Below the pieces are notes generated by a model. That model did no database searches, was not told where the DNA came from, and saw only the letters and a list, made by a program, of their open reading frames with translations. Shown here piece after piece: positions 1-64,000 of a stretch of 64,000 nt of DNA. Numbering within the stretch: position 1 is the stretch's first letter; each line of letters opens with the position of its first letter. Location of the stretch: positions 2,976,001-3,040,000 of the forward strand of contig NZ_VFME01000001.1 of the NCBI RefSeq assembly GCF_006714895.1. Reading direction: 5' to 3'. The stretch comes from Gramella sp. Hel_I_59 (lineage in GTDB: Bacteria > Bacteroidota > Bacteroidia > Flavobacteriales > Flavobacteriaceae). The position numbers and the translations under genes are program-made.

Positions 1-316
1 CGTTAAGATTTAGAACACATTCTTCAGCATTACTCCTATTCATCATAGAATGCGTTTCCAGACTTAAGTACTGGTCATTCTTCAGTAGTAGATCACTTTC
101 TGTAAATAAGTTTCTGGATGCTATACGCCTAATTAGTCTTTCCAACGCAATAGGATGAAAAATAATTCCGAAGGGATTCTGTAAGACCGGGAACTTTGAA
201 TACTGAAGCTTGCTGCCAATATTCTCCACAAAACAGGACCCCATTAACATGATCCTGGTTTTATGATCTATTTTCCAGGGAGACGGATCAACGGGCACAA
301 TAGTTCTAAACTGCAT
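1..316 (-). CDS. GSCFA-domain protein, N-terminal part (runs off window)
   Basis: Reading leftward from the ATG at 316, the first 105 codons are open to the window edge, so only the N-terminus is visible. The product begins MQFRTIVPVD and carries GSCFVENIG at about residues 28-36, which matches the Gly-Ser-Cys-Phe-Ala motif that names the GSCFA family. Members are SGNH-hydrolase-like proteins of about 320 residues, common in Bacteroidetes and of unproven function; a catalytic Ser in this block is family inference. No signal peptide is visible. It lies downstream of alaS on the same strand but behind a strong terminator, so it is probably a separate transcript. Confidence 0.75.
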   Translation of the reverse strand, partial: MQFRTIVPVDPSPWKIDHKTRIMLMGSCFVENIGSKLQYSKFPVLQNPFGIIFHPIALERLIRRIASRNLFTESDLLLKNDQYLSLETHSMMNRSNAEECVLNLN

Positions 317-331
317 GCTATAAAAATAAAA

Positions 332-354
332 AATCCCGACGAGAGGTCGGGATT
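332..354 (-). terminator. Rho-independent terminator of alaS
   Basis: A perfect 9-bp stem (332-340 with 346-354, loop gagag) is followed on the minus strand by a T-rich run. It lies 5 bases past the alaS stop codon and before the GSCFA gene, so it should end the alaS message. Confidence 0.85.
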
Positions 355-358
355 CTTA

Positions 359-2995
359 CTATTTATTTAAGTAGTCTTTAGCATGTTGAAGGGCTTCGTC
401 AAGTCCTTCTGGTTTTTTACCACCGGCGGTGGCAAAGAAAGCCTGGCCTCCTCCACCTCCCTGAATATACTTACCTAATTCGCGAACGATCTGCCCGGCA
501 TTTAGATCAGATTTGTCCACAAGTCCTTTAGAAATATAACAGGACAGAAGTGCTTTGCCATTTTGCTCTGTTCCAAATAGTATATAAAGGTCATCGAACT
601 CCTCGCCTAGCTGGTATGCCAGATCTTTAATTCCATTTGCGTCCAGGTCTATCTTTTTTGATAAAAAGTTGACTCCATTAATATTTTCAACCTCAGATCT
701 TAATTCAGCTTTAAGAGCTTTCGCTTTATCCCTTAAAAGACTCTCCACCTGTTTTTTAAGATCATTATTTTCCTCCTGAAGATTCTGAATCGCTTTCACA
801 GGATCATTGGAATTCTTCAAACCATTCTTTATCTCGCTAAGAGTTGATGCCTGTTCCTGAAAATACTGCATGGCAGCCTCTCCGGTAATAGCCTCGATTC
901 TACGAATTCCTGAAGCTACAGCGGCTTCCCCGGTAATTTTAAAATACCATATATCTGAAGTATTCGAAACATGCGTTCCACCACAAAGTTCCATAGAATC
1001 ACCAAATTTAATGGCTCTTACTGAATCCCCGTATTTTTCTCCAAATAATGCAATAGCTCCCTGCTCAAGGGCAGACTCATAACTGGTATTACGCTGCTCT
1101 TCTAATTTCAAGTTTTCACGAATACGTGCATTTACAAAATTTTCAACCTTTTCGATCTCCTCTGGAGTAAGCTTACTAAAATGTGAAAAATCGAATCTTA
1201 AGTAGCCGCCATTCACCATAGAACCTTTTTGTTCTACATGAGTACCCAGTATACTTCTAAGCGCCTGATGCAACAGGTGGGTTGCAGTATGATTACCTGC
1301 AGTATTTGCACGCTCTCTGTTATTTACGATTGCTTTGATCTCTGCTTCAGGATTGGCAGGTAATTTCTTAGTGAAGTGAATGATCAAATTATTTTCCTTT
1401 TTAGTGTCCACGACCTTGATTGCTTCACCATCTGCCGTCATCAACACTCCCTTGTCTCCAACCTGTCCACCACCTTCCGGATAGAAAGGAGTTTGATCAA
1501 GTACAAGCTGGTACATTTCTCCCTTTTTCTTAGAGTCTACTTTTCTATATCTTGAAATATATGCGTTTGATTCAAGCTCATCATACCCTATAAAGGCTTC
1601 TTGATTTACGGCTTTGATCTCGGTCCAGTCTCCCGCACTCACCTGTGTAGCCGCTCTTGATCTATCTTTTTGCTTTTTTAATTCTGCTTCAAAACCTTTC
1701 TCATCAAGCTCATACCCATTCTCACGTAATATAAGCCCGGTGAGATCGATTGGGAATCCAAAGGTATCATACAATTCAAATGCCTTTTCTCCGGAAATTG
1801 TTTTGGACTCCGAATTCTGCATTAAATTCTCCAGAAGCACCAATCCCTGATCAAGAGTTCTTAGGAACGACTGCTCTTCTTCTCTAATCACATTTTCGAT
1901 TAGTGTTTGCTGAGATGTCATTTCAGGAAAAGTAGCATCCATCTGCTTGCTCAATACTGGCACCAGTTTATAGATAAAAGCTTCTTTGGTATCAAGAAAT
2001 GTAAAGCCATAACGAATTGCTCTTCTCAGGATTCTTCTTATCACATAACCTGCTCCAGTGTTGCTAGGTAATTGCCCGTCTGCAATGGAAAATGATACCG
2101 CTCTTACGTGATCGGCAATCACACGCATCGCAATATTTTTTTCTTCTGAAGGGCCGTAAGTAGATTTAGTAATCTTCTCAATCTCATTAATTAGCGGAGT
2201 GAAAACGTCTGTATCATAGTTGGATTTCTTATCCTGTAATACCATACACAAACGTTCGAAGCCCATCCCGGTATCGATATGCCTGGCTGGAAGATCCTCG
2301 AGAGAGCCGTTGGCTTTACGATTATATTGCATAAAAACCAGGTTCCAGATCTCTACTACTTGAGGATGATCCATGTTCACAAGATCTCTACCCGGAGTTT
2401 TAGCTTTCTCTTCTTCAGATCTTATATCAATATGAATTTCAGAACAAGGACCACAAGGCCCCTGGTCGCCCATTTCCCAGAAATTATCTTTTTTATTTCC
2501 GAAGATGATACGCTCCTCCGGGACTATCTTTTTCCAAAGTTCCAGTGCTTCAGTATCCAGACCAAGTTGATCTGCATCCTCACTACCTTCAAAAACTGAA
2601 ACATATAGCATTTCCGGATCAATCTTATAAACTTCTGTAAGCAGTTCCCATGCCCAGTTGATCGCCTCCTTTTTAAAGTAGTCGCCAAAACTCCAGTTAC
2701 CGAGCATCTCGAACATGGTGTGATGATAGGTATCATGCCCCACTTCCTCCAGATCATTGTGCTTTCCACTTACCCTAAGACATTTTTGAGTATCGGTAAG
2801 CCTGCTGTTCTTAGGTTCTGAATTTCCCAGAAAAAATTCTTTAAACTGGTTCATTCCTGCATTGGTGAACATAAGTGTAGGATCGTCCTTGATCACCATT
2901 GGTGCAGAGGGAACAATACTATGAGCTTTTGATTTGAAAAATTCCAGAAATTGCTGGCGTATCTCCTGTGACTTCATTTGGCTAATTTGTTGCAA
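359..2995 (-). CDS. alaS: Alanyl-tRNA synthetase
   Basis: Charges tRNA-Ala with alanine in the cytoplasm. The 878-residue length is normal for bacterial AlaRS. The class II catalytic core is at the N-terminus ([17 protein letters not shown] at residues 91-107, [13 protein letters not shown] at about 176-188). The editing domain has the zinc-site residues H569, H573, C671 and H675 (HTATH and CGGTH). A DHHA1-type C-terminal domain ends with a [14 protein letters not shown] stretch. All expected motifs are present and the gene looks intact. It is a single-gene unit, divergent from the M23 peptidase gene and closed by a terminator. I could not identify a convincing promoter in the 114-bp divergent gap. 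Confidence 0.98.
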
Positions 2996-3109
2996 ATTTC
3001 ATTAAATTATGAAGACGGCAAAACAATTCATATATTTGTTCGTTTACCGTACGATATAACACGGTATTCGAGCCGTTTTCGAATGGCAAAAATAGCATAA
3101 TTTTAACTC

Positions 3110-4087
3110 ATGTCGAAGGTTAAATATTATTATGATAGCGAGACCCTTTCTTATCAGAAAATTGAGAAGAAAAAAGGGAAAAGACTAGGTATCGCACTTC
3201 TAAGTATTACCGGATCATTTCTGGCAGGCTTTATTTTACTCGTCATTTATCTCAATATTCCTCAAATTGAAACTCCGAAGGAAAAAGCATTAAAGCGTGA
3301 ATTACATAACATGCAATTGCAATATGGTCTACTGAATAAAAAAATGGACCAGATCCAGGATGTGATGGCTAATATTGAAGATCGGGATAACAATATCTAC
3401 AGACTCTACTTTGAAGCAAATCCAATTCCCGAAGAACAGCGTAAGGCAGGTTTTGGTGGTATTAACAGGTACAAAGATCTGGAAGGATTTGACAACAGTA
3501 AACTTATAACCGAAACCACTAAGAGGATGGATATCCTTACCAAAAGACTTGTGGTGCAATCCAAATCTCTGGATGAGATCGCTGATCTTGCCAGAGAAAA
3601 AGGTGAATTACTGGAAGCAATTCCAGCTATTCAACCGGTCAAGAACCAGGATCTAAGCAGGATCGCTTCAGGTTACGGTTGGAGAAATGACCCATTTACC
3701 AAGGTTAGAAAATTCCATTACGGCATGGACTTTACTGCTCCAAGAGGAACTCCTGTTTATGCTACGGGCGATGGCAAGATCGTAAGAGCAGACAGCAGAT
3801 CTACCGGCTATGGCAACCATATAAGAATAGATCATGGCTACGGTTACACCAGTCTTTACGCTCATTTATATAAATACAACGTTCGCAGGGGACAAACCGT
3901 GAAAAGAGGTGATGTTATTGGATTTGTTGGAAGCACCGGAAGATCTGAAGCGCCACATTTACATTACGAGATCTTTAAAGATGAAGACAGGATTAATCCT
4001 ATAAATTTTTACTACGGAAACTTATCTCCTGAAGAATTTGGCGAAGTTCTGGAAAAAGCTCAGCGTGAAAACCAATCCCTGGATTAA
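3110..4087 (+). CDS. Membrane-anchored M23 (LytM) peptidase
   Basis: Probable murein endopeptidase acting on peptidoglycan cross-bridges. The 325-residue protein has a basic N-terminus, one transmembrane helix (about residues 27-49), a coiled coil (about 56-95) and a C-terminal LytM domain. Metal and catalytic residues are all present: H203 and D207 (HYGMD), H252 (AHL), H283 and H285 (HLH). With an intact active site this should be an enzyme rather than an EnvC-like activator. The stop overlaps the MerR start (TAATG), which suggests translational coupling. The upstream gap holds a possible -7 element, tatatttg at 3031-3038, without a good -33 partner. Confidence 0.9.
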   Translation: MSKVKYYYDSETLSYQKIEKKKGKRLGIALLSITGSFLAGFILLVIYLNIPQIETPKEKALKRELHNMQLQYGLLNKKMDQIQDVMANIEDRDNNIYRLYFEANPIPEEQRKAGFGGINRYKDLEGFDNSKLITETTKRMDILTKRLVVQSKSLDEIADLAREKGELLEAIPAIQPVKNQDLSRIASGYGWRNDPFTKVRKFHYGMDFTAPRGTPVYATGDGKIVRADSRSTGYGNHIRIDHGYGYTSLYAHLYKYNVRRGQTVKRGDVIGFVGSTGRSEAPHLHYEIFKDEDRINPINFYYGNLSPEEFGEVLEKAQRENQSLD

Positions 4088-4416
4088 TGCATATCGAACT
4101 ACCTGAAAAACGTTATTATGGTATTGGTGAGGTTGCCAAGGCTTTCAACGTCAATACGTCTTTAATTAGATTCTGGGAAAAAGAATTTGATGTCATTAAA
4201 CCGAAGAAAAATGCCAAGGGAAATCGTAAATTTACCCCTGAAGACATTAAAAATCTTGAGCTGATTTATCACCTGGTAAAAGAAAGAGGCTTTACGCTGG
4301 AAGGTGCTAAAATCCATCTTAAGGAAGAAAAGAATAAAACGCTAAGTAACTTCGATATTATTCGAAAATTAGAAACGATTAAAGCTGAACTAGTTAACCT
4401 AAAAAACCAATTATAA
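4087..4416 (+). CDS. MerR-family transcriptional regulator, short form
   Basis: DNA-binding regulator of 109 residues. The N-terminal winged helix-turn-helix reads YYGIGEVAKAFNVNTSLIRFW (about residues 10-30), followed by the typical wing KNAKGNRKFTPEDI and a short helical C-terminus. There is no C-terminal effector or metal-binding domain and no Cys cluster, so the signal sensed cannot be read from sequence. It overlaps the M23 gene by one base and lies one base before lemA, so it probably belongs to that operon. Small MerR proteins of this kind are common in Bacteroidetes; targets are unknown. Confidence 0.88.
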   Translation: MHIELPEKRYYGIGEVAKAFNVNTSLIRFWEKEFDVIKPKKNAKGNRKFTPEDIKNLELIYHLVKERGFTLEGAKIHLKEEKNKTLSNFDIIRKLETIKAELVNLKNQL

Positions 4417-4417
4417 C

Positions 4418-5011
4418 ATGAAAAAGTGGCTTCCAATAGCAATCATAGTAGTTCTTGTAATAGTAGTGTGGCAAGTAACAGCCGGATTCAATAACACGGC
4501 TGTTACCAAAGAAGAAAATGCTAAACTAGCCTGGTCTAATGTAGAAAGCAGTTACCAGAGAAGAAATGATCTTATTGGTAATCTGGTTAAAACTGTAGAA
4601 GGCGCTGCAGACTTTGAAAGAGGTACTTTGAAGGAAGTTATCGAAGCTAGATCCAAAGCTACTTCAGTAAATGTCGATGCTGAGAATCTTAGCGCTGCTC
4701 AAATTGAGCAATTCCAGCAGGCTCAGCAAGGAGTTACTTCAGCATTATCAAGATTACTGGTAACTGTGGAAAGGTACCCTGAACTAAAGGCAAACCAGAA
4801 CTTCTTACAATTACAATCACAACTGGAAGGTACCGAAAACCGGATCAATGTCGCAAGAGACCGTTACAATGCTGCGGTAACCGACTTTAATACTTACATA
4901 AGAACCTTCCCAAATACACTGTTTGCAGGGTTGTTCGGTTTTGATAAAATGGAGCGCTTCCAGGCAGATGCCGGAGCTGAGAATGCACCAGACGTAGAAT
5001 TCGATTTTTAG
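4418..5011 (+). CDS. LemA family protein
   Basis: The 197-residue protein begins with a single hydrophobic helix (about residues 5-24) followed by the all-helical LemA fold. Recognisable signatures are the NAKLAWSNVESSYQRRNDLIGNLVKTV segment (about residues 34-60; family theme: helical pairs around RRxDLIPNLV) and the NVARDRYNAAVTDFNTYIRTFPN region near the C-terminus, both typical of LemA. Molecular function is not settled for the family. LemA is often encoded beside TPM-domain proteins, as here (next start 4 bases downstream), which suggests a shared envelope role. It fits one transcript with the M23 and MerR genes. Confidence 0.93.
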   Translation: MKKWLPIAIIVVLVIVVWQVTAGFNNTAVTKEENAKLAWSNVESSYQRRNDLIGNLVKTVEGAADFERGTLKEVIEARSKATSVNVDAENLSAAQIEQFQQAQQGVTSALSRLLVTVERYPELKANQNFLQLQSQLEGTENRINVARDRYNAAVTDFNTYIRTFPNTLFAGLFGFDKMERFQADAGAENAPDVEFDF

Positions 5012-5015
5012 ACTT

Positions 5016-5459
5016 ATGAATAAGGATGTAGAAGCTTTTCTAAGCAAAAAAGAGGAAGAGAAGATCGTTGATGCCATTAGAACGGCAGAAAGAAAAACCA
5101 GCGGAGAAATTCGTGTTCATATCGAACCAAGTGCTGGTAAACTGGATATTTTTGATCGGGCTATGGAAGTCTTTCACGCTCTGAAAATGGACAACACGAA
5201 GCAGGCTAACGGTGTTCTTATCTATGTTGCTGTTGAAGATCGAAATTTTGTGATCTATGGTGATAAAGGGATCAACGATGTGGTACCAGATAACTTCTGG
5301 GAAAGCACTAAGGATATGATCGTGTCTCAGTTTAAAAAGGGAGATTTCACCAAAGGTCTTATCGATGGAGTACTAAAGGCGGGTGAGGAACTTCAAAAGC
5401 ACTTCCCGTGGGATGAAATGGACACTAACGAACTTTCAGATCAAATTTCAAAAGGCTAG
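5016..5459 (+). CDS. TPM-domain protein, soluble form
   Basis: A 147-residue protein made almost entirely of a TPM domain (formerly DUF477), with TSGEIRVHIEP near residue 30 and VLIYVAVEDRNFVIYGDKGIN in the middle. No signal peptide or membrane helix is visible, so it is probably cytoplasmic, unlike the exported TPM protein next door. TPM domains have been linked to phosphatase activity in plants and to membrane-protein maintenance; the bacterial role is unclear. It starts 4 bases after lemA and its 3' end overlaps the longest reading of the next gene. Pairing of a soluble and an exported TPM protein with LemA recurs in Bacteroidetes. Confidence 0.88.
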   Translation: MNKDVEAFLSKKEEEKIVDAIRTAERKTSGEIRVHIEPSAGKLDIFDRAMEVFHALKMDNTKQANGVLIYVAVEDRNFVIYGDKGINDVVPDNFWESTKDMIVSQFKKGDFTKGLIDGVLKAGEELQKHFPWDEMDTNELSDQISKG

Positions 5460-6255
5460 ACTTATCAAACAATTACTACTTTTACTCGTCTTAATTTGCA
5501 CATTCAATCTACAGGCACAACGGGAAATACCCCCAAAGCCCGCAGTTGAAACCAGTGTTTTTGATGAAGCTGATATGCTAAATGCTTCTGAAGAAAAAGC
5601 CCTTGAGCAAAAGCTTATCAATTACGCAGATACTACAACTACCCAAATAGTAGTTGCTACGATTGAAAGCCTGCAGGGAGAATATATTGGTACGTATGCG
5701 GCAGATTGGGCACATGAGTGGGGTATTGGAACCAAGGATGAAGACAACGGACTTCTTGTTCTGGTGGCTGAGAAAGACCGAAAGATCTGGATCACTACAG
5801 GCTATGGTGTAGAAGGATCTATGACCGATGCAAAGTCTAAAGAGATAGTAGAGCAAATAATCCTTCCTGAATTTCGAAACAATAATATATATGCTGGCCT
5901 TGATAAAGGGACCAATGCTATGTTTCAGGTTCTCGCTGGCAGCTACGAAGGTGTTCCACAAAATAATAATACCGGCGGTGGCATCCCAGTTAGAGCGATC
6001 GTCTTCCTTGTTTTGTTCGTGATCGTAATTATCTCTATGTTCAATAAACGTGGCGGTGGTCGTAATGGCGGACGTAGAAACGGCGGAAGCATCCTGTGGG
6101 ACGCTATCATTTTAAGTAGTCTTGGAAGAGGCAGCTTTGGTGGTGGAGGCGGCTTTGGCGGAGGCTCCGGTGGAGGTTTCGGCGGTGGAGGCGGCTTTGG
6201 TGGCGGCTTCGGCGGTGGTGGATTTGCTGGCGGTGGAGCTGGTGGAAGCTGGTAA
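5413..6255 (+). CDS. Exported TPM-domain protein with Gly-rich tail
   Basis: Order of parts: basic N-terminus, hydrophobic signal segment (KQLLLLLVLICTFNLQAQ), TPM domain (VFDEADMLNASEEKALEQKL onward), one transmembrane helix (IPVRAIVFLVLFVIVIISM), and a tail of about 45 residues that is mostly Gly, Phe and Ser. This is the YgcG-like layout. The start is uncertain: ATGs at 5383 and 5413 both lie inside the preceding gene, and no ATG, GTG or TTG sits directly before the hydrophobic core. I chose 5413 because it gives the shorter signal peptide (280 residues in all), with 47 bases of overlap. The low-complexity tail probably lies outside the membrane. Confidence 0.85.
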   Translation: MKWTLTNFQIKFQKARLIKQLLLLLVLICTFNLQAQREIPPKPAVETSVFDEADMLNASEEKALEQKLINYADTTTTQIVVATIESLQGEYIGTYAADWAHEWGIGTKDEDNGLLVLVAEKDRKIWITTGYGVEGSMTDAKSKEIVEQIILPEFRNNNIYAGLDKGTNAMFQVLAGSYEGVPQNNNTGGGIPVRAIVFLVLFVIVIISMFNKRGGGRNGGRRNGGSILWDAIILSSLGRGSFGGGGGFGGGSGGGFGGGGGFGGGFGGGGFAGGGAGGSW

Positions 6256-6264
6256 AACCGTACT

Positions 6265-6840
6265 TTGGAAAATCCTGCTTTCTTTGAGCAAACTTTCGAA
6301 AACACCACATTTCAGAAAACAGATCTACTGGATTCCGAATTTGAACAGTGCCAGTTTATAAACTGTAGCTTTCCCAATAGAGATCTGTCCAATGTTCGCT
6401 TTATTGAATGCAACTTTAATCAAATCGATCTTAGTAACTACACGCTTTTTAAAACATCCTTTCAGGATTGTTCATTTGATACCTGTAAATTGATGGGACT
6501 ATCTTTCGATCAATGCGAAATGTTTGGTTTTAATTTTAAAGCACAGAACAGCATCTTCGATCATTCCAGTTTTTATAAAGTCAGATTACCAGGATTTCAG
6601 TCACAGAACTGCAGCTTTAAAGATGTAGATTTTACTGAAGCGATTCTGAAAAATGCTGATTTGAAAGGATCAGACTTTGCAAATGCTATATTCGATCGTA
6701 CAGAGCTCGAGAAGGCAGATCTTACAAGTACAAGCAATCTTAGCCTTGATCCTGAGGTCAACTCTATAAAGCAGGTCAAAATACATTTAGAAGCTCTACC
6801 AGGCTTACTTACAAAGTTCAGCTTAAATATTAAACAATAA
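6265..6840 (+). CDS. Pentapeptide-repeat protein
   Basis: The 191-residue product is built from pentapeptide repeats of the A(D/N)LxX or xFxxC type, for example FENTTF, FEQCQF, FIECNF, FQDCSF and ADLKGSDF, which should fold into a right-handed quadrilateral beta-helix. Cysteines recur at equivalent repeat positions. The start is TTG at 6265, 9 bases after the previous stop; the first in-frame ATG is far inside (about residue 78), so TTG is favoured. Some relatives mimic DNA and bind gyrase (Qnr type), but nothing here shows that. It is the last gene of the M23-lemA-TPM run and is followed at once by a terminator. Confidence 0.85.
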   Translation: MENPAFFEQTFENTTFQKTDLLDSEFEQCQFINCSFPNRDLSNVRFIECNFNQIDLSNYTLFKTSFQDCSFDTCKLMGLSFDQCEMFGFNFKAQNSIFDHSSFYKVRLPGFQSQNCSFKDVDFTEAILKNADLKGSDFANAIFDRTELEKADLTSTSNLSLDPEVNSIKQVKIHLEALPGLLTKFSLNIKQ

Positions 6841-6868
6841 AAAAAACCGCCCGAATGGGCGGTTTTTT
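6841..6868. terminator. Bidirectional terminator between pentapeptide gene and clpX
   Basis: A 12-bp stem (aaaaaaccgccc at 6841-6852 with gggcggtttttt from 6857) has a gaat loop and A/T tracts on both sides, so it can end transcription from both converging genes. Confidence 0.88.
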
Positions 6869-6886
6869 TTCTATATAATTATCATT

Positions 6887-8119
6887 CTATGAAACTGCTT
6901 TAAGCTTGCTCATAGTAGATTTATTCAGTTTATCTTCAGCATATTCTCTGGTTACCGTAAAATGATCCTGATCACTTTCTGGCATCTCGAACATAGCATC
7001 GGTCAGGATAGCTTCACATAAGGATCTTAATCCTCGTGCTCCCAACTTATATTCTATGGCTTTATTTACAATATAATCCAGAGCATCTGAAGTGATATCA
7101 AATTCGATATCGTCCATCTCGAAGAGTTTCTTATACTGCTTGATGATGGCATTCTTAGGTTCGGTAAGAATCGCTCTAAGTGTTTCGCGATCCAACGGAT
7201 TCATATAAGTAAGCGCTGGTAATCTACCTATGATCTCCGGTATTAATCCAAATTCCTTTAGATCCTTAGGGATGATATACTTCAATAGATTCGTACGTTC
7301 GATCTTGTCTTCACTTTTTGATGCACTAAATCCAACAGCCTGCATGTTTAAACGCTTGCTTATGATCTTGTCGATCCCATCAAAAGCACCTCCCGCGATA
7401 AAGAGAATATTCTCCGTATCTACCTCGATGAATTTTTGATCTGGATGCTTACGACCACCTTTAGGCGGTACGTTAACAGTAGTTCCTTCCAACAATTTTA
7501 ATAACGCCTGTTGAACCCCTTCCCCGGAAACATCTCTGGTAATGGAAGGATTATCGCTCTTACGGGCAATCTTATCGATCTCATCAATAAATACTATCCC
7601 ACGCTGAGCCTTTTCAGTATTATAATCGGCTGCCTGTAAAAGTCTGGTAAGTATACCTTCAACATCCTCACCTACATAACCTGCTTCAGTAAGTACTGTA
7701 GCATCTACGATGGCTAGCGGCACATTCAGCATTTTCGCAATAGTTCTGGCCATAAGAGTTTTACCGGTACCGGTTTCCCCTACCATCACAATATTACTTT
7801 TCTGAATTTCTACATCATCATTCTTCTCAGGTTGTAATAGTCTTTTGTAGTGGTTGTAAACCGCAACAGACATCACCTTCTTCGTTTCCTCCTGCCCTAT
7901 GATATACTCATCCAGAAAGGATTTAATCTTCTTAGGCTTACTAAGCATAAGATCTGAAGAAAGTTCTTTCGCTTCTCCCTGTTTCGACTCTTCGATGACA
8001 ATACCATGAGCCTGCTCGATACATCTATCACAGATGTGAGCGTCAAGGCCTGCGATCAATAAATTGGTCTCAGGTTTTTTTCTACCACAAAAGGAACATT
8101 CTAAATCTTCTTTCGCCAT
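6887..8119 (-). CDS. clpX: ATP-dependent Clp protease ATP-binding subunit ClpX
   Basis: AAA+ unfoldase that feeds substrates to ClpP. The N-terminal zinc-binding domain has C8, C11, C30 and C33. Walker A is GETGTGKT (114-121), Walker B is IVFIDE (175-180), and the [11 protein letters not shown] loop corresponds to the ClpP-docking IGF loop. The 410-residue length is normal. It follows clpP on the same strand with a 44-base gap that holds a perfect 6-bp inverted repeat (gacttc 8140-8145, gaagtc 8150-8155) without a T-run, so co-transcription with clpP is likely. Its end converges on the pentapeptide gene at a shared terminator. Confidence 0.98.
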
Positions 8120-8163
8120 TATTTAATTTTTCAGATTTTGACTTCCTTTGAAGTCCCGCACAA

Positions 8164-8844
8164 TTATGCTTCTCTTTTAAGTACTTCGTCAATCATTCCG
8201 TATTCCTTGGCTCTTTCGGCCTTCATCCAGTAATCACGGTCACTATCCTCGTGGATCTTCTCGTAAGTTTGTCCTGAATGTTTCGCAATGATCTTGTATA
8301 ATTCTTCTTTCAAAGTTACGATCTCTCTAGCAGTGATCTCGATATCACTCGCCTGTCCCTGAGCACCACCCATTGGCTGGTGAATCATCACACGGCTATG
8401 TGGCAAACCACTTCTCTTTCCAGCCTGACCTGCACATAATAGCACAGCTCCCATACTAGCAGCCATTCCCGTACAGATAGTCGCTACATCAGGTTTTATG
8501 AACTGCATGGTATCATAAATACCTAAGCCAGCATAAACACTACCTCCTGGTGAGTTGATATATATTTGGATATCTTTAGAAGCATCTGTACTCTCTAAGA
8601 ATAAAAGTTGAGCCTGTACTATATTCGCTACCTGTTCATTAATTCCCGTTCCTAAAAAGATAATTCTATCCATCATCAATCTGGAAAAAACATCCATTGC
8701 TACGGCATTCATCTGTCGCTCTTCAATGATGTTAGGAGTCATCCCTGTAGGAAGCATGCTGCTTACTATCTTATCGTAATAATTGCTGTTGATGTTATGA
8801 TCTGAAACAGCATATTTTTGAAATTCCTTTCCGTAGTCCATCAA
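8164..8844 (-). CDS. clpP: ATP-dependent Clp protease proteolytic subunit ClpP
   Basis: Serine peptidase forming the tetradecameric chamber that works with ClpX. The catalytic triad is S130 (GMAASMG), H155 (MIHQPMGG) and D204 (SDRDYW). At 226 residues it is slightly longer than many ClpP proteins because of an N-terminal extension of about 30 residues that may be a processed propeptide. Two adjacent ATGs exist at the start. It lies between tig and clpX, the common tig-clpP-clpX order, but a strong terminator separates it from tig, so it should have its own promoter or depend on readthrough. Confidence 0.97.
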   Translation of the reverse strand: MMDYGKEFQKYAVSDHNINSNYYDKIVSSMLPTGMTPNIIEERQMNAVAMDVFSRLMMDRIIFLGTGINEQVANIVQAQLLFLESTDASKDIQIYINSPGGSVYAGLGIYDTMQFIKPDVATICTGMAASMGAVLLCAGQAGKRSGLPHSRVMIHQPMGGAQGQASDIEITAREIVTLKEELYKIIAKHSGQTYEKIHEDSDRDYWMKAERAKEYGMIDEVLKREA

Positions 8845-8893
8845 TTTTTTTGAATTTTTCTAATCTTAAACAATTTCCCGAATAAAACCAAAA

Positions 8894-8923
8894 AAGGCGT
8901 TACTCGGGTTGAGTTAACGCCTT
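8894..8923 (-). terminator. Rho-independent terminator of tig
   Basis: A 12-bp stem with one bulged base (8894-8905 with 8911-8923, loop gggtt) is followed on the minus strand by TTTTTGG. It sits 28 bases past the tig stop codon and before clpP. Confidence 0.85.
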
Positions 8924-8951
8924 AAAGATAATTAATATATCCTAAAAAGGC

Positions 8952-10274
8952 TTACTTATAGATTGCTTTCACAAATTCCTCGTAAGTCACTTCTTTTTCA
9001 TCAAATTTCATATTTTCCTTATAAAATTTGAGAAGTTTCTCGTTCATTAACTGCTCAGAAAGTCTCTTAACCTCATCCTGGTTAGATAGAATTCTTGCAG
9101 CGATATCATCAAGTTCTTTTTCTGAAGGATCCATTTGACCAAATTGAGCCATTTGTTCCTTGATCTTTTCTGAAGCAAATGCTTTAAGATCGTTGAAATC
9201 CACACTAAGATCGTTATCGTTTACCACTTTTCCTTCGATCAACTGGTAACGAAGACCTTTCTCGCTTTTTTCATATTCTTCAGCAGCTTCCTCATCTGTT
9301 AGCGGTTTCTCACCAACTGTCTGTATCCATTTCTGAAGAAAATCTTTAGGTAGCTCGAAATTAGTAATTTCGATAAGCTTTTCAGTAATATCATTCATCA
9401 ATTGCTGATCGCTTTGTTGCTCGAATTGCTTTGCTGCATCCTCCTTGATCTTATCCTTCAATTCAGTCACAGAAGTTACCTTATCCTTACCGAAAAGTTT
9501 GTCGAATAATTCCTGGTCAAGATCTGCAAGTTCTCTTTCGTTGATCTCAGAAATAGTGAATTCTACTTCAGTATCAAGATCGTTAGCTTTTTCCTGATCT
9601 ATGCTTAGGTGATTCACCAGAGCGTGCTCATCTTCGAAAAGATTCTTTGTTTTCAATGTTAGAGTATCTCCAACTTTAGCTCCAACAAATTTTCCAAGAT
9701 TTCTCTTTCCTTTGATAGCAGCCAGTTCAATTGTGGTATCGTTCTCAATACCTTCTTCTTCATTCTTAAAGGTTCCAGCAACGGTATCTCCTTCTTCTAC
9801 TTCATCTTTCGTCTTAAGCTTACCATATTGCTTCTGGATGCTTTCAACCTGATCGTTCACCATCTTCTCGTCGGCAACGATATTATATTTTCTTACCGGA
9901 TCTTTAAGATCAAGATCTACATTAAATTCTGGAGCAAGTCCAAGTTCGAATTCAAAAGAATAGTTCTCACGATCCCAGTCAAAATTTTCCTGTTCCTTCG
10001 GAAGTGGATTTCCAAGGACATCCAATTTCTCTTCCGTTAGGTATTTATTTAGACTATCCTGAAGAAGTTTGTTCACTTCATCCACCAAAACAGCCTGTCC
10101 ATATTGTTTTTTGACCATCCCCATTGGTACATGACCTTTTCTAAAACCGGGAATATTGGCATTCTTTCGGTAATCTTTTAAAATCTTATCTACTTTACCG
10201 GCGTAATCTTCTTTAGCGATATCAACTTTTACTACCGCGTTTAATTCATCAATATTCTCTCTGGTAATATTCAT
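8952..10274 (-). CDS. tig: Trigger factor
   Basis: Ribosome-associated chaperone. The N-terminal ribosome-binding domain contains NANIPGFRKGHVPMGMVKKQYG (about residues 37-58), matching the ribosome-docking signature GFRxGxxP. The PPIase-like middle domain (about 150-245) is divergent. The long helical C-terminal domain is present, giving 440 residues in all. The gene has a clear Bacteroidetes-type promoter (10301-10331) and its own terminator (8894-8923), so it is probably monocistronic although it lies directly upstream of clpP and clpX. Confidence 0.96.
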   Translation of the reverse strand: MNITRENIDELNAVVKVDIAKEDYAGKVDKILKDYRKNANIPGFRKGHVPMGMVKKQYGQAVLVDEVNKLLQDSLNKYLTEEKLDVLGNPLPKEQENFDWDRENYSFEFELGLAPEFNVDLDLKDPVRKYNIVADEKMVNDQVESIQKQYGKLKTKDEVEEGDTVAGTFKNEEEGIENDTTIELAAIKGKRNLGKFVGAKVGDTLTLKTKNLFEDEHALVNHLSIDQEKANDLDTEVEFTISEINERELADLDQELFDKLFGKDKVTSVTELKDKIKEDAAKQFEQQSDQQLMNDITEKLIEITNFELPKDFLQKWIQTVGEKPLTDEEAAEEYEKSEKGLRYQLIEGKVVNDNDLSVDFNDLKAFASEKIKEQMAQFGQMDPSEKELDDIAARILSNQDEVKRLSEQLMNEKLLKFYKENMKFDEKEVTYEEFVKAIYK

Positions 10275-10300
10275 TTTGATCTTATATAAAAATTGGAGTG

Positions 10301-10331
10301 CAAAATTACGTTTTTTCTTAAAGTCTGCAAA
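10301..10331 (-). promoter_or_regulatory. tig: Promoter of tig (TTTG, 19 nt, TAATTTTG)
   Basis: On the minus strand TTTG (10331-10328), a 19-base spacer and TAATTTTG (10308-10301) match the Bacteroidetes -33/-7 consensus TTTG and TAnnTTTG. The expected start of transcription is about 20 bases before the tig start codon. Confidence 0.65.
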
Positions 10332-10359
10332 CTTTCAATTTGTTGAAATTCAGTTAAAT

Positions 10360-10701
10360 CTAATCTGATTTCAGAATAGAAAATAGTACCGACTGAAACA
10401 GGGAAAGTAATAAACTGAAAATTATTGCCATAAACCATCCACTTACACCAAATCCATCAATAAAACCATCTGCCATAAAAATGATGATCGCGTTGATGAT
10501 TAAGAGAAATAACCCGAGGGTTAGTATGGTAACAGGTAAAGTAAAAAGTACCAGGATAGGTTTTACAATAAAGTTAAGTAGTGAAAGGACTACTGCAACG
10601 ATGATGGCAGTCCAGTAACTATCTACCGAAACACCTGGTAAAATCTTGGCTAATATGACCACAGCCACGGCTGTAAGTAAAAGTCTTAGTAATAATTTCA
10701 T
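10360..10701 (-). CDS. Small four-helix membrane protein, phage-holin-4_2 (DUF360-like) family
   Basis: A 113-residue protein consisting of four hydrophobic helices with short loops (about residues 3-20, 29-50, 55-76 and 88-110). This pattern and the LNFIVKPILVLFTLPVTILTLGLF segment match the Mycobacterial 4TMS phage holin/DUF360 family, usually chromosomal and not tied to phages. Function is unknown. The start ATG at 10701 (MKLLLRLL) is preferred over a longer reading to 10767, because the extension would run through the terminator of the upstream gene. No promoter was recognised. Confidence 0.8.
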   Translation of the reverse strand: MKLLLRLLLTAVAVVILAKILPGVSVDSYWTAIIVAVVLSLLNFIVKPILVLFTLPVTILTLGLFLLIINAIIIFMADGFIDGFGVSGWFMAIIFSLLLSLFQSVLFSILKSD

Positions 10702-10740
10702 GATATTATTGATTGATTTGCTGGTAAAATTGCAAAAAAA

Positions 10741-10761
10741 AGACCGGGCAAAACCCGGTCT
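10741..10761 (-). terminator. Terminator of the GDSL lipoprotein gene
   Basis: A perfect 8-bp stem (agaccggg 10741-10748, cccggtct 10754-10761, loop caaaa) is followed on the minus strand by a run of seven T. It lies 27 bases past the stop of the 10788-12347 gene. Confidence 0.87.
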
Positions 10762-10787
10762 CTTCAATATTTATGTCAATTTTAATA

Positions 10788-12347
10788 TTACTGAACGTCC
10801 TGACTTAGAGATACTGTTCCATAAGAACCAACATTTGCTTTAGGCACGTTAGAACCGTAAGTTGTATTGATCTCATCAATGATCGCGTTAGCAATGATTG
10901 CATATCCTCTAGGAGTTAAGTGAACCCCATCCAGTGAAAATGCTCCTCCTGTTACAAAATCAGAATTTACACTTCCTCCATCGAACGTAATTCCACCATT
11001 ATCCAATTGAGTTAGCAAAGCGTTTGCATCTACATATCCAAGACCGAATTGATCTGCATACGTCTGAATTGAATTGTTGAATTTTGTAGTTGCATCTTTA
11101 ATGTTTGCAAGCTCATCATTATCCAGCACATCTTTATCATCTATACCGCTTACAGCACCAAATAAAGTGTTCACCTGAGCTTCAGTTGGCATACCACCAG
11201 CTTGAAGAATAGCAATTACTTCACCTACAGACTGCGTAAACTGTACAGATCCATAACCACTTGCCAATGCACCCTGATCGATCGTTAAGACTAATAATTC
11301 TTCTTCAGTCATTTGACGAAATCCTAAAGGATTTGTTTGAGTTACAGGAGTATCGATCAAAAATCTGTTAGGACCTTCGTTGAAAGTGATCGCATACTGA
11401 CCTGCCAAAGCCTGAGCCTGAGCAGCAGGAACACCCTGACCAATCAACACCTGAGTTAGCACTCCAGATACTGCCTGGAAATACTGAGTCAATTGGGTTG
11501 CTGTTGCAGCATCTAATGCAAGCGCATTATTAGGTACAGTTGTAAAAAAAGGAACTGAAGTTACATCCGGAATATTAATTAATACACCATCTGCCGTTTC
11601 AGCTAGAGAACTTGCTAATTGACCATATACTGCATTAAAGATCACAGGATTCGTGATATCACCTTCACCATAAAGTGCAGGATTAGTTTCAGTTTCCTGG
11701 TATTCTCCAACACCACCTGATGTTGCATATCCTAGCACATCGTTGTTCCCGATCCATAGCGTGAAAAATGTAGGATCCTGAGCTAAGGCATCCTGAAGAA
11801 CCGTAGCACTTTCAGAACTTGAAAATCTTGCAAAGTATGGGTTTGCAGTACCTGCAGCCACTCCCGCTACGCTACCGTAGTTTGGAGCACCAAGGTGATA
11901 GGATTTAGCTCCGGGAACACCCATATTGTTAACAGGTCCAGCAAATTTATTACTAACCTCGGTAGTAGGCTGAGCTCCGGTGTATCTTGCAGGTGATGGG
12001 CCATTGGCTCCTACTGCAAGTACAAATCTATTTTGCGTGATCTGGTTTCCTCCTAAGAGCAATCCACCAGCATTATCATTTACAAGTGGCTGAATAAATT
12101 CTCCAGTTTCCTGTACAGCACTAAACTTTTCAGCAAGAATACTTGGAAAAGAATTTTGCTGACCGCTTAAATAAAGCGCGCCATCAGCATAACCTGCAGT
12201 TAACGAATTTCCAAGCGCAACGTAGTTTGAGAAATCTGCCTCACCGCTCGTATAAAAATCTCCGTCTTCAATAGAATTTTCTAGTTCTGGTTCACAGGAA
12301 ACGATTCCCAGGGCCAGAATTGCCATATATTTAAAATAGTTCTTCAT
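10788..12347 (-). CDS. SGNH/GDSL-type lipoprotein hydrolase
   Basis: Predicted outer-membrane or periplasmic lipoprotein of 519 residues. The signal peptide ends in the lipobox LGIVSC with lipidated C18. SGNH blocks are visible: block I VALGNSLTAGY with the probable nucleophile S48, block III WIGNNDVLGY, and block V DGVHLTPRGY with the Asp/His pair. A long insert between the blocks explains a length well above that of simple GDSL esterases. It lies 8 bases downstream of an OmpP1/FadL porin gene under the same promoter, which suggests joint handling of long-chain lipids or esters at the outer membrane; that link is inferred. Confidence 0.85.
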   Translation of the reverse strand: MKNYFKYMAILALGIVSCEPELENSIEDGDFYTSGEADFSNYVALGNSLTAGYADGALYLSGQQNSFPSILAEKFSAVQETGEFIQPLVNDNAGGLLLGGNQITQNRFVLAVGANGPSPARYTGAQPTTEVSNKFAGPVNNMGVPGAKSYHLGAPNYGSVAGVAAGTANPYFARFSSSESATVLQDALAQDPTFFTLWIGNNDVLGYATSGGVGEYQETETNPALYGEGDITNPVIFNAVYGQLASSLAETADGVLINIPDVTSVPFFTTVPNNALALDAATATQLTQYFQAVSGVLTQVLIGQGVPAAQAQALAGQYAITFNEGPNRFLIDTPVTQTNPLGFRQMTEEELLVLTIDQGALASGYGSVQFTQSVGEVIAILQAGGMPTEAQVNTLFGAVSGIDDKDVLDNDELANIKDATTKFNNSIQTYADQFGLGYVDANALLTQLDNGGITFDGGSVNSDFVTGGAFSLDGVHLTPRGYAIIANAIIDEINTTYGSNVPKANVGSYGTVSLSQDVQ

Positions 12348-12355
12348 CTTTCTAA

Positions 12356-13618
12356 TTAAATTTTAATAGTTACACCAAGACCTGGTACAAATGCACTTGA
12401 CTTATAAGTTCCTCCAAAAGGCGCTCCTTCATAATCAGGAAATTCAGAGGGATCTGGAGAATAAGTCGCGTCTATTTCTTTAAATCTGCTATAAAGGAAT
12501 GCTGCATCAATTGCTACATTATCTGTTACATTAATAGATAACCCCCCTGTAAAATTATTGGAGTCATTACGCGGAGTTTCAGGTGCGAAATACCCATCTT
12601 GCACCGGTGAACCATCGAAATAGTATCCAGCTCTCAAAGTAAAGGTTTCGTTTGCGATATACTGAACACCAAATCTATAATTATTGGAGTCTTCGTAAGC
12701 TCTAGGATTGAAAGAATCATTTGCAGTAGGTTGATTCGCAAAGTCTACATCCAATGAGTTATATACATCCCAGAAGGTTCTGTTATAATCGAAAGCGAAC
12801 AACCACTGTTCGTTTAACTGGTAAGAAACTCCCACGCTTAATTCTGCCGGAAGTGGCAACGTAGCGTCAAATTGAGTATCGCTGAATGGTGCAAGAGGAG
12901 AATTAGGAACATTCTCGAAATCTGCATCACCATCTTCAGCTTCTACAAGAATTTCCGAGCGGTAGTTTACTCCAACTCTTAGACTATCCACCGGACTCCA
13001 CATTACACCTGCAGACCATCCAAAGGCACTAACATTAGAAGCATCTATAGTAACATTGGAACGATTTCCTTCCAGATCACTAAGAGTTCTATTAAGATTT
13101 CTATTGAAATTAACCGAACCACTAACATAGATTGGACCACCACCTACTGCAAGGTTATCGGTGATCTTATAAGAAGCTAACGCCTGCACATAAATAGCAG
13201 CCAGTTCGATATCATTTACCAGGTGAGATCCCGGCCAGTCTTTTTCCCATTCTACAGCACTACCATAAGGAGTATACGCTGCAAGTCCAAGACTTAATTT
13301 CTCGTTCAACTTATAAGAGAAGTAAGCATAGAACGGAGTTCCCACAGGGCTATCTGTTCTTTCTACCTGTCCAAATTCATCATTTTGCCATACTACATCA
13401 GAGAATACGGCACTTACACCAACAGATGCATTGATCTTGTTCTCTAGGAATACCAGTCCGGCAGGGTTGAAGAACGCAAGTTCTGCATTATTAACAACTG
13501 CAACTCCGGTGTGTCCCATAGCGAGACCACGCTGACCCTGTAGACTTACCCTGTAACCTCCGGCATAGGTTGTAGCCGCCGCCAACATAAACAGGCTAAG
13601 TAAAAATAGTCTTTTCAT
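12356..13618 (-). CDS. OmpP1/FadL-family outer membrane protein
   Basis: A 420-residue outer-membrane beta-barrel with a clear signal peptide (LFLLSLFMLAAATTYA). The mature N-terminus GGYRVSLQGQRGLAMGHTGVA followed by NNAELAFFNPAGL is the hallmark of the FadL/OmpP1 family, which transports long-chain fatty acids and other hydrophobic compounds. The C-terminus ends in a strand, FVPGLGVTIKI. It is first in a two-gene unit with the GDSL lipoprotein and has a strong promoter match at 13663-13692. The actual substrate cannot be told from the sequence. Confidence 0.92.
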   Translation of the reverse strand: MKRLFLLSLFMLAAATTYAGGYRVSLQGQRGLAMGHTGVAVVNNAELAFFNPAGLVFLENKINASVGVSAVFSDVVWQNDEFGQVERTDSPVGTPFYAYFSYKLNEKLSLGLAAYTPYGSAVEWEKDWPGSHLVNDIELAAIYVQALASYKITDNLAVGGGPIYVSGSVNFNRNLNRTLSDLEGNRSNVTIDASNVSAFGWSAGVMWSPVDSLRVGVNYRSEILVEAEDGDADFENVPNSPLAPFSDTQFDATLPLPAELSVGVSYQLNEQWLFAFDYNRTFWDVYNSLDVDFANQPTANDSFNPRAYEDSNNYRFGVQYIANETFTLRAGYYFDGSPVQDGYFAPETPRNDSNNFTGGLSINVTDNVAIDAAFLYSRFKEIDATYSPDPSEFPDYEGAPFGGTYKSSAFVPGLGVTIKI

Positions 13619-13662
13619 AATTTAAGTAGGATTATATTTAATATATCTTAAAATGCTCTTGC

Positions 13663-13692
13663 CAAAAATAGCATAAATTAGATATTATGCAA
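13663..13692 (-). promoter_or_regulatory. Promoter of the OmpP1-lipoprotein operon
   Basis: On the minus strand GTTG (TTG at 13692-13690), a 19-base spacer and TATTTTTG (13670-13663) match the Bacteroidetes consensus. Transcription should start around 13656, leaving a leader of about 38 bases. Confidence 0.62.
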
Positions 13693-13706
13693 CAATACAT
13701 TTAAAT

Positions 13707-13726
13707 TTATTATGCATACATAATAA
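13707..13726. promoter_or_regulatory. Palindrome upstream of the OmpP1 promoter
   Basis: ttattatg (13707-13714) and cataataa (13719-13726) form a perfect 8-bp inverted repeat around cata. It lies about 15 bases upstream of the -33 element of the ompP1 promoter and just past the stop of the alpha/beta hydrolase gene. It could be an activator site or a weak AT-rich terminator. Confidence 0.35.
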
Positions 13727-13738
13727 AATCATCCAGAA

Positions 13739-14500
13739 TTAAAGAAATTCTGACACTCTCATATAAAAATCTTTCATATTCTCAGCATGTACCCAATGGC
13801 CTGCTTTTGATATTGTAGCTACTTCAGCCTCTGGAAAATGTTCTTTGATGAGCTTATGATCTGCTTCCGTGATATAATCAGACTTCTCTCCAACTATAAA
13901 CAAAACCGGACCATTGTATGTAGCCCCGGAATACAAAGCTTCTCCTAGGTTATTAATCTTCTCTTTTAAAATATCAAGATTCATTCGTAATGAAAGCTTC
14001 TCTTTAGTTTTCCAGTAAAGATTCTTCAGAAGAAATAATTTTACGCCAGGCTCCTTAATATAATCTCCCAGAAATTCTTCAGCATCACCACGAGAACTTA
14101 GCTGCGCATTATCAAGAGCCGTCAAGCCTTTCAAAATTTGTTGATGATGTGGCGCATAATATTTAGGCGCAATATCTACAATGATTAATTTCGTTACGAG
14201 CTCCTTATTTTCACAAGCCGTAAGCATCGCCGTCTTACCACCCATAGAATGACCCATTAGAAATACATTTTTAAGATCGTGCTGCTTACAGTACTCCACT
14301 ATATCCTGCGCCATAGAACTGTACGAAAACTCATCGCTATGCGGAGACTTTCCGTGATTTCTCTGGTCAATCAAATGAACCTGGAAACCATCTTCGGCAA
14401 ATTTCTTACCTAAAGTTTTCCAGTTATCAGACATTCCTAAGAATCCGTGTAATATAAGTAGCGGCTTTCCCTCTCCCAGTATGATCGAATGTAACTCCAT
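13739..14500 (-). CDS. Alpha/beta-fold hydrolase, YbfF-like
   Basis: A 253-residue cytoplasmic hydrolase. The oxyanion segment is LHGFLGMSDNWK, the DQRNHGKSPH motif follows, the nucleophile elbow is GHSMGG with Ser at about residue 86, and the catalytic His lies in KAGHWVHAE near the C-terminus. The DxRNHGxS motif and size resemble E. coli YbfF-type esterases, but the substrate is unknown. It lies one base after pdxJ on the same strand, so the two are co-transcribed. That pairing recurs in flavobacteria and does not by itself show a role in vitamin B6 metabolism. Confidence 0.88.
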   Translation of the reverse strand: MELHSIILGEGKPLLILHGFLGMSDNWKTLGKKFAEDGFQVHLIDQRNHGKSPHSDEFSYSSMAQDIVEYCKQHDLKNVFLMGHSMGGKTAMLTACENKELVTKLIIVDIAPKYYAPHHQQILKGLTALDNAQLSSRGDAEEFLGDYIKEPGVKLFLLKNLYWKTKEKLSLRMNLDILKEKINNLGEALYSGATYNGPVLFIVGEKSDYITEADHKLIKEHFPEAEVATISKAGHWVHAENMKDFYMRVSEFL

Positions 14501-14501
14501 A

Positions 14502-15215
14502 TTATTTCAATAATTTCAAATATTGCTGAATAGTTTTCTCAAGTCCCATATATAAAGCTTCGGAAATCAATGCATGACCAATTGAAACCTCGTCAAGATA
14601 CGGCACGTTATTACTGAAGTATCCAATATTATCAAGAGAAAGATCATGCCCGGCATTCACTCCCAGTTTCAGCTCATAAGCCAGCTTCGAACAGGCAGCA
14701 TAGGATTTCGCAGCATCCTCCATTCCTTTAGCATAATCTACCGCAAATTGCTCCGTATAAAGTTCAATGCGATCTGCACCGGTTTCAGCAGCACCTTCAA
14801 TGATTTTTAGATCTGGATCCACAAAGATCGAAGTACGTATCCCATGATTTTTAAATTCTGAAATTACTTCACGCAAATGATCGCGATGCTTAATGGTATC
14901 CCAGCCCGCATTGGAAGTTATCGCATCCTCAGCATCTGGCACCAGTGTAACCTGAGCAGGTTTCACCTCCAGCACAAGATCCACAAATTGCTGAATAGGC
15001 TTCCCTTCTATATTAAATTCGGTAGTAAGCACCGGTTTCAATTCCCTTGCATCTGCATAACGAATATGCCGTTCATCTGGTCTTGGGTGAACCGTGATTC
15101 CTTCTGCCCCGAACTTTTCAATATTTTTTGCAGCCTCCAGCACATTTGGAACATCTCCTCCACGTGCATTTCTTAAGGTAGCGATCTTGTTGATATTTAC
15201 ACTTAATTTCGTCAT
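14502..15215 (-). CDS. pdxJ: Pyridoxine 5'-phosphate synthase
   Basis: Condenses 1-deoxy-D-xylulose 5-phosphate with 3-amino-2-oxopropyl phosphate to pyridoxine 5'-phosphate in the DXP-dependent vitamin B6 pathway. The 237-residue TIM-barrel enzyme has the typical N-terminus [21 protein letters not shown], then [17 protein letters not shown], and the C-terminal phosphate-binding block [17 protein letters not shown]. Length and motifs are normal. It starts a two-gene unit with the hydrolase; a -7-like element (TATTTTTG, 15242-15235 on the minus strand) lies 20 bases before the start, without a matching -33. Confidence 0.97.
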
Positions 15216-15304
15216 TTTCCCTTGGTTTTATTAACAAAAATACAAAGTGCAGCCTGCTTCATTGAATATTATTTTGATTAATTTGCAGAAAAGGAATTGA
15301 GTAT

Positions 15305-15961
15305 ATGAGTTTGCAGGAATACATTCTAAATGATGTGGAGATCTTGAGCCTTTCAGAAAAGATTGGAGAAGTACACAGATTATTTAATCAACTTACTTAT
15401 ACCCATCTTCCCGTTGCGGAGAATGGCATTTATATTGGTTGCATTTCAGAAAATGATGTGCGTTGTTTTGATAATGATAAGACCCTTGGCGATTATCGTT
15501 ATGCGCTCGAAGGATTTTTTGCACGTGAAAGTAATTACTGGCTGGACAGCCTGGAAGCCTTTGCCCAGAACAACTCCAATATATTACCAGTTCTGAATGA
15601 TGAGAATCTTTATATAGGATATGTAGAGTTGAATGAAATGATCTCTTTATTCAAGGAAACACCTTTTCTACATGAGCCAGGAAACATTATTGTGGTGGAA
15701 AAAGCATTTAAAGACTACACGCTTGGAGAAGTTAGCCAGATCGTAGAATCCAATAATGCGCATCTACTGGGAACTTTTGTTTCAAAGATAGAGAATGACA
15801 TGGCTCAGATAACCCTGAAGATATCACCTTCGGGAATGACCGAAATCATTCAGTCGTTTAGAAGATATGGGTATATTATTATTTCTGAACATCAGGAAGA
15901 CACTTTCAATAAAAATTTAAAGGATAGATCAAAATATCTTGATAAATACCTGAATATATAA
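15305..15961 (+). CDS. CBS-pair protein with ACT-like C-terminus
   Basis: A 218-residue soluble protein. Residues 1-120 form two CBS motifs (FNQLTYTHLPVAENGIYIGCISENDVR, and NNSNILPVLNDENLYIGYVELNEMI), a module that usually binds adenine nucleotides. The C-terminal part (GNIIVVEKAFKDYTLGEVSQIVESN through IIQSFRRYGYII) resembles an ACT-like regulatory fold. No catalytic domain is attached. It begins the nadK run, with nadK starting 4 bases after its stop, so a link to sensing adenylate or NAD(P) state is attractive but unproven. Confidence 0.85.
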   Translation: MSLQEYILNDVEILSLSEKIGEVHRLFNQLTYTHLPVAENGIYIGCISENDVRCFDNDKTLGDYRYALEGFFARESNYWLDSLEAFAQNNSNILPVLNDENLYIGYVELNEMISLFKETPFLHEPGNIIVVEKAFKDYTLGEVSQIVESNNAHLLGTFVSKIENDMAQITLKISPSGMTEIIQSFRRYGYIIISEHQEDTFNKNLKDRSKYLDKYLNI

Positions 15962-15965
15962 GTTT

Positions 15966-16850
15966 ATGAAAATAGGTATTTACGGCCAGTTCTACCATGA
16001 GAATGCGGGTCATTACATTGGACAATTACTGAATTTGCTTGACGAGAAGAATGTGGAAGTTTTGATCGAAGAAGATTTTCTTCAAATGATCCATGATCAC
16101 AATTCCATTCAGAAGGAATACCGCCAGTTTAGCGCGTTTGAAGAGCTGGACAATTCTTTTGACCTGTTCTTTTCTATTGGTGGAGATGGAACTATCCTCA
16201 AATCCATTAATTATATTAGAAACCTGAATATCCCCATTGTGGGAATCAACACTGGAAGACTCGGATTTCTTGCTACGATTCAGAAAGAACAAATAGAAAG
16301 CACCTTGAACGAAATCCTGGAAAAAAAATTCACACTTTCTCCACGTTCAGTACTCACGATAGAAACTAACACTAAAGATCAGGATCCGGTTTTCTCACAG
16401 ATCGCTTTAAACGAAATCGCGGTAAGTAGAAGAAACACCACTTCCATGATTACTGTGGACACCTGGTTAAATGACCAATTCCTTACTTCTTACTGGGCAG
16501 ATGGTCTTATTATCGCCACGCCTACAGGTTCTACCGGATATTCTTTAAGCTGCGGTGGCCCTGTAATCACTCCAGATGCAGACTCCCTGGTGATTACACC
16601 AATAGCTCCACACAATTTGAATGCGCGTCCACTGGTAATTAGAGATGGCACTAAGATCAAATTAAAGGTGTCTGGTCGGGAAAAAACGCATCTTGTATCC
16701 ATGGATTCCCGAATTGCCACTCTGGAAAATGATACCGAAATAATTATTTCAAAAGCACCCTACTGCATAAATTTCGTGGAATTAACTGAAGACAGTTTCC
16801 TTAATACGCTACGAAAAAAGCTATTATGGGGTGAAGACAAACGGAATTAA
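15966..16850 (+). CDS. nadK: NAD kinase
   Basis: Phosphorylates NAD to NADP using ATP or polyphosphate. The 294-residue protein has the family signature GGDGT (FSIGGDGTILKSI, about residues 76-88), NTGRLGFLAT, and the conserved TPTGSTGYSLSCGGPV block. Length is normal for bacterial NadK. It lies in a tight run after the CBS-pair protein (4-base gap) and before a DUF6089 gene that appears to have its own promoter. Confidence 0.97.
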   Translation: MKIGIYGQFYHENAGHYIGQLLNLLDEKNVEVLIEEDFLQMIHDHNSIQKEYRQFSAFEELDNSFDLFFSIGGDGTILKSINYIRNLNIPIVGINTGRLGFLATIQKEQIESTLNEILEKKFTLSPRSVLTIETNTKDQDPVFSQIALNEIAVSRRNTTSMITVDTWLNDQFLTSYWADGLIIATPTGSTGYSLSCGGPVITPDADSLVITPIAPHNLNARPLVIRDGTKIKLKVSGREKTHLVSMDSRIATLENDTEIIISKAPYCINFVELTEDSFLNTLRKKLLWGEDKRN

Positions 16851-16904
16851 GCAATAAATAAAATCATTTGTTGTTTATACGTATGTACAAATCTGCTCAA
16901 ATTA

Positions 16905-16933
16905 TTGCAGGGCAAGTAGAATTGTTATATTTG
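16905..16933 (+). promoter_or_regulatory. Promoter of the DUF6089-uppS-bamA run
   Basis: TTG (16905-16907), an 18-base spacer and TATATTTG (16926-16933) match the Bacteroidetes consensus. Transcription would start near 16940, about 10 bases before the DUF6089 start codon, and could continue through uppS and bamA. Confidence 0.58.
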
Positions 16934-16950
16934 CAAACTTTTGAAAACCT

Positions 16951-17649
16951 ATGAGGTACCTGATCGCATTTATCATAATGGCTTTTTTTACCGGAAATTC
17001 CTACTCTCAAAAATATGAAGTTGGGGTTTTTGCGGGTGGTGCCAATTTTATAGGAGACGTTGGAAAAACTACTTTCATCCTTCCCAATACGCCCGTTGGA
17101 GGTTTTATGGCGAAGTGGAACGTTAGTCCGCGACACGCATGGAGACTGTCATTATTGTATGCGAAAATCTCAGCAGATGATACAGAGTCTAATGACACCA
17201 GAAGACAACAGCGTGGTTATTCTTTCGATAATACGATTGCTGAAGCTTCACTGGGACTGGAATTTAATTTCTGGGATTTTGACTTATCTGAGCCTTTACC
17301 ACAAAAGACACCTTATATATATACCGGAATCACCTATTTCAAGGCAGATCATGTCTATTTGAAAGATGGCAGAGCCGGGAATCTATCCAATGAAGGTACT
17401 AATTGGGAATTCGCTATTCCGATGGTTTTTGGCTATAAAGAGGCTATCACCGAGCATATTATTGGTGCGCTGGAAATTGGAGCCCGCTATACATTAACAG
17501 ATAACCTGGATGGAAGCTGGCCTGAAGAATATTTAGACCGAAGAGAACCTCAACTGGAATTCGGGAATAGAAATACGAATGACTGGTATGTTTTTACCGG
17601 ATTGTCATTCACATTCACATTTGGGCGTAAGCCATGTTACTGCTTTTAG
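16951..17649 (+). CDS. DUF6089 family outer-membrane beta-barrel protein
   Basis: A 232-residue secreted protein with a signal peptide (LIAFIIMAFFTGNSYS) and mature start QKYEVGVFAGGANFIGDVGKT. It has alternating hydrophobic strands and a conserved C-terminal FTFGRKPCYCF ending, as seen in DUF6089 proteins of Bacteroidetes. It probably forms a small eight-stranded barrel. Function is unknown. Its stop codon directly abuts the uppS start codon, and the gene sits with uppS, bamA and two skp-like genes, so a role in outer-membrane assembly is a reasonable guess. Confidence 0.85.
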   Translation: MRYLIAFIIMAFFTGNSYSQKYEVGVFAGGANFIGDVGKTTFILPNTPVGGFMAKWNVSPRHAWRLSLLYAKISADDTESNDTRRQQRGYSFDNTIAEASLGLEFNFWDFDLSEPLPQKTPYIYTGITYFKADHVYLKDGRAGNLSNEGTNWEFAIPMVFGYKEAITEHIIGALEIGARYTLTDNLDGSWPEEYLDRREPQLEFGNRNTNDWYVFTGLSFTFTFGRKPCYCF

Positions 17650-18390
17650 ATGAACTATAAAGACAATTTAAACCTTGACAAATTACCTGCGCACGTTGCC
17701 ATTATTATGGATGGTAATGGACGATGGGCGAAACAGAAAGGTTTTCTTAGAGCTTCAGGTCACAAAGAAGGAACTAAAGCTGTTAGAGATACAGTAGAAG
17801 GTTGCGCTGAGATTGGCGTGAAAAACCTTACCCTCTATGCATTTTCTACGGAAAACTGGAACAGGCCAAAACTTGAGGTCGATACTCTTATGAAACTCCT
17901 GGTTTCATCGCTTAAGAAAGAGATCAAGACACTTCAGGACAACGATATTCGCCTTCATTGCATTGGAAATATTTCCAATCTTCCGAAGAAAGCGAAGAAA
18001 GAATTACTGGATGTTATAGAAAAAACTTCATCCAACACAAGAATGACCCTTACTTTGGCGTTAAGCTACGGGAGCAGGGAAGAAATTACCAGCTGTTTCA
18101 AACAAATCGCAGAGAAGATAAGTAACCGGGAATTATCTATTGATGCTATTGATGAATCAGTTATAAATGAGCATCTTTACACCCAAAATTTGCCAGATGT
18201 TGATCTATTGATCAGGACCAGCGGCGAACAACGCATTAGTAATTTCCTTTTATGGCAGATTGCTTATGCTGAATTGTATTTTACGAAAATCTTATGGCCA
18301 GATTACAGAAGGGAAGACCTTTTTGAAGCCATATACAACTATCAAAACAGAGAACGACGATTTGGAAAAACAAGTGAGCAACTCAGTTAG
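17650..18390 (+). CDS. uppS: Isoprenyl transferase (undecaprenyl diphosphate synthase)
   Basis: Makes the C55 lipid carrier precursor for cell-wall and surface polysaccharides by adding isopentenyl units to farnesyl diphosphate. The 246-residue protein begins with HVAIIMDGNGRWAKQKG, including the Mg-binding D21, and ends with the family motifs LLIRTSGEQRISNFLLWQ and LWPDYR. All core residues of cis-prenyltransferases are present. It abuts the DUF6089 gene and is followed 7 bases later by bamA, a linkage common in Bacteroidetes. Confidence 0.97.
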   Translation: MNYKDNLNLDKLPAHVAIIMDGNGRWAKQKGFLRASGHKEGTKAVRDTVEGCAEIGVKNLTLYAFSTENWNRPKLEVDTLMKLLVSSLKKEIKTLQDNDIRLHCIGNISNLPKKAKKELLDVIEKTSSNTRMTLTLALSYGSREEITSCFKQIAEKISNRELSIDAIDESVINEHLYTQNLPDVDLLIRTSGEQRISNFLLWQIAYAELYFTKILWPDYRREDLFEAIYNYQNRERRFGKTSEQLS

Positions 18391-18397
18391 TGCATCC

Positions 18398-21022
18398 ATG
18401 ACAAAGAAGATTTTTACACTTTTCGCATTTTTTTTCATTTTCAGTATAGCTGCCAAAGCACAGGACCTTCCACTGGGAGATTCTAAGAAATACACCATTG
18501 GAGAAATAAAAGTTACCGGAACCACCACCTACAACGAAAAAACAGTCCTTACCTACACCGGGCTTAAATCTGGCCAGGAGCTTTATATTCCGGGTGAGAA
18601 GCTTAGAAATGTGATCAATAAACTCTGGTCGTTAGATCTATTTAGTGATATCAATTTCTATATCACCAATGTTGAGGGTAACGTAGCAGATCTTGAACTG
18701 GAGATCAAGGAAGTTCCTGTTTTAAACCAAACTACATTTACCGGTTTAAAGAAAAAGAGTGACCGCGACGAGCTTATAGATGAGAATAGCCTTAAGCCTG
18801 GCTCCAAGGTTACTGAAAACCTTATTACCACAACTAGAAATTATATTCAGAATAAATATAAGAAGGAAGGCTACTTCAATACAGATGTTTACATACAAAC
18901 AAAGCCTGTTGATGATACTACCGGAGCGAATAAGGTGAATATGCTGGTAAACGTGAACAAAGGAGATCGCGTTAAGATCAAAAGCATTGACTTTAATGGT
19001 AACGAACAGCTATCAGACGCGAAGCTGAAGAGGAATATGAAGAACACCAAGCAAAAGAACATTATCAGGTTCTGGAAGCGTTCCAAGTTTGTTCGGGCAG
19101 ATTATCAGGAAGATAAAACTGCGCTAATCAACAAGTACAAGGAAGAAGGTTTTCGTGATGCTCGTATAGTTTCAGATACTCTTATTAAGAATGATAAAGA
19201 AACTATTAGCCTGAAACTGGACATCGAAGAAGGTAACCGCTATTACGTTGGGAATATTGATTATCTAGGAAATGCTGCTTATACAGATGAGCAGTTAGGG
19301 AAAGCTCTTGGAGTTAAAAAAGGAGATATTTATAATGGTGTTCTTATCGATGAAAGAATCCAGAGTAGAGAACCTAATAAAACATCGATCGCCAATATAT
19401 ACCAGAACAACGGATATCTTTTCTCCAATATCGATCTTGTAGAAACGAATGTTTACAATGATACGATCGATTTTGAAGTAAGAATCCTTGAAGGGAAAGA
19501 GGCCTTTTTTGACGAGATAAGAGTAACTGGAAACAACAAGACCAAGGATCATGTGATCTACCGTGAAATGAGAACCAAGCCGGGCCAGAAATACAGTCAG
19601 CAGGCCGTGGTTTCTACTATTCGTGAATTAGGTGCACTTGGATTCTTTGATGCAGAACAATTAAATCCTGAATTTGTGGATCCAGATCCACGAGAAGGAA
19701 CATTGAGCCTGGAATACCAGGTGGTAGAGTCAGGAGCCAGCCAGATCGAACTACAGGGTGGTTACGGTGGTGGTGGATTCATTGGAACACTGGGACTGTC
19801 GTTCAATAACTTTAGTATACAAGGCTTATTCGACAAGGATGCTTATGATCCAATTCCAATGGGAGATGGTCAAACCTTATCTCTTAGAGCACAGGCCAGT
19901 ACTTTCTATCAGACCTACAGCTTATCCTTCAGAGAACCTTGGTTAGGTGGTGAAGAACCGGTTAGTTTATCTACATCTTTTAGCTACACCAGACAGTTTC
20001 TGTTCGATTATGTTGAAAGAGAAGCAGATAAAACAAGAAGTTTTGATATTCTTGGAGTAAGCATAGGTCTTGGAAAAAGACTTAGAGAACCAGACCAGTA
20101 CGCTACGATTTCAAACGTGGTTGGCTTCCAGAGATATGACCTTAATAACTATAATACAGGACTGTTTACTTTTGGTGATGGTCACTCGAATAACCTTTAT
20201 TACCAGTTAGGAATTGTAAGAGACAACACGGCTTTTAACCCGATCTTCCCAACGCAGGGTTCTAAATTTGATTTTAGCGCGAAGTTCACTCCTCCTTATT
20301 CATTATGGAACGGTGTAGACTACGGAAACCTGGAGAATGATCCGGAATACCAGTTAAGAGATGATGATGGTAACCTGATCGATAACAATGGAAACAGAGT
20401 AACTTCAGAAAATTCTGTTGCAGACCAGGAGAAAGTTGACCAGAAAAAATATAACTGGCTGGAATTTTACAAAATTAAACTGGCAGGAAGCTGGTATGAA
20501 ACTTTAGCCAACTTTGGTCCAAGTAGTGATCTTGTTCTACGTACACATGCTGAATTTGGATTCCTTGGAGCTTACAACAGCGAAAGAGGTATTCCTCCAT
20601 TCGAGCGTTACTATTTAGGTGGTGATGGTCTTGGAGCATTCAGTTTAGATGGTAGAGAAACCATACAGTTAAGAGGTTATCCAAACCAGTCTGTAGTACC
20701 TATTGATAGAGGAGTAAATGACAGAGATGACGGAGCGGTGATCTACAACAAATTTTCACTTGAACTTAGATTCCCTATTACATTGAAACCAGCTGCTTCT
20801 ATCTATGCATTATCATTCCTTGAAGCAGGTGCTACTTACGACAACTTCAGAGATTACAACCCATTCCAGTTGAACAGATCTGCTGGTGTTGGACTAAGAG
20901 TATTTATGCCAACATTTGGATTACTTGGAATTGACTTTGGATATGGTTTCGACGAAATCGTAGGTGGTCAGCCAGGACCTAATGGTTGGGAAACACACTT
21001 TATCATAGGACAACAATTTTAA
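18398..21022 (+). CDS. bamA: Outer membrane protein assembly factor BamA
   Basis: Omp85-family insertase that folds beta-barrel proteins into the outer membrane. From the ATG at 18398 the product is 874 residues with a signal peptide (IFTLFAFFFIFSIAAKAQ). About five POTRA repeats follow (residues about 30-430; for example YTIGEIKVTGTTTYNEKTVL and YYVGNIDYLGNAAYTDEQL), then the C-terminal 16-strand barrel ending GWETHFIIGQQF. A longer in-frame reading begins at 18260 inside uppS, but it lacks a signal peptide at its start and is rejected. The Skp-like genes just downstream encode likely chaperone partners. Confidence 0.95.
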   Translation: MTKKIFTLFAFFFIFSIAAKAQDLPLGDSKKYTIGEIKVTGTTTYNEKTVLTYTGLKSGQELYIPGEKLRNVINKLWSLDLFSDINFYITNVEGNVADLELEIKEVPVLNQTTFTGLKKKSDRDELIDENSLKPGSKVTENLITTTRNYIQNKYKKEGYFNTDVYIQTKPVDDTTGANKVNMLVNVNKGDRVKIKSIDFNGNEQLSDAKLKRNMKNTKQKNIIRFWKRSKFVRADYQEDKTALINKYKEEGFRDARIVSDTLIKNDKETISLKLDIEEGNRYYVGNIDYLGNAAYTDEQLGKALGVKKGDIYNGVLIDERIQSREPNKTSIANIYQNNGYLFSNIDLVETNVYNDTIDFEVRILEGKEAFFDEIRVTGNNKTKDHVIYREMRTKPGQKYSQQAVVSTIRELGALGFFDAEQLNPEFVDPDPREGTLSLEYQVVESGASQIELQGGYGGGGFIGTLGLSFNNFSIQGLFDKDAYDPIPMGDGQTLSLRAQASTFYQTYSLSFREPWLGGEEPVSLSTSFSYTRQFLFDYVEREADKTRSFDILGVSIGLGKRLREPDQYATISNVVGFQRYDLNNYNTGLFTFGDGHSNNLYYQLGIVRDNTAFNPIFPTQGSKFDFSAKFTPPYSLWNGVDYGNLENDPEYQLRDDDGNLIDNNGNRVTSENSVADQEKVDQKKYNWLEFYKIKLAGSWYETLANFGPSSDLVLRTHAEFGFLGAYNSERGIPPFERYYLGGDGLGAFSLDGRETIQLRGYPNQSVVPIDRGVNDRDDGAVIYNKFSLELRFPITLKPAASIYALSFLEAGATYDNFRDYNPFQLNRSAGVGLRVFMPTFGLLGIDFGYGFDEIVGGQPGPNGWETHFIIGQQF

Positions 21023-21053
21023 ATTGGCACGATATTTTCTATATTCGATTTGA

Positions 21054-21863
21054 ATGAAAAAAAGAATAAACTTCATATTAGTATTTCTAGTGATCGGTCT
21101 AAGTACAGCGACGGCTCAAAAGACGATTCGATTGGGATACATTGATATGGAATATATTCTTGAAAATGTTCCGGAATACCAGGAAGCTTCAAAGCAACTG
21201 GAAAGCCGTGTTCAGGAATGGAAAGCGGAAGCCGAAACTAAAATGCGCGCTGTTGAAGCCATGCGATCCAAACTGGATAATGAAAAAGCTCTTTTAACAA
21301 GAGAACTTATCGAGGAGCGTGAATCAGAAATTTCTTACATGGAACAACAGGTACTGGAATATCAGCAAAAACGATTCGGGCCCAATGGTGATTATATGAT
21401 TCAGAAGAAACAATTGGTACGACCAATTCAAGATCAGGTTTTCACAGCAGTTCAGCAAATTGCTGAAAACAGAAATTTTGATTTTATTTTCGACCGCACT
21501 TCAGACGTTGGAATGATCTATGCAGACAAGCAATACGATGTAAGCGAAACGGTATTAAGAACAATTAAACGTACCGCCAATCGTGAGCAATTAGAAGGCC
21601 GAGATGAAGTAGAAGAATTTGAACGCGAAGAAAACAGAACGGTAGAACAGGATGCTGAAGTTACCGAACGGGAAGAACTGGTAAAGGAACGCCAGACTGA
21701 ACGTGAAGCATTGATCGAAGCCAGAAAAAAGGAACGGGATTCTTTGAAGGCTGCGAGACAACAAGAATTTGAAGAAAGACGTGCAAGGATTTTAGCTGAG
21801 AGAGAACGTAAAAAGGACTCCTTGTTAAAAGCACGCGAAACTAAGAATGATACTATAAACTAA
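21054..21863 (+). CDS. OmpH/Skp-family periplasmic chaperone with charged tail
   Basis: A 269-residue protein with a signal peptide (INFILVFLVIGLSTATA) and the Skp-like start TIRLGYIDMEYILENVPEY, then long coiled-coil helices (about residues 40-125) and VFTAVQQIAENRNFDFIFD. Compared with the next gene it carries about 95 additional C-terminal residues, almost all Glu, Arg, Lys, Asp and Gln in a helix-prone pattern. The core should bind unfolded outer-membrane proteins on their way to BamA; the tail's role is unknown. It is 31 bases after bamA and surely co-transcribed. Confidence 0.9.
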   Translation: MKKRINFILVFLVIGLSTATAQKTIRLGYIDMEYILENVPEYQEASKQLESRVQEWKAEAETKMRAVEAMRSKLDNEKALLTRELIEERESEISYMEQQVLEYQQKRFGPNGDYMIQKKQLVRPIQDQVFTAVQQIAENRNFDFIFDRTSDVGMIYADKQYDVSETVLRTIKRTANREQLEGRDEVEEFEREENRTVEQDAEVTEREELVKERQTEREALIEARKKERDSLKAARQQEFEERRARILAERERKKDSLLKARETKNDTIN

Positions 21864-21894
21864 ATTTAAACTTTAATTTTTAACGACGATTACA

Positions 21895-22404
21895 ATGAAA
21901 CAATTCAGAACACTTTTTATAGCTTTAGCTTTAACGATTGGCGCTACTGCTTTTACAAACGCACAGTCTAAAGTTGCTCATATCGCTACTCAGGAGTTGG
22001 TACAGTCACTTCCGGAATACAAGAGTGCAATGGATCAACTTCAGAAACTTGAGAAGACTTACGATGCTGAGATCAAAGACATGTTATCTGAAGCTCAAAG
22101 CACAATGCAACGTTACGAAGCTGAAGCTAACACAAAATCTGATGAAGAAAATCAGAAAAGAGGAGCTGAAATTCAGGCTGCTCAAAGAAGAATCCAGGAA
22201 CACAGCACTAAAGCGAGACAGGATCTTCAGAAAAAAGAAACTGATCTTTTAAGACCAGTTCTTGAGAAAGTTCGTGCTAGCATTCAAAAAGTAGCTAGAG
22301 CAAAAGATTACGATTACGTACTAGACTCAACTACAGGAACAGGAGTTCTTTTAGCTGATGGTTATGATCTAACTCCAGATGTGAAAAAAGATTTAGGACT
22401 GTAA
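21895..22404 (+). CDS. OmpH/Skp-family periplasmic chaperone, standard length
   Basis: A 169-residue protein with a signal peptide (LFIALALTIGATAFTNA). The mature start QSKVAHIATQELVQSLPEYKSA is followed by a coiled coil and the C-terminal YDYVLDSTTGTGVLLADGYDLT, as in flavobacterial Skp/OmpH proteins. It is a paralog of the preceding gene without the charged tail. It is the last gene of the bamA run and is followed by a strong terminator at 22431-22457. Confidence 0.93.
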   Translation: MKQFRTLFIALALTIGATAFTNAQSKVAHIATQELVQSLPEYKSAMDQLQKLEKTYDAEIKDMLSEAQSTMQRYEAEANTKSDEENQKRGAEIQAAQRRIQEHSTKARQDLQKKETDLLRPVLEKVRASIQKVARAKDYDYVLDSTTGTGVLLADGYDLTPDVKKDLGL

Positions 22405-22430
22405 TCCAATTACATTTCAATAAAATGTTT

Positions 22431-22463
22431 AAACTGCGTACACTTAGTACGCAGTTTTTTATT
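22431..22463 (+). terminator. Terminator of the bamA-skp run
   Basis: A perfect 11-bp stem (22431-22441 with 22447-22457, loop actta) is followed by TTTATTTTTA. It lies 27 bases after the stop of the second skp-like gene and just before murI. Confidence 0.88.
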
Positions 22464-22474
22464 TTTAGGACCTT

Positions 22475-23266
22475 ATGAACAAGTCTCAGCCAATTGGCAT
22501 TTTTGATTCCGGCGTAGGAGGAACTTCTATATGGAAAGAAATACATGAACTTCTTCCCAACGAGCATACGATCTATTTATCTGATAGTAAGAATGCGCCA
22601 TATGGCTTGAAAACCCAGGAAGAGATCATTGCACTTTCTATCAAAAACACGGAAAAGCTTCTGGAGCTCAATTGCAAGCTCATCGTCATTGCCTGTAATA
22701 CTGCCACTACAAATGCTATCAAAGTACTAAGAAGTTCCTATAGAATCCCTTTTATAGGTATTGAACCTGCCATTAAACCAGCTGCGTTAAAAAGTACTAA
22801 TAAGGCTATAGGTATACTGGCTACCCGAGGAACATTATCAAGTGAATTGTTTGCCCAAACCAGCGAATTATACACTAAGGATATACAGGTGGTAGAAGTG
22901 GAAGGCAATGGACTCGTAGAACTCATCGAAGCAGGAAAAACGAATACTCCCGAGATGATTGGCTTACTTCAGCACTTACTCAAACCAATGCTTGATGCTA
23001 GAATAGATTACCTGGTGCTTGGCTGTAGTCATTATCCATATCTAATTCCCGTTCTTCAAGAGATATTGCCAGATACGGTGAAGATCATTGATTCTGGAGA
23101 AGCAGTAGCAAAACAAACTAAGATCATCCTTGCTGAAAGGGAATTGCTAAATGATAATTCTGATGCCATTAGCAACTTATTTTTCTCGAATGCAAACTCC
23201 AATGTCCTCTCCTCTATTATTTCTTCGGAAGAGCAAAATTACAAGGTCGAAACTTTAGATTTTTAA
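22475..23266 (+). CDS. murI: Glutamate racemase
   Basis: Converts L- to D-glutamate for peptidoglycan synthesis. The 263-residue protein has the N-terminal GIFDSGVGGTS (D11), the first catalytic Cys C74 in ACNTATTN, and the second Cys C184 in LGCSHYP. It lies after a terminator and presumably has its own start site, although no clear promoter fits the 12 bases left after it. Its stop codon overlaps the stop of the convergent PorP/SprF gene by two bases (ttaa at 23263-23266), leaving no room for a conventional terminator. Confidence 0.97.
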   Translation: MNKSQPIGIFDSGVGGTSIWKEIHELLPNEHTIYLSDSKNAPYGLKTQEEIIALSIKNTEKLLELNCKLIVIACNTATTNAIKVLRSSYRIPFIGIEPAIKPAALKSTNKAIGILATRGTLSSELFAQTSELYTKDIQVVEVEGNGLVELIEAGKTNTPEMIGLLQHLLKPMLDARIDYLVLGCSHYPYLIPVLQEILPDTVKIIDSGEAVAKQTKIILAERELLNDNSDAISNLFFSNANSNVLSSIISSEEQNYKVETLDF

Positions 23267-24309
23267 TTGTTGATCGCCGGACATTTACAATCATAACGCT
23301 GGCGGCTTTTTCCGAAGTTATAGCCCAATGTGATCTGATGGAATCCAGTATTACTTAGCACAGGTGAATTTAGCTGGTAGCTGAAGGTGTAACCAAAAAC
23401 GAACTTATTGTAATCTATTCCAACAAATGGAGTAATGTAGCGCAATTGCTGATTTGCAACCGCTTCACCTTGCCCGGTAACCTCAACACTTTCAAAACTG
23501 TTTCGATAAGAAACTCCGCCCCATAATCTGCTATTATCGAGTTGATAATAAGCTTTTACATTGGCATCTATCGCCATTTCTTTTGTAGCTTCTCGGGCTT
23601 GGAATAATATGGAAGGCTCGTAACTCCAGTCACTATTACGGTCAAAGCTAAAAACATAGCCTGCCGAGAAAAGATATTTCCTCATATTACTTGGCACCGC
23701 ATCTGAATAGAACAGATCTCTGCTTACTGAAAGTATATTCTTTGCGGCAAGATGAAAATAAAGATCATTCACATAATAAGATGCTCCAATATCAATATTC
23801 CCAAAAATATCTGATTGATTATTTCCAACCAAAGGATCAAACCTTGTGAAACCGCTCGTATCAAGTCTATGTTGAATTAAACCAGCACTAATACCGAATG
23901 ATAGCTGGTTTAGATTCACCGTACTTCGGGAAAACATAAGATGATAAGCAAAAGTAGCGTAAGCGCCAAGTTTTGAATAATTCCCGTTTTCATCTCTGAA
24001 CATGATACCTCCAAGTCCTATTTTATCGGTAGCTCGAATATTTAGAGCTGCGGTCTGTAAGTTAGGAGCATCCTGCACGTCGAACCATTGCGTTCTACCG
24101 GTTATACGAAGTTGATCGTAGTTAGAAGCACCAGCCATACTGGGATGGATAAGATAAAGATTATCGGTTAGATAATCTGAATAGGTAGGGATCACTTCCT
24201 GCGCGTTCAATGCTGGAGAATTCCACAGCGCAAACGAAGCAAAAGTGCATAAAATCAATTGATAAGAGAGCCGTGAAAGGCTTCTTTTAAGATATCCCCA
24301 ATTCACCAT
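23263..24309 (-). CDS. PorP/SprF family type IX secretion-associated membrane protein
   Basis: A 348-residue outer-membrane barrel protein, starting at the ATG at 24309, with a signal segment (YQLILCTFASFALWNSPALNAQE). The family signature follows: PTYSDYLTDNLYLIHPSMAGASNYDQLRI, later WFDVQDAPNLQT, and near the C-terminus LGYNFG. PorP/SprF proteins usually work with a partner substrate carrying a type B C-terminal domain and help attach it at the surface. No such partner gene is adjacent, so this copy is an orphan. An upstream in-frame extension to 24489 has no signal peptide at its start and overlaps the divergent gene; it is rejected. Confidence 0.88.
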   Translation of the reverse strand: MVNWGYLKRSLSRLSYQLILCTFASFALWNSPALNAQEVIPTYSDYLTDNLYLIHPSMAGASNYDQLRITGRTQWFDVQDAPNLQTAALNIRATDKIGLGGIMFRDENGNYSKLGAYATFAYHLMFSRSTVNLNQLSFGISAGLIQHRLDTSGFTRFDPLVGNNQSDIFGNIDIGASYYVNDLYFHLAAKNILSVSRDLFYSDAVPSNMRKYLFSAGYVFSFDRNSDWSYEPSILFQAREATKEMAIDANVKAYYQLDNSRLWGGVSYRNSFESVEVTGQGEAVANQQLRYITPFVGIDYNKFVFGYTFSYQLNSPVLSNTGFHQITLGYNFGKSRQRYDCKCPAINN

Positions 24310-24370
24310 AAAGGCTGTAAATATATGTATAACGTAGTTTTTCTTTAGTATTTTTGCCAAAAATTTTGAG

Positions 24371-25285
24371 ATGAAAGATTTTAATATCAACATAGTCCCT
24401 ACAACCACGGCTTCAATTATAAAATTTGAAGCTGACAGGTTTCTGACACGCCATGAAAATTTCGAATTCAAGAATATAGACGAAGCCAAGCGTTCACCGC
24501 TTGCCCAGCAATTATTCTATCTGCCATTTGTTAAAACGGTTTATATCGCACAAAATTTCATCGCTATCGAGAAATACGATATCGTGGAATGGAGCGATGT
24601 ACAACAGGAAGTAGCAGATCAAATCGAAGAATACCTTAACAAAGGTGGCGAAGTGATCAAGGAGGAAAAGACCACCACCGGTAAAGTACCAGTGACAGTC
24701 TATGCTGAAAGCACGCCAAACCCGGCGGTAATGAAATTTGTAGCGAACAAAAAACTTGTATTAAAGTCGGTTGAATTCAAGAACATCGATGATGCAAAGA
24801 ATGCACCATTGGTTCAGAAGTTGTTTCATTTCCCATTTGTCAAAGAGGTCTTTATTGATGAGAACTATGTTTCAGTTCAGAAATATGAGGTTGCTGAATG
24901 GGAAGAGATTACCATGGAACTTCGTGAATTCATAAGAAATTATATCGAGGAAGGAAATGAAGTTTTGACCGCGGAGACTATTCAAACTCAGGAAACTGAA
25001 AAAGTTCAGGAAGATAATGATGATGCAGCATACAAGGAACTTGACGATACAAGTCAGCAGATCGTCGCAATCCTTGATGAGTATATCAAACCTGCAGTGG
25101 CAAGTGATGGCGGAAATATCCTTTTTGACAGTTACAATGAAGAAACCAAGACCGTAAAAGTGATCTTACAGGGTGCATGTAGTGGATGTCCTTCTTCAAC
25201 GATGACATTGAAAAGCGGAATCGAAACGATGCTTCGAGATATGCTTCGGGATAAAGTACAATATGTAGAGGCGATCAATGGCTAA
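24371..25285 (+). CDS. Nfu-type iron-sulfur cluster scaffold/carrier protein
   Basis: Carries Fe-S clusters to target enzymes. The 304-residue protein has two tandem N-terminal Nfu_N-like domains (about residues 5-85 and 102-185; compare FKNIDEAKRSPLAQQLFYLPFVKTVYI with FKNIDDAKNAPLVQKLFHFPFVKEVFI) and a C-terminal NifU-like domain with the cluster-binding pair C270 and C273 (GACSGCPSST). The duplicated N-domain is common in Bacteroidetes, unlike single-domain NfuA forms. A -7 element, tatttttg at 24349-24356, lies 14 bases before the start without a clear -33. A bidirectional terminator follows. Confidence 0.92.
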   Translation: MKDFNINIVPTTTASIIKFEADRFLTRHENFEFKNIDEAKRSPLAQQLFYLPFVKTVYIAQNFIAIEKYDIVEWSDVQQEVADQIEEYLNKGGEVIKEEKTTTGKVPVTVYAESTPNPAVMKFVANKKLVLKSVEFKNIDDAKNAPLVQKLFHFPFVKEVFIDENYVSVQKYEVAEWEEITMELREFIRNYIEEGNEVLTAETIQTQETEKVQEDNDDAAYKELDDTSQQIVAILDEYIKPAVASDGGNILFDSYNEETKTVKVILQGACSGCPSSTMTLKSGIETMLRDMLRDKVQYVEAING

Positions 25286-25307
25286 TCACTTTGATACTAA
25301 ACTAAAT

Positions 25308-25333
25308 AAAAAAATCCCTTCAACTTGAAGGGA
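25308..25333. terminator. Bidirectional terminator between nfu-type gene and PiT gene
   Basis: The inverted repeat aaaaaaatccctt / aagggattttttt (loop caacttg) is flanked by A and T runs, so it can serve both converging genes. Confidence 0.87.
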
Positions 25334-25342
25334 TTTTTTTAT

Positions 25343-27613
25343 TTAATAATTGGTCTTTCTTGCTTCCTGATAAAATTCCTGAAAGAGTTGTAGCAGATTC
25401 ATAGTAGAACCTATCAGGTCCTTCGTTTCCAGTAATATTCCGAAGTAAAGCTTCGTATTTCTAGGACTAGATTCAGAAGTTCTTATTCTTTCGATCTGTT
25501 TCTGAATTAGATCACTAACATAATCCAGCAATTCCTGTTTCTCATTCAGCAGGCTATCGATTTTATCGAACTCGTTGTTATTAAAGGTCAGCATTAGCTC
25601 ATCAAAAAGCACCTGCAAACGATCATCTACCTTTTTAAGATCCCGAATCTGGTTAAACTTCAGGTTCTTATGGTTGTTATGTACGTGGTTATAGCTATTC
25701 CTGGCGATGAAACTAATCGACTGCACCATATCCTGAAGGTAATCCAGGGTTAAAATGTAAAACTTACTGGCCTCAACAGAGTTCTCATCAAGGGATTTGA
25801 TAAAATAAAAAATATTGTCTTTAAGCTCATCAACTTCAACCTCCAGCTTTTCAATACGCTTATAATTCTTCTTCAGTTTACTTAGATCATAATATCCAAG
25901 ATGATCCACACTTTTAGAATACACCTTATCTATTCCCGCAATAACTTTGGAAATATTTTCTGAAGTTTCCGCAGTGATCTCATTGATCGTAATAATATCG
26001 CTCTTATTGAATTTCTTTTGATCCTTCTCTTTCTTCATCTCTTTAGAATGAAGAATACTACTTCTTACGACCACAACCAGTGCTGCGATAATGAGAACTA
26101 CCAGGGCTATGGTTCCGCCGTAAAAAATAATAGATGCAAAAATTGCAGCGGCCGTAAATGCTACGATAGCGGTTACGAACCAACCACCTATGACGTTTAG
26201 CACGCCTGCAACGCGATATACGGCACTTTCGCGATCCCAGGCTCTATCCGCAAGTGAAGTACCCATAGCGACCATAAAAGTCACATAGGTAGTTGAAAGC
26301 GGCAACTTCATATTAGTTCCAATGGAAATAAGCACACTGGCTACAACCAGGTTTACCGAAGCCCGAACCATATCAAATGCCGGAGCGTCTACCCTACTAC
26401 TTTGCTTGTGAGAGGCAGGTTTACTGAATTTATTATCGATACTGCTTTTTAAACCACCCGGCAAAACAGAACTTACAGCCCCTCCAATGATCACAGAATA
26501 TCGTACGATCCCTCTTGAAAGCCAGTTTGGTTCAAATCTTTCTACGGAATCACCCTGTCTGGAAAGATTGATCCCGGTATCAACCACAGTTTTTGCTTTA
26601 CTGGAAAACCAGAGTGTGATTACCATCACTGCTCCAGCACAAACTAACAGGAGTTCGGGAGTATTGACCTTTCCTGAAAGACCTGTCATTAAAAATTCTG
26701 ATGGCATCACCCCGGTTGCATTGTAAGCTGACTGCCATAGATCAAAAGATTGCCAGGCGGCAATGGGTACTCCAATAAAGTTCACAAGATCGTTTCCTGC
26801 AAATGCAAGTGCCAGCGCAAAGGTTCCAATAATGATAATGATCCTTAGGATATTAAGTTTAAGCACACTCATTATAAACTGTGAGATAAGCGTAAATGCT
26901 ATAAAACCTATTAACACAATAAACCAAGTGTTGTCGTTAATGTAGGTAAGCGTTTCCTGAGAGATAAAAGAAACACTTTTCAAACCTTTAATTACTATAA
27001 AGTAGAGTATGGAAGTAAGTGAGAAACCACCAAAAGCGGCACCCGCATATTTTATTTTTTTCTCGAATTGGAATGAGAATATAAGTCGGGATATATATTG
27101 CACAAAAGCTCCAACTATAAAAGCAATGACCACAGCGAGTAAGATCCCAATAATGATCTCGGTTGCTTTTGATGAATTAATATAATTCTGCAGTAAACTA
27201 AGATCTCCATTATCCTGTGTATAGATCTTGATAACTGCCATACATACGGCAGCACCGAGAAGTTCAAAAACAATAGAAACTGTAGTGGAAGTAGGTAATC
27301 CAAGTGAATTGAAAAAGTCCAGTAATAACACATCGGTGATCATTACGGCCATGAAAATAATCATGATCTCTTCGAAGTAAAATTCTCCCGGCATGAAAAT
27401 CCCTTTTCGGGCAACCTCCATGAGTCCGCTGGAAAATATAGCTCCCACAGCCACACCAATACTGGCGATGATCATGATCGTTCGCATAGAGACCGCTTTG
27501 GATCCTATAGCTGAATTCAAGAAGTTTACGGCATCGTTACTAACTCCAACTACAAGATCTGTAATGGCAAGGGCGAATAGCGCCACAAGCATCACAATGT
27601 AAATGTCTTCCAT
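25343..27613 (-). CDS. PiT-family inorganic phosphate transporter with PhoU-like C-terminal domain
   Basis: A 756-residue inner-membrane protein. Residues 1-505 form a PiT permease with about 12 helices and both duplicated signature regions (GVSNDAVNFLNSAIGSKAVSMR near the N-terminus; NMKLPLSTTYVTFMVAMGTSLAD near 430), expected to import phosphate with H+ or Na+. Residues from about 530 to 756 form a soluble, helical PhoU-like domain (DUF47 type). In many bacteria that domain is a separate gene beside pit; here the two are fused. It converges with the nfu-type gene on a shared terminator. Confidence 0.9.
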   Translation of the reverse strand: MEDIYIVMLVALFALAITDLVVGVSNDAVNFLNSAIGSKAVSMRTIMIIASIGVAVGAIFSSGLMEVARKGIFMPGEFYFEEIMIIFMAVMITDVLLLDFFNSLGLPTSTTVSIVFELLGAAVCMAVIKIYTQDNGDLSLLQNYINSSKATEIIIGILLAVVIAFIVGAFVQYISRLIFSFQFEKKIKYAGAAFGGFSLTSILYFIVIKGLKSVSFISQETLTYINDNTWFIVLIGFIAFTLISQFIMSVLKLNILRIIIIIGTFALALAFAGNDLVNFIGVPIAAWQSFDLWQSAYNATGVMPSEFLMTGLSGKVNTPELLLVCAGAVMVITLWFSSKAKTVVDTGINLSRQGDSVERFEPNWLSRGIVRYSVIIGGAVSSVLPGGLKSSIDNKFSKPASHKQSSRVDAPAFDMVRASVNLVVASVLISIGTNMKLPLSTTYVTFMVAMGTSLADRAWDRESAVYRVAGVLNVIGGWFVTAIVAFTAAAIFASIIFYGGTIALVVLIIAALVVVVRSSILHSKEMKKEKDQKKFNKSDIITINEITAETSENISKVIAGIDKVYSKSVDHLGYYDLSKLKKNYKRIEKLEVEVDELKDNIFYFIKSLDENSVEASKFYILTLDYLQDMVQSISFIARNSYNHVHNNHKNLKFNQIRDLKKVDDRLQVLFDELMLTFNNNEFDKIDSLLNEKQELLDYVSDLIQKQIERIRTSESSPRNTKLYFGILLETKDLIGSTMNLLQLFQEFYQEARKTNY

Positions 27614-27765
27614 ATGATAGATCTGTTTTCAATCTGCAAAACTGTTATAATTAAACTGAATTACAGGGGTGTTAAAGTTATTAAAAGATTAATAATATCA
27701 AGCAGCTCCCGCCACAATCGCCTTAATTTTAGCCTCCTGTATATCAAATCCATCAAAATAGTGCT

Positions 27766-29802
27766 ATGAAAAAACCTGATCATACGAACCAGCTTATCAA
27801 TGAAAGCAGTCCTTATCTTCTACAGCATGCACACAATCCGGTAGACTGGCGTCCCTGGAATGATAGCTCCCTGGATGAAGCAAAAGAGAAGAATAAACTA
27901 CTGCTAATTAGTGTAGGATATTCTGCCTGTCACTGGTGTCATGTTATGGAGCATGAGAGTTTTGAAGATGCTGAAGTAGCTGCAATTATGAATGCCAACT
28001 ACATTTCTGTAAAGGTAGATCGCGAGGAAAGACCAGATGTTGACCAGGTTTACATGAATGCAGTACAGGCAATGACCGGGATGGGAGGCTGGCCAATGAA
28101 TGTCGTAGCCTTGCCTGATGGAAGACCTGTTTGGGGAGGCACCTATTTTCAAAAGGATCAATGGAAATCTGCACTTACTCAAATTGCTCATTTGTATGAT
28201 AATCAACCAGAAAAACTCCTGGAGTATGCTGAAAAGCTGGAAGAAGGACTTTCTCAAATGCAGATTATTAATGTTCCTGAGAATGAAAAGAAATTAGATA
28301 AGTCACTATTTGACGGCATCATCTCAAAATGGAAATCTGTTTTGGATCATAAGAATGGCGGATATAATAGAAGTCCAAAATTCATGATGCCTTCCAATTA
28401 TGATTTTCTTTTAAGGTTCGCCCACCAGGAAAAAGACACAGAACTTTTAAAATATGTACAACATACATTTGATAAAATATCCTGGGGAGGAGTCTATGAC
28501 CCTATCGATGGAGGTTTTTCAAGATATTCTGTAGATGAAAAATGGCATGTCCCGCATTTTGAAAAAATGCTTTATGATAATGCGCAATTAGTAAGTTCGT
28601 ATGCGAATTTGTATAAACTCACCAGGAATGAATGGTATGCTGATGTTGTTGAGAAAACGCTGGAATTCGTGGAAAACGAACTTCAGGACCAATCAGGAGC
28701 ATTTTATTCGGCACTCGATGCCGATAGTGACAATGGCCAGGGACATTCAGAAGAAGGTGCATTTTACGTCTGGACAAAGGATGAGTTGATGAAAATTCTG
28801 GGAGACGATTACGAATTGTTTTCAGAAGTCTATCATATCGATGCCTTCGGAAGATGGGAAAAGGATTATTATGTGCTCATTCGAACTCAGAGCCTTGAGG
28901 AGCTTTCAGCTAAATTAAACTTAAGCACGAAAGAATTAAGCGCTAAACTGAAAGAACTTCAGAAAAAATTAGGGTCTGAAAGATCTAAGCGGTCAAAACC
29001 CGGACTTGACGACAAATCCATCACTTCCTGGAATGCGATGATGATCAGCGGATATTGCCATGCTTTCCAGGCGCTGCAAAAAGAAAATTATCTTCTAAAA
29101 GCAGAAGCGGCAATCAATTTTATTTTGAAGAATTTAATTCAGCCGGACGGCAGACTTTTTCATACTTATAAAAACGGAAAAAGTAGTATCAATGCTTATC
29201 TCGAAGACTATGCTTTTGTGATTCAGGCTTTACTGGATTTGTATGAAAGCAGTTTCAAAGAATACTTCCTGGACAAAGCACAAGCATTACTTGAAATTGT
29301 GGAACATGATTTTAAGGATGAGAAGACCGGGCTGTCTTACTTTACTTCATCCAAAGACCGGGCGTTGATCAATAGAATTATTGATGTACAGGATAATGTG
29401 ATTCCTGCAGCCAATTCAGTAATGGCCCATAATTATTATAAGCTGGGTAAACTTACAGGTAATACTGAGCTTATAGACAGATCAGAAAAAATGTTGCAGG
29501 CAGTGCTTCCGGGTATTAACGATTATGCACAATCCTATTCGAACTGGTTGCTATTATTACTGAATTTTACACATCCCTTCTACGAGATTGCCGTCACCGG
29601 AGACAATTCCGAAGAACTTGCAAAAAGTTTTCAGCAGCAATATTTACAAAATAAAGTACTGGCTGCTTCTATAAGCAAATCTGATCTCGCAATTTTAAAG
29701 GATCGTCACAAGTCTGGCGAATCATTAATTTATATTTGCCAACATGGAAATTGTCAGCTTCCAGTGCATTCACTAAGTGATGCATTAGGACAGATGATTT
29801 AA
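27766..29802 (+). CDS. DUF255 thioredoxin-like protein (YyaL/SPATA20 family)
   Basis: A 678-residue cytoplasmic protein. The N-terminal thioredoxin-fold domain contains [18 protein letters not shown] with C55 and C58, the signature CHWC of DUF255. The rest is an alpha/alpha toroid related to cellobiose epimerase and mannosamine epimerase folds (for example [46 protein letters not shown]). Function is unknown despite conservation from bacteria to animals. It is a single gene, with 152 bases before it holding only a weak -7-like tract. Confidence 0.93.
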
Positions 29803-29878
29803 TTTTAACATAAAATAAACAGGATATGGCCTCTATTTTTTTAGACTAGGGGCTTGAACTTAAATTAGAAAAAAAAGA

Positions 29879-30745
29879 ATGGACAAGTTGAACAACTACG
29901 GCGAAATCGCAAAAGAATACGCGAACAAGTTTATCGATTACCTCCCTACGCTAATCGGTGCGATTGTGCTGCTACTTGTAGGACTATGGGTAATAAAACT
30001 CATTGTAAAATATTTAAAGAAACTATTTGACAAAAAAGATTATGATCCAACGCTGGAGAAGTTTACAGTAAATGCTGCCAGCTGGGGTCTCAAGATAATT
30101 CTTTTTGTACTTGTTATCACTCAACTTGGTGTAGAGAGTGCATCGCTTGTGGCGGCAATTGGTGCTGCAGGTCTGGCCATTGGTCTTGCTTTGCAGGGAT
30201 CGCTATCCAATCTTGCCGGTGGAGTGCTTATAATCGTTCTAAAACCATTTAAGGTTGGAGATTGGATCGAAGCTCAGGGAGTTTCTGGTAGCGTTGTAGA
30301 GATCTCTTTATTTTACACGAAACTTGATACGTTTGGAAACCAGCGAGTGGTAATTCCTAATGGTGAACTAAGCAACGATAATATTACGAATTACAGTTTC
30401 AATAAAACGCGTAAGGAGAATCTAAGCTTCGGAATTTCTTATGATGATGATATCAAGAAAGCGAAAGAAGTCCTTACCAATATGGTAATGGAACAGGAGA
30501 AAATTTTGAAGGATCCTGCACCACAGATTATTGTTTCTGAACTTGGAGATAGTTCGGTAAACTTCTCTGTGCGATATTTTGCTGAATTGCCAGACTTCTG
30601 GGACCTGCACTGGTATATGATCGAGGAAGGTAAAATTAGACTTGAGGAAGCTGGAATGACTATTCCTTACCCACAAAGAGATGTTTACCTATATGATCAA
30701 ACTAAAATGAGAGGAACTGAAAGAGAAAAAAGATCGGCAGAATAA
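29879..30745 (+). CDS. Small-conductance mechanosensitive channel (MscS family)
   Basis: A 288-residue inner-membrane channel that opens under membrane tension to release solutes. Three N-terminal helices (about residues 15-45, 62-80, 85-118) are followed by the pore-lining TM3 segment GAAGLAIGLALQGSLSNLAGG and the cytoplasmic beta/alpha domains (VGDWIEAQGVSGSVVEI, VVIPNGELSNDNITNYS). Length equals that of minimal E. coli-type MscS. Its 3' end converges on tsaB with only 3 bases between the stop codons; its terminator is probably the hairpin at 30784-30818 inside tsaB. Confidence 0.95.
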   Translation: MDKLNNYGEIAKEYANKFIDYLPTLIGAIVLLLVGLWVIKLIVKYLKKLFDKKDYDPTLEKFTVNAASWGLKIILFVLVITQLGVESASLVAAIGAAGLAIGLALQGSLSNLAGGVLIIVLKPFKVGDWIEAQGVSGSVVEISLFYTKLDTFGNQRVVIPNGELSNDNITNYSFNKTRKENLSFGISYDDDIKKAKEVLTNMVMEQEKILKDPAPQIIVSELGDSSVNFSVRYFAELPDFWDLHWYMIEEGKIRLEEAGMTIPYPQRDVYLYDQTKMRGTEREKRSAE

Positions 30746-30748
30746 TAC

Positions 30749-31408
30749 TTAACCGATCATAAAATCTTTGAGATAATAAGGCTCAAAATAAGCGACATCT
30801 TCGGTGTCGCTTATTTTGTACTTTACCTCAGCGATCTCTGTCATTTCTGAAGCCGAAGGGAATTTTTGTTCGTGGAATACAGCATTTTCAGAAGAGATGA
30901 TCTCCCGGAACTTTGCTACCCCATTCCCTATAAAATGTACTTTCGATTTCTGAAGATATTCCGCAAACGAACTTTCGTCTAAAATTTCAGCATTGGTGTC
31001 ACGAACCTGGATTAGATCTTCAGAAAAAACAGCAGCATAAACTTCCATCCTTCTGGCATCCAGCATTGCGATCTTCATCCCGGGTTCATTCTTTAATTGA
31101 TGAACGAGCAGGTCTAGCGTAGGAATCGAAATCAATGGTATATTAAGCGAAAAACATAATCCTTTAGCAGCAGAAACCCCAATTCTTAGACCGGTATAAG
31201 AACCTGGTCCTTTGCTAATTGCAATTACGTCCAGATCCTGAAGGTTCTTCCCTGCATCTTTCAATACATCCTGAATGAACAGGTGTAGCTTTTCAGCATG
31301 TGAATAACCTTTGGTATTATCTTCTTTAAGACTGATTAGTTTCCCATCAACAGAAAGACCAACTGAGCAGTTGGTCGTTGCTGTTTCAAGACATAATATA
31401 GTTGCCAA
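30749..31408 (-). CDS. tsaB: tRNA threonylcarbamoyladenosine biosynthesis protein TsaB
   Basis: Non-catalytic ASKHA-fold partner of TsaD in making t6A37 on tRNAs that read ANN codons. The 219-residue protein has the family start ILCLETATTNCSVGL and the conserved DVIAISKGPGSYTGLRIGVSAAKGL block. It is the last gene of the efflux operon (11 bases after an adaptor gene), an arrangement seen in other flavobacteria. Its 3' coding region carries a perfect 14-bp inverted repeat, described separately. Confidence 0.95.
   Translation of the reverse strand: MATILCLETATTNCSVGLSVDGKLISLKEDNTKGYSHAEKLHLFIQDVLKDAGKNLQDLDVIAISKGPGSYTGLRIGVSAAKGLCFSLNIPLISIPTLDLLVHQLKNEPGMKIAMLDARRMEVYAAVFSEDLIQVRDTNAEILDESSFAEYLQKSKVHFIGNGVAKFREIISSENAVFHEQKFPSASEMTEIAEVKYKISDTEDVAYFEPYYLKDFMIG
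30784..30818. terminator. Terminator-like hairpin inside the tsaB coding sequence
   Basis: A perfect 14-bp stem (30784-30797 with 30805-30818) has a loop that can form a C(UUCG)G tetraloop with one bulged base. It starts 39 bases after the rightward mscS stop and ends in ttattttg, so it may terminate mscS while encoding TsaB residues on the other strand. Confidence 0.6.
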
Positions 31409-31419
31409 ATCTTTAGAAT

Positions 31420-32703
31420 TTATTCAGCCTCTTCTTCTTCCGTTTTTTCTTTTTTAACCTCGATATCATCTCCGGTATTAAGATTTTTAGTAACGGTATT
31501 GTAAGGGCCAGTGATTACTACATCACCTTCTTTCAGGCCATCTGTGATCTCGATCTGAGAATCATCCTGAATTCCGGTTTGCACCACGCGAAGTTTAGCT
31601 TTTTGTCCGTCTTTTACAAATACACATTCAAATTTTTCAGTTCCTTCAGTAGCAGGAGCTGTTCCGTAAGTCTTTTTAGTTGCTGTAGTATCAGATTTGA
31701 TCACGATCGAGCTAATTGGAACTCCAATTACTTTCATTCTCTTATTCGTGATAATATCTACCGTAGCGGTCATTCCTGGTCTGAAAGGAGAGTAACTCTC
31801 CGGCTTTCCTTCCATGAGGTCTTCGTAAGACTCCTTCAGAATACGAACTTTCACTTTAAAATTAGTTACCTGGTCTGTGGTTAGGGTATTATCTGCAGTA
31901 TTAGAAATTTCAGTAACGATTCCTTTGAAATCCTTTCCTAAGTAAGCATCTACTTCAACGATCGTAGAATCACCCACAGCAACTTTTACGATATCATTTT
32001 CATTTACATCAACCTCAACTTCCATATTGTCAAGATTTGCTACCCGAAGAATTTCAGTCCCGGCCATTTGCTGAGTACCAACAACTCTTTCTCCAAGCTC
32101 TGCATCCAGTTTTGAGATCGTACCGCTCATTGGAGCATAAATATTGGTACGTCCAAGGTTATCGGTTGCTTCAGTTACTGTAGCAGCGCTACTCTGCATG
32201 CTGTAGTATGCAGATTCCTTGTTTGCTTCTGCCATTTCATAACTAGAAACGATTCCATCCCATTCAGCTTTTGAGATCACACCTTTATCAAACAAAGTTT
32301 TGTTACGATTAAAATCTGCTTCAGCTTGTTTTAAACTAGCCTTTGTCTGTGCGAAATTAGCCTGAGAATTAGAATAACTCGCTCTGGCTCTCTGTACGCT
32401 GGATTGGTATATATCAGGATTTACTTTTACCAGAAGGTCTCCTTTTTCCACTAGCTGACCTTCAACTATTGGTAATTCAATGATTTCTCCGGAAACTTCA
32501 GAAGAAAGTTTTACCTCAACCTCTGGCTGAATTTTACCTGTTGCCGATACGGTTTCGATAATATCTACCGGTTCAATTTCAGTGATCTCCACTTCTTTGA
32601 TGTTGGTGGAACTTCCGAACCAACCGGCTTTTTTACCGATAACTAGTGCAACGATTAAAACGATGATGATCCCAAGGATGATGAAAAGTTTCTTCTTATT
32701 CAT
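31420..32703 (-). CDS. Periplasmic adaptor (HlyD/MFP family), second copy of the operon
   Basis: A 427-residue membrane-fusion protein with one N-terminal membrane helix (LFIILGIIIVLIVALVIG), a barrel-sandwich (lipoyl-like) half-motif VSATGKIQPEVEVKLSSEVSGEI, a coiled-coil hairpin (about residues 108-175) and beta-barrel/MP domains, ending in an acidic Glu-rich tail. It should bridge the inner-membrane permease and a TolC channel. It lies 3 bases after the tolC-like gene and is the second adaptor of this operon; the two are homologous but clearly diverged (372 and 427 residues). Confidence 0.92.
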   Translation of the reverse strand: MNKKKLFIILGIIIVLIVALVIGKKAGWFGSSTNIKEVEITEIEPVDIIETVSATGKIQPEVEVKLSSEVSGEIIELPIVEGQLVEKGDLLVKVNPDIYQSSVQRARASYSNSQANFAQTKASLKQAEADFNRNKTLFDKGVISKAEWDGIVSSYEMAEANKESAYYSMQSSAATVTEATDNLGRTNIYAPMSGTISKLDAELGERVVGTQQMAGTEILRVANLDNMEVEVDVNENDIVKVAVGDSTIVEVDAYLGKDFKGIVTEISNTADNTLTTDQVTNFKVKVRILKESYEDLMEGKPESYSPFRPGMTATVDIITNKRMKVIGVPISSIVIKSDTTATKKTYGTAPATEGTEKFECVFVKDGQKAKLRVVQTGIQDDSQIEITDGLKEGDVVITGPYNTVTKNLNTGDDIEVKKEKTEEEEAE

Positions 32704-32706
32704 TAT

Positions 32707-34143
32707 TTACAGTTTTAAATCCCTAACCGGAATTCCAAAATAAAGTTCTACAACTTTTAATTTAAAAATATAATCGTATTTGGCTCTTAGCGCCTCTCTT
32801 TGAGTATTCTCAAAACGAATCTTCGCCTGGCTAAAGTCGAACGCGTTGGTAAGTCCAACATCATATCGCTCTGTAGCATATTCAAATGCTTTCTCCTGTG
32901 CTTCGGAAGCTACCAAAGCAGCTTCATAGGCTTCAAAAGCACCTTTAGCATCTGTATAAGCCTGGTAAACATTCGCTTCCAGATCAAGTTCAGCCTGTTC
33001 TAACTGGAATTCAGCTCTTTTCACATTGATCTGATTTCTCTTGACAGCGTTTCTTGTTGAAAATCCATTCAGGAAGGGAACGCTTAACTGGAAACCATAA
33101 CTTATCCCGTCATTTCTATACAACTGATCAAAAAATGGTAACGGACTTCCTAGTGTTGGTATCGTATTAGGAGCAACTACAATCTGCTCAGTATCCTGCA
33201 CCAAACCAATTTGTCTTGAAGGCTCCGTTGGATCCAGCACGGCACCAGTGATTCTTCCCTGTCCGGTTTCCCTGGTATTATAGTTAAAGAAAGCTCCTAA
33301 AGTTGGTAGGTAAGCTCCTTTAGCCAAAGCAACATCCTGCTCTGCAAGATCTCTGTTAGCCTCCGCTATTTTTAATTCTGAACGTTCTTCTTTTGCTTTC
33401 TCGATCACATCGTAAACAGAGTTCGCAAGAATTTCATTTCCGAAGACCGCGTAATCACGATCTACAATATCAAAACTTTGATAGTCTCTAATCCCTAAAG
33501 TTTGTGCTAAACCAATAAGCGATATTTGTATCTGGTTTTCAGCAAGAATGATTCGTTGCTTCTCATCTGCCATGGTAGCTTTAATCTCCAGAAGGTCACC
33601 CTGAGGTAATACACCTGCATCAACCAGATCCTGAGTTCGCGTTAATTGTTCTTTGGTAACTTCATTTTGAGCCTGTAGAACATCAAGATTTTGTTTGCTG
33701 AACAATACCTGCAAGTAGGCATCTGCAACGAACAAGGCGATATCATCCTCCATTTTGTCCAGCGAATACTGGCTGGCCAGTCTTGAGATCTTAGCTCTTT
33801 GTAATTGTTTGAAATTTCGAAGTCCGTCAAAAATTGTAAGACCTGCAGTTAAGTTAGCAGAGAAGTTTCTTACTGTCTGATTCTGAAGGATTCCCGTGGT
33901 AACATTCTGAGTAAGACCGGTATTCCATGCATTGGTAGCCTGGCCGTTAATACTTGGAATAAAATTACCCAGTGCATCCAGTTTCTCGATTTCAGAGAGT
34001 TCAAGATCAAGTTCAGATTGTTTAACCTGAATATTATTTTGCAATGCGTACTCCACACATTCTTCCAGTGTCCACTCTTTCTGCTGCGCATTCATCATTC
34101 CGCAGAAAAGAAAGAGGGTAACAAGTAAACTATAATTCTTCAT
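32707..34143 (-). CDS. TolC family outer membrane efflux protein
   Basis: A 478-residue outer-membrane channel with a signal peptide (YSLLVTLFLFCGMMNAQ), then WTLEECVEYALQNNIQVKQSELDLELSEIE, a classic TolC/OEP beginning. The internal duplication of long helical hairpins is visible, with FGIPVRDLKL at the end. It provides the exit duct for the ABC pump in this operon. The 61-base gap upstream could hold a leader but no convincing promoter was found. It sits between the two adaptor genes. Confidence 0.93.
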   Translation of the reverse strand: MKNYSLLVTLFLFCGMMNAQQKEWTLEECVEYALQNNIQVKQSELDLELSEIEKLDALGNFIPSINGQATNAWNTGLTQNVTTGILQNQTVRNFSANLTAGLTIFDGLRNFKQLQRAKISRLASQYSLDKMEDDIALFVADAYLQVLFSKQNLDVLQAQNEVTKEQLTRTQDLVDAGVLPQGDLLEIKATMADEKQRIILAENQIQISLIGLAQTLGIRDYQSFDIVDRDYAVFGNEILANSVYDVIEKAKEERSELKIAEANRDLAEQDVALAKGAYLPTLGAFFNYNTRETGQGRITGAVLDPTEPSRQIGLVQDTEQIVVAPNTIPTLGSPLPFFDQLYRNDGISYGFQLSVPFLNGFSTRNAVKRNQINVKRAEFQLEQAELDLEANVYQAYTDAKGAFEAYEAALVASEAQEKAFEYATERYDVGLTNAFDFSQAKIRFENTQREALRAKYDYIFKLKVVELYFGIPVRDLKL

Positions 34144-34204
34144 AATATAATTCTGTATGATATGTCTGTAAAAGGTACAGGTTGTTACACCTAAAAATTA
34201 AATT

Positions 34205-35323
34205 CTAGTTTTGAGCAATATTTGTAGGAGCCTTAAGCTGGTTCCAAACTTTGATCTTATCGCCCATTTTCAGGCCTTCAGTCACCTCTACATTAATTCC
34301 GTCACTTACTCCAAGTTCAATTTCTCTACGTTCAAATTCCTGGTCACCCGTCATGATCTCTACATATGGCTTCTTGCTCTCATCATCAAATTGCACAAGT
34401 GCTTCCTTGATCGCAAGTACATCTGTGGCTTTCGCAAGAATAATGGATGCATTCGCACTAAGTCCAGCTCTAATAAATGTAGTATCTGCTTTGTTCAGCG
34501 TTCCTTTGATCTCAAATTGTATCGCACCGTTCTCCTCTACTCCTTTTGGAGCTATATAATCAAGTACAGCATCGAAAGATTTATTTTCAATCGCACCAAC
34601 GGTTACTTCAAGCGGAAGATCTTCCTTGATCTTTCCAACTTCACTCTCATCGACTTTCCCTTCAAAGATCATCTCGTTCACATCGGCAAGCGTTGCGATC
34701 GTGGTCCCATCGTTAAAATTATTACTTTCAATTACCTGGTTTCCAGTTTTCACAGGAACATCCAGCACCATTCCTTCTACCGTGGATCGTACAAGGGTAT
34801 TTGCCGCACTTCCAATTCCACTGGTGGTACCGGTTCTTACGATCTCATAATTTTGTTGTGCTGAACGATAATTTTGTTCACTTCTCTGGTAAGAAACTTC
34901 AGCAGCATCATAGTCATTGGCAGAGATCACGCCTTTATCATAAAGCTCTTTCTGTCTTTGATACACTTTCTTTTCGTTATCAAGATTGATACGGGCAGTT
35001 GCCACATTATCTTTCGCGCTTTGCAGTGATGATACATTTGGTATAACGCGAATTTTAGCAATTAGATCCCCTTGTTTGATCTTGTCACCAGCCTCGATAT
35101 ATATCTCATCGATGATTCCTGAAATATTTGGCTTGATAAGCACTTCTTCCTTCGGAACAATTTTTCCGGTTGCTACAGTTTTCTTGATAATAGTTTGTTC
35201 TGAAGGCTCCTCAGTTTGATAGACAATTGGATCTTCTTCACTTTTTTGATAGAGATAATAAAGTGCCCCAACGAAGGTCACTGCTATTAAAACTAAAATT
35301 CCGATGGTTACAAATTTTTTCAT
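34205..35323 (-). CDS. Periplasmic adaptor (HlyD/MFP family), first copy of the operon
   Basis: A 372-residue membrane-fusion protein of MacA type with an N-terminal helix (FVTIGILVLIAVTFVGALYYLY), a barrel-sandwich half KKTVATGKIVPKEEVLIKPNISGII, a coiled-coil hairpin (about residues 100-160) and a beta-barrel domain. It follows the two permease genes by 26 bases, so it is the more likely dedicated partner of the MacB-like permeases. It is homologous to the adaptor at 31420-32703 but shorter. Confidence 0.92.
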   Translation of the reverse strand: MKKFVTIGILVLIAVTFVGALYYLYQKSEEDPIVYQTEEPSEQTIIKKTVATGKIVPKEEVLIKPNISGIIDEIYIEAGDKIKQGDLIAKIRVIPNVSSLQSAKDNVATARINLDNEKKVYQRQKELYDKGVISANDYDAAEVSYQRSEQNYRSAQQNYEIVRTGTTSGIGSAANTLVRSTVEGMVLDVPVKTGNQVIESNNFNDGTTIATLADVNEMIFEGKVDESEVGKIKEDLPLEVTVGAIENKSFDAVLDYIAPKGVEENGAIQFEIKGTLNKADTTFIRAGLSANASIILAKATDVLAIKEALVQFDDESKKPYVEIMTGDQEFERREIELGVSDGINVEVTEGLKMGDKIKVWNQLKAPTNIAQN

Positions 35324-35349
35324 TTCTTGATTGTGTTTCTATTTACTAA

Positions 35350-36612
35350 CTATTCTGTACGCAGAGCGTCCACAGGTTTTACTTTGATGGCGTGCTGTGC
35401 AGGTATAAGGCCGGCCAGAAGACCAGAGATTATTAAAATACTAAGGGCTACGATCACCACTCCCAGGTCTACGGAAGGGTTTAAGAACATCATTTCTGAA
35501 GTATCCATCTGGTCCAGCTGGAAATTGACCAGCCAGATCACACCGGTAGCAAGAATGATCCCACTCATTCCTGAAATGATGGTAAGAAATATAGACTCCA
35601 TCAGGATCTGCCCTCTTATAGACCATGGCGTTGCTCCCAGAGCACGTCTTACTCCAATTTCATTGGTACGTTCTTTTACCACAATGAGCATAATATTGCT
35701 AATCCCGATAATTCCTGAAAGCAATACCAGTACTCCTACGAAATAGGCTACCGCCTTAAGGGCTACAAAAAGTCCGTTTACTTTAGAAAATTCCTCGTAA
35801 AGGTCAAAATTACCCACCGCGCGATCATCTTCCGGATGTATCTTATGACGTTCCTTAACCAGGTCGATAATATCTCCCTTAAGAGCCGTGATACTATTAT
35901 TGTCTTTTGCGGTAATGGCCATCCAGCCTACTTTATTCCCACGATTAAAAGCCTGGGAAAAAGCTGTAAAAGGAACAAATATCTCTTTCTGACCTTCCTC
36001 GGCATCACCACCCCGACTTTTCTTCTTGTAAGTTCCAATCACCATGAAATTCACTCCACTAATCTTGATATAAGTTCCAAGCGGATCTTCTCCCTTATCA
36101 TATAGAGCAGCCTGCACACCGGTTCCTATTACGGCAACCTTCCTTTTCTGATCAATATCTGAATGGTTCACGAACCTGCCAGAAGTGATATCCATAGGTT
36201 CCTGCTGAATGATTTCTGGATAATCTCCGTACACATTGAATGCACCGGTATTTAAGCCACGTACCACATTGTTATCGCCACCAAAACCACCAAGCTGATT
36301 TCGAGGTGAGACAAACCTGAGGTCTGGCACCTCTCTCTCGATAGCCGCAACGTCTTCTACTTCAAAACTGTAGAATCTTCCTTTCGGCATTCCTTTATAA
36401 GGTCTTGAAGCTACCTGTGTCCACATGAACATGGTATTGGTTGCAATACCACCAAAACCCTGTTTTACACCATTCTCCAATCCTTTTCCTGCAGCTAGCA
36501 GGATGACAAGGATAAATATTCCCCATAAAACTCCAAAAGCAGTCATCAGGGTTCTAAACCAGTTCGAGGTTAGCGCTTCTATAATTTCATTCCAACGATC
36601 TCTACTAAACAT
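35350..36612 (-). CDS. ABC transporter permease, MacB/FtsX type (second)
   Basis: A 420-residue inner-membrane permease: one N-terminal helix (about residues 17-40), a large periplasmic MacB_PCD domain, then three C-terminal helices (about 285-310, 338-362, 380-405). The FtsX signature IMLIVVKERTNEIGVRRALGATP is clear. Such permeases usually act as mechanotransmitters and move substrates from the periplasm. It starts one base after its paralog's stop codon; together the two probably form a heterodimer with the ATPase. Confidence 0.93.
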   Translation of the reverse strand: MFSRDRWNEIIEALTSNWFRTLMTAFGVLWGIFILVILLAAGKGLENGVKQGFGGIATNTMFMWTQVASRPYKGMPKGRFYSFEVEDVAAIEREVPDLRFVSPRNQLGGFGGDNNVVRGLNTGAFNVYGDYPEIIQQEPMDITSGRFVNHSDIDQKRKVAVIGTGVQAALYDKGEDPLGTYIKISGVNFMVIGTYKKKSRGGDAEEGQKEIFVPFTAFSQAFNRGNKVGWMAITAKDNNSITALKGDIIDLVKERHKIHPEDDRAVGNFDLYEEFSKVNGLFVALKAVAYFVGVLVLLSGIIGISNIMLIVVKERTNEIGVRRALGATPWSIRGQILMESIFLTIISGMSGIILATGVIWLVNFQLDQMDTSEMMFLNPSVDLGVVIVALSILIISGLLAGLIPAQHAIKVKPVDALRTE

Positions 36613-36613
36613 A

Positions 36614-37858
36614 CTATTCGTCTCTTAGTGCTACAATTGGTTTGATCCTGGCTGCTCTCCAGGCCGGGAAGAATCCCGCCAGTGCTCCTGCTATCACAAG
36701 AATAAACACCGTATTGATCGCTACCGTAAAATTAACGGTTGGGTTATAAATATATTGGGTTTCGATCATTGGGCCCACAAATTCCAGGAGTGCGAGACTA
36801 AATATGAGTCCGAGGAAACCGGCAATGGCCGTTACAAAGATCGATTCATGAAGCACCATTCCGATAATCGAAAGTGGCTGAGCTCCTAATGCTTTCCTTA
36901 CGCCAATTTCACGGGTTCGTTCTTTCACGATTATAAGCATGATATTACTCACCCCAACAACTCCCGCGATAATGGTACAAACACCAACACCCCAGAAGAA
37001 TAATTTGATCATATCCATTAGAGTGAAAAAGCGTTTCGCATTTTCCAGTGAGTTATTTACGTAGATGGCACTATTATCATCTGGTGCAACGGTATGACGC
37101 TCCTTTAAGAACTGGTCCAGTTCTGCAGTAAATTGTGTGGAGGCAGCTACCGACTTGTCAAAATCATCTTCAGGTTTGAGCGTGAGATACATTCTGGCAA
37201 TATCGTTTCCACCACCAAAAGCTTTCTGAGCAGTGGTAATTGGCACAATAGCGCGAGATTCTTCACGTTCTCCTCCGGGATCGGTGTAAACTCCAACAAT
37301 TTTAAAGTTCACTCCGGAAACCTGCACGTATTTACCAATAGGATCTTCATCCTTAAAAAGATCGAGCTTGATTCGCTGACCTATGACCATATTCTTTTCT
37401 GAATTATCTAGGTCTGGTATATTGATAAATCGACCTGTAGTAAGAGTGTTATTTTCCAGAACCTGGTAGCTGGGAAAACTTCCGTAGACCTGGTAGGAAC
37501 CAGATTCTTTCCCGTAAGTGAGCACCTGTCCCCATTGCTGATATAACGAAGCGCTTTTATCAAGTTTATCGCCGTAAAGTCTTAGAATCTGATCGTAGTC
37601 TTCATTTTTAAACTGAATGCGTCTTCCTGGGTTCAGTCCTTTATATTCTTTTGAAGTCATTCCTGGATAAACCAGCATTAAATTTGCAGCATCCTGCTCA
37701 AATTCGCGGGCAATTCCATTTCTCATTCCTTCACCAATTCCAAGCAGGATCACCAGGATAAAAATTCCTGATGCTACCGAAAGTCCAGTTAAGAACGTGC
37801 GTAACTTATTTTTTCGGATGGTTTCAAAGATCTCATCCCAACGATCAAGATCAAACAT
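36614..37858 (-). CDS. ABC transporter permease, MacB/FtsX type (first)
   Basis: A 414-residue paralog of the next gene with the same layout of N-terminal helix, periplasmic MacB_PCD domain and three C-terminal helices. The conserved cytoplasmic loop reads IMLIIVKERTREIGVRKALGAQP. Both permeases begin with a similar stretch (DRWDEIFETIRKNKLRTFLT here; DRWNEIIEALTSNWFRTLMT there), which points to tandem duplication. Its start overlaps the ATPase gene by 8 bases, indicating translational coupling. Confidence 0.93.
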   Translation of the reverse strand: MFDLDRWDEIFETIRKNKLRTFLTGLSVASGIFILVILLGIGEGMRNGIAREFEQDAANLMLVYPGMTSKEYKGLNPGRRIQFKNEDYDQILRLYGDKLDKSASLYQQWGQVLTYGKESGSYQVYGSFPSYQVLENNTLTTGRFINIPDLDNSEKNMVIGQRIKLDLFKDEDPIGKYVQVSGVNFKIVGVYTDPGGEREESRAIVPITTAQKAFGGGNDIARMYLTLKPEDDFDKSVAASTQFTAELDQFLKERHTVAPDDNSAIYVNNSLENAKRFFTLMDMIKLFFWGVGVCTIIAGVVGVSNIMLIIVKERTREIGVRKALGAQPLSIIGMVLHESIFVTAIAGFLGLIFSLALLEFVGPMIETQYIYNPTVNFTVAINTVFILVIAGALAGFFPAWRAARIKPIVALRDE

Positions 37859-38552
37859 TTTCTGAAGCTCTTATTTGTGAAACCAAAGTATCTTCAATGA
37901 TCAAACCGTCCTTAAGATTTACGATCCTTTTAGTCATCTGGGCGATATCATTTTCATGAGTTACCACCAGTATAGTTCTTCCTTCATCATTGATCTTCTG
38001 AATGAGATCCATCACTTCATAGGAAGTTTTTGTATCTAAAGCACCTGTAGGCTCATCTGCCAGCAAGACTTTTGGATCGCTCGCCAGTGCCCTGGCAATG
38101 GCGACACGTTGCTTCTGTCCACCTGAAAGTTCATTAGGTAAATGGCCAGCCCATTTAGCCAGGCCTACCTTCTCCAGGTAACTCATCGCTTTGTCCATAC
38201 GTTCACCGCGAGGCAAACCCTGGTAATAAAGCGGAAGTGCTACGTTATCCAATGCAGATTTATAGCTTATCAAATTGAAAGACTGGAAGATGAAACCCAG
38301 AAATTTATTCCGATACTTCGCTGCTTGTTTCTCGCTAAGCCCTTTAATGGGAACTCCATCGAGAATGTAGGAGCCTTCATCGGCTTCATCCAGCATTCCC
38401 AGAATATTTAGTAATGTAGATTTTCCGGAACCTGAAGAGCCCATAATGGAAACGAGTTCACCTTCAGCAACCTCGAAATTGATCCCTTTGAGCACGTGCA
38501 ATGAATTCGCACCCATTTTATAGGATTTGTGAAGATTGGTAATATTGATCAT
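37851..38552 (-). CDS. ABC transporter ATP-binding protein (MacB/LolD type)
   Basis: A 233-residue ATPase powering the two permeases. Walker A is GSSGSGKST (38-46), the signature is LSGGQKQR (142-149), Walker B is VLLADEPTG (162-170), and the H-loop His is in VVTHE. The sequence belongs to the MacB/LolD/FtsE branch. It is the first gene of a leftward six-gene efflux operon plus tsaB. The 123-base region upstream holds a 14-bp palindrome (38648-38661). Confidence 0.95.
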   Translation of the reverse strand: MINITNLHKSYKMGANSLHVLKGINFEVAEGELVSIMGSSGSGKSTLLNILGMLDEADEGSYILDGVPIKGLSEKQAAKYRNKFLGFIFQSFNLISYKSALDNVALPLYYQGLPRGERMDKAMSYLEKVGLAKWAGHLPNELSGGQKQRVAIARALASDPKVLLADEPTGALDTKTSYEVMDLIQKINDEGRTILVVTHENDIAQMTKRIVNLKDGLIIEDTLVSQIRASENV

Positions 38553-38647
38553 GATTGATGGTTATTAAACAGAAGAACCTGTCTTCTATTCAATAAGACT
38601 ATCAAAAAAATGAAATGTTACAATAATGTTAGGGAAAGTGTAATTCT

Positions 38648-38661
38648 TAAACTTAAGTTTA
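38648..38661. promoter_or_regulatory. Palindrome upstream of the ABC efflux operon
   Basis: The perfect 14-nt palindrome taaacttaagttta is nested inside a looser inverted repeat, tgtaat (38639-38644) and attaca (38663-38668). It lies about 95 bases upstream of the ATPase start codon and just past the stop of the preceding small gene. No T-run follows on either strand, so an operator is more likely than a terminator. Confidence 0.4.
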
Positions 38662-38675
38662 CATTACAAAAGAGT

Positions 38676-38912
38676 CTAAGCTTCTTCTTTTTCTCTTCTT
38701 TTCCAGGTGCGATAAATGAAGTAACCAATCCCACCAATGAGTAAATATGGAAATATCATGAGATATAGAATACCATCGTTAATTCCCTTTGCGGTACTTT
38801 GATCACCTTCACTTTCCAGCACAGCCCGACACATGGAGCATTGAGCTTCAGCAGTTTCAGGAATTAAAAGAAATGCTGCAAATAGAATGCTTATAATAAG
38901 TAGTTTCTTCAT
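38676..38912 (-). CDS. Small exported CxxC membrane protein
   Basis: A 78-residue protein with a signal peptide (LLIISILFAAFLLIPETAEA), mature start QCSMCRAVLESEGDQSTAKG carrying a CxxC pair, one transmembrane helix (ILYLMIFPYLLIGGIGYFIY) and a short basic cytoplasmic tail. I do not recognise a named family with certainty. It closes a gene run encoding a thioredoxin-like protein, SCO and DUF420 next to cytochrome oxidase genes, so a role in oxidase maturation, perhaps copper or thiol handling outside the membrane, is plausible but inferred. Confidence 0.75.
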   Translation of the reverse strand: MKKLLIISILFAAFLLIPETAEAQCSMCRAVLESEGDQSTAKGINDGILYLMIFPYLLIGGIGYFIYRTWKRREKEEA

Positions 38913-38956
38913 ATTCAGTCTCTTAATCTCACCAAATTATAAATTTCCGAAGAGAT

Positions 38957-39496
38957 TTAATAATACGGCATCATAAATAAAAATACCAGTACACCGGTAA
39001 CGGCTACGTATAACCAGATTGGGAATGTCCATCTTGCTATCTTCGAGTGCTTGTCGTATTCTCCACTCAAGCCTCTATACATTGTAAATAAAACCAGCGG
39101 CACTATGATTCCGGATAGTATAATATGGGAAACAAGTATAAAGAAATAGACATATCTCAAAATTCCTTCTCCTCCATAAGGCACCGGTTCGTTACTGATC
39201 TTTGAAAGCACATAGCTCACCAGGAAAACTACAGAAAGACCAAATGCAGCGATCATAGTATTCCTGTGTGCTAAAAAGTTGTCTGCCTTCATGAAGAAAT
39301 ATCCAACAACCAGTAAAATTGCGGTTAGGAAATTCAGTACACCATGAAAGAGCGGAAATGTCATCGAATCGGCGCCAAAGATGTTGTAACGCTCTGGTAA
39401 TAACATAAGAACTACAACAATGGCAGGAACGGCGATAGAGAGTCCTATAATCACAGGAACGGCGATCTTATCTGAAGTGTTCAGGGAAGTTTTCAA
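38957..39496 (-). CDS. DUF420 family membrane protein
   Basis: A 179-residue inner-membrane protein with five hydrophobic helices and the DUF420 features FPLFHGVLNFLTAILLVVGY, HRNTMIAAFGLSVVFLVSYV and RWTFPIWLYVAVTGVLVFLFM. DUF420 proteins are linked to assembly of heme-copper oxidases (the Staphylococcus CtaM relative is needed for an oxidase). Conserved His residues in the helices fit metal or heme contact. Its start overlaps the SCO stop codon by 4 bases, so the two are translationally coupled. Confidence 0.9.
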   Translation of the reverse strand: MKTSLNTSDKIAVPVIIGLSIAVPAIVVVLMLLPERYNIFGADSMTFPLFHGVLNFLTAILLVVGYFFMKADNFLAHRNTMIAAFGLSVVFLVSYVLSKISNEPVPYGGEGILRYVYFFILVSHIILSGIIVPLVLFTMYRGLSGEYDKHSKIARWTFPIWLYVAVTGVLVFLFMMPYY

Positions 39497-40227
39497 AGTA
39501 AGTTATTTATATCTTCAATTAATATTTCGATCTGCGGTTCTTCCTGATCTCCAGTGACCGACTTATTTCGTTCTACAGAACCACGGTAATAGATAATCGG
39601 ATTACCAAAATTATCCTCTCTGGACCTAATATAACCTTCCTGATCTACTAGAGCGAACCAGCCCTGATGAGCAAATCCTCCAGCTTCAGATGCATCTTCA
39701 CCAGCATAAATACCGAATCCTTTATTAGCCACCTGGTAGATCTTTTCGCGATCTCCAGTGAGCAAGTTCCAGTCTGGATCTGTAATTCCATACTTATCGG
39801 CATACTCAGTGAGCACCTCTGGAGTATCATGCTCGGGATCTATGGAAAATGATGCGATCCCAAAATTGGAAGCATCTTTGAACTCATCCTGTATCTCGAC
39901 TAAATTTTTATTCATGATCGGGCAAATGGTAGGACAGGTTGTAAAGAAGAATTCTGCCACATATACTTTACCAGCATAATTTTTATTGGTGATCGTATCG
40001 CCGTCCTGATTTACAAAACTAAATTGAGGTGCTTTTTTTCGCTCTCCATCAATTTCAAGGTAAACCAGAGGAACATCGGTCTTAGTACGTTTTTTATCAG
40101 TTGTTTTATTCAGGCGATCTGCTTTAACGATCTCATTATCACTAATTCTATCTATGATCTTCGGGATAAAAATGATCCCGAAAACCAGGATGATCAGTGA
40201 AATTCCTATATATGAGTAGTTTTTCAT
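39493..40227 (-). CDS. SCO-family copper chaperone for cytochrome oxidase
   Basis: Delivers copper to, or reduces, the CuA site of cytochrome c oxidase. The 244-residue protein has an N-terminal anchor helix (YIGISLIILVFGIIFI) and a thioredoxin fold with the Cu-binding CxxxC at C98 and C102 (TTCPTICP) and the conserved His H187 (FAHQGW). All three copper ligands are intact. It is coupled on both sides: TAATG overlap with the upstream thioredoxin-like gene and overlap with DUF420 downstream. Confidence 0.94.
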   Translation of the reverse strand: MKNYSYIGISLIILVFGIIFIPKIIDRISDNEIVKADRLNKTTDKKRTKTDVPLVYLEIDGERKKAPQFSFVNQDGDTITNKNYAGKVYVAEFFFTTCPTICPIMNKNLVEIQDEFKDASNFGIASFSIDPEHDTPEVLTEYADKYGITDPDWNLLTGDREKIYQVANKGFGIYAGEDASEAGGFAHQGWFALVDQEGYIRSREDNFGNPIIYYRGSVERNKSVTGDQEEPQIEILIEDINNLL

Positions 40228-40871
40228 TAGATCTTATCGTTTCGATTGTTACGCTTTAAAGCCAGACGATACTCTGCAAGGATAACTTTTACGTCATCGT
40301 TCATTTTGTTATTCAGTTCTGCTACATCACGTGAGTCATACCCATAAAGTTCACCGTTATCTTCATCGTCATCACGGCCACGAAGATTACGATCTTTATC
40401 TACGATGTAAACATATGGCGTGTATTGATCCTGATCGAGTTTATGCGGACTGGCAAAACTTTCAAAAACTGTTTCTATCTCTTCGGAAGTTGCATAAGCT
40501 ATCTTCCATTTCGAAGATTCGCTGATCTTTTTAAATTCTTCAATAAAGTTCCCGGTATCTTCTTTAGTTTCCGAAGGAAGGATTAATACAAATTGAAAAT
40601 CGTCGAAGTCGTAATATTTTTCAAGTATTTTTTTGTCAAGATTGAAGGTATTGCCTTTGATCTTTTCGAGATCTGATCCAAAGAAGGCGACAACTGTGAT
40701 ATGCTCATCAAAACTAAGCACACTATCGGTATTGGTTTCCATTCCGGAGATATCCGTTACATTTTCTGTGAGAACAGGTAACCTGGCGAAGTTGTTCTTG
40801 CCAGAAGCAAAGAACAAATATGCGGTGATTGGAAGGGCGAATAAAATACCAAGAACTAGAAACTTCTTCAT
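40227..40871 (-). CDS. Thioredoxin-fold protein without active-site cysteines
   Basis: From the ATG at 40871 (MKKFLVLGILFALPITAYLF) this is a 214-residue protein with an N-terminal membrane anchor and a domain whose layout follows SCO/peroxiredoxin proteins (ITVVAFFGSDLEKIKG where SCO has FFFTTCPTICP; later YTPYVYIVDKDRNLRGRDDD). The CxxxC motif is absent. It ends with a charged segment, EYRLALKRNNRNDK. It probably binds or scaffolds rather than carrying copper itself. Coupling to SCO suggests a joint role. A -7-like element TATTTTTG (40906-40899, minus strand) overlaps the preceding terminator. Confidence 0.75.
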   Translation of the reverse strand: MKKFLVLGILFALPITAYLFFASGKNNFARLPVLTENVTDISGMETNTDSVLSFDEHITVVAFFGSDLEKIKGNTFNLDKKILEKYYDFDDFQFVLILPSETKEDTGNFIEEFKKISESSKWKIAYATSEEIETVFESFASPHKLDQDQYTPYVYIVDKDRNLRGRDDDEDNGELYGYDSRDVAELNNKMNDDVKVILAEYRLALKRNNRNDKI

Positions 40872-40908
40872 AGCAATGAGATGCTTTACAGACGGGTACA
40901 AAAATAAA

Positions 40909-40932
40909 AAGACGGTTTTATAAAACCGCCTT
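40909..40932 (-). terminator. Terminator of the cytochrome oxidase run
   Basis: Two 12-base arms (40909-40920 and 40921-40932) pair on the minus-strand RNA with one G-U wobble and are followed by TTTATTTTT. On the plus strand the same position would be an A-C mismatch, which supports leftward function. Confidence 0.75.
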
Positions 40933-40953
40933 TTCCAATGCTTTTAACTTTTG

Positions 40954-41313
40954 TTAGAAGTCCCAGGCTACATGCCCGCTCTTATATACTTCGTAGATAT
41001 ATCCACCTTCAGTAAGAAGGATAAAAATCAGGTAAGAAATAAGGAAAATAGACGTCCATACGATCGCTCTTCTAAGCCCTTTAGTTTCATGTTCAAGGTG
41101 CATAAAAGACCAGGCGATATAATACGCTTTATAGATCGTAAGTATGATAAAGATCCAGTTAAGTAATCTCATTCCTAAGAACATGGTGTCTGTTAGGAAA
41201 GCAGGCTTAATAATTCCAAGAATTACTTCTGCGATTGTTACTACTGAAAGTATTGCGAAAACAAACCAGATCCTTTTAGTTGCAGATCCTTCATGTGTTG
41301 TATCGTGAGCCAT
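40954..41313 (-). CDS. Cytochrome c oxidase subunit IV-type protein
   Basis: A 119-residue membrane protein with three hydrophobic helices (about residues 14-33, 45-67, 85-107). The pattern RIWFVFAILSVVTIAEVILGI and YIAWSFMHLEHETKGLRRAI is typical of the prokaryotic COX4 family (COX4_pro), an accessory subunit of aa3/caa3 oxidases. It lies 17 bases after the large subunit III gene and ends the leftward oxidase run at a terminator. Confidence 0.9.
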   Translation of the reverse strand: MAHDTTHEGSATKRIWFVFAILSVVTIAEVILGIIKPAFLTDTMFLGMRLLNWIFIILTIYKAYYIAWSFMHLEHETKGLRRAIVWTSIFLISYLIFILLTEGGYIYEVYKSGHVAWDF

Positions 41314-41330
41314 AATAATTTATTTCAGAA

Positions 41331-42311
41331 TTAAACCAGGTAAAAGAATGTAAATACAAATACCCAAACTAAGTCTACAAAGTGCCAGTAAAGACCAACT
41401 TTTTCAACCATCTCATAACTTCCTCTTCGCTCGTAAGTTCCAATGACTACGTTAAAGAAGATGATGATATTGATAATGATCCCGGAAAGCACGTGAAACC
41501 CGTGAAAACCAGTGATAAAGAAGAAAAAGTCTGCAAATAATGGTGGTCCATACTCATTTTGAGTAAGGTTAGCACCTTCTACAGTTCCAACAGCTTCAGT
41601 ATCCAGCTTAGCCAGAGACTCATCTCTACTTAGGATGGTTTTCTCGTTATCTTCGGTAAATGTTTGTGTTCTAATTAGAAGATCTTCATTCGCTGCAAAA
41701 CCAGCTTTGATCTCATCAAGTGAATAGGTTGGTAGCTCAGCTCCAGAATCAAACCAGATCCCGGTGTTCGCTTCATGCTCTACTCTATCGCCTTCAATTG
41801 GAACTGCGATCTCAGATAATGCTACACGATGACCTTCACCATCTACGAATTGAAGGATGTTACCACCTTTAGTAGTTACAGCTCCATATTCTCCGCTAAT
41901 AAAATTCTTCCACTCCCAGGCTTGTGATCCCACGAATATAATTCCACCAATAATGGTAAGAAACATATATAGCGTAACCTTAGCTTTCTTCATATGATGT
42001 CCTGCATCTACAGCAAGTACCATAGTTACCGAAGAAAATATTAAAATGAACGTCATCAACGCCACGTAATACATTGGAGCGTCTACTCCATGCAAGAACG
42101 GGAAGTGATTGAAAACCTCATCCGCAATTGGCCAGGAATCAATAAATTTAAAGCGTGAAAAACCATAAGCGGCAAGAAACCCTGAAAATGTTAAAGCATC
42201 AGATAGGATGAAGAACCACATCATCATCTTACCATAACTAGCTTTTAGTGGATCATTACCACCACCCCAGGTTTTTCCTTCAGTGCCTGTTCTAACAACA
42301 GTAGCCTCCAT
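41331..42311 (-). CDS. Cytochrome c oxidase subunit III with a large soluble insert
   Basis: A 326-residue inner-membrane subunit. N-terminal helices (MMMWFFILSDALTFSGFLAAYGF) and the C-terminal block FFFFITGFHGFHVLSGI and YWHFVDLVWVFVFTFFYLV are classic COX3. Between them, about residues 130-240 form a hydrophilic insert rich in Glu, Asp and Thr, absent from standard COX3 and expected on the periplasmic side by the positions of the flanking helices. It lies 45 bases after a second, short COX3 gene. Confidence 0.93.
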   Translation of the reverse strand: MEATVVRTGTEGKTWGGGNDPLKASYGKMMMWFFILSDALTFSGFLAAYGFSRFKFIDSWPIADEVFNHFPFLHGVDAPMYYVALMTFILIFSSVTMVLAVDAGHHMKKAKVTLYMFLTIIGGIIFVGSQAWEWKNFISGEYGAVTTKGGNILQFVDGEGHRVALSEIAVPIEGDRVEHEANTGIWFDSGAELPTYSLDEIKAGFAANEDLLIRTQTFTEDNEKTILSRDESLAKLDTEAVGTVEGANLTQNEYGPPLFADFFFFITGFHGFHVLSGIIINIIIFFNVVIGTYERRGSYEMVEKVGLYWHFVDLVWVFVFTFFYLV

Positions 42312-42356
42312 AGAAGTGTTTTAATGTTAAAGGATGCGCAAAAATACGCAATTTTA

Positions 42357-42938
42357 TTATTTAAAGAAATATAAAAAGATAATCAGGTAAATCCACAGAA
42401 AATCAACAAAGTGCCAGAAAGTTGCACCAAGCTCAAATCCAAGCATTTGACCTGCATTATAACGTTGTTTAAAATGGTTATAAATTAACACTAAAAGCAC
42501 TACTAAGCCTATCGCCAGATGGGCTAAATGCGCCAGCACTAATACATAAATAAAGGAGGTTGTAATCGTACTCTCACTACCGGTAAAATAATAACCGGAT
42601 TGCACTATTTCTGAAAAGCTATAGAACTGGAAAACTACGAATAGAATTGCCAGAATCAACGTTCCAATCAAGAAAGCCGAAGCATTCCTACGATTACCAG
42701 ATTTTATCGCTTGTTTCGATAACCAGAGGGTGATACTACTTCCTACGATCACCAGTGTACTCCAAAGGAATGAAACTGGAAGTTCAAAGTCGGTTAGCCA
42801 GTCTGGTCTGTTCTTACTTACAACATAAGCGCTGGTAAGTCCTGCAAAGGTCATTACCATACTTATGATCCCGAACCAAAGCATCATCTTCTTTGCACGG
42901 GCCTGTTTCATTTCGTCTGATCCCTGTGTTAAATCCAT
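42357..42938 (-). CDS. Cytochrome c oxidase subunit III, short form
   Basis: A 193-residue COX3 homolog with five helices, no insert, and the family ending ATFWHFVDFLWIYLIIFLYFF. Its start codon overlaps the ctaB stop by 10 bases (atggatttaa), so translation is coupled to heme o synthase. Tandem short and long subunit III genes occur in other Bacteroidetes; whether both sit in one complex or in alternative complexes is not visible here. Subunits I and II are not in this window. Confidence 0.92.
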   Translation of the reverse strand: MDLTQGSDEMKQARAKKMMLWFGIISMVMTFAGLTSAYVVSKNRPDWLTDFELPVSFLWSTLVIVGSSITLWLSKQAIKSGNRRNASAFLIGTLILAILFVVFQFYSFSEIVQSGYYFTGSESTITTSFIYVLVLAHLAHLAIGLVVLLVLIYNHFKQRYNAGQMLGFELGATFWHFVDFLWIYLIIFLYFFK

Positions 42939-43831
42939 TGTCTAATAAATTTATCGAGTACATATACAATTTGCAGCAAGGTGATATAAGACACACTTGC
43001 AAACATTAATTTTTTAGCCGCTTCAGCCGTTTTCTCTTTAAAAAGCCTGATTGCGTAATACATCATTCCAAGTCCCAGCAGTAGAATTATGACTCCGGAA
43101 ACCGGAGTTAAATACAATTTACCGGTAACTCCGAAAACCGGAATTAATGAAACCATAATTGTCCAGCAGGTATATAATATGATCTGGACTGCTGTTCCAC
43201 GATCACGTTTTCCAGTAGGAAGCATAAAGAATCCACCTTTCTTATAATCATCAAACAACCACCAACCAATTGCCCAGAAATGCGGGAACTGCCAGAAGAA
43301 CTGAATCATAAACAAAGTACCTGGCTCTATACTAAAGCTTCCTGATGCCGCCACCCAACCTAACATAAATGGGATAGCTCCTGGAAATGCCCCAACAAAT
43401 ACTGCCAATGGTGTCTTCGTTTTCAATGGTGTATAAAGACTCACATACATGAAAATGCTAATAGCACCGAACATTGCGGTTTTTGGATTGATTACGTATA
43501 AAACAATCAATCCCAGAACAGTAAAAATACTTGCGATCGTGAATGCTGTGGTCACAGACATTCTTCCTGCCGGCAGCGGACGGTTTTTCGTACGGTCCAT
43601 AAGGCTGTCCAGGTTTCTTTCAATGATCTGGTTATAAGCATTACTTGCCCCCACCATGAGATATCCACCAATGGCAAGCAAAGTAACAGTCACAAAATCT
43701 ATGGAATCGGCACCTAAAAAATAACCCGCCACAGAGGAGAAAACCACACTAATGGCCAGCCTCATCTTAGTAATTTCCTTAAAATCTGAGAGTATGGAAG
43801 CGTTGGGATTATGTACGCGAGTATTGCTCAA
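42929..43831 (-). CDS. ctaB: Heme o synthase (protoheme IX farnesyltransferase)
   Basis: Farnesylates heme b to heme o for the oxidase. The 300-residue UbiA-type enzyme has eight or nine helices, the first Asp-rich motif NAYNQIIERNLDSLMDRTKNRPLPAG and the second loop WAIGWWLFDDYKKGGF. The start codon is TTG at 43831 (product beginning SNTRVHNPNASILSDFKEITKMRL), because the next ATG would delete the first conserved segment. A strong promoter match (43854-43883) lies just upstream, giving a leader of roughly 16 bases. It is the first gene of the oxidase run. Confidence 0.95.
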   Translation of the reverse strand: MSNTRVHNPNASILSDFKEITKMRLAISVVFSSVAGYFLGADSIDFVTVTLLAIGGYLMVGASNAYNQIIERNLDSLMDRTKNRPLPAGRMSVTTAFTIASIFTVLGLIVLYVINPKTAMFGAISIFMYVSLYTPLKTKTPLAVFVGAFPGAIPFMLGWVAASGSFSIEPGTLFMIQFFWQFPHFWAIGWWLFDDYKKGGFFMLPTGKRDRGTAVQIILYTCWTIMVSLIPVFGVTGKLYLTPVSGVIILLLGLGMMYYAIRLFKEKTAEAAKKLMFASVSYITLLQIVYVLDKFIRQWI

Positions 43832-43853
43832 AAAAGCTTTTTTTTAACTTGTG

Positions 43854-43883
43854 CAAAGATACTCCTTAATTAGGTTTTGGCAA
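43854..43883 (-). promoter_or_regulatory. ctaB: Promoter of the ctaB-cox run
   Basis: On the minus strand CTTG (TTG at 43883-43881), a 19-base spacer and TATCTTTG (43861-43854) match the Bacteroidetes consensus. It supports the TTG start of ctaB close downstream. Confidence 0.66.
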
Positions 43884-43919
43884 GGCTGGCAATGTGTTAA
43901 TTTTCAGGGGTGAAAAAGA

Positions 43920-46040
43920 CTAGTAATCAAAATACCAATTGAAAATATCTGTGCGCAATCCAAAGTTGATCCAGGTCGTGGAAATTTCAGAATTTAAAGC
44001 AGTATTCACCTGCGGATTAAAATCCCTGTAGATGAAACTTGCAAACAGTTTCAAGTTCGTAGTTGGATTCACAATGTAACCCGCTTCCAATTCAGAATAA
44101 AATGAGTTCGTAGTATTCCCCTGCCCTATTTCTACACCGGTTTCAAATGGTCGGGCCTCTTCACTCCTGTAAAGATCCTGACCGTAATAGGCGCCATCTT
44201 CAGAAAAATCAAATCCGCGCTTTCCTAGAATCAGTTTCGCGCTGCCGTAATACCGATCTTTTCTATAGCGTGCGATCCCCACAAACTCTCTGAAATTCGC
44301 ACCCCATAAATGAGACATGGATTGGTTGTTATGTGCATAGTTAAGCGTGATTGAATTATGAGAATAAGTGTAAGGGCGCACCTGGTTATATTCAGCCTGC
44401 AAGTACAGATCGTCTACTTTAAAAGCGTTGAAATACTTTAAGCCAATTTGAAAACCTAGTTTATTCTTCCAGCTTCCTTCTCCTCCAAAAACATCTGTTG
44501 AAGAAAATTCGTCAATCAACCATTGTCCATACGTATACATCTGGTTCGATATCTTGTATTTTCCTGTGAGCCCAATAATGGCATTTCCACCATCGGCTCC
44601 GGTAGCAAATTCTATCGCGCGGTAAAAGATGACAGGATTTAAATAATTTAAATCAAAACCACGATCGTTATCATTCTCCCACATAACCGACTCAAAGAAC
44701 CCCAGATTAAGACGTTTGGTAAGATTCAGACTCAAATAATGATTTGCGATATATTTTGTTCTAAAGGAGCCGCTATTGGTAACTTCCGGTCGAACATCCC
44801 TAAGTGACATCCACGTATTTGTATATTTTATCTTCCAGAACTTGGTATTCAGCTTCAAATAAGGATAAGGAGATGGATTGTCGCTTAGTAAAAGGGAGCG
44901 ATACCCATCACCAATAAAATTATTCCCATGGCCAAACTGGATATTTATAAATTCTGAAGGAGTAAAGGACAAATAACCTTCTGCAACCGGGTAGTCATAC
45001 CCATCATTCATAAAAGTTTTAGCTATTCCTCTACCTGGTACGATCGCTGGATCACCTCCGGCAGGACGAATAGATTCAGCAAAATCATTATAATACTGGG
45101 CAAATCTTCCCTGACTTTCGTAGATGACTGAATAAAAATTGAATTTTTTACCTAAACCTCCCTGGATAATAAATTCCCGGGTATTGTTATAGGTAAATTC
45201 ATGCTCTGTCTGTTCAAAATCCTTCCCTATTTGCAAGTCAAATCCGGGATCTATCGTGAACCAATAATCGTCTGTCTGGAACCTAACCAGGTGCTCATTC
45301 CAAAGTTTTCGTCCTGCATATGTACTTCGATCCTGCAGCATTTGCTGTCTTTCAGCTTTAAAATCATAGTACTTGTTGACCTCTGTAAACATTAGTGGTT
45401 TTGAAGCCGAATGAGAATTGAGACCTATCTGGTTGATCTCAGCATCAAACCGACTATAATATTCATGAGAAAGCGGGATATTGATCTGACTGCTATATCG
45501 TGGCTGAGTAAAATCATCAGACTTAATTCTCTCATATTCTTCAAGAATATTGGAGTCTTTGGCTTCTTTCTCCTGGATCACTAACTGGTTGCTCTTTTCT
45601 TCGGAAATATCTTCGACAGGATATAAGGTTGAGTTGGAACCAAGCGGTAATTGCAATGGCATCTTAAACTGCATATGAATCGCTCTGCCGTTGTAAGTAG
45701 CAGGTTTTAACTGCGGAAGACCTGCAAATACTCTTCTCACTTCTGTTTTCAGTTCTTCGTAGGCAGCATCCAGATAGATCACCTGGAAAAGACCATCTTC
45801 ATCAACTTCAAAAACTATGGTGATCTTACCGGTATAGTCTTCCGGCACTAAAGATTCCGGTAGTCTGAATTCATCTTTGAACTTCGCCAAAAAGGTATTT
45901 TTAAAACAACTTTCCTGATTTGCGTAAGTAACATTGGAGCATTCTTCAAATTCCGGATAGATTTCAGAAACTGTACTCGAATCCTGGGCTGGAACACTTA
46001 GACAGAAAAATGTAAAAACAAGAAGCAGGCAGTACTTCAT
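43920..46040 (-). CDS. RemB-like gliding-associated outer membrane protein
   Basis: A 706-residue protein with a signal peptide (CLLLVFTFFCLSVPAQ). Residues about 30-135 resemble the periplasmic end of flavobacterial TonB proteins: a Cys pair (YPEFEECSNVTYANQESCF) then a TonB_C-like stretch (GKITIVFEVDEDGLFQVIYL through GLPQLKPATYNG). The remainder (about 185-706) is rich in aromatic beta strands, as in a large barrel. Length, layout and location near sprA match RemB, a gliding protein of Flavobacterium johnsoniae, from memory and unchecked. It lies downstream of two tonB genes but behind a terminator. Confidence 0.72.
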   Translation of the reverse strand: MKYCLLLVFTFFCLSVPAQDSSTVSEIYPEFEECSNVTYANQESCFKNTFLAKFKDEFRLPESLVPEDYTGKITIVFEVDEDGLFQVIYLDAAYEELKTEVRRVFAGLPQLKPATYNGRAIHMQFKMPLQLPLGSNSTLYPVEDISEEKSNQLVIQEKEAKDSNILEEYERIKSDDFTQPRYSSQINIPLSHEYYSRFDAEINQIGLNSHSASKPLMFTEVNKYYDFKAERQQMLQDRSTYAGRKLWNEHLVRFQTDDYWFTIDPGFDLQIGKDFEQTEHEFTYNNTREFIIQGGLGKKFNFYSVIYESQGRFAQYYNDFAESIRPAGGDPAIVPGRGIAKTFMNDGYDYPVAEGYLSFTPSEFINIQFGHGNNFIGDGYRSLLLSDNPSPYPYLKLNTKFWKIKYTNTWMSLRDVRPEVTNSGSFRTKYIANHYLSLNLTKRLNLGFFESVMWENDNDRGFDLNYLNPVIFYRAIEFATGADGGNAIIGLTGKYKISNQMYTYGQWLIDEFSSTDVFGGEGSWKNKLGFQIGLKYFNAFKVDDLYLQAEYNQVRPYTYSHNSITLNYAHNNQSMSHLWGANFREFVGIARYRKDRYYGSAKLILGKRGFDFSEDGAYYGQDLYRSEEARPFETGVEIGQGNTTNSFYSELEAGYIVNPTTNLKLFASFIYRDFNPQVNTALNSEISTTWINFGLRTDIFNWYFDY

Positions 46041-46102
46041 AGGTAAGTAGCAGGTTAATTGGTGCTGTAATATACATAAAACAGAAGTATCCCAAAATAA
46101 AA

Positions 46103-46126
46103 AAATCCCGGACAGAGCCGGGATTT
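46103..46126 (-). terminator. Terminator of the tonB pair
   Basis: A perfect 9-bp stem (46103-46111 with 46118-46126, loop acagag) is followed on the minus strand by a T-run. It lies 20 bases after the stop of the 46147-46869 gene and separates it from the RemB-like gene. Confidence 0.87.
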
Positions 46127-46146
46127 ATATGATATTGAGTGGATAT

Positions 46147-46869
46147 TTAGTCCTGTACTTTAAAAGCAATTGGAAGGGAGTACATAACACCTACCGGTTT
46201 TCCTCGCTGCTTACCAGGCTTCATTTTAGGAAGACTGTTAATTACTCTAGCAGCTTCTTTCTCAAGTCTAGGGTGTGGAGCACGAGCTCTAACCTGACCA
46301 ATATTACCTTTTTCGTCAATTCTAAACTGAACGATCACACGGTTAATACCAGAAAGTCCTAACTCAGAACCAAGATCTGTATCGAACTCCTTGTTCACAT
46401 ACTTACTGATCTTTTCACTCATACAAGCTTTACGCTCGTTATTGTTTTTTAGATTTTCACATCCCGGGAAGATCGGCACATCTTCAATAACCGCGAATGG
46501 TACATCTGCTACCTCTTCTTCTTCAACAGCCTCAACAACTTCTTCTACTTCCACGATCTCATCAAGGTTGGTCTCTGTAGACTGGATCTCATCCTCTTCT
46601 ACTTCTTCCTCATCTTCTACAACCTCGATAACTTCCGGTGCTGGTGGTGGAGGTGGAGGTGGTGGAGGTGTGTTCAACATCTCCGTAATTGGCACATCCT
46701 CTTCATCAAGTTCGTCCATATTCAATTGACCGATGTCAACAGCTTCAGGATCATATGTCTTCCATTCTATTGCCCGCCAGGTTATTAGCAAAACAAGAAT
46801 AAGACCTAACTGCAAATAAAGAGTTCGGTTTCTATTTAAATCAGCTTTTGGATTTTTCTTAGGTTCCAT
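46147..46869 (-). CDS. Energy transducer TonB (second of a tandem pair)
   Basis: A 240-residue inner-membrane-anchored TonB. Order: basic cytoplasmic start KKNPKADLNRNR, one helix (YLQLGLILVLLITWRAIEW), a Pro stretch of nine residues, a long Glu/Val-rich spacer, the flavobacterial Cys-pair block VPIFPGCENLKNNNERKAC, and the TonB_C domain ending MYSLPIAFKVQD. It should couple the proton-motive force from ExbB/ExbD to outer-membrane receptors. It is a close paralog of the next gene upstream, 111 bases away, a gap holding only a partial -7-like tract (TATTTTAG). Confidence 0.94.
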   Translation of the reverse strand: MEPKKNPKADLNRNRTLYLQLGLILVLLITWRAIEWKTYDPEAVDIGQLNMDELDEEDVPITEMLNTPPPPPPPPPAPEVIEVVEDEEEVEEDEIQSTETNLDEIVEVEEVVEAVEEEEVADVPFAVIEDVPIFPGCENLKNNNERKACMSEKISKYVNKEFDTDLGSELGLSGINRVIVQFRIDEKGNIGQVRARAPHPRLEKEAARVINSLPKMKPGKQRGKPVGVMYSLPIAFKVQD

Positions 46870-46980
46870 AATGCGTTTAGTTGTTAAGGGTTGCTAAAAT
46901 AAAGATTTTTTCTAAAAAACTAAATTAATCTGATAGAATAAGTAATTAATCTACCGCTAATTTTCAGTATAAGCTCAAGA

Positions 46981-47697
46981 CTATTGAACTTTAAACCGAA
47001 TCGGGATGGCATAAGAGACCGGCACTGCCTTTCCTCTTTGCTTTCCAGGTTTCATTCTAGGCAGTTTCGAGATCACCCGTTTAGCCTCTTCTTCAAGCTT
47101 GGGATGAGGAGCTCGTGCCTGCACCTGTTCGATTTCACCCTGAGTATTTACTACGAACAAAACGGTCACCAGGTTCATTCCCGTTAGCCCTAGTTTCTCT
47201 CCGAGTCTGGTATCGAATTCTTTTCCAACGAACCTGCTAATTTTCTCACTCATACAGCTCTTCCTGTCTGCATTATTGTCCAGATCCTCACAACCTGGAA
47301 ATAATGGAACATCTTCAATAAATTTAAATGGGACCGTTTCAACAACTTCATCAGGCTCTGCGTCAATAATATCTTCAGGTTCCACAATATCATCCAGATT
47401 GATCTCAGTGGGAGCTATTTCATCTTCCTCTACATCTGCATCGTCTGGAGCAATTTTAATTTCCGGAGGCTCTACTGGCGGCGGCGGAGGTGGCGGTGTT
47501 TGATCATAAACGGTTACAGGAACTTCCTCCTGGGGTAGATCATCCAGGTTCAGCACATCTTTGCCTGCCTGAGCAGGATCATAAGTTTTCCATTGAAATG
47601 CCTGTAGCGTGAAGAATAAGGTTACAATAAGTCCAATTTGAAGAAACAGGACCCAGTTCCGACGAAGATCGGCTTTCGGATTTTTTTTCGGTTTCAT
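46981..47697 (-). CDS. Energy transducer TonB (first of a tandem pair)
   Basis: A 238-residue TonB with the same layout as its neighbour: KKNPKADLRRNW start, helix (VLFLQIGLIVTLFFTLQAF), short Pro stretch, acidic spacer, Cys-pair block VPLFPGCEDLDNNADRKSC and TonB_C domain ending SYAIPIRFKVQ. The two copies are strongly similar in the N-terminus and C-terminal domain but differ in the spacer, as expected after tandem duplication. It lies 25 bases after the VanZ gene and is probably transcribed from the gcvH promoter. Neither tonB gene has exbB or exbD nearby. Confidence 0.94.
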   Translation of the reverse strand: MKPKKNPKADLRRNWVLFLQIGLIVTLFFTLQAFQWKTYDPAQAGKDVLNLDDLPQEEVPVTVYDQTPPPPPPPVEPPEIKIAPDDADVEEDEIAPTEINLDDIVEPEDIIDAEPDEVVETVPFKFIEDVPLFPGCEDLDNNADRKSCMSEKISRFVGKEFDTRLGEKLGLTGMNLVTVLFVVNTQGEIEQVQARAPHPKLEEEAKRVISKLPRMKPGKQRGKAVPVSYAIPIRFKVQ

Positions 47698-47722
47698 AAA
47701 AAGCTAGGTTAATAAAGGTTAA

Positions 47723-48121
47723 TTACAAAGAATACCTGCTTTTCAACTTTTTTATGGTGGGCGCCATTACCAGGAAAAAGATGACTGCAAGCAATACACC
47801 AGTTGAATTTGCCAGGCCATCCCACCAATCGGGTGTCCTGTAACTGGTTAGAGTTCCCTGTAGAACCTCAATTAACATACCAAATAGAAAACATGCGATA
47901 GCCACCCAGTAGAGATTAGGGCGATAACGCGTAAAATCGGTGCTTTTCAGAATAAAAAATAGTTTCCACAAAACACATAAAAACAAATATGCTCCGGCAT
48001 GGAGCATTTTGTCTGTAGGATCGAAACCACCTACACTTACTTTGAAGTTCATCACGATCAAAGAAAAGTACGTGATGGCACCTGTATAAAGAAGCGCTAA
48101 AATTAAAACTAATTTATGCAC
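47723..48121 (-). CDS. VanZ-family membrane protein
   Basis: A 132-residue protein with four hydrophobic helices and the VanZ-like motif [20 protein letters not shown] followed by [29 protein letters not shown]. VanZ homologs are widespread; a role in teicoplanin resistance is known only for the enterococcal protein and should not be assumed here. Its start overlaps the gcvH end by 8 bases, so the two are coupled. The biological link with the glycine-cleavage H protein is unclear. Confidence 0.9.
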
Positions 48122-48494
48122 CTACTACTTCCTGATATTCTTCGGCAGAAAGAAGACCTTCAACTTCAGAAGCGTCTGATAGTTTTATCTTGATCATCCA
48201 TCCATCACCGTAAGGATCATTATTTACTTTTTCCGGCTCATCTTCAAGACTATCATTAAATTCAATGATCTCTCCTGAAACTGGCATGTAAAGATCTGAA
48301 ACGGTCTTTACAGCTTCTACCGTTCCAAAAACCTCTTCTTTTTCAAGAGTTTCATCCAAAGTTTCTACCTCAACATATACGATATCCCCAAGCTCACCCT
48401 GGGCAAAATCTGTAACTCCGATAGTCGCAGTGTCTCCTTCAATTTTAACCCACTCGTGGTCTTTTGTGTACTTTAATTCTTGTGGAATATTCAT
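48114..48494 (-). CDS. gcvH: Glycine cleavage system H protein
   Basis: Lipoyl-carrying shuttle of the glycine cleavage complex, 126 residues. The lipoylation site is K63 in [14 protein letters not shown]; the conserved [20 protein letters not shown] and [13 protein letters not shown] segments are present. The gene has a near-perfect promoter (48515-48545) in the gap after sprA, so expression is separable from sprA. The other glycine-cleavage genes (gcvT, gcvP) are not in this window. Confidence 0.97.
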
Positions 48495-48514
48495 GTGCTA
48501 GTTTTATCTTGTGG

Positions 48515-48545
48515 CAAAGTTAATTTTTTCGCTGAATTGTTCAAA
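48515..48545 (-). promoter_or_regulatory. gcvH: Promoter of gcvH-vanZ-tonB
   Basis: On the minus strand TTTG (48545-48542), a 19-base spacer and TAACTTTG (48522-48515) fit the Bacteroidetes consensus exactly. Predicted transcription start is about 14 bases before the gcvH start codon. Confidence 0.68.
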
Positions 48546-48555
48546 TATGGCTTCG

Positions 48556-51500
48556 TTAATTTCCGAAATTATAGATCAGGGTAAAACCAGATCGAATGGT
48601 TGTTTGTGGAAATGCCGTTGAAACTGCATATTCTGAGAATGTATGATCATAATAGAACCTCGCCGTTAAGTTTCTGGTAAACGCATAATCTGCCTTGAAA
48701 TTAATGGACCAGATGTCCTGTCCTGAGATCGTCTGATTGTTGGCAAGATCCAGATACCTTACAATCGTTCGGTTCTTACGGTAACTAACATCGGTTCTGA
48801 AATTAAGATCACTGCTAAGCACTCTTCTTCTTCCTCCAAGTGCCGTTGCGATCTTTAGATCTCTCAATCTGTATCCTAGTCCAAGGGTATATTCATTTCC
48901 GCTGTATTCTGTAAGCAGGTTATTATCAAAACTGAAAGCGAGCGAGCGATCTTTCTCCATCTTCGCCATGATCTGTATGCTGTTCTTGGTTTCAAAATCG
49001 ATAAGCGCAAGCGGAGTAAATAATTCTGTCAACACCAGATTTGAGAAAAGAACAGGATTCTTAAAATCACCTGCCTGGTTCAATGCTTCAGGATCTGCAG
49101 GATCATAATCCAGGTTTGTCTGGTACTGATTCAATGTATAATCTGCGCGATATCCATGGTTTATGGAAAATCTTCGGAACTTATCCCGGAACCACTCGAA
49201 ACGCATTAATCCTGTATACTTAAGATTCCAGTTTGGAATAGGCACATTTCTAAAAGCTCCCAATTGCACACTTCCTGCATCTTTTCCAGAATAAGCCGCA
49301 ATAAATGCTGGCAACAATACTGCCTGATTCGTTTTTCCTATACCTCTTGGATAACCTTCTTCATCCACATCTGTAGGATCCAAACCACGCTCATTGGCGA
49401 TTCTTCTGGCAACCTCAATTCTGTTCGCCCTGAAATTCTGAAATGCTTCAGAACTGGCTTCATTAGACTGCTGGAAACTTGTCGCGATCAATAATGTTGA
49501 AATATTGAAGTTCCCGTAGGTGTAAGGAGTAAGCGATTGATAATCCATACTCACAGGATCTACACGGTAATTTTCAGAATAATTCTCGGCTTCGTTCTTT
49601 CTCCCGGTAAGTTCAATGGTAAGATCTGGTATAAAACCAAAACCTGCCTGGTAATCCAGTTGCTCATTTTTCACTGCGGAGAACTGCTGATTGAAATTCT
49701 GGAATAAGGTAAGCCATCCTCGTTCTGCCGCCATTTGCCTGATATCCTCCTGAAAGCCAAAAGTAAATCCAGCGGTTGGCCTGAAAGTTCCCATAAAGCC
49801 GACACTCTCTGTATAACCCGGAAGAAATATCCCGCGGCTATTACGATAATTGACCTGGAAAGTTTTTAATCCTGTAGCGATCCCGATAAGTGTATTATTT
49901 CCTTTATTGGTTTTTGGCTTAGGTTTTTCCTCTACTTCTTCATCTTCTTCGGAAGGTGGACCAAGTGTTGGAATTCCCCTGCTCCGTTCCTGAATACTTT
50001 TCCCGGCACTGTTATTCTTCTTCTGAACCAAACCAACATAATTGTAAAGATCCTGAAGATTTAGACTGGCATTTATCTGATGTGTATTGGAATTCTGAAC
50101 GCTGTTTCCAATCGCCGGAATATCTTCTAATTGCTGAAAACGCTGAGACCCTCGCTGCCACTGGAAGTCTCCGGTATAAGAATAGGTGGCGTTCACAAAC
50201 TTTAAGACTGGTATCTTTTCAAAAGGCAGGTCATAATTGACCTGAAGTGTCTGGAAATGCTGATTTGGTTCTCCAATATTGAAAAAGTCATCCCATACTC
50301 CTATAGAATCATCAGCAAAACCTTCATCATCTATATAATTTCTTATGATCCTGTTATTGCTGGCGTTAAACGCAAAACTCAAAGACCTGGTCAAATTATA
50401 ATTGATCCCATACTGCCAGTCGAACAGGAAGTTACGTTGATACAGGGTTGGTATTCCTATATCACTATCACTTAAATCCAGAGAACGGAACTTTTGCTGG
50501 TTATACTGCCGGAAGATATTAGAACTCGCATTGATGTTTGTTGGCAGGTAATTAATATTAAAATCTCTGAAAATGGCGAAATAATCACTACTGTCCAGAA
50601 CTGCCAGGTTCTTTAAAGGCTCCAGGCTTTTCTGCGGAAAACTAAATTCATAGGTTCCACCTACTCTAACACTTTGATCGATACTTTCCTCGATCTCAAA
50701 ATCCCGATGGTCCACCTGATTATAGGAAGTTGCAAAAGCAAAATTCTCGATATCATAAGGCATCGGCGTTCGTTCCCCGGTACGCTCTTTTCTAAGCCCA
50801 ATTACGTTTATGCTCTGTCTTTTGGTATAGGATTGTGACTGCTTCTCTACGGCATCCCTCTGTGCCGGGTCCTCAATATTATCGAGCCGTGTATCCAATT
50901 CCACATCCAGAAATTCCTGATCATATTTTGGTGTGATCAATTCCTCTCCCCTGCTATAATTTACAGGTATTTTCACTCCCCATTTCTGCGGAAGCAACTG
51001 CCCCATATTAAGATTCGTAACTACATCATATTGCTGAAGATCTTCCCTGCTTCGCTGATTAGGTCCCTGTCCTAAAGCTCCGAATCCTACCGTGCTTCGT
51101 CGTCCTGTGGCTGAAATATTGGCAAAATCTGCAAGATTACTATCCATGCTTACCACTCCGGCCCAGCCACCTTCATTCTTAAGGTCTGAAAGTCGTAATT
51201 CATTAAACCATACTTCTCCGCAAAGATCGGTTACCCCGTCTTCCCTGGTTCCATTCTTTACTCCAACCATGAGAAGCCTGATGTTTCCGAAACTTGGATT
51301 ACCTTTTACTCCAATACGCAGTCTGCCCATATCATAAGGCGCTTCAGCATCTACTTCCTGAAGATCTTCAGTAAAGAAATTCAAGTCGGTTGAATTCAAA
51401 GTTGGATCTCCCAGTACTGAAGTTTTTACCTGCTGTAACAAATCCAGTTCCAGGTTCATTCTGTTTACTTCAGGCCAGATCTCTTCCGCAGTAGAAGCGC

Positions 51501-54500
51501 CAAAAAGTGTTGGTGATAAGGGTATTTCCACCTGGTAGAAGTTATCACTAAAATCTGTTCCCATTCTAACAAATGCAACCAACTGCCCATCCTTAAGCGG
51601 TTGGCGGTTAATGACAGATTCAGCATGTAGGAACATTTCAAGATTCTTATACTGTCGCATATCGATCTGGAAATTCTTATAAACCGCCCGGGCATCCTGA
51701 GGTTCCAGATCACAAACACTCAAAGAAAGTGATTGTTCGTTTTGACGCAAGCTGGTATTATTTTGATACAGCTGCTCTCTTTCAACACCCGGTGGCAATC
51801 GATAAGGAATAGGCTGCCTGTTCTCATTTTCTTCAATATTCACAGCATTTACTTCAAAGGAAGTATTTGGGTTTTCCAATTGCCCTGAATCCTCGAATAA
51901 ACTCTGGTTATATCTCCTGTAGTCTCCGCGAACAAGATCCATAGTTCCAAATCTAAGAATGGTCTCGTCCTGAAAGTCACTAAGGAACATTCTTATAAAA
52001 CGAATGGATCTGAAATCTGCGATTCCTCCAATAGCATTGGTAGGTTCAAAAATTGGCACTTTAAACTGTACCCAACGCACCGGCAGATCCTGACCATTTC
52101 GAAGTGTGGTCGTTAATTCCTTGACATCGGTGATATACTGGTTGTTATCGATATTCATCCCCCGGAAAAAAGGAATCTTATATTCGAAATAACTATTGAT
52201 GGTGTTCATCGTATTATCCCGGTTAATATCTTCAGTAGTAGGCAATGTGGTATTCCCGCGATTGGTATCGGAAACATCTGTTGGCGAGTTGCCTTCAGTT
52301 CCATTATAATCGAGGTATCGATCTAAAACACTGCCATCCCTATTCAGGAAATACTCGTAATTATCTGCGGAAGGATCGGCGAGGTTTCCAAAATCCGGGA
52401 ATTTTAAGGCTTCTTCAGCATCAAGCAATCCGTCAAAACCTGCATCCTGCAGCGTCCTTCCGTCCCCTTCAGAATCAAATGCATACACCAGTGAATTATC
52501 TGCCGGAGTATTTCCAAATGCAGAGGTGATTACATTCGCTTCTCCTTCACCTTCGGGAAGGCCATTTTCATATTGCTTTCGTCCATCCTTCAGTACATCT
52601 TCAGAAATATTACCAAGGTTAAAGTTTATGAGTCCGTCGCTTTTATTAGCATTTTCAGCATAGATATAAGGATCCATCACCCAGAACTGGATATACTCCA
52701 CATTCGTTTGTTCGAAATTGGTCGTATTGATAGGACGGGTGATTCCGGCGAAATTATTCCCAGGTACAGGCAGCGTATTCCCACCAGCTGCTGCAGGATT
52801 ATAATTATAAGGCCCACGAACTGAAGGATCATAATTCACATCCATCGTATAAACCACTTGCGGCTGACCCTGAACTACATCTGTATTTGGAAAGATCTCA
52901 TTTAGCGCAACCCGTCTGGTCGCATAACTAGAAATATCTGAATCGCTGATCCCATCTGGACGGTTATTGCTATAGAAAATAGGATCTATGGTATACCAGC
53001 TCATTTTTGCTCTTCTATAACCAACACTTAGGTCTCCGTTCGCAAGTTCACCACCAAACCCAACCGGAACACTGGACAATTCCCATGCTAAAGGATTGTT
53101 GATATCAATTGCCGTTTGTGCAGCTTCAAAATCATCTATATACGTAGTAGCCTCCCCATCAAAATCATTAGAATTGGGCGATCCCGGTAGCAAATAAGCA
53201 AATTCTCCACGTACAGATACGTTGGACATAACATCTGTATCGATATTTGGAAGTTTATTCACCAGCCTGGTTAAAAATGGAACTTCTGTACTGTAATTCA
53301 GGTTTAAACCAAGAATTGTATTGTTAATTGGCTCGTAGCTGTAATTCGCTTTTTGAGTTAATGGGCGTTCTTTAAGATTGATAAAAGTACCCCCAATTAG
53401 AAAATTTTCATTGAACTGATGTTCTACGTTGAGCCCGGTAAATCGTTTAGTTTGCTGACCGAATAATGCATTGTTTTCAGTATTTACCTGGATTGGAATA
53501 TTGGAAGCAAGTAAGCCCTCATCAAGGATCTGCACTCTTCCCAGCTCGTAATTCACCACGTAGTCCACTCCTTCCTGAAGAATTCTCCCTCCCGCGGTTA
53601 CAGTAACCGATCCCGGCGGCAAATTGAATCCAATTGGAATTCCTTCAACCTCAGCCGACTTATATCTACCCTTTAACTGGAATTTGTTCTTATCTGCCTC
53701 TTCCTGCTCTGCCTGTGTTTTTGTAGTACGATACATAGCGCGAAAAACATACTTTTCCTGGTTTGGATTCCAGGTTTCCGGGATATTATAATCTTCACTA
53801 CCGGCATTTGGATTCTCATCCAGTTTTCGGAAAAGGTGTTCCCCAAATGGTTCTACCGTAGTAAAGATGATATTACCATTTTGAGGATCGATGGTAATTT
53901 GCTGTACATAATCAAAAAATCCATCCCCGTCATTGATTGGGTCATTATTGGTATTCAATTCATCCAGCCTGAAAACGCGCAATAATGGAGTTTCATTCAC
54001 ATCTGCAGGCAACGTGGTTCCTTCAACAGGTTTGATATAGTTTAATGGTTGAGGATCTGTGTACAGAATATTCATTCTAAAATCTTCACGTTCCAGCTGG
54101 TACGCATTAAGACTATAGATGTTCTTCATCATCAGGTCCCAGATAGGTTCCTGAACATTGGTGATCGTACTTTTAAGCAGCTTAACCACAAGATTCTGAC
54201 TAGCCCTGGAATTGGTTCCGGTTGTTGGCTCTTCAGTTCCGGGATCGTTTGTAGCATTCACTCCATCATTCGCAAATTCACCAACCTGGAAAACCTCTCC
54301 ATTGATTGTATACTGAAATGCAACCCCAAGCACCTCATCATTGCTTAAACGTTGATTCAAACTTATATATCCAAGCTGGGTGTTAACGGTATATTCTGAA
54401 GGTTTTAGTTGTCGCGCATTTTCCAGTTTTGCATAGTCGGTTCCTTCGGAAACTGTTATTGTCCCAAATCCCTGGTCTACCGTAGCAATATCCCTGATAG

Positions 54501-55710
54501 CCTGATTCAGTATAGATTCCCCATTGCCATTTATTCCGAAGGGATTAAAATCATTTACAAGGTTGTCTGGAAAAGCTCCTGCTGGTTGATTGAAAAATCC
54601 GCCCGGCGGAGTATCCAGTCCAATATTTCCCGGAACATTGGATTCCCCAAGATCCTGGATCGCTACGATATTTCGCGTATCCTGAATATTCTGAATATTG
54701 TTGGTTCTATTCGTGACCCAAACCTGAATCCTCTTGATCTGAATATTGGTATTGATAAACGGATAGTTTCTTAGCGCTTCGTCATAAGTATCGCGGAAGT
54801 AGTGTGCCAGGAAAAAGTGCCGGTCGGCATCATAATCAAGGGCAAATTTGGCAAATTCCTCTACGGTTGCTCCACCTTCCACATTAACCGTACGTCGCTC
54901 CGACTTTTGTTCTGAAAATACTCCGGTGATCCTTGTTTTCCCAAACTGAAGTTCGGTTTTAAAACCAAAAAGACTTTGCGCACCCTGAATAAGTGCATTA
55001 TTCAAAGGCATATTTACATTACCCACTTCAATTTTCTGTACGATATCATCCTCGTTTGGCGTATACTCCAGTTTCAGCTGATTTTGAAAATCGAAGGTTG
55101 ACTCGGTATCGTAATTCGCCGTAACCTGAAGACGCTCTCCAATTTGCCCAAGCATGGAAAGACTAATCCGCTGGTCAAAATCAAAAGATAAGTTGCTTCT
55201 GTTCCTTGGAGAAAATGCCGGGTTATCCTGTTTGGTATAGAGAAGTCCAAGATCTATTTCTACCGATCCCTGTGGAACGATATTGATTTCAGAGCCACCA
55301 AAAATGCTTTCAAATAAATTATTATTGACATAGAAATCTGGCAAAAGATCACGCTGAATATCTTCGGTTCCTTCCTTTCTACCTGAAAGCGCATCATTTT
55401 TCAGCTTAAAATAATTACGCATTTCCTCTTCCAGCACGAGGTCTTCATATTCCTGCGGAGTAAGAACTAAAGGCAGACCTATATTGATCTGTCCTACGCG
55501 TTCCCTGTAAAAGTAACGGTTGAGGATAGGATCATATTCGTATCTGGATTCTATAGATTGTGGATCTGGGAGCTGAAGCTCACCTAGAGCAAAGCCCGCC
55601 TGGATGGTGTCCTGAGGAGTCTCCTGGGAAATGGCGTCTATGGAAAACACCATAAATAACAGGAAAGTCAGGCGTACCGGTAAAGACAATTTCAGGTAAT
55701 TGTTCTTCAA
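48556..55710 (-). CDS. sprA: SprA, type IX secretion translocon / gliding protein
   Basis: A 2384-residue outer-membrane protein, the length range of SprA, which forms the giant 36-strand pore of the type IX secretion system. A signal peptide (LPVRLTFLLFMVFSIDAISQ) is followed by QETPQDTIQAG. Family blocks are visible, including LDLGLLYTKQDNPAFSPRNRSNLSFDFDQRISLSMLG-like strands near residues 155-190, GSPNSNDFDGEATTYIDDFEAAQ (about 855-880), DLCGEVWFNELRLSD (about 1490) and a final barrel strand IRSGFTLIYNFGN. It is 5 bases after ruvA on the same strand, hence co-transcribed. Partner T9SS genes are elsewhere except a PorP/SprF paralog at 23263. Confidence 0.95.
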   Translation of the reverse strand: MKNNYLKLSLPVRLTFLLFMVFSIDAISQETPQDTIQAGFALGELQLPDPQSIESRYEYDPILNRYFYRERVGQINIGLPLVLTPQEYEDLVLEEEMRNYFKLKNDALSGRKEGTEDIQRDLLPDFYVNNNLFESIFGGSEINIVPQGSVEIDLGLLYTKQDNPAFSPRNRSNLSFDFDQRISLSMLGQIGERLQVTANYDTESTFDFQNQLKLEYTPNEDDIVQKIEVGNVNMPLNNALIQGAQSLFGFKTELQFGKTRITGVFSEQKSERRTVNVEGGATVEEFAKFALDYDADRHFFLAHYFRDTYDEALRNYPFINTNIQIKRIQVWVTNRTNNIQNIQDTRNIVAIQDLGESNVPGNIGLDTPPGGFFNQPAGAFPDNLVNDFNPFGINGNGESILNQAIRDIATVDQGFGTITVSEGTDYAKLENARQLKPSEYTVNTQLGYISLNQRLSNDEVLGVAFQYTINGEVFQVGEFANDGVNATNDPGTEEPTTGTNSRASQNLVVKLLKSTITNVQEPIWDLMMKNIYSLNAYQLEREDFRMNILYTDPQPLNYIKPVEGTTLPADVNETPLLRVFRLDELNTNNDPINDGDGFFDYVQQITIDPQNGNIIFTTVEPFGEHLFRKLDENPNAGSEDYNIPETWNPNQEKYVFRAMYRTTKTQAEQEEADKNKFQLKGRYKSAEVEGIPIGFNLPPGSVTVTAGGRILQEGVDYVVNYELGRVQILDEGLLASNIPIQVNTENNALFGQQTKRFTGLNVEHQFNENFLIGGTFINLKERPLTQKANYSYEPINNTILGLNLNYSTEVPFLTRLVNKLPNIDTDVMSNVSVRGEFAYLLPGSPNSNDFDGEATTYIDDFEAAQTAIDINNPLAWELSSVPVGFGGELANGDLSVGYRRAKMSWYTIDPIFYSNNRPDGISDSDISSYATRRVALNEIFPNTDVVQGQPQVVYTMDVNYDPSVRGPYNYNPAAAGGNTLPVPGNNFAGITRPINTTNFEQTNVEYIQFWVMDPYIYAENANKSDGLINFNLGNISEDVLKDGRKQYENGLPEGEGEANVITSAFGNTPADNSLVYAFDSEGDGRTLQDAGFDGLLDAEEALKFPDFGNLADPSADNYEYFLNRDGSVLDRYLDYNGTEGNSPTDVSDTNRGNTTLPTTEDINRDNTMNTINSYFEYKIPFFRGMNIDNNQYITDVKELTTTLRNGQDLPVRWVQFKVPIFEPTNAIGGIADFRSIRFIRMFLSDFQDETILRFGTMDLVRGDYRRYNQSLFEDSGQLENPNTSFEVNAVNIEENENRQPIPYRLPPGVEREQLYQNNTSLRQNEQSLSLSVCDLEPQDARAVYKNFQIDMRQYKNLEMFLHAESVINRQPLKDGQLVAFVRMGTDFSDNFYQVEIPLSPTLFGASTAEEIWPEVNRMNLELDLLQQVKTSVLGDPTLNSTDLNFFTEDLQEVDAEAPYDMGRLRIGVKGNPSFGNIRLLMVGVKNGTREDGVTDLCGEVWFNELRLSDLKNEGGWAGVVSMDSNLADFANISATGRRSTVGFGALGQGPNQRSREDLQQYDVVTNLNMGQLLPQKWGVKIPVNYSRGEELITPKYDQEFLDVELDTRLDNIEDPAQRDAVEKQSQSYTKRQSINVIGLRKERTGERTPMPYDIENFAFATSYNQVDHRDFEIEESIDQSVRVGGTYEFSFPQKSLEPLKNLAVLDSSDYFAIFRDFNINYLPTNINASSNIFRQYNQQKFRSLDLSDSDIGIPTLYQRNFLFDWQYGINYNLTRSLSFAFNASNNRIIRNYIDDEGFADDSIGVWDDFFNIGEPNQHFQTLQVNYDLPFEKIPVLKFVNATYSYTGDFQWQRGSQRFQQLEDIPAIGNSVQNSNTHQINASLNLQDLYNYVGLVQKKNNSAGKSIQERSRGIPTLGPPSEEDEEVEEKPKPKTNKGNNTLIGIATGLKTFQVNYRNSRGIFLPGYTESVGFMGTFRPTAGFTFGFQEDIRQMAAERGWLTLFQNFNQQFSAVKNEQLDYQAGFGFIPDLTIELTGRKNEAENYSENYRVDPVSMDYQSLTPYTYGNFNISTLLIATSFQQSNEASSEAFQNFRANRIEVARRIANERGLDPTDVDEEGYPRGIGKTNQAVLLPAFIAAYSGKDAGSVQLGAFRNVPIPNWNLKYTGLMRFEWFRDKFRRFSINHGYRADYTLNQYQTNLDYDPADPEALNQAGDFKNPVLFSNLVLTELFTPLALIDFETKNSIQIMAKMEKDRSLAFSFDNNLLTEYSGNEYTLGLGYRLRDLKIATALGGRRRVLSSDLNFRTDVSYRKNRTIVRYLDLANNQTISGQDIWSINFKADYAFTRNLTARFYYDHTFSEYAVSTAFPQTTIRSGFTLIYNFGN

Positions 55711-55715
55711 TTTAG

Positions 55716-56297
55716 TTACAGCTTTTTAAGAGCCATTTTTATAATAGATTCTACGGTGGATTCAGGATCATCCTTCAGAATCTTTTCTACAACCTTGCCA
55801 GCCTGGCGTCTATTGTAACCCAAGATCTCTAAAGCAGATAACGCTTCTTCCTTATTTGTATTGTTTGGAGTCATTAAAACTTCATCATCGCCCATCACCT
55901 TAAGCACTTTGTCCTTGAGATCAAGAATGACTCTTTGAGCTGTTTTGGCGCCGATACCTTTCACACTCTGGATGGTAGGAACATCACCGGTCGCAATCGC
56001 ATTGATCACCTCCTTTGGTTGCAAGGAAGAAAGCATTACGCGAGCCGTGCTCGTGCCTACGCCAGAAACGGAAATAAGAAGTTTAAAGATCTCTCTTTCA
56101 GATTTTTCAATAAAACCGTACAAGGTGTGTGAATCCTCCTTTACCTGAAGATAAGTATAAAGACTGATCGCTTCAGATTCAGGAATTAGTGAAAATGTAT
56201 GCAGGGAAATATTTACGGTATATCCTATTCCGTTGCATTCAATAACCACATAGGTGGGATTTTTTTCTATTAACTGACCCTTGAGGTGATGAATCAT
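55716..56297 (-). CDS. ruvA: Holliday junction branch migration protein RuvA
   Basis: Binds Holliday junctions and loads the RuvB motor. The 193-residue protein has the N-terminal OB fold (MIHHLKGQLIEKNPTYVVIECNGIGYTV), the helix-hairpin-helix region with LLISVSGVGTSTARVMLSS and SVKGIGAKTAQRVILDLKD, and the C-terminal domain III (ALEILGYNRRQAGKVVEKI). It leads a transcript into sprA (5-base gap). A -7 element TACATTTG (56327-56320, minus strand) lies just upstream. The 3' part of ruvB is at the right window edge, separated from ruvA by several genes. Confidence 0.97.
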   Translation of the reverse strand: MIHHLKGQLIEKNPTYVVIECNGIGYTVNISLHTFSLIPESEAISLYTYLQVKEDSHTLYGFIEKSEREIFKLLISVSGVGTSTARVMLSSLQPKEVINAIATGDVPTIQSVKGIGAKTAQRVILDLKDKVLKVMGDDEVLMTPNNTNKEEALSALEILGYNRRQAGKVVEKILKDDPESTVESIIKMALKKL

Positions 56298-56332
56298 GAA
56301 AGAAAGTTGTGTTGAGGTTCAAATGTAGTAAA

Positions 56333-56373
56333 ATAAAGCAAAGGCGGGAATCATCTTCCCGCCTTTACTTTAT
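56333..56373 (-). terminator. Terminator of maeB
   Basis: A perfect 11-bp core stem (56340-56350 with 56356-56366, loop tcatc) extends with one mismatch into ataaag/ctttat arms. It lies just past the malic enzyme stop codon and upstream of ruvA. Confidence 0.83.
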
Positions 56374-56381
56374 GTAAGATA

Positions 56382-58676
56382 TTAAGCTTTTTTCTTAGCC
56401 TTCTTTTCTTTCTCCTGTGCATCTATAACCGCTACTGCAGCCATGTTCACCATTTCCTCTACACTTGCACCAAGCTGAAGAATATGAACAGGTTTCCTCA
56501 TTCCCATCATGATCGGGCCTATAGAGTCTACATTGTTAAGTTCTTTGATAAGCTTATAGGTGCTGTTAGCTGAATCCAGATCTGGATAGATCAGTGTATT
56601 CACCTTCTTACCGGCAAGTTTTGAAAACGGGAATTTATTCTGAAGCATCTCGCGATTTAAAGCGAAATCTGCCTGCAGTTCTCCATCAACACTTAGTTCC
56701 GGATGAAACCTGTGCAGGTAAGAAACTGCTTCTTTTACCTTGGTCGCTCTTGGATGTTTAGAAGATCCGAAGTTAGCGTAAGACACCATCGCGATCACAG
56801 GTTCCATACCAAATAACTGAACCGTACGAGCCGTCATTTGCGCGATCTTGGCAAGATCTTTAGCTGAAGGATCTATATTAATAGAAGTGTCACTAATAAA
56901 TAATGGACCTCTGGAGGTATTCATCACATTGGTAGCTGCTACTCTGGAAACGCCATCTGCTAACCCAATAAGTTCCAGCATAGGTTTTACCACCGTTGGG
57001 TAAGCTCTGGAATAACCTGAAAGTAATGCATCTGCATCTCCTTCATTGACCATCATCGCGGCAAAATAGTTACGTTCTCTTAGTAGTTTTTCGGCATCGT
57101 ATTTAGTTACGCCACTTCTATGCCTGGTTTCCCAATATTTGTAGGCGTATTTTTTTCTGTTTTCCTCTTCATCATCAGATTTTGGATCTATGATAACCAC
57201 ATCCTCTTCCTGAAAATCGATCTCAGCCATTAATTCCTTGATCACTTCACTTCGTCCAAGCAGGATTGGGAACCCAATTCCTTCATCATTAATGATCTGT
57301 GCAGCTTTAAGAACATCAAGATGGTCTGCTTCAGCAAAAACGATTCGTTTAGGGTTTGTTTTAGCGCGGTTTTGTAACAAACGGGTGATCTTGTTCTCAT
57401 TACCCATACGTTCCAGCAACTCTTCCTCGTAACGTTGCCAGTCATCGATCCCTTCCCGGGCGACCCCACTTTCCATCGCAGCTTTGGCAACTGCAGGCGG
57501 AACTTTGGCGATCAATCTCGGGTCGAAAGGCTTCGGAATAATATAATCAGGTCCAAAATTTAACCTCGTTTCACCGTATGCAATATTTACCTGCTCTGGC
57601 ACTGCTTCTTTAGCTAATTCTGCCAATGCCTTTACTGCAGCTTTTTTCATTTCTTCATTGATCTTCGTAGCTCGTACATCCAGTGCACCACGGAAGATAA
57701 ACGGGAAACCAAGAACATTGTTCACCTGGTTTGGGTGATCACTTCTACCTGTCGCCATGATGATATCTTTCCTGGTATCCATCGCCAGGTTGTAATCGAT
57801 CTCTGGATTAGGATTGGCCATTGCAAAAACGATAGGTCTTTTTGCCATGCTCTTAAGCATTGCCGGACTTACGATATTTGCGATAGAAAGACCCACGAAA
57901 ACATCGGCATCCTTCATGGCTTCACCCAAGGTGTCGATCTTACGGGCAGTAGCGAATTCCGCTTTTTCTTCAGAAAGATTTGTTCTGTCTTTTCTAATGA
58001 CACCTTTACTATCAAGCATCACGATATTTTCAGCTTTAGCACCAAAAGCTTTGTAAAGCTTGGTACAGGAAACAGCAGCAGCTCCTGCACCACTGATGAC
58101 GATCTTTACTTTGCTGATCTTTTTCTTAGCCAGTTCCAAGGCATTCAGCAATGCTGCTGCTGAAATGATCGCAGTTCCATGCTGATCATCATGCATCACC
58201 GGAATATCCAGTTCTGCTTTTAAGCGTTGTTCAATTTCAAATGCTTCAGGAGCTTTGATATCTTCCAGGTTGATTCCGCCGAAAGTTGGCGCAATATTCT
58301 TAACCGTTTCTATGAACTTATCTACGTCTTTAGTGTCTACTTCAATATCGAAAACATCAATATCTGCAAAGATCTTAAAGAGAAGACCTTTTCCTTCCAT
58401 CACCGGCTTGGATGCTTCGGGACCAATATCGCCAAGACCCAGAACGGCAGTACCATTGGAAATAACTGCTACCAGGTTTCCTTTGGTGGTATACTTGTAA
58501 ACATTCTCCCTATCCTTTTCAATCTCTAGACATGGTTCAGCTACACCTGGAGAATAAGCCAGAGACAGGTCTCTTTGGGTGGCATATTTCTTAGTTGGTA
58601 CAACTTCAATTTTCCCGGGCTTAGGTTTAGCGTGGTAAACCAATGCCTCTCTTCTTTTTCTGGAAGTGTTACTCAT
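56382..58676 (-). CDS. maeB: NADP-dependent malic enzyme with phosphotransacetylase-like domain
   Basis: Oxidative decarboxylation of malate to pyruvate, making NADPH. From the ATG at 58676 the protein is 764 residues. The N-terminal malic-enzyme domain (1 to about 425) has [13 protein letters not shown], the metal/substrate block [12 protein letters not shown], the nucleotide motif [12 protein letters not shown] and [10 protein letters not shown]. The C-terminal domain (about 430-755) resembles phosphotransacetylase and in MaeB proteins is regulatory, binding acetyl-CoA. A reading starting at 58703 is possible but less likely. A -7-like TAACTTTG (58708-58701, minus strand) lies upstream. It has its own terminator. 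Confidence 0.96.
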
Positions 58677-58799
58677 AATTTTAAGTTTTCGGCTAATTAG
58701 CAAAGTTAATAAGGCTGCTGTCCTTAGAGAAATAAAAAGAACAAAAGCTTCAAACGTATCTCTAAGATAATTTATACTTTGGAGGCCTAAATTATTTTC

Positions 58800-59574
58800 A
58801 TGATCAAAAGTCTGTTTTTAGCACTTTTCCTTGTGCCTGTGCATATATATATATGCACAAACTCTATCCATAAACGAGGTAGACAGTCCACCACTAATAA
58901 AGGGATACTGCGAAGAAGACCCTTCCGAAGAATGTTTTACCATTTCTATAAGTCAGTTTATGAATAGCAATGCGAAAATTGCTGATATCATCAAATCGAA
59001 AGAATCCGGAAAGGCGTATATCCAGTTTACTGTAAGTGAAAAAGGAGAAGTCATTAATGTACGATCACGATCTAAATTCCCCACGATCGCCCGAGTAGCG
59101 GAAGACGCTATAAAGGAATTGAAGATCGCTGAGCCGGCAATGTTAAACGAACAACCCGTAGCGATCACTTATACCCTGCCGTTTAAATTCAGAAGCCTCG
59201 AATTAGGGAATAATAGCGCCAGGATTTCAGGCGACGGAGATTTTGCAAACATAACCGATGTGAATGAAGTAGCAACTCCTCCTGAGTTTCGAGGCTACGA
59301 GACAGGAATTAGAAATATAGTTGACCGTTATAAATATGACCTTAGAATGAAGCTAAGGCAAATGAGTTATGATGACAAACAAATTGATCTACTGAAGATT
59401 TCATTGATCATTGAAGAGAATGGGGAAATCTCCAGAAAACTGGTAATTCATCCCAAGCGAAAACTTCAGAATATTGTAAAGACTGAAGTAGATAGGATCG
59501 TGATCGAGCAAGCAGCTAAAAACAAGAATGGAGAAAATGAAAAAGTGCTAATTTCTTATGACTTCTCAAACTAG
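58800..59574 (+). CDS. Periplasmic TonB_C-domain protein with apparent frameshift in an AT repeat
   Basis: The ATG at 58800 opens a typical signal peptide ([17 protein letters not shown]), but this frame stops at 58967 after 55 codons. The mature protein continues in the next frame from about 58855 ([14 protein letters not shown]) to the stop at 59574. One more AT unit in the (AT)6 tract at 58843-58854 would join the frames exactly. The body holds a Cys-pair block ([11 protein letters not shown]), a TonB_C-like domain (about residues 50-120) and a second, weaker one near the C-terminus; there is no membrane spacer, so it is not a classical TonB. The only same-frame start (TTG at 58831) would lack an export signal. 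Sequencing error, a slipping repeat or a broken gene are all possible. Confidence 0.65.
58838..58859. repeat. (AT)6 tract inside a 22-nt perfect palindrome
   Basis: Six AT units (58843-58854) are flanked by TGTGC and GCACA, making a perfect palindrome of 22 bases. It falls within the signal-peptide codons of the TonB_C-domain gene. Such dinucleotide runs are prone to slippage. Confidence 0.9.
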
Positions 59575-60500
59575 TCAGGCTTTAGAAATTCAATATTTCG
59601 CTTAAGACCTTCAAATTTTGTTCGTTTCACGGCAGATTTTCTGAAGATCTCGTTGAAAGTTTCCCTGGTGACCTCTTCCCAGTCTTTTCTTGAGTTCTCC
59701 AGAAGTTCAGGATGCGGATTGAATAGTGGTTCCTGGTGAGGTTTGGAAAATCTATTCCACGGGCAAACGTCCTGACAAACATCGCAGCCAAACATCCAGT
59801 CATCAAACTGATTCTTCATACTCTGCGGTAGCTCATCTTTCAGTTCAATGGTGAAATAAGAAATACACTTACTGCCATCTACCTTGTAAGGTTCTACGAT
59901 CGCTTCCGTAGGACAGGCATCGATACAGGCGGTACAGCTTCCGCAGTGATCGGTTACCGGAGTATCGTATTCCAGGTCCAGATCCACGATTAATTCAGCG
60001 ATAAAATAGAAAGAACCTGTTTGTTTAGATAACAAATTGGAATGTTTACCAATCCAACCGAGTCCGCTTTTTGCAGCCCAGGCTTTGTCCAGAACCGGAC
60101 CTGAATCTACAAATGCACGACCGTGAAAATCCCCAATTTGGGCCTTTAGCGTAACGAGCATTTCCTTCAATTTATCCTTGATCACAAAATGATAATCCCT
60201 ACCGTAAGCATATTTACTGATCTTGTAGGACTCGCTGTTTTGTATTTCTGAAGGATAATAGTTCAGCAGTAGAGAAATAACGCTTTTTGAACCCGGAACT
60301 AGCAAGGTAGGATCCAGACGCTTATCGAAATAATTCTCCATATAGCGCATTTCCCCATGCATATTATTCTGAAGCCAGCTTTCCAGTCTTGGCGCTTCCT
60401 CTTCCAGAAATTCAGCTTTTGAAATTCCGCATGACAAAAAGCCGAGGCGTTTTGCTTCGGCTTTAATAAGTTGTGAATATTTTGCTGCTGAAGGATTCAA
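59571..60500 (-). CDS. queG: Epoxyqueuosine reductase
   Basis: Last step of queuosine synthesis in tRNA: reduces epoxyqueuosine using cobalamin and two 4Fe-4S clusters. The 309-residue protein has both ferredoxin-type motifs, [15 protein letters not shown] and [11 protein letters not shown], and the family start [17 protein letters not shown]. Length matches short-form QueG proteins. Its stop codon overlaps that of the convergent TonB_C gene by two bases (ctag). A terminator-like hairpin (60438-60464) lies within its first 21 codons. It follows the His-rich lipoprotein gene by 44 bases. Confidence 0.96.
60438..60464 (-). terminator. Terminator-like hairpin in the 5' coding part of queG
   Basis: An 8-bp perfect stem (60438-60445 with 60457-60464) extended by a GC pair inside, with an A-rich loop, is followed on the minus strand by TTTTTGTC. 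It lies 36 bases inside queG and could act as an attenuator or end the upstream lipoprotein message. Confidence 0.5.
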
Positions 60501-60544
60501 AGACTGAATTTAGAGCAGCTAATGTAAAAATTAAATAGCTGAGA

Positions 60545-61087
60545 TCATTGGAGTGTGGGATTAAATGGCGCAAAAACTCCATCGGGATTTTCCAGTCCCA
60601 CCCAGGCGTGTAGCGTCCATCCTCCAGCGACGCAGTTGAGATGCCAGTGATCATCTTCACCGATAAAAGGTCCTTCGGGTATTGTATAATCTTCAGTTTG
60701 ATCGCAGTTTTTAACCGGGATCAAATACTCGGCAGCTACAAAATGCATTTTCCCGTTTTCATCTGGATGATATACGAGGATTTCAGGTTTTAGCAAATCG
60801 AATTTCATATCCACATATTCTTCTTTGGCATAATGATAGCCCATACCAGGTACAAGCGGACTCACCTGCTCATAACCCTGATCCACAGCTACATTAAAAT
60901 TATGAAATCTACGCATTGCCTTAGTAAGCATTACCAGCTGATCATCCAGAGTCTCAGCCTTCTCAACCTTGAAATCATAATTCTGTAAGTTCTCATCATC
61001 AAATGGATCTGAACTACAGGAACTAATTAGCGCTATTAATAGAACTGGCAAAACCAGAATTAGTCTTCTAAATAAATTCGTTTTCAT
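60545..61087 (-). CDS. His-rich predicted lipoprotein of unknown function
   Basis: A 180-residue protein with signal peptide and lipobox LISSC (C24), so probably lipid-anchored. The mature part is acidic and carries many His and aromatic residues in conserved-looking clusters: AMRRFHNFNVAVDQGYEQ, PGMGYHYAKEEYVD, MHFVAAEYLIPV, DDHWHLNC and GWTLHAWVGLENPDGVFAPFNP. The latter half is shaped like a small beta-rich domain and the His clusters could bind a metal. I do not recognise a named family. It lies 22 bases downstream of the cupin gene and probably shares its TetR-controlled promoter. Confidence 0.8.
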   Translation of the reverse strand: MKTNLFRRLILVLPVLLIALISSCSSDPFDDENLQNYDFKVEKAETLDDQLVMLTKAMRRFHNFNVAVDQGYEQVSPLVPGMGYHYAKEEYVDMKFDLLKPEILVYHPDENGKMHFVAAEYLIPVKNCDQTEDYTIPEGPFIGEDDHWHLNCVAGGWTLHAWVGLENPDGVFAPFNPTLQ

Positions 61088-61109
61088 CTGTATATATTTT
61101 TGTTGGTTC

Positions 61110-61547
61110 CTATTCCATTTGAATGATCATATCATAATCGGCCGCAGTTTTTAATACCTCCTGAATAATTTCTGGAGCAACCGATTTTTCCATAGCATTT
61201 TCCTCGCTGGCGAGTATCCCGTATTTATGAAAGAATTCTCCGAATCTTTTAGGACTGTGAATATTTACCCATTTACAGTTTCCACTATTGGAGTTTACGA
61301 AAGTATGCAGCGTTTTTGGGGGAATATCTATCGATTCCCCCGCTTTCACATTTCTCTGCTCGCCATTGATGATGAAATCCATCTCGCCTGCTACGATATA
61401 AAAAGACTCATGCAAATTTTCATGATAATGTGGTGGTGGACCAGGTACCTGACTAAGGGATTCGCCAATACTAAGATCGTAGTCACCGGAAAGATTCTGC
61501 ACTGAAACTTTGTGACCTAACACCCACGATTCTAATTCTTTACACAT
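61110..61547 (-). CDS. Cupin-domain protein
   Basis: A 145-residue small beta-barrel protein. Cupin motif 1 is complete (H40, H42, E47 and G54 in HYHENLHESFYIVAG) and motif 2 contributes H81 (PPKTLHTFVN), giving a full 3-His/1-Glu metal site. Single-domain cupins of this type include dioxygenases and small-molecule binding proteins; the substrate is unknown. It is divergently transcribed from a tetR gene, with a predicted promoter and two operator-like palindromes in the 72-base gap, so it is probably induced by the TetR ligand. Confidence 0.88.
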   Translation of the reverse strand: MCKELESWVLGHKVSVQNLSGDYDLSIGESLSQVPGPPPHYHENLHESFYIVAGEMDFIINGEQRNVKAGESIDIPPKTLHTFVNSNSGNCKWVNIHSPKRFGEFFHKYGILASEENAMEKSVAPEIIQEVLKTAADYDMIIQME

Positions 61548-61548
61548 C

Positions 61549-61570
61549 TTATGAGATTTTAGTCTCGTAA
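61549..61570. promoter_or_regulatory. Operator-like palindrome 1 (cupin side)
   Basis: Half-sites ttatgaga and tctcgtaa match in 7 of 8 paired positions around a 6-base centre. It overlaps the predicted -7 and start point of the cupin promoter, as expected for repressor binding. Confidence 0.55.
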
Positions 61571-61598
61571 ATATAGAACGGAATTTTGTAGTATCAAA
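61568..61598 (-). promoter_or_regulatory. Promoter of the cupin-lipoprotein unit
   Basis: On the minus strand TTTG (61598-61595), a 19-base spacer and TATATTTA (61575-61568) resemble the Bacteroidetes consensus with one mismatch in the -7 element. Palindrome 1 lies over and just downstream of it. Confidence 0.52.
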
Positions 61599-61601
61599 GT
61601 T

Positions 61602-61623
61602 TTATAAGATATTTGTCTCATGA
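61602..61623. promoter_or_regulatory. Operator-like palindrome 2 (tetR side)
   Basis: Half-sites ttataaga and tctcatga (6 of 8 paired positions) have the same 22-base length and 6-base centre as palindrome 1. It overlaps the tetR start codon, suggesting autoregulation. Confidence 0.5.
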
Positions 61624-62210
61624 GTAAACAATACATCCAGAAAGGTAGGAAGACCCAGAAGCTGAAAACCCGGGACAAAATCCTTAGAAGCACACAAAAG
61701 TTACTGGAAAAGAATAAATATATAAGCCTCGAAGATGTGGCCAAAGAAGCAGACATTTCCAGGGCAACGATCTATCGCTATTATTCAAGTATCGATGTAC
61801 TTGCAGCAGAAGCAGTACTGGATCTGAATACTAAAAGCTCTGAAGATCTGTATGATGAAGTTGCTGGGAAAGACCTGGAAGAAGCTATTTTATCCATGCA
61901 GGATTATTATAACCAGTTAACCATAGATAACGAATCTGGTTTTAGAAAATATATGAGTGTAGTCCTGAACAATGATCATAGCGATAAAATGCGTGGGGCT
62001 CGCCGCAAAAAATCCTTGATGATGTTGCTGGACAGCAAGGCGCAACATATGAGTGTTGAAGAAAAAGAAAACTTAGCCAATATAGCTACAGTGCTTATGG
62101 GCGTTGAAGCCTTTGTAGTTACCAAAGATGTATGCGGTTTAAATAATGAAGAGTCTAAAAAACTATTGAACTGGGGAATGGAAAGATTACTGGAATCAAT
62201 ATTAAAGTAA
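61620..62210 (+). CDS. TetR/AcrR-family transcriptional regulator
   Basis: A 196-residue repressor-type protein. The N-terminal helix-turn-helix is typical: TRDKILRSTQKLLEKNKYISLEDVAKEADISRATIYRYYSSIDVL (about residues 17-61). The C-terminal ligand-binding helices are divergent, so the inducer is unknown. It is divergent from the cupin gene with paired palindromes between them, and convergent with the P450 gene with 2 bases between the stop codons. The most likely targets are its own gene and the cupin-lipoprotein unit. Confidence 0.92.
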   Translation: MSKQYIQKGRKTQKLKTRDKILRSTQKLLEKNKYISLEDVAKEADISRATIYRYYSSIDVLAAEAVLDLNTKSSEDLYDEVAGKDLEEAILSMQDYYNQLTIDNESGFRKYMSVVLNNDHSDKMRGARRKKSLMMLLDSKAQHMSVEEKENLANIATVLMGVEAFVVTKDVCGLNNEESKKLLNWGMERLLESILK

Positions 62211-62212
62211 AT

Positions 62213-63547
62213 CTATCTCCTTGAAAACTTCAGAATAGCATTGTTAGGCTTAAGAGTTATCAATGGTTTTATTTCGATCTCATTATTCACCGGCTGCAGT
62301 TTATAATCGTTCATCAATTCTGCAACCGCAATGATCATCTCGAACATCGCGAAGTTATTTCCTATACATTTACGTGGTCCCGCACCAAATGGGAAATATT
62401 GTGAGGAATATTGTCTTCCGCCATCAGCGAACCTTTCTGGCTTGAATGTGTCTGGCTCCTCCCAAAGATCTGGATGTCTGTGAACTTCATGCAATGAAAA
62501 CAGCAAATTGGAACCTTGTTCAAAGTATTTGCCTTCAAATTCAAATTCTTCAATATTTACCCGATCGATGAAATAAGCTGGAGGATACATACGCATTGAC
62601 TCCTCCAGAACCATTTGAGTGAATGGTGCTTTGGTCACCAGATGCATAAGATCATCGCTTTCATTCTTCAAAACTGAGACCTCTTTGTATATCTTTTCCT
62701 GCCATTCAGGATTGAATGCTAGTAACTGAGCTGTAAAAGTTAACGAATTCGAGGTAGTTTCATGCCCCGCAGTAAACAGGATCAGGATCTCATCAATAAG
62801 TTGTTCTTCATCCATGAAATTCCCGTCATCATATTTCGCATCCAGCAGCATATCCAGAAGATCGTCATAACGGTTTCCTGAAGCCTGTCGTTCGTGAACT
62901 ATGGTTCGTAAAATACTCCTTGCCTCCTCTGTTAGCTGAAGATAACTATCAATTTTTCCACTCAAACTAAACCACCATCCAAGATAGGGTTGCCTCAATT
63001 CTTTTACCAGCATTTGCTGCGTGGCTTCAGTAATATATTGGAGTCGGTTGATCTCCGTTTGATTTGCAGCACTACTAAAAAGTGATTTTACAACCGTCTG
63101 AAAAGCAAGATCGTTCATAATTGGAAAAATATCGATCTCTTTCCCGGTCTCGATTTTTTCATATTCGGCACAGATTGCTTCCTTGATGGAATCAAGTAAA
63201 TTGGCAAGTTGCTTTTTATGGAATGCCGGCTGGATCAACTTTCGTTGTTTCTTCCAGTGCTCTCCTTCTGAGGTGAGCAGACCTTTACCAACATATTTCA
63301 CCAGGTCTTTGGTCTGTATTTCAGATTTCACAAAGTTCTTCTGGTTCTTCTGAAGTACATATTCTACGAGAGCCGCGTCCCTACTGAAAATGACCGATTT
63401 ACTAAAACCGATCTTCAATCGAAAAGTATCTCCCTTTTCCTCAAAGTTCTTCTTATGAAACGGTAACGGATTCTTTAAAATATTGGCTGAATGCTTTAAA
63501 AATTTAGCCAGTGAAACTTCGGGAATACTTTTCTCTTTCTCCATCAT
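62213..63547 (-). CDS. Cytochrome P450
   Basis: Heme-thiolate monooxygenase of 444 residues, soluble. The heme-binding loop is FGAGPRKCIGNNFAMF with C394; the I-helix oxygen-activation motif is AGHETTSNS; the K-helix has EESMR (ExxR); and PERF follows. Pattern and length resemble CYP102/CYP4-like fatty-acid or terpenoid hydroxylases in Bacteroidetes, but the substrate cannot be assigned. It follows ruvB by 9 bases, so it may ride on the ruvB transcript, an arrangement without obvious functional logic. No dedicated ferredoxin or reductase is adjacent. Confidence 0.95.
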   Translation of the reverse strand: MMEKEKSIPEVSLAKFLKHSANILKNPLPFHKKNFEEKGDTFRLKIGFSKSVIFSRDAALVEYVLQKNQKNFVKSEIQTKDLVKYVGKGLLTSEGEHWKKQRKLIQPAFHKKQLANLLDSIKEAICAEYEKIETGKEIDIFPIMNDLAFQTVVKSLFSSAANQTEINRLQYITEATQQMLVKELRQPYLGWWFSLSGKIDSYLQLTEEARSILRTIVHERQASGNRYDDLLDMLLDAKYDDGNFMDEEQLIDEILILFTAGHETTSNSLTFTAQLLAFNPEWQEKIYKEVSVLKNESDDLMHLVTKAPFTQMVLEESMRMYPPAYFIDRVNIEEFEFEGKYFEQGSNLLFSLHEVHRHPDLWEEPDTFKPERFADGGRQYSSQYFPFGAGPRKCIGNNFAMFEMIIAVAELMNDYKLQPVNNEIEIKPLITLKPNNAILKFSRR

Positions 63548-63556
63548 GATACTTTT

Positions 63557-64000
63557 TTAAAACAATCCATTCTGTCCGGGAGCCTTGGTTCTCCCAAGAT
63601 GACGGTAGGCATGCTCGGTTACTTCTCTTCCGCGAGGTGTCCGGTAAATAAATCCCTGCTGAATCAAAAATGGCTCGTAAACCTCTTCAATAGTTTCAGC
63701 ACTTTCACTTACAGCTGTCGCCAGGGTAGTAATACCTACAGGACCACCTTTGAACTTGTCGATGATGGTTTCCAGGATCTTGTTGTCCATTTCATCCAGT
63801 CCATGCGCGTCCACATTCAACGCTTTTAAGCTATACCTCGCGATCTCAATATCGATCTTTCCGTTACCTTTTATCTGTGCAAAATCCCGAACCCTTCTTA
63901 GCAAGGCATTTGCGATACGCGGAGTTCCACGACTTCTGCCAGCAATTTCGATAGCAGCTTCCTGTGATATTGGAACTTTTAGGATCTCAGAACTCCTTTC
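63557..64000 (-). CDS. ruvB: Holliday junction helicase RuvB, C-terminal part (runs off window)
   Basis: Only the 3' part of the gene is inside the window, and its frame is open to the edge. The visible residues include the AAA+ sensor-2 region [19 protein letters not shown] and the winged-helix C-terminal domain ([33 protein letters not shown]; then [18 protein letters not shown]). RuvB drives branch migration with RuvA, whose gene lies about 7 kb to the left. Confidence 0.95.

Follow-up and report, generated by a model that had tools for sequence, protein, structure and literature searches.

Gene layout and the encoded protein

The window, which is the whole stretch of 64,000 nucleotides analysed here, corresponds to positions 2976001–3040000 of a single-contig 3.44-Mb genome with an estimated completeness of 99.94%. 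Between the genes for a malic enzyme and the epoxyqueuosine reductase QueG, a short open reading frame (ORF) for a predicted signal peptide is followed by a sequence for a TonB_C-domain protein, and the frames of the two differ at an AT tract (Table 1). The signal-peptide ORF is opened by ATG 58800 and closed by the stop codon at 58965–58967. The mature frame is +1 relative to the signal-peptide frame, is open only from 58822, and ends with the stop codon at 59572–59574. In this frame, TTG 58831 is the first start listed and the first ATG lies at 58960, just upstream of the stop of the signal-peptide ORF; the database record of the window's protein (P0003, 204 aa) begins only at this ATG. ORF reading thus bore out an earlier note on this DNA, which had described a signal peptide starting at ATG 58800 out of frame with its TonB_C protein.

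Table 1. Features of the locus (positions in the window)
Feature	Position	Strand	Basis
Malic enzyme with phosphotransacetylase-type domain (neighbour)	56382..58703	-	ORF list, Pfam, synteny
Signal-peptide ORF, 55 codons	58800..58967	+	ORF list; same ATG and signal peptide in G012, G022, G014, and P0001
Perfect 22-nt palindrome enclosing (AT)6	58838..58859	.	Palindrome search and folding
(AT)6 tract at frame break	58843..58854	+	Repeat search
Mature part, 238 codons and stop	58858..59574	+	ORF list, TonB_C domain match at residues 46–112
First ATG of mature frame, start of P0003 (204 aa, protein database)	58960..59574	+	ORF list, database record
Epoxyqueuosine reductase QueG (neighbour)	59571..60500	-	ORF list, Pfam, synteny

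The tract comprises exactly 12 bases, preceded by C and followed by G. It is unique within the window, none of 100 dinucleotide-preserving shuffles contained such a tract, and the 3.44-Mb genome holds two (AT)6 tracts in total, this one included. As the earlier note had also claimed, the tract forms the core of a 22-nt palindrome, a perfect one that exceeds every other zero-loop palindrome of the window in length. An arm of at least 11 was reached in 3 of 100 simulations of the window under a first-order Markov model, so the palindrome alone is unusual and not extreme.

The TonB_C domain (PF03544) scored above the Pfam curated cut-off (32.9 vs. 24.6 bits). A protein database search with the window protein returned three matches, one of which was the protein itself, and a profile built from nine sequences returned 13 database matches, of which eight besides the window's own are 256–269 aa long (P0001, P0002, and P0004–P0009). 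The family is small, and all names shown are from Christiangramia; the named carriers of the gene are Christiangramia portivictoriae, an uncultured Christiangramia MAG, and Christiangramia sp. LLG6405-1. The relatives are named energy transducer TonB in the database, and the protein has the TonB_C domain in common with that system. Energy transducer TonB proper has a long proline-rich linker from its N-terminal anchor to the domain. In contrast, this protein has a short predicted signal peptide and then about 45 residues with three prolines ahead of the domain match, so that the long proline-rich linker is absent; in P0001, the domain match starts at residue 64 and residues 19–63 contain three prolines.

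An internal similarity was observed between window positions 59260–59307 and residues 23–38 of P0002 (7/16 residues, E 0.009), which hints that the protein may be a tandem of two related domains, with Pfam recognising only the first. Elsewhere in the window, two adjacent TonB_C-type homologues, only weakly similar, lie on the minus strand at 46153–46440 and 46990–47319, within open frames of 248 and 240 codons.

Orthologues and presence across the genus

Orthologues were searched for in 24 genomes of the genus Christiangramia. A strong homologue (E 2.3e-26 or better) was present in 8 of the 24 genomes, the window's own counted, and the other 16 gave only weaker TonB_C-type matches. All seven orthologues, when read as DNA, formed a single open frame with its own signal peptide. 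In the three closest (G012, G022, and G014), a 259-codon open frame, counted from stop to stop, uses the same ATG as the window, the signal peptide ends in FAQ or VAQ, and the sequence is 4 bases shorter than the window at the tract position. The four more distant orthologues (G018, G021, G016, and G002) are all intact as well. The identity of the mature protein to that of the window is 95% for G012, 93% for G022, and 87% for G014. The closest relative by protein is P0001 from Christiangramia sp. LLG6405-1, the representative of a cluster with 32 member sequences, which was compared as protein; it is 97% identical (7 differences over 238 mature residues), and its signal peptide is intact. The maximum AT run over the 120 bases preceding the mature part is 12 bases for the window and 3–6 bases for the seven orthologues, none of which carries the (AT)6 tract.

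Since the relatives have a single frame with the same start and no tract, the signal peptide and its start are real, and the intact frame of the relatives further indicates that the break is specific either to the lineage of the window or to its assembly. On sequence comparison, the predicted signal peptide belongs to the TonB_C gene, and the claim that the two form one gene was confirmed by their in-frame joining in the relatives. A mis-set start, which the earlier note had considered, was ruled out: alignment of the N-terminus showed that the ATG and signal peptide are common to the relatives.

The malic enzyme gene and queG were adjoining or nearly so in all 21 loci fetched (one per genome), and the gene lay between them in 7 of these, or in 8 of 22 counting the window; the count excludes G019 (73% complete) and G020 (67%), in which the anchor stretch was unmatched. 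Because the gene was not found at this slot in 14 of the 22 genomes (tblastn, E 1e-3), it is accessory. In three of the 14 genomes, the slot is filled by an ORF pair (L053:2209–3295, L055:2097–3177, and L059:2017–3106) that, judged by eye, looks like an ECF sigma factor together with its partner in the membrane. This position between queG and the malic enzyme gene is a possible exchange site.

Selection on the mature part and origin of the tract

Pairwise dN/dS of the mature part was 0.069–0.095 (six pairs, four genomes), and no stops were present. For comparison, the values were 0.006–0.025 for the malic enzyme, which is under stricter constraint, and 0.053–0.074 for queG, which is similar. 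Lineage-only changes (synonymous/non-synonymous) numbered 9/6 in the window, 12/2 in G012, and 16/9 in G022, numbers too small to reveal relaxed selection. Conservation in the 34 codons upstream of ATG 58960 matched that of the rest, with 6 of 102 bases differing from G012 and 3 of 102 from G022. An old pseudogene was ruled out by this dN/dS range and the lack of stops. As the mature part is without decay, the break is recent, is an assembly error, or is not fatal to translation.

An error of sequencing or assembly in the tract length, with the gene intact in the living strain, would be consistent with a conserved, stop-free mature part in a gene that is otherwise complete and syntenic. However, the difference between window and relatives at the site includes base substitutions and is not one of length alone, so the AT-rich site is real and only its length could be wrong; the origin of the sequence in a single-contig, nearly complete genome also argues against an error, which we consider unlikely.

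Protein might also be obtained by recoding, that is, by slippage of the ribosome or RNA polymerase on the AT repeat or by a ribosome restart at ATG 58960. The repeat would permit re-pairing after a slip, the ATG lies just before the signal-peptide ORF stop, and the conservation of the mature part includes the 34 codons before this ATG. However, no orthologue has the repeat, which means that no recoding signal is conserved; none of the known signals was recognised either, and a restart at ATG 58960 would yield an unexported protein. Recoding is thus highly improbable, and ribosomal frameshifting at the palindrome or tract, as suggested in the earlier note, gained no positive evidence.

The derived allele in the window is a perfect inverted repeat of 22 nt, and the site in G012 is already an imperfect inverted repeat, with a six-pair stem containing one imperfect pair. 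The folding energy of the window segment as single-stranded DNA was −7.4 kcal/mol (z −4.83), and that of the orthologues at this site was −2.7 (G012), −0.6 (G022), and −0.8 kcal/mol (G014). According to PMC7202029, template switching makes inverted repeats more perfect at quasipalindromes, and the E. coli lacZ reporters for it are built with a 4-bp frameshift at an 18-bp quasipalindrome. The window has a perfect inverted repeat and a 4-base frame-shifting change in common with such mutations (E. coli thyA hotspot and lacZ reporters). Single events were enumerated from the sequences of the relatives, and the edit distance to the window was scored. An inverted copy and a tandem duplication shortened the distance equally from G012 (10 to 8) and from G022 (8 to 6), whereas from the more distant G014 the inverted copy reached 9 from 14 and the tandem duplication only 13. 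Unlike in the known quasipalindrome mutations, the inverted copy is thus better here only for G014, and the tie for G012 and G022 led us to reject template switching as a proven origin.

Other AT tracts and the switch question

In simple-sequence-repeat contingency loci, such as those of translational phase variation in Campylobacter, a short repeat lies in the 5' part of the ORF and its unit number sets the frame, as (AT)6 could do here. The accessible part of PMC6321876 gives a phase-variation cut-off of at least six dinucleotide units, and its authors caution there that tracts close to their cut-offs may mutate too rarely to switch. The (AT)6 in the signal-peptide region is a non-triplet repeat inside an ORF and is only just at that six-unit cut-off. 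In contrast to contingency loci, the tract has the minimum length and occurs in one genome among those compared, with mutS and mutL present; its retention in orthologues, which is usual though not strictly required for contingency loci, was 0/7. Both repair genes (open frames of 872 codons for mutS and 617 for mutL) scored over their family cut-offs. The family-profile check of the two genes revealed no mismatch-repair defect, and such a defect was rejected.

The two (AT)6 tracts of the genome both lie at frame breaks. The other tract (L037:1501–1512; G000:C1:2313314–2313325) is located where a DUF3644-domain gene shifts frame: DUF3644 profile positions 2–76 match before the tract and 91–178 after it in a different frame, and each of three homologues has one continuous frame (333, 333, and 418 codons). 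A third frame change at an (AT)6 tract (L071:1501–1512; G008:C1:55070–55081) was observed in a membrane protein gene of G008 that is glycosyltransferase-like by eye. Three homologues with single frames of 489–523 codons match one frame up to approximately the tract and another beyond it; with the third of these (L086), the matched stretches overlap by about 100 bases and the frame change is less sharply placed. A fourth, weak match (L087) is left out of this comparison.

Two further observations were made at these loci. The L037 locus contains repeated elements of 36–122 nt (356–512, 1034–1164, and 2163–2318) between small ORFs, with ends like GCACAACAACGG...CCGTTGTGC, which we presume to resemble integron attC-type or other cassette spacers. 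In G010, an (AT)6 tract (L072:1501–1512; G010:C18:561162–561173) falls within the opening codons of an ORF, SusD-lipoprotein-like by eye, beside a SusC-like gene.

Across the genus, three of ten (AT)6 tracts are at frame breaks by homology (the window locus L038, L037, and L071), three are within ORFs that show no sign of a break, and four are outside or at the edge of listed ORFs. A stricter rule of ORF geometry called one junction among the ten (L037) and placed L071 in-frame, a looser rule called two (L037 and L071), and L038 fell into neither class under both. In the family, (AT)7 is present in 77 of 397 genomes. Thirty family loci with longer AT tracts, which lie mostly outside ORFs, were classified by the stricter rule as 25 neither, 5 in-frame, and 0 junction, and by the looser rule as 25 neither, 4 in-frame, and 1 junction (L114). 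A family-wide AT contingency system is therefore unsupported by the 30 loci from the 397-genome search. The control 12-mer ATATTATAATAT occurred at 31 places in 15 of the 24 genomes. Among the 15 places classified, 12 were in-frame, 2 were neither, and 1 was a flagged junction (L128) that we read as two adjacent genes; frame breaks thus numbered 0 among 15 by ORF geometry only, and the comparison is uneven in that the genus breaks were called by homology and the control and family loci by ORF geometry alone.

Slipped-strand phase variation, as proposed in the earlier note, would mean that the length of the AT tract toggles the exported protein and that the protein was switched off in the cells sequenced. 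The position of the tract in the 5' part of a gene for an exported protein, its six units at the published cut-off, the conserved mature part, and the frame breaks at the genome's two (AT)6 tracts and at one in G008 are consistent with a switch. However, the tract is absent from all seven orthologues, its 12 bases are the minimum at which, in the accessible part of PMC6321876, mutability may be too low, mutS and mutL are present, and the longer family tracts, most of them outside ORFs, provided no junction under the stricter rule and only L114 under the looser one. Phase variation at this gene is thus doubtful, and as a conserved tract it is not supported, although the second frame-breaking (AT)6 in the genome leaves a small probability for a switch. 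The literature search found no paper combining Christiangramia with phase variation and, among the matches listed (abstract starts), nothing on AT-tract switching in Flavobacteriaceae.

The genus pattern could reflect a real contingency habit, or AT tracts could simply be where frameshifts occur. It is rather improbable that Christiangramia uses rare short AT tracts in genes as low-rate frame switches, born species by species and not inherited; new tracts would then be formed at places where an AT palindrome is created by slippage or a template switch. This reading draws on the genes for the exported TonB_C-like protein, the DUF3644 protein, and the glycosyltransferase-like membrane protein of G008.

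A recent accidental frameshift is most likely, ahead of an evolved on/off switch. With a probability of roughly 0.57, we propose that an accessory Christiangramia gene, encoding a small and putatively secreted protein that contains a TonB C-terminal-like domain, is present at the locus as a frameshift allele that is young and specific to this lineage. A sequence error or a recent pseudogene had been offered as an alternative in the earlier note, and orthologue comparison favours that side of its argument. The intact relatives, the lack of the AT repeat in all of the orthologues, the shared slot, the failure to find the gene at this slot in 14 of 22 genomes, the lack of stops, and the presence of mutS and mutL were counted in favour of a recent frameshift. 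Two points count against it: purifying selection on the mature part is also expected of a still-expressed protein, and isolated accidents would not predict that both (AT)6 tracts of the genome lie at frame breaks.

The local replication error behind the recent frameshift would have been slippage on the AT repeat, a duplication, or a template switch that made an inverted copy and completed the imperfect inverted repeat, and it would have happened recently enough that the mature part is undecayed. The products in the cell would then not go beyond a short fragment of signal peptide and, perhaps, a 204-aa protein that starts at ATG 58960 and is not exported; the loss would be tolerated because the gene is dispensable.

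As a frameshift allele, the locus is ordinary, and the frameshift explains why P0003 lacks the signal peptide that is present in its relatives. In the accessible part of a 2025 review, switching in this phylum involves invertases and invertible promoters, and the terms 'dinucleotide' and 'flavobact' were not found in that part (PMC11868660). If the three frame-breaking AT tracts of the genus proved variable, they would represent a slippage-based switch in this phylum.
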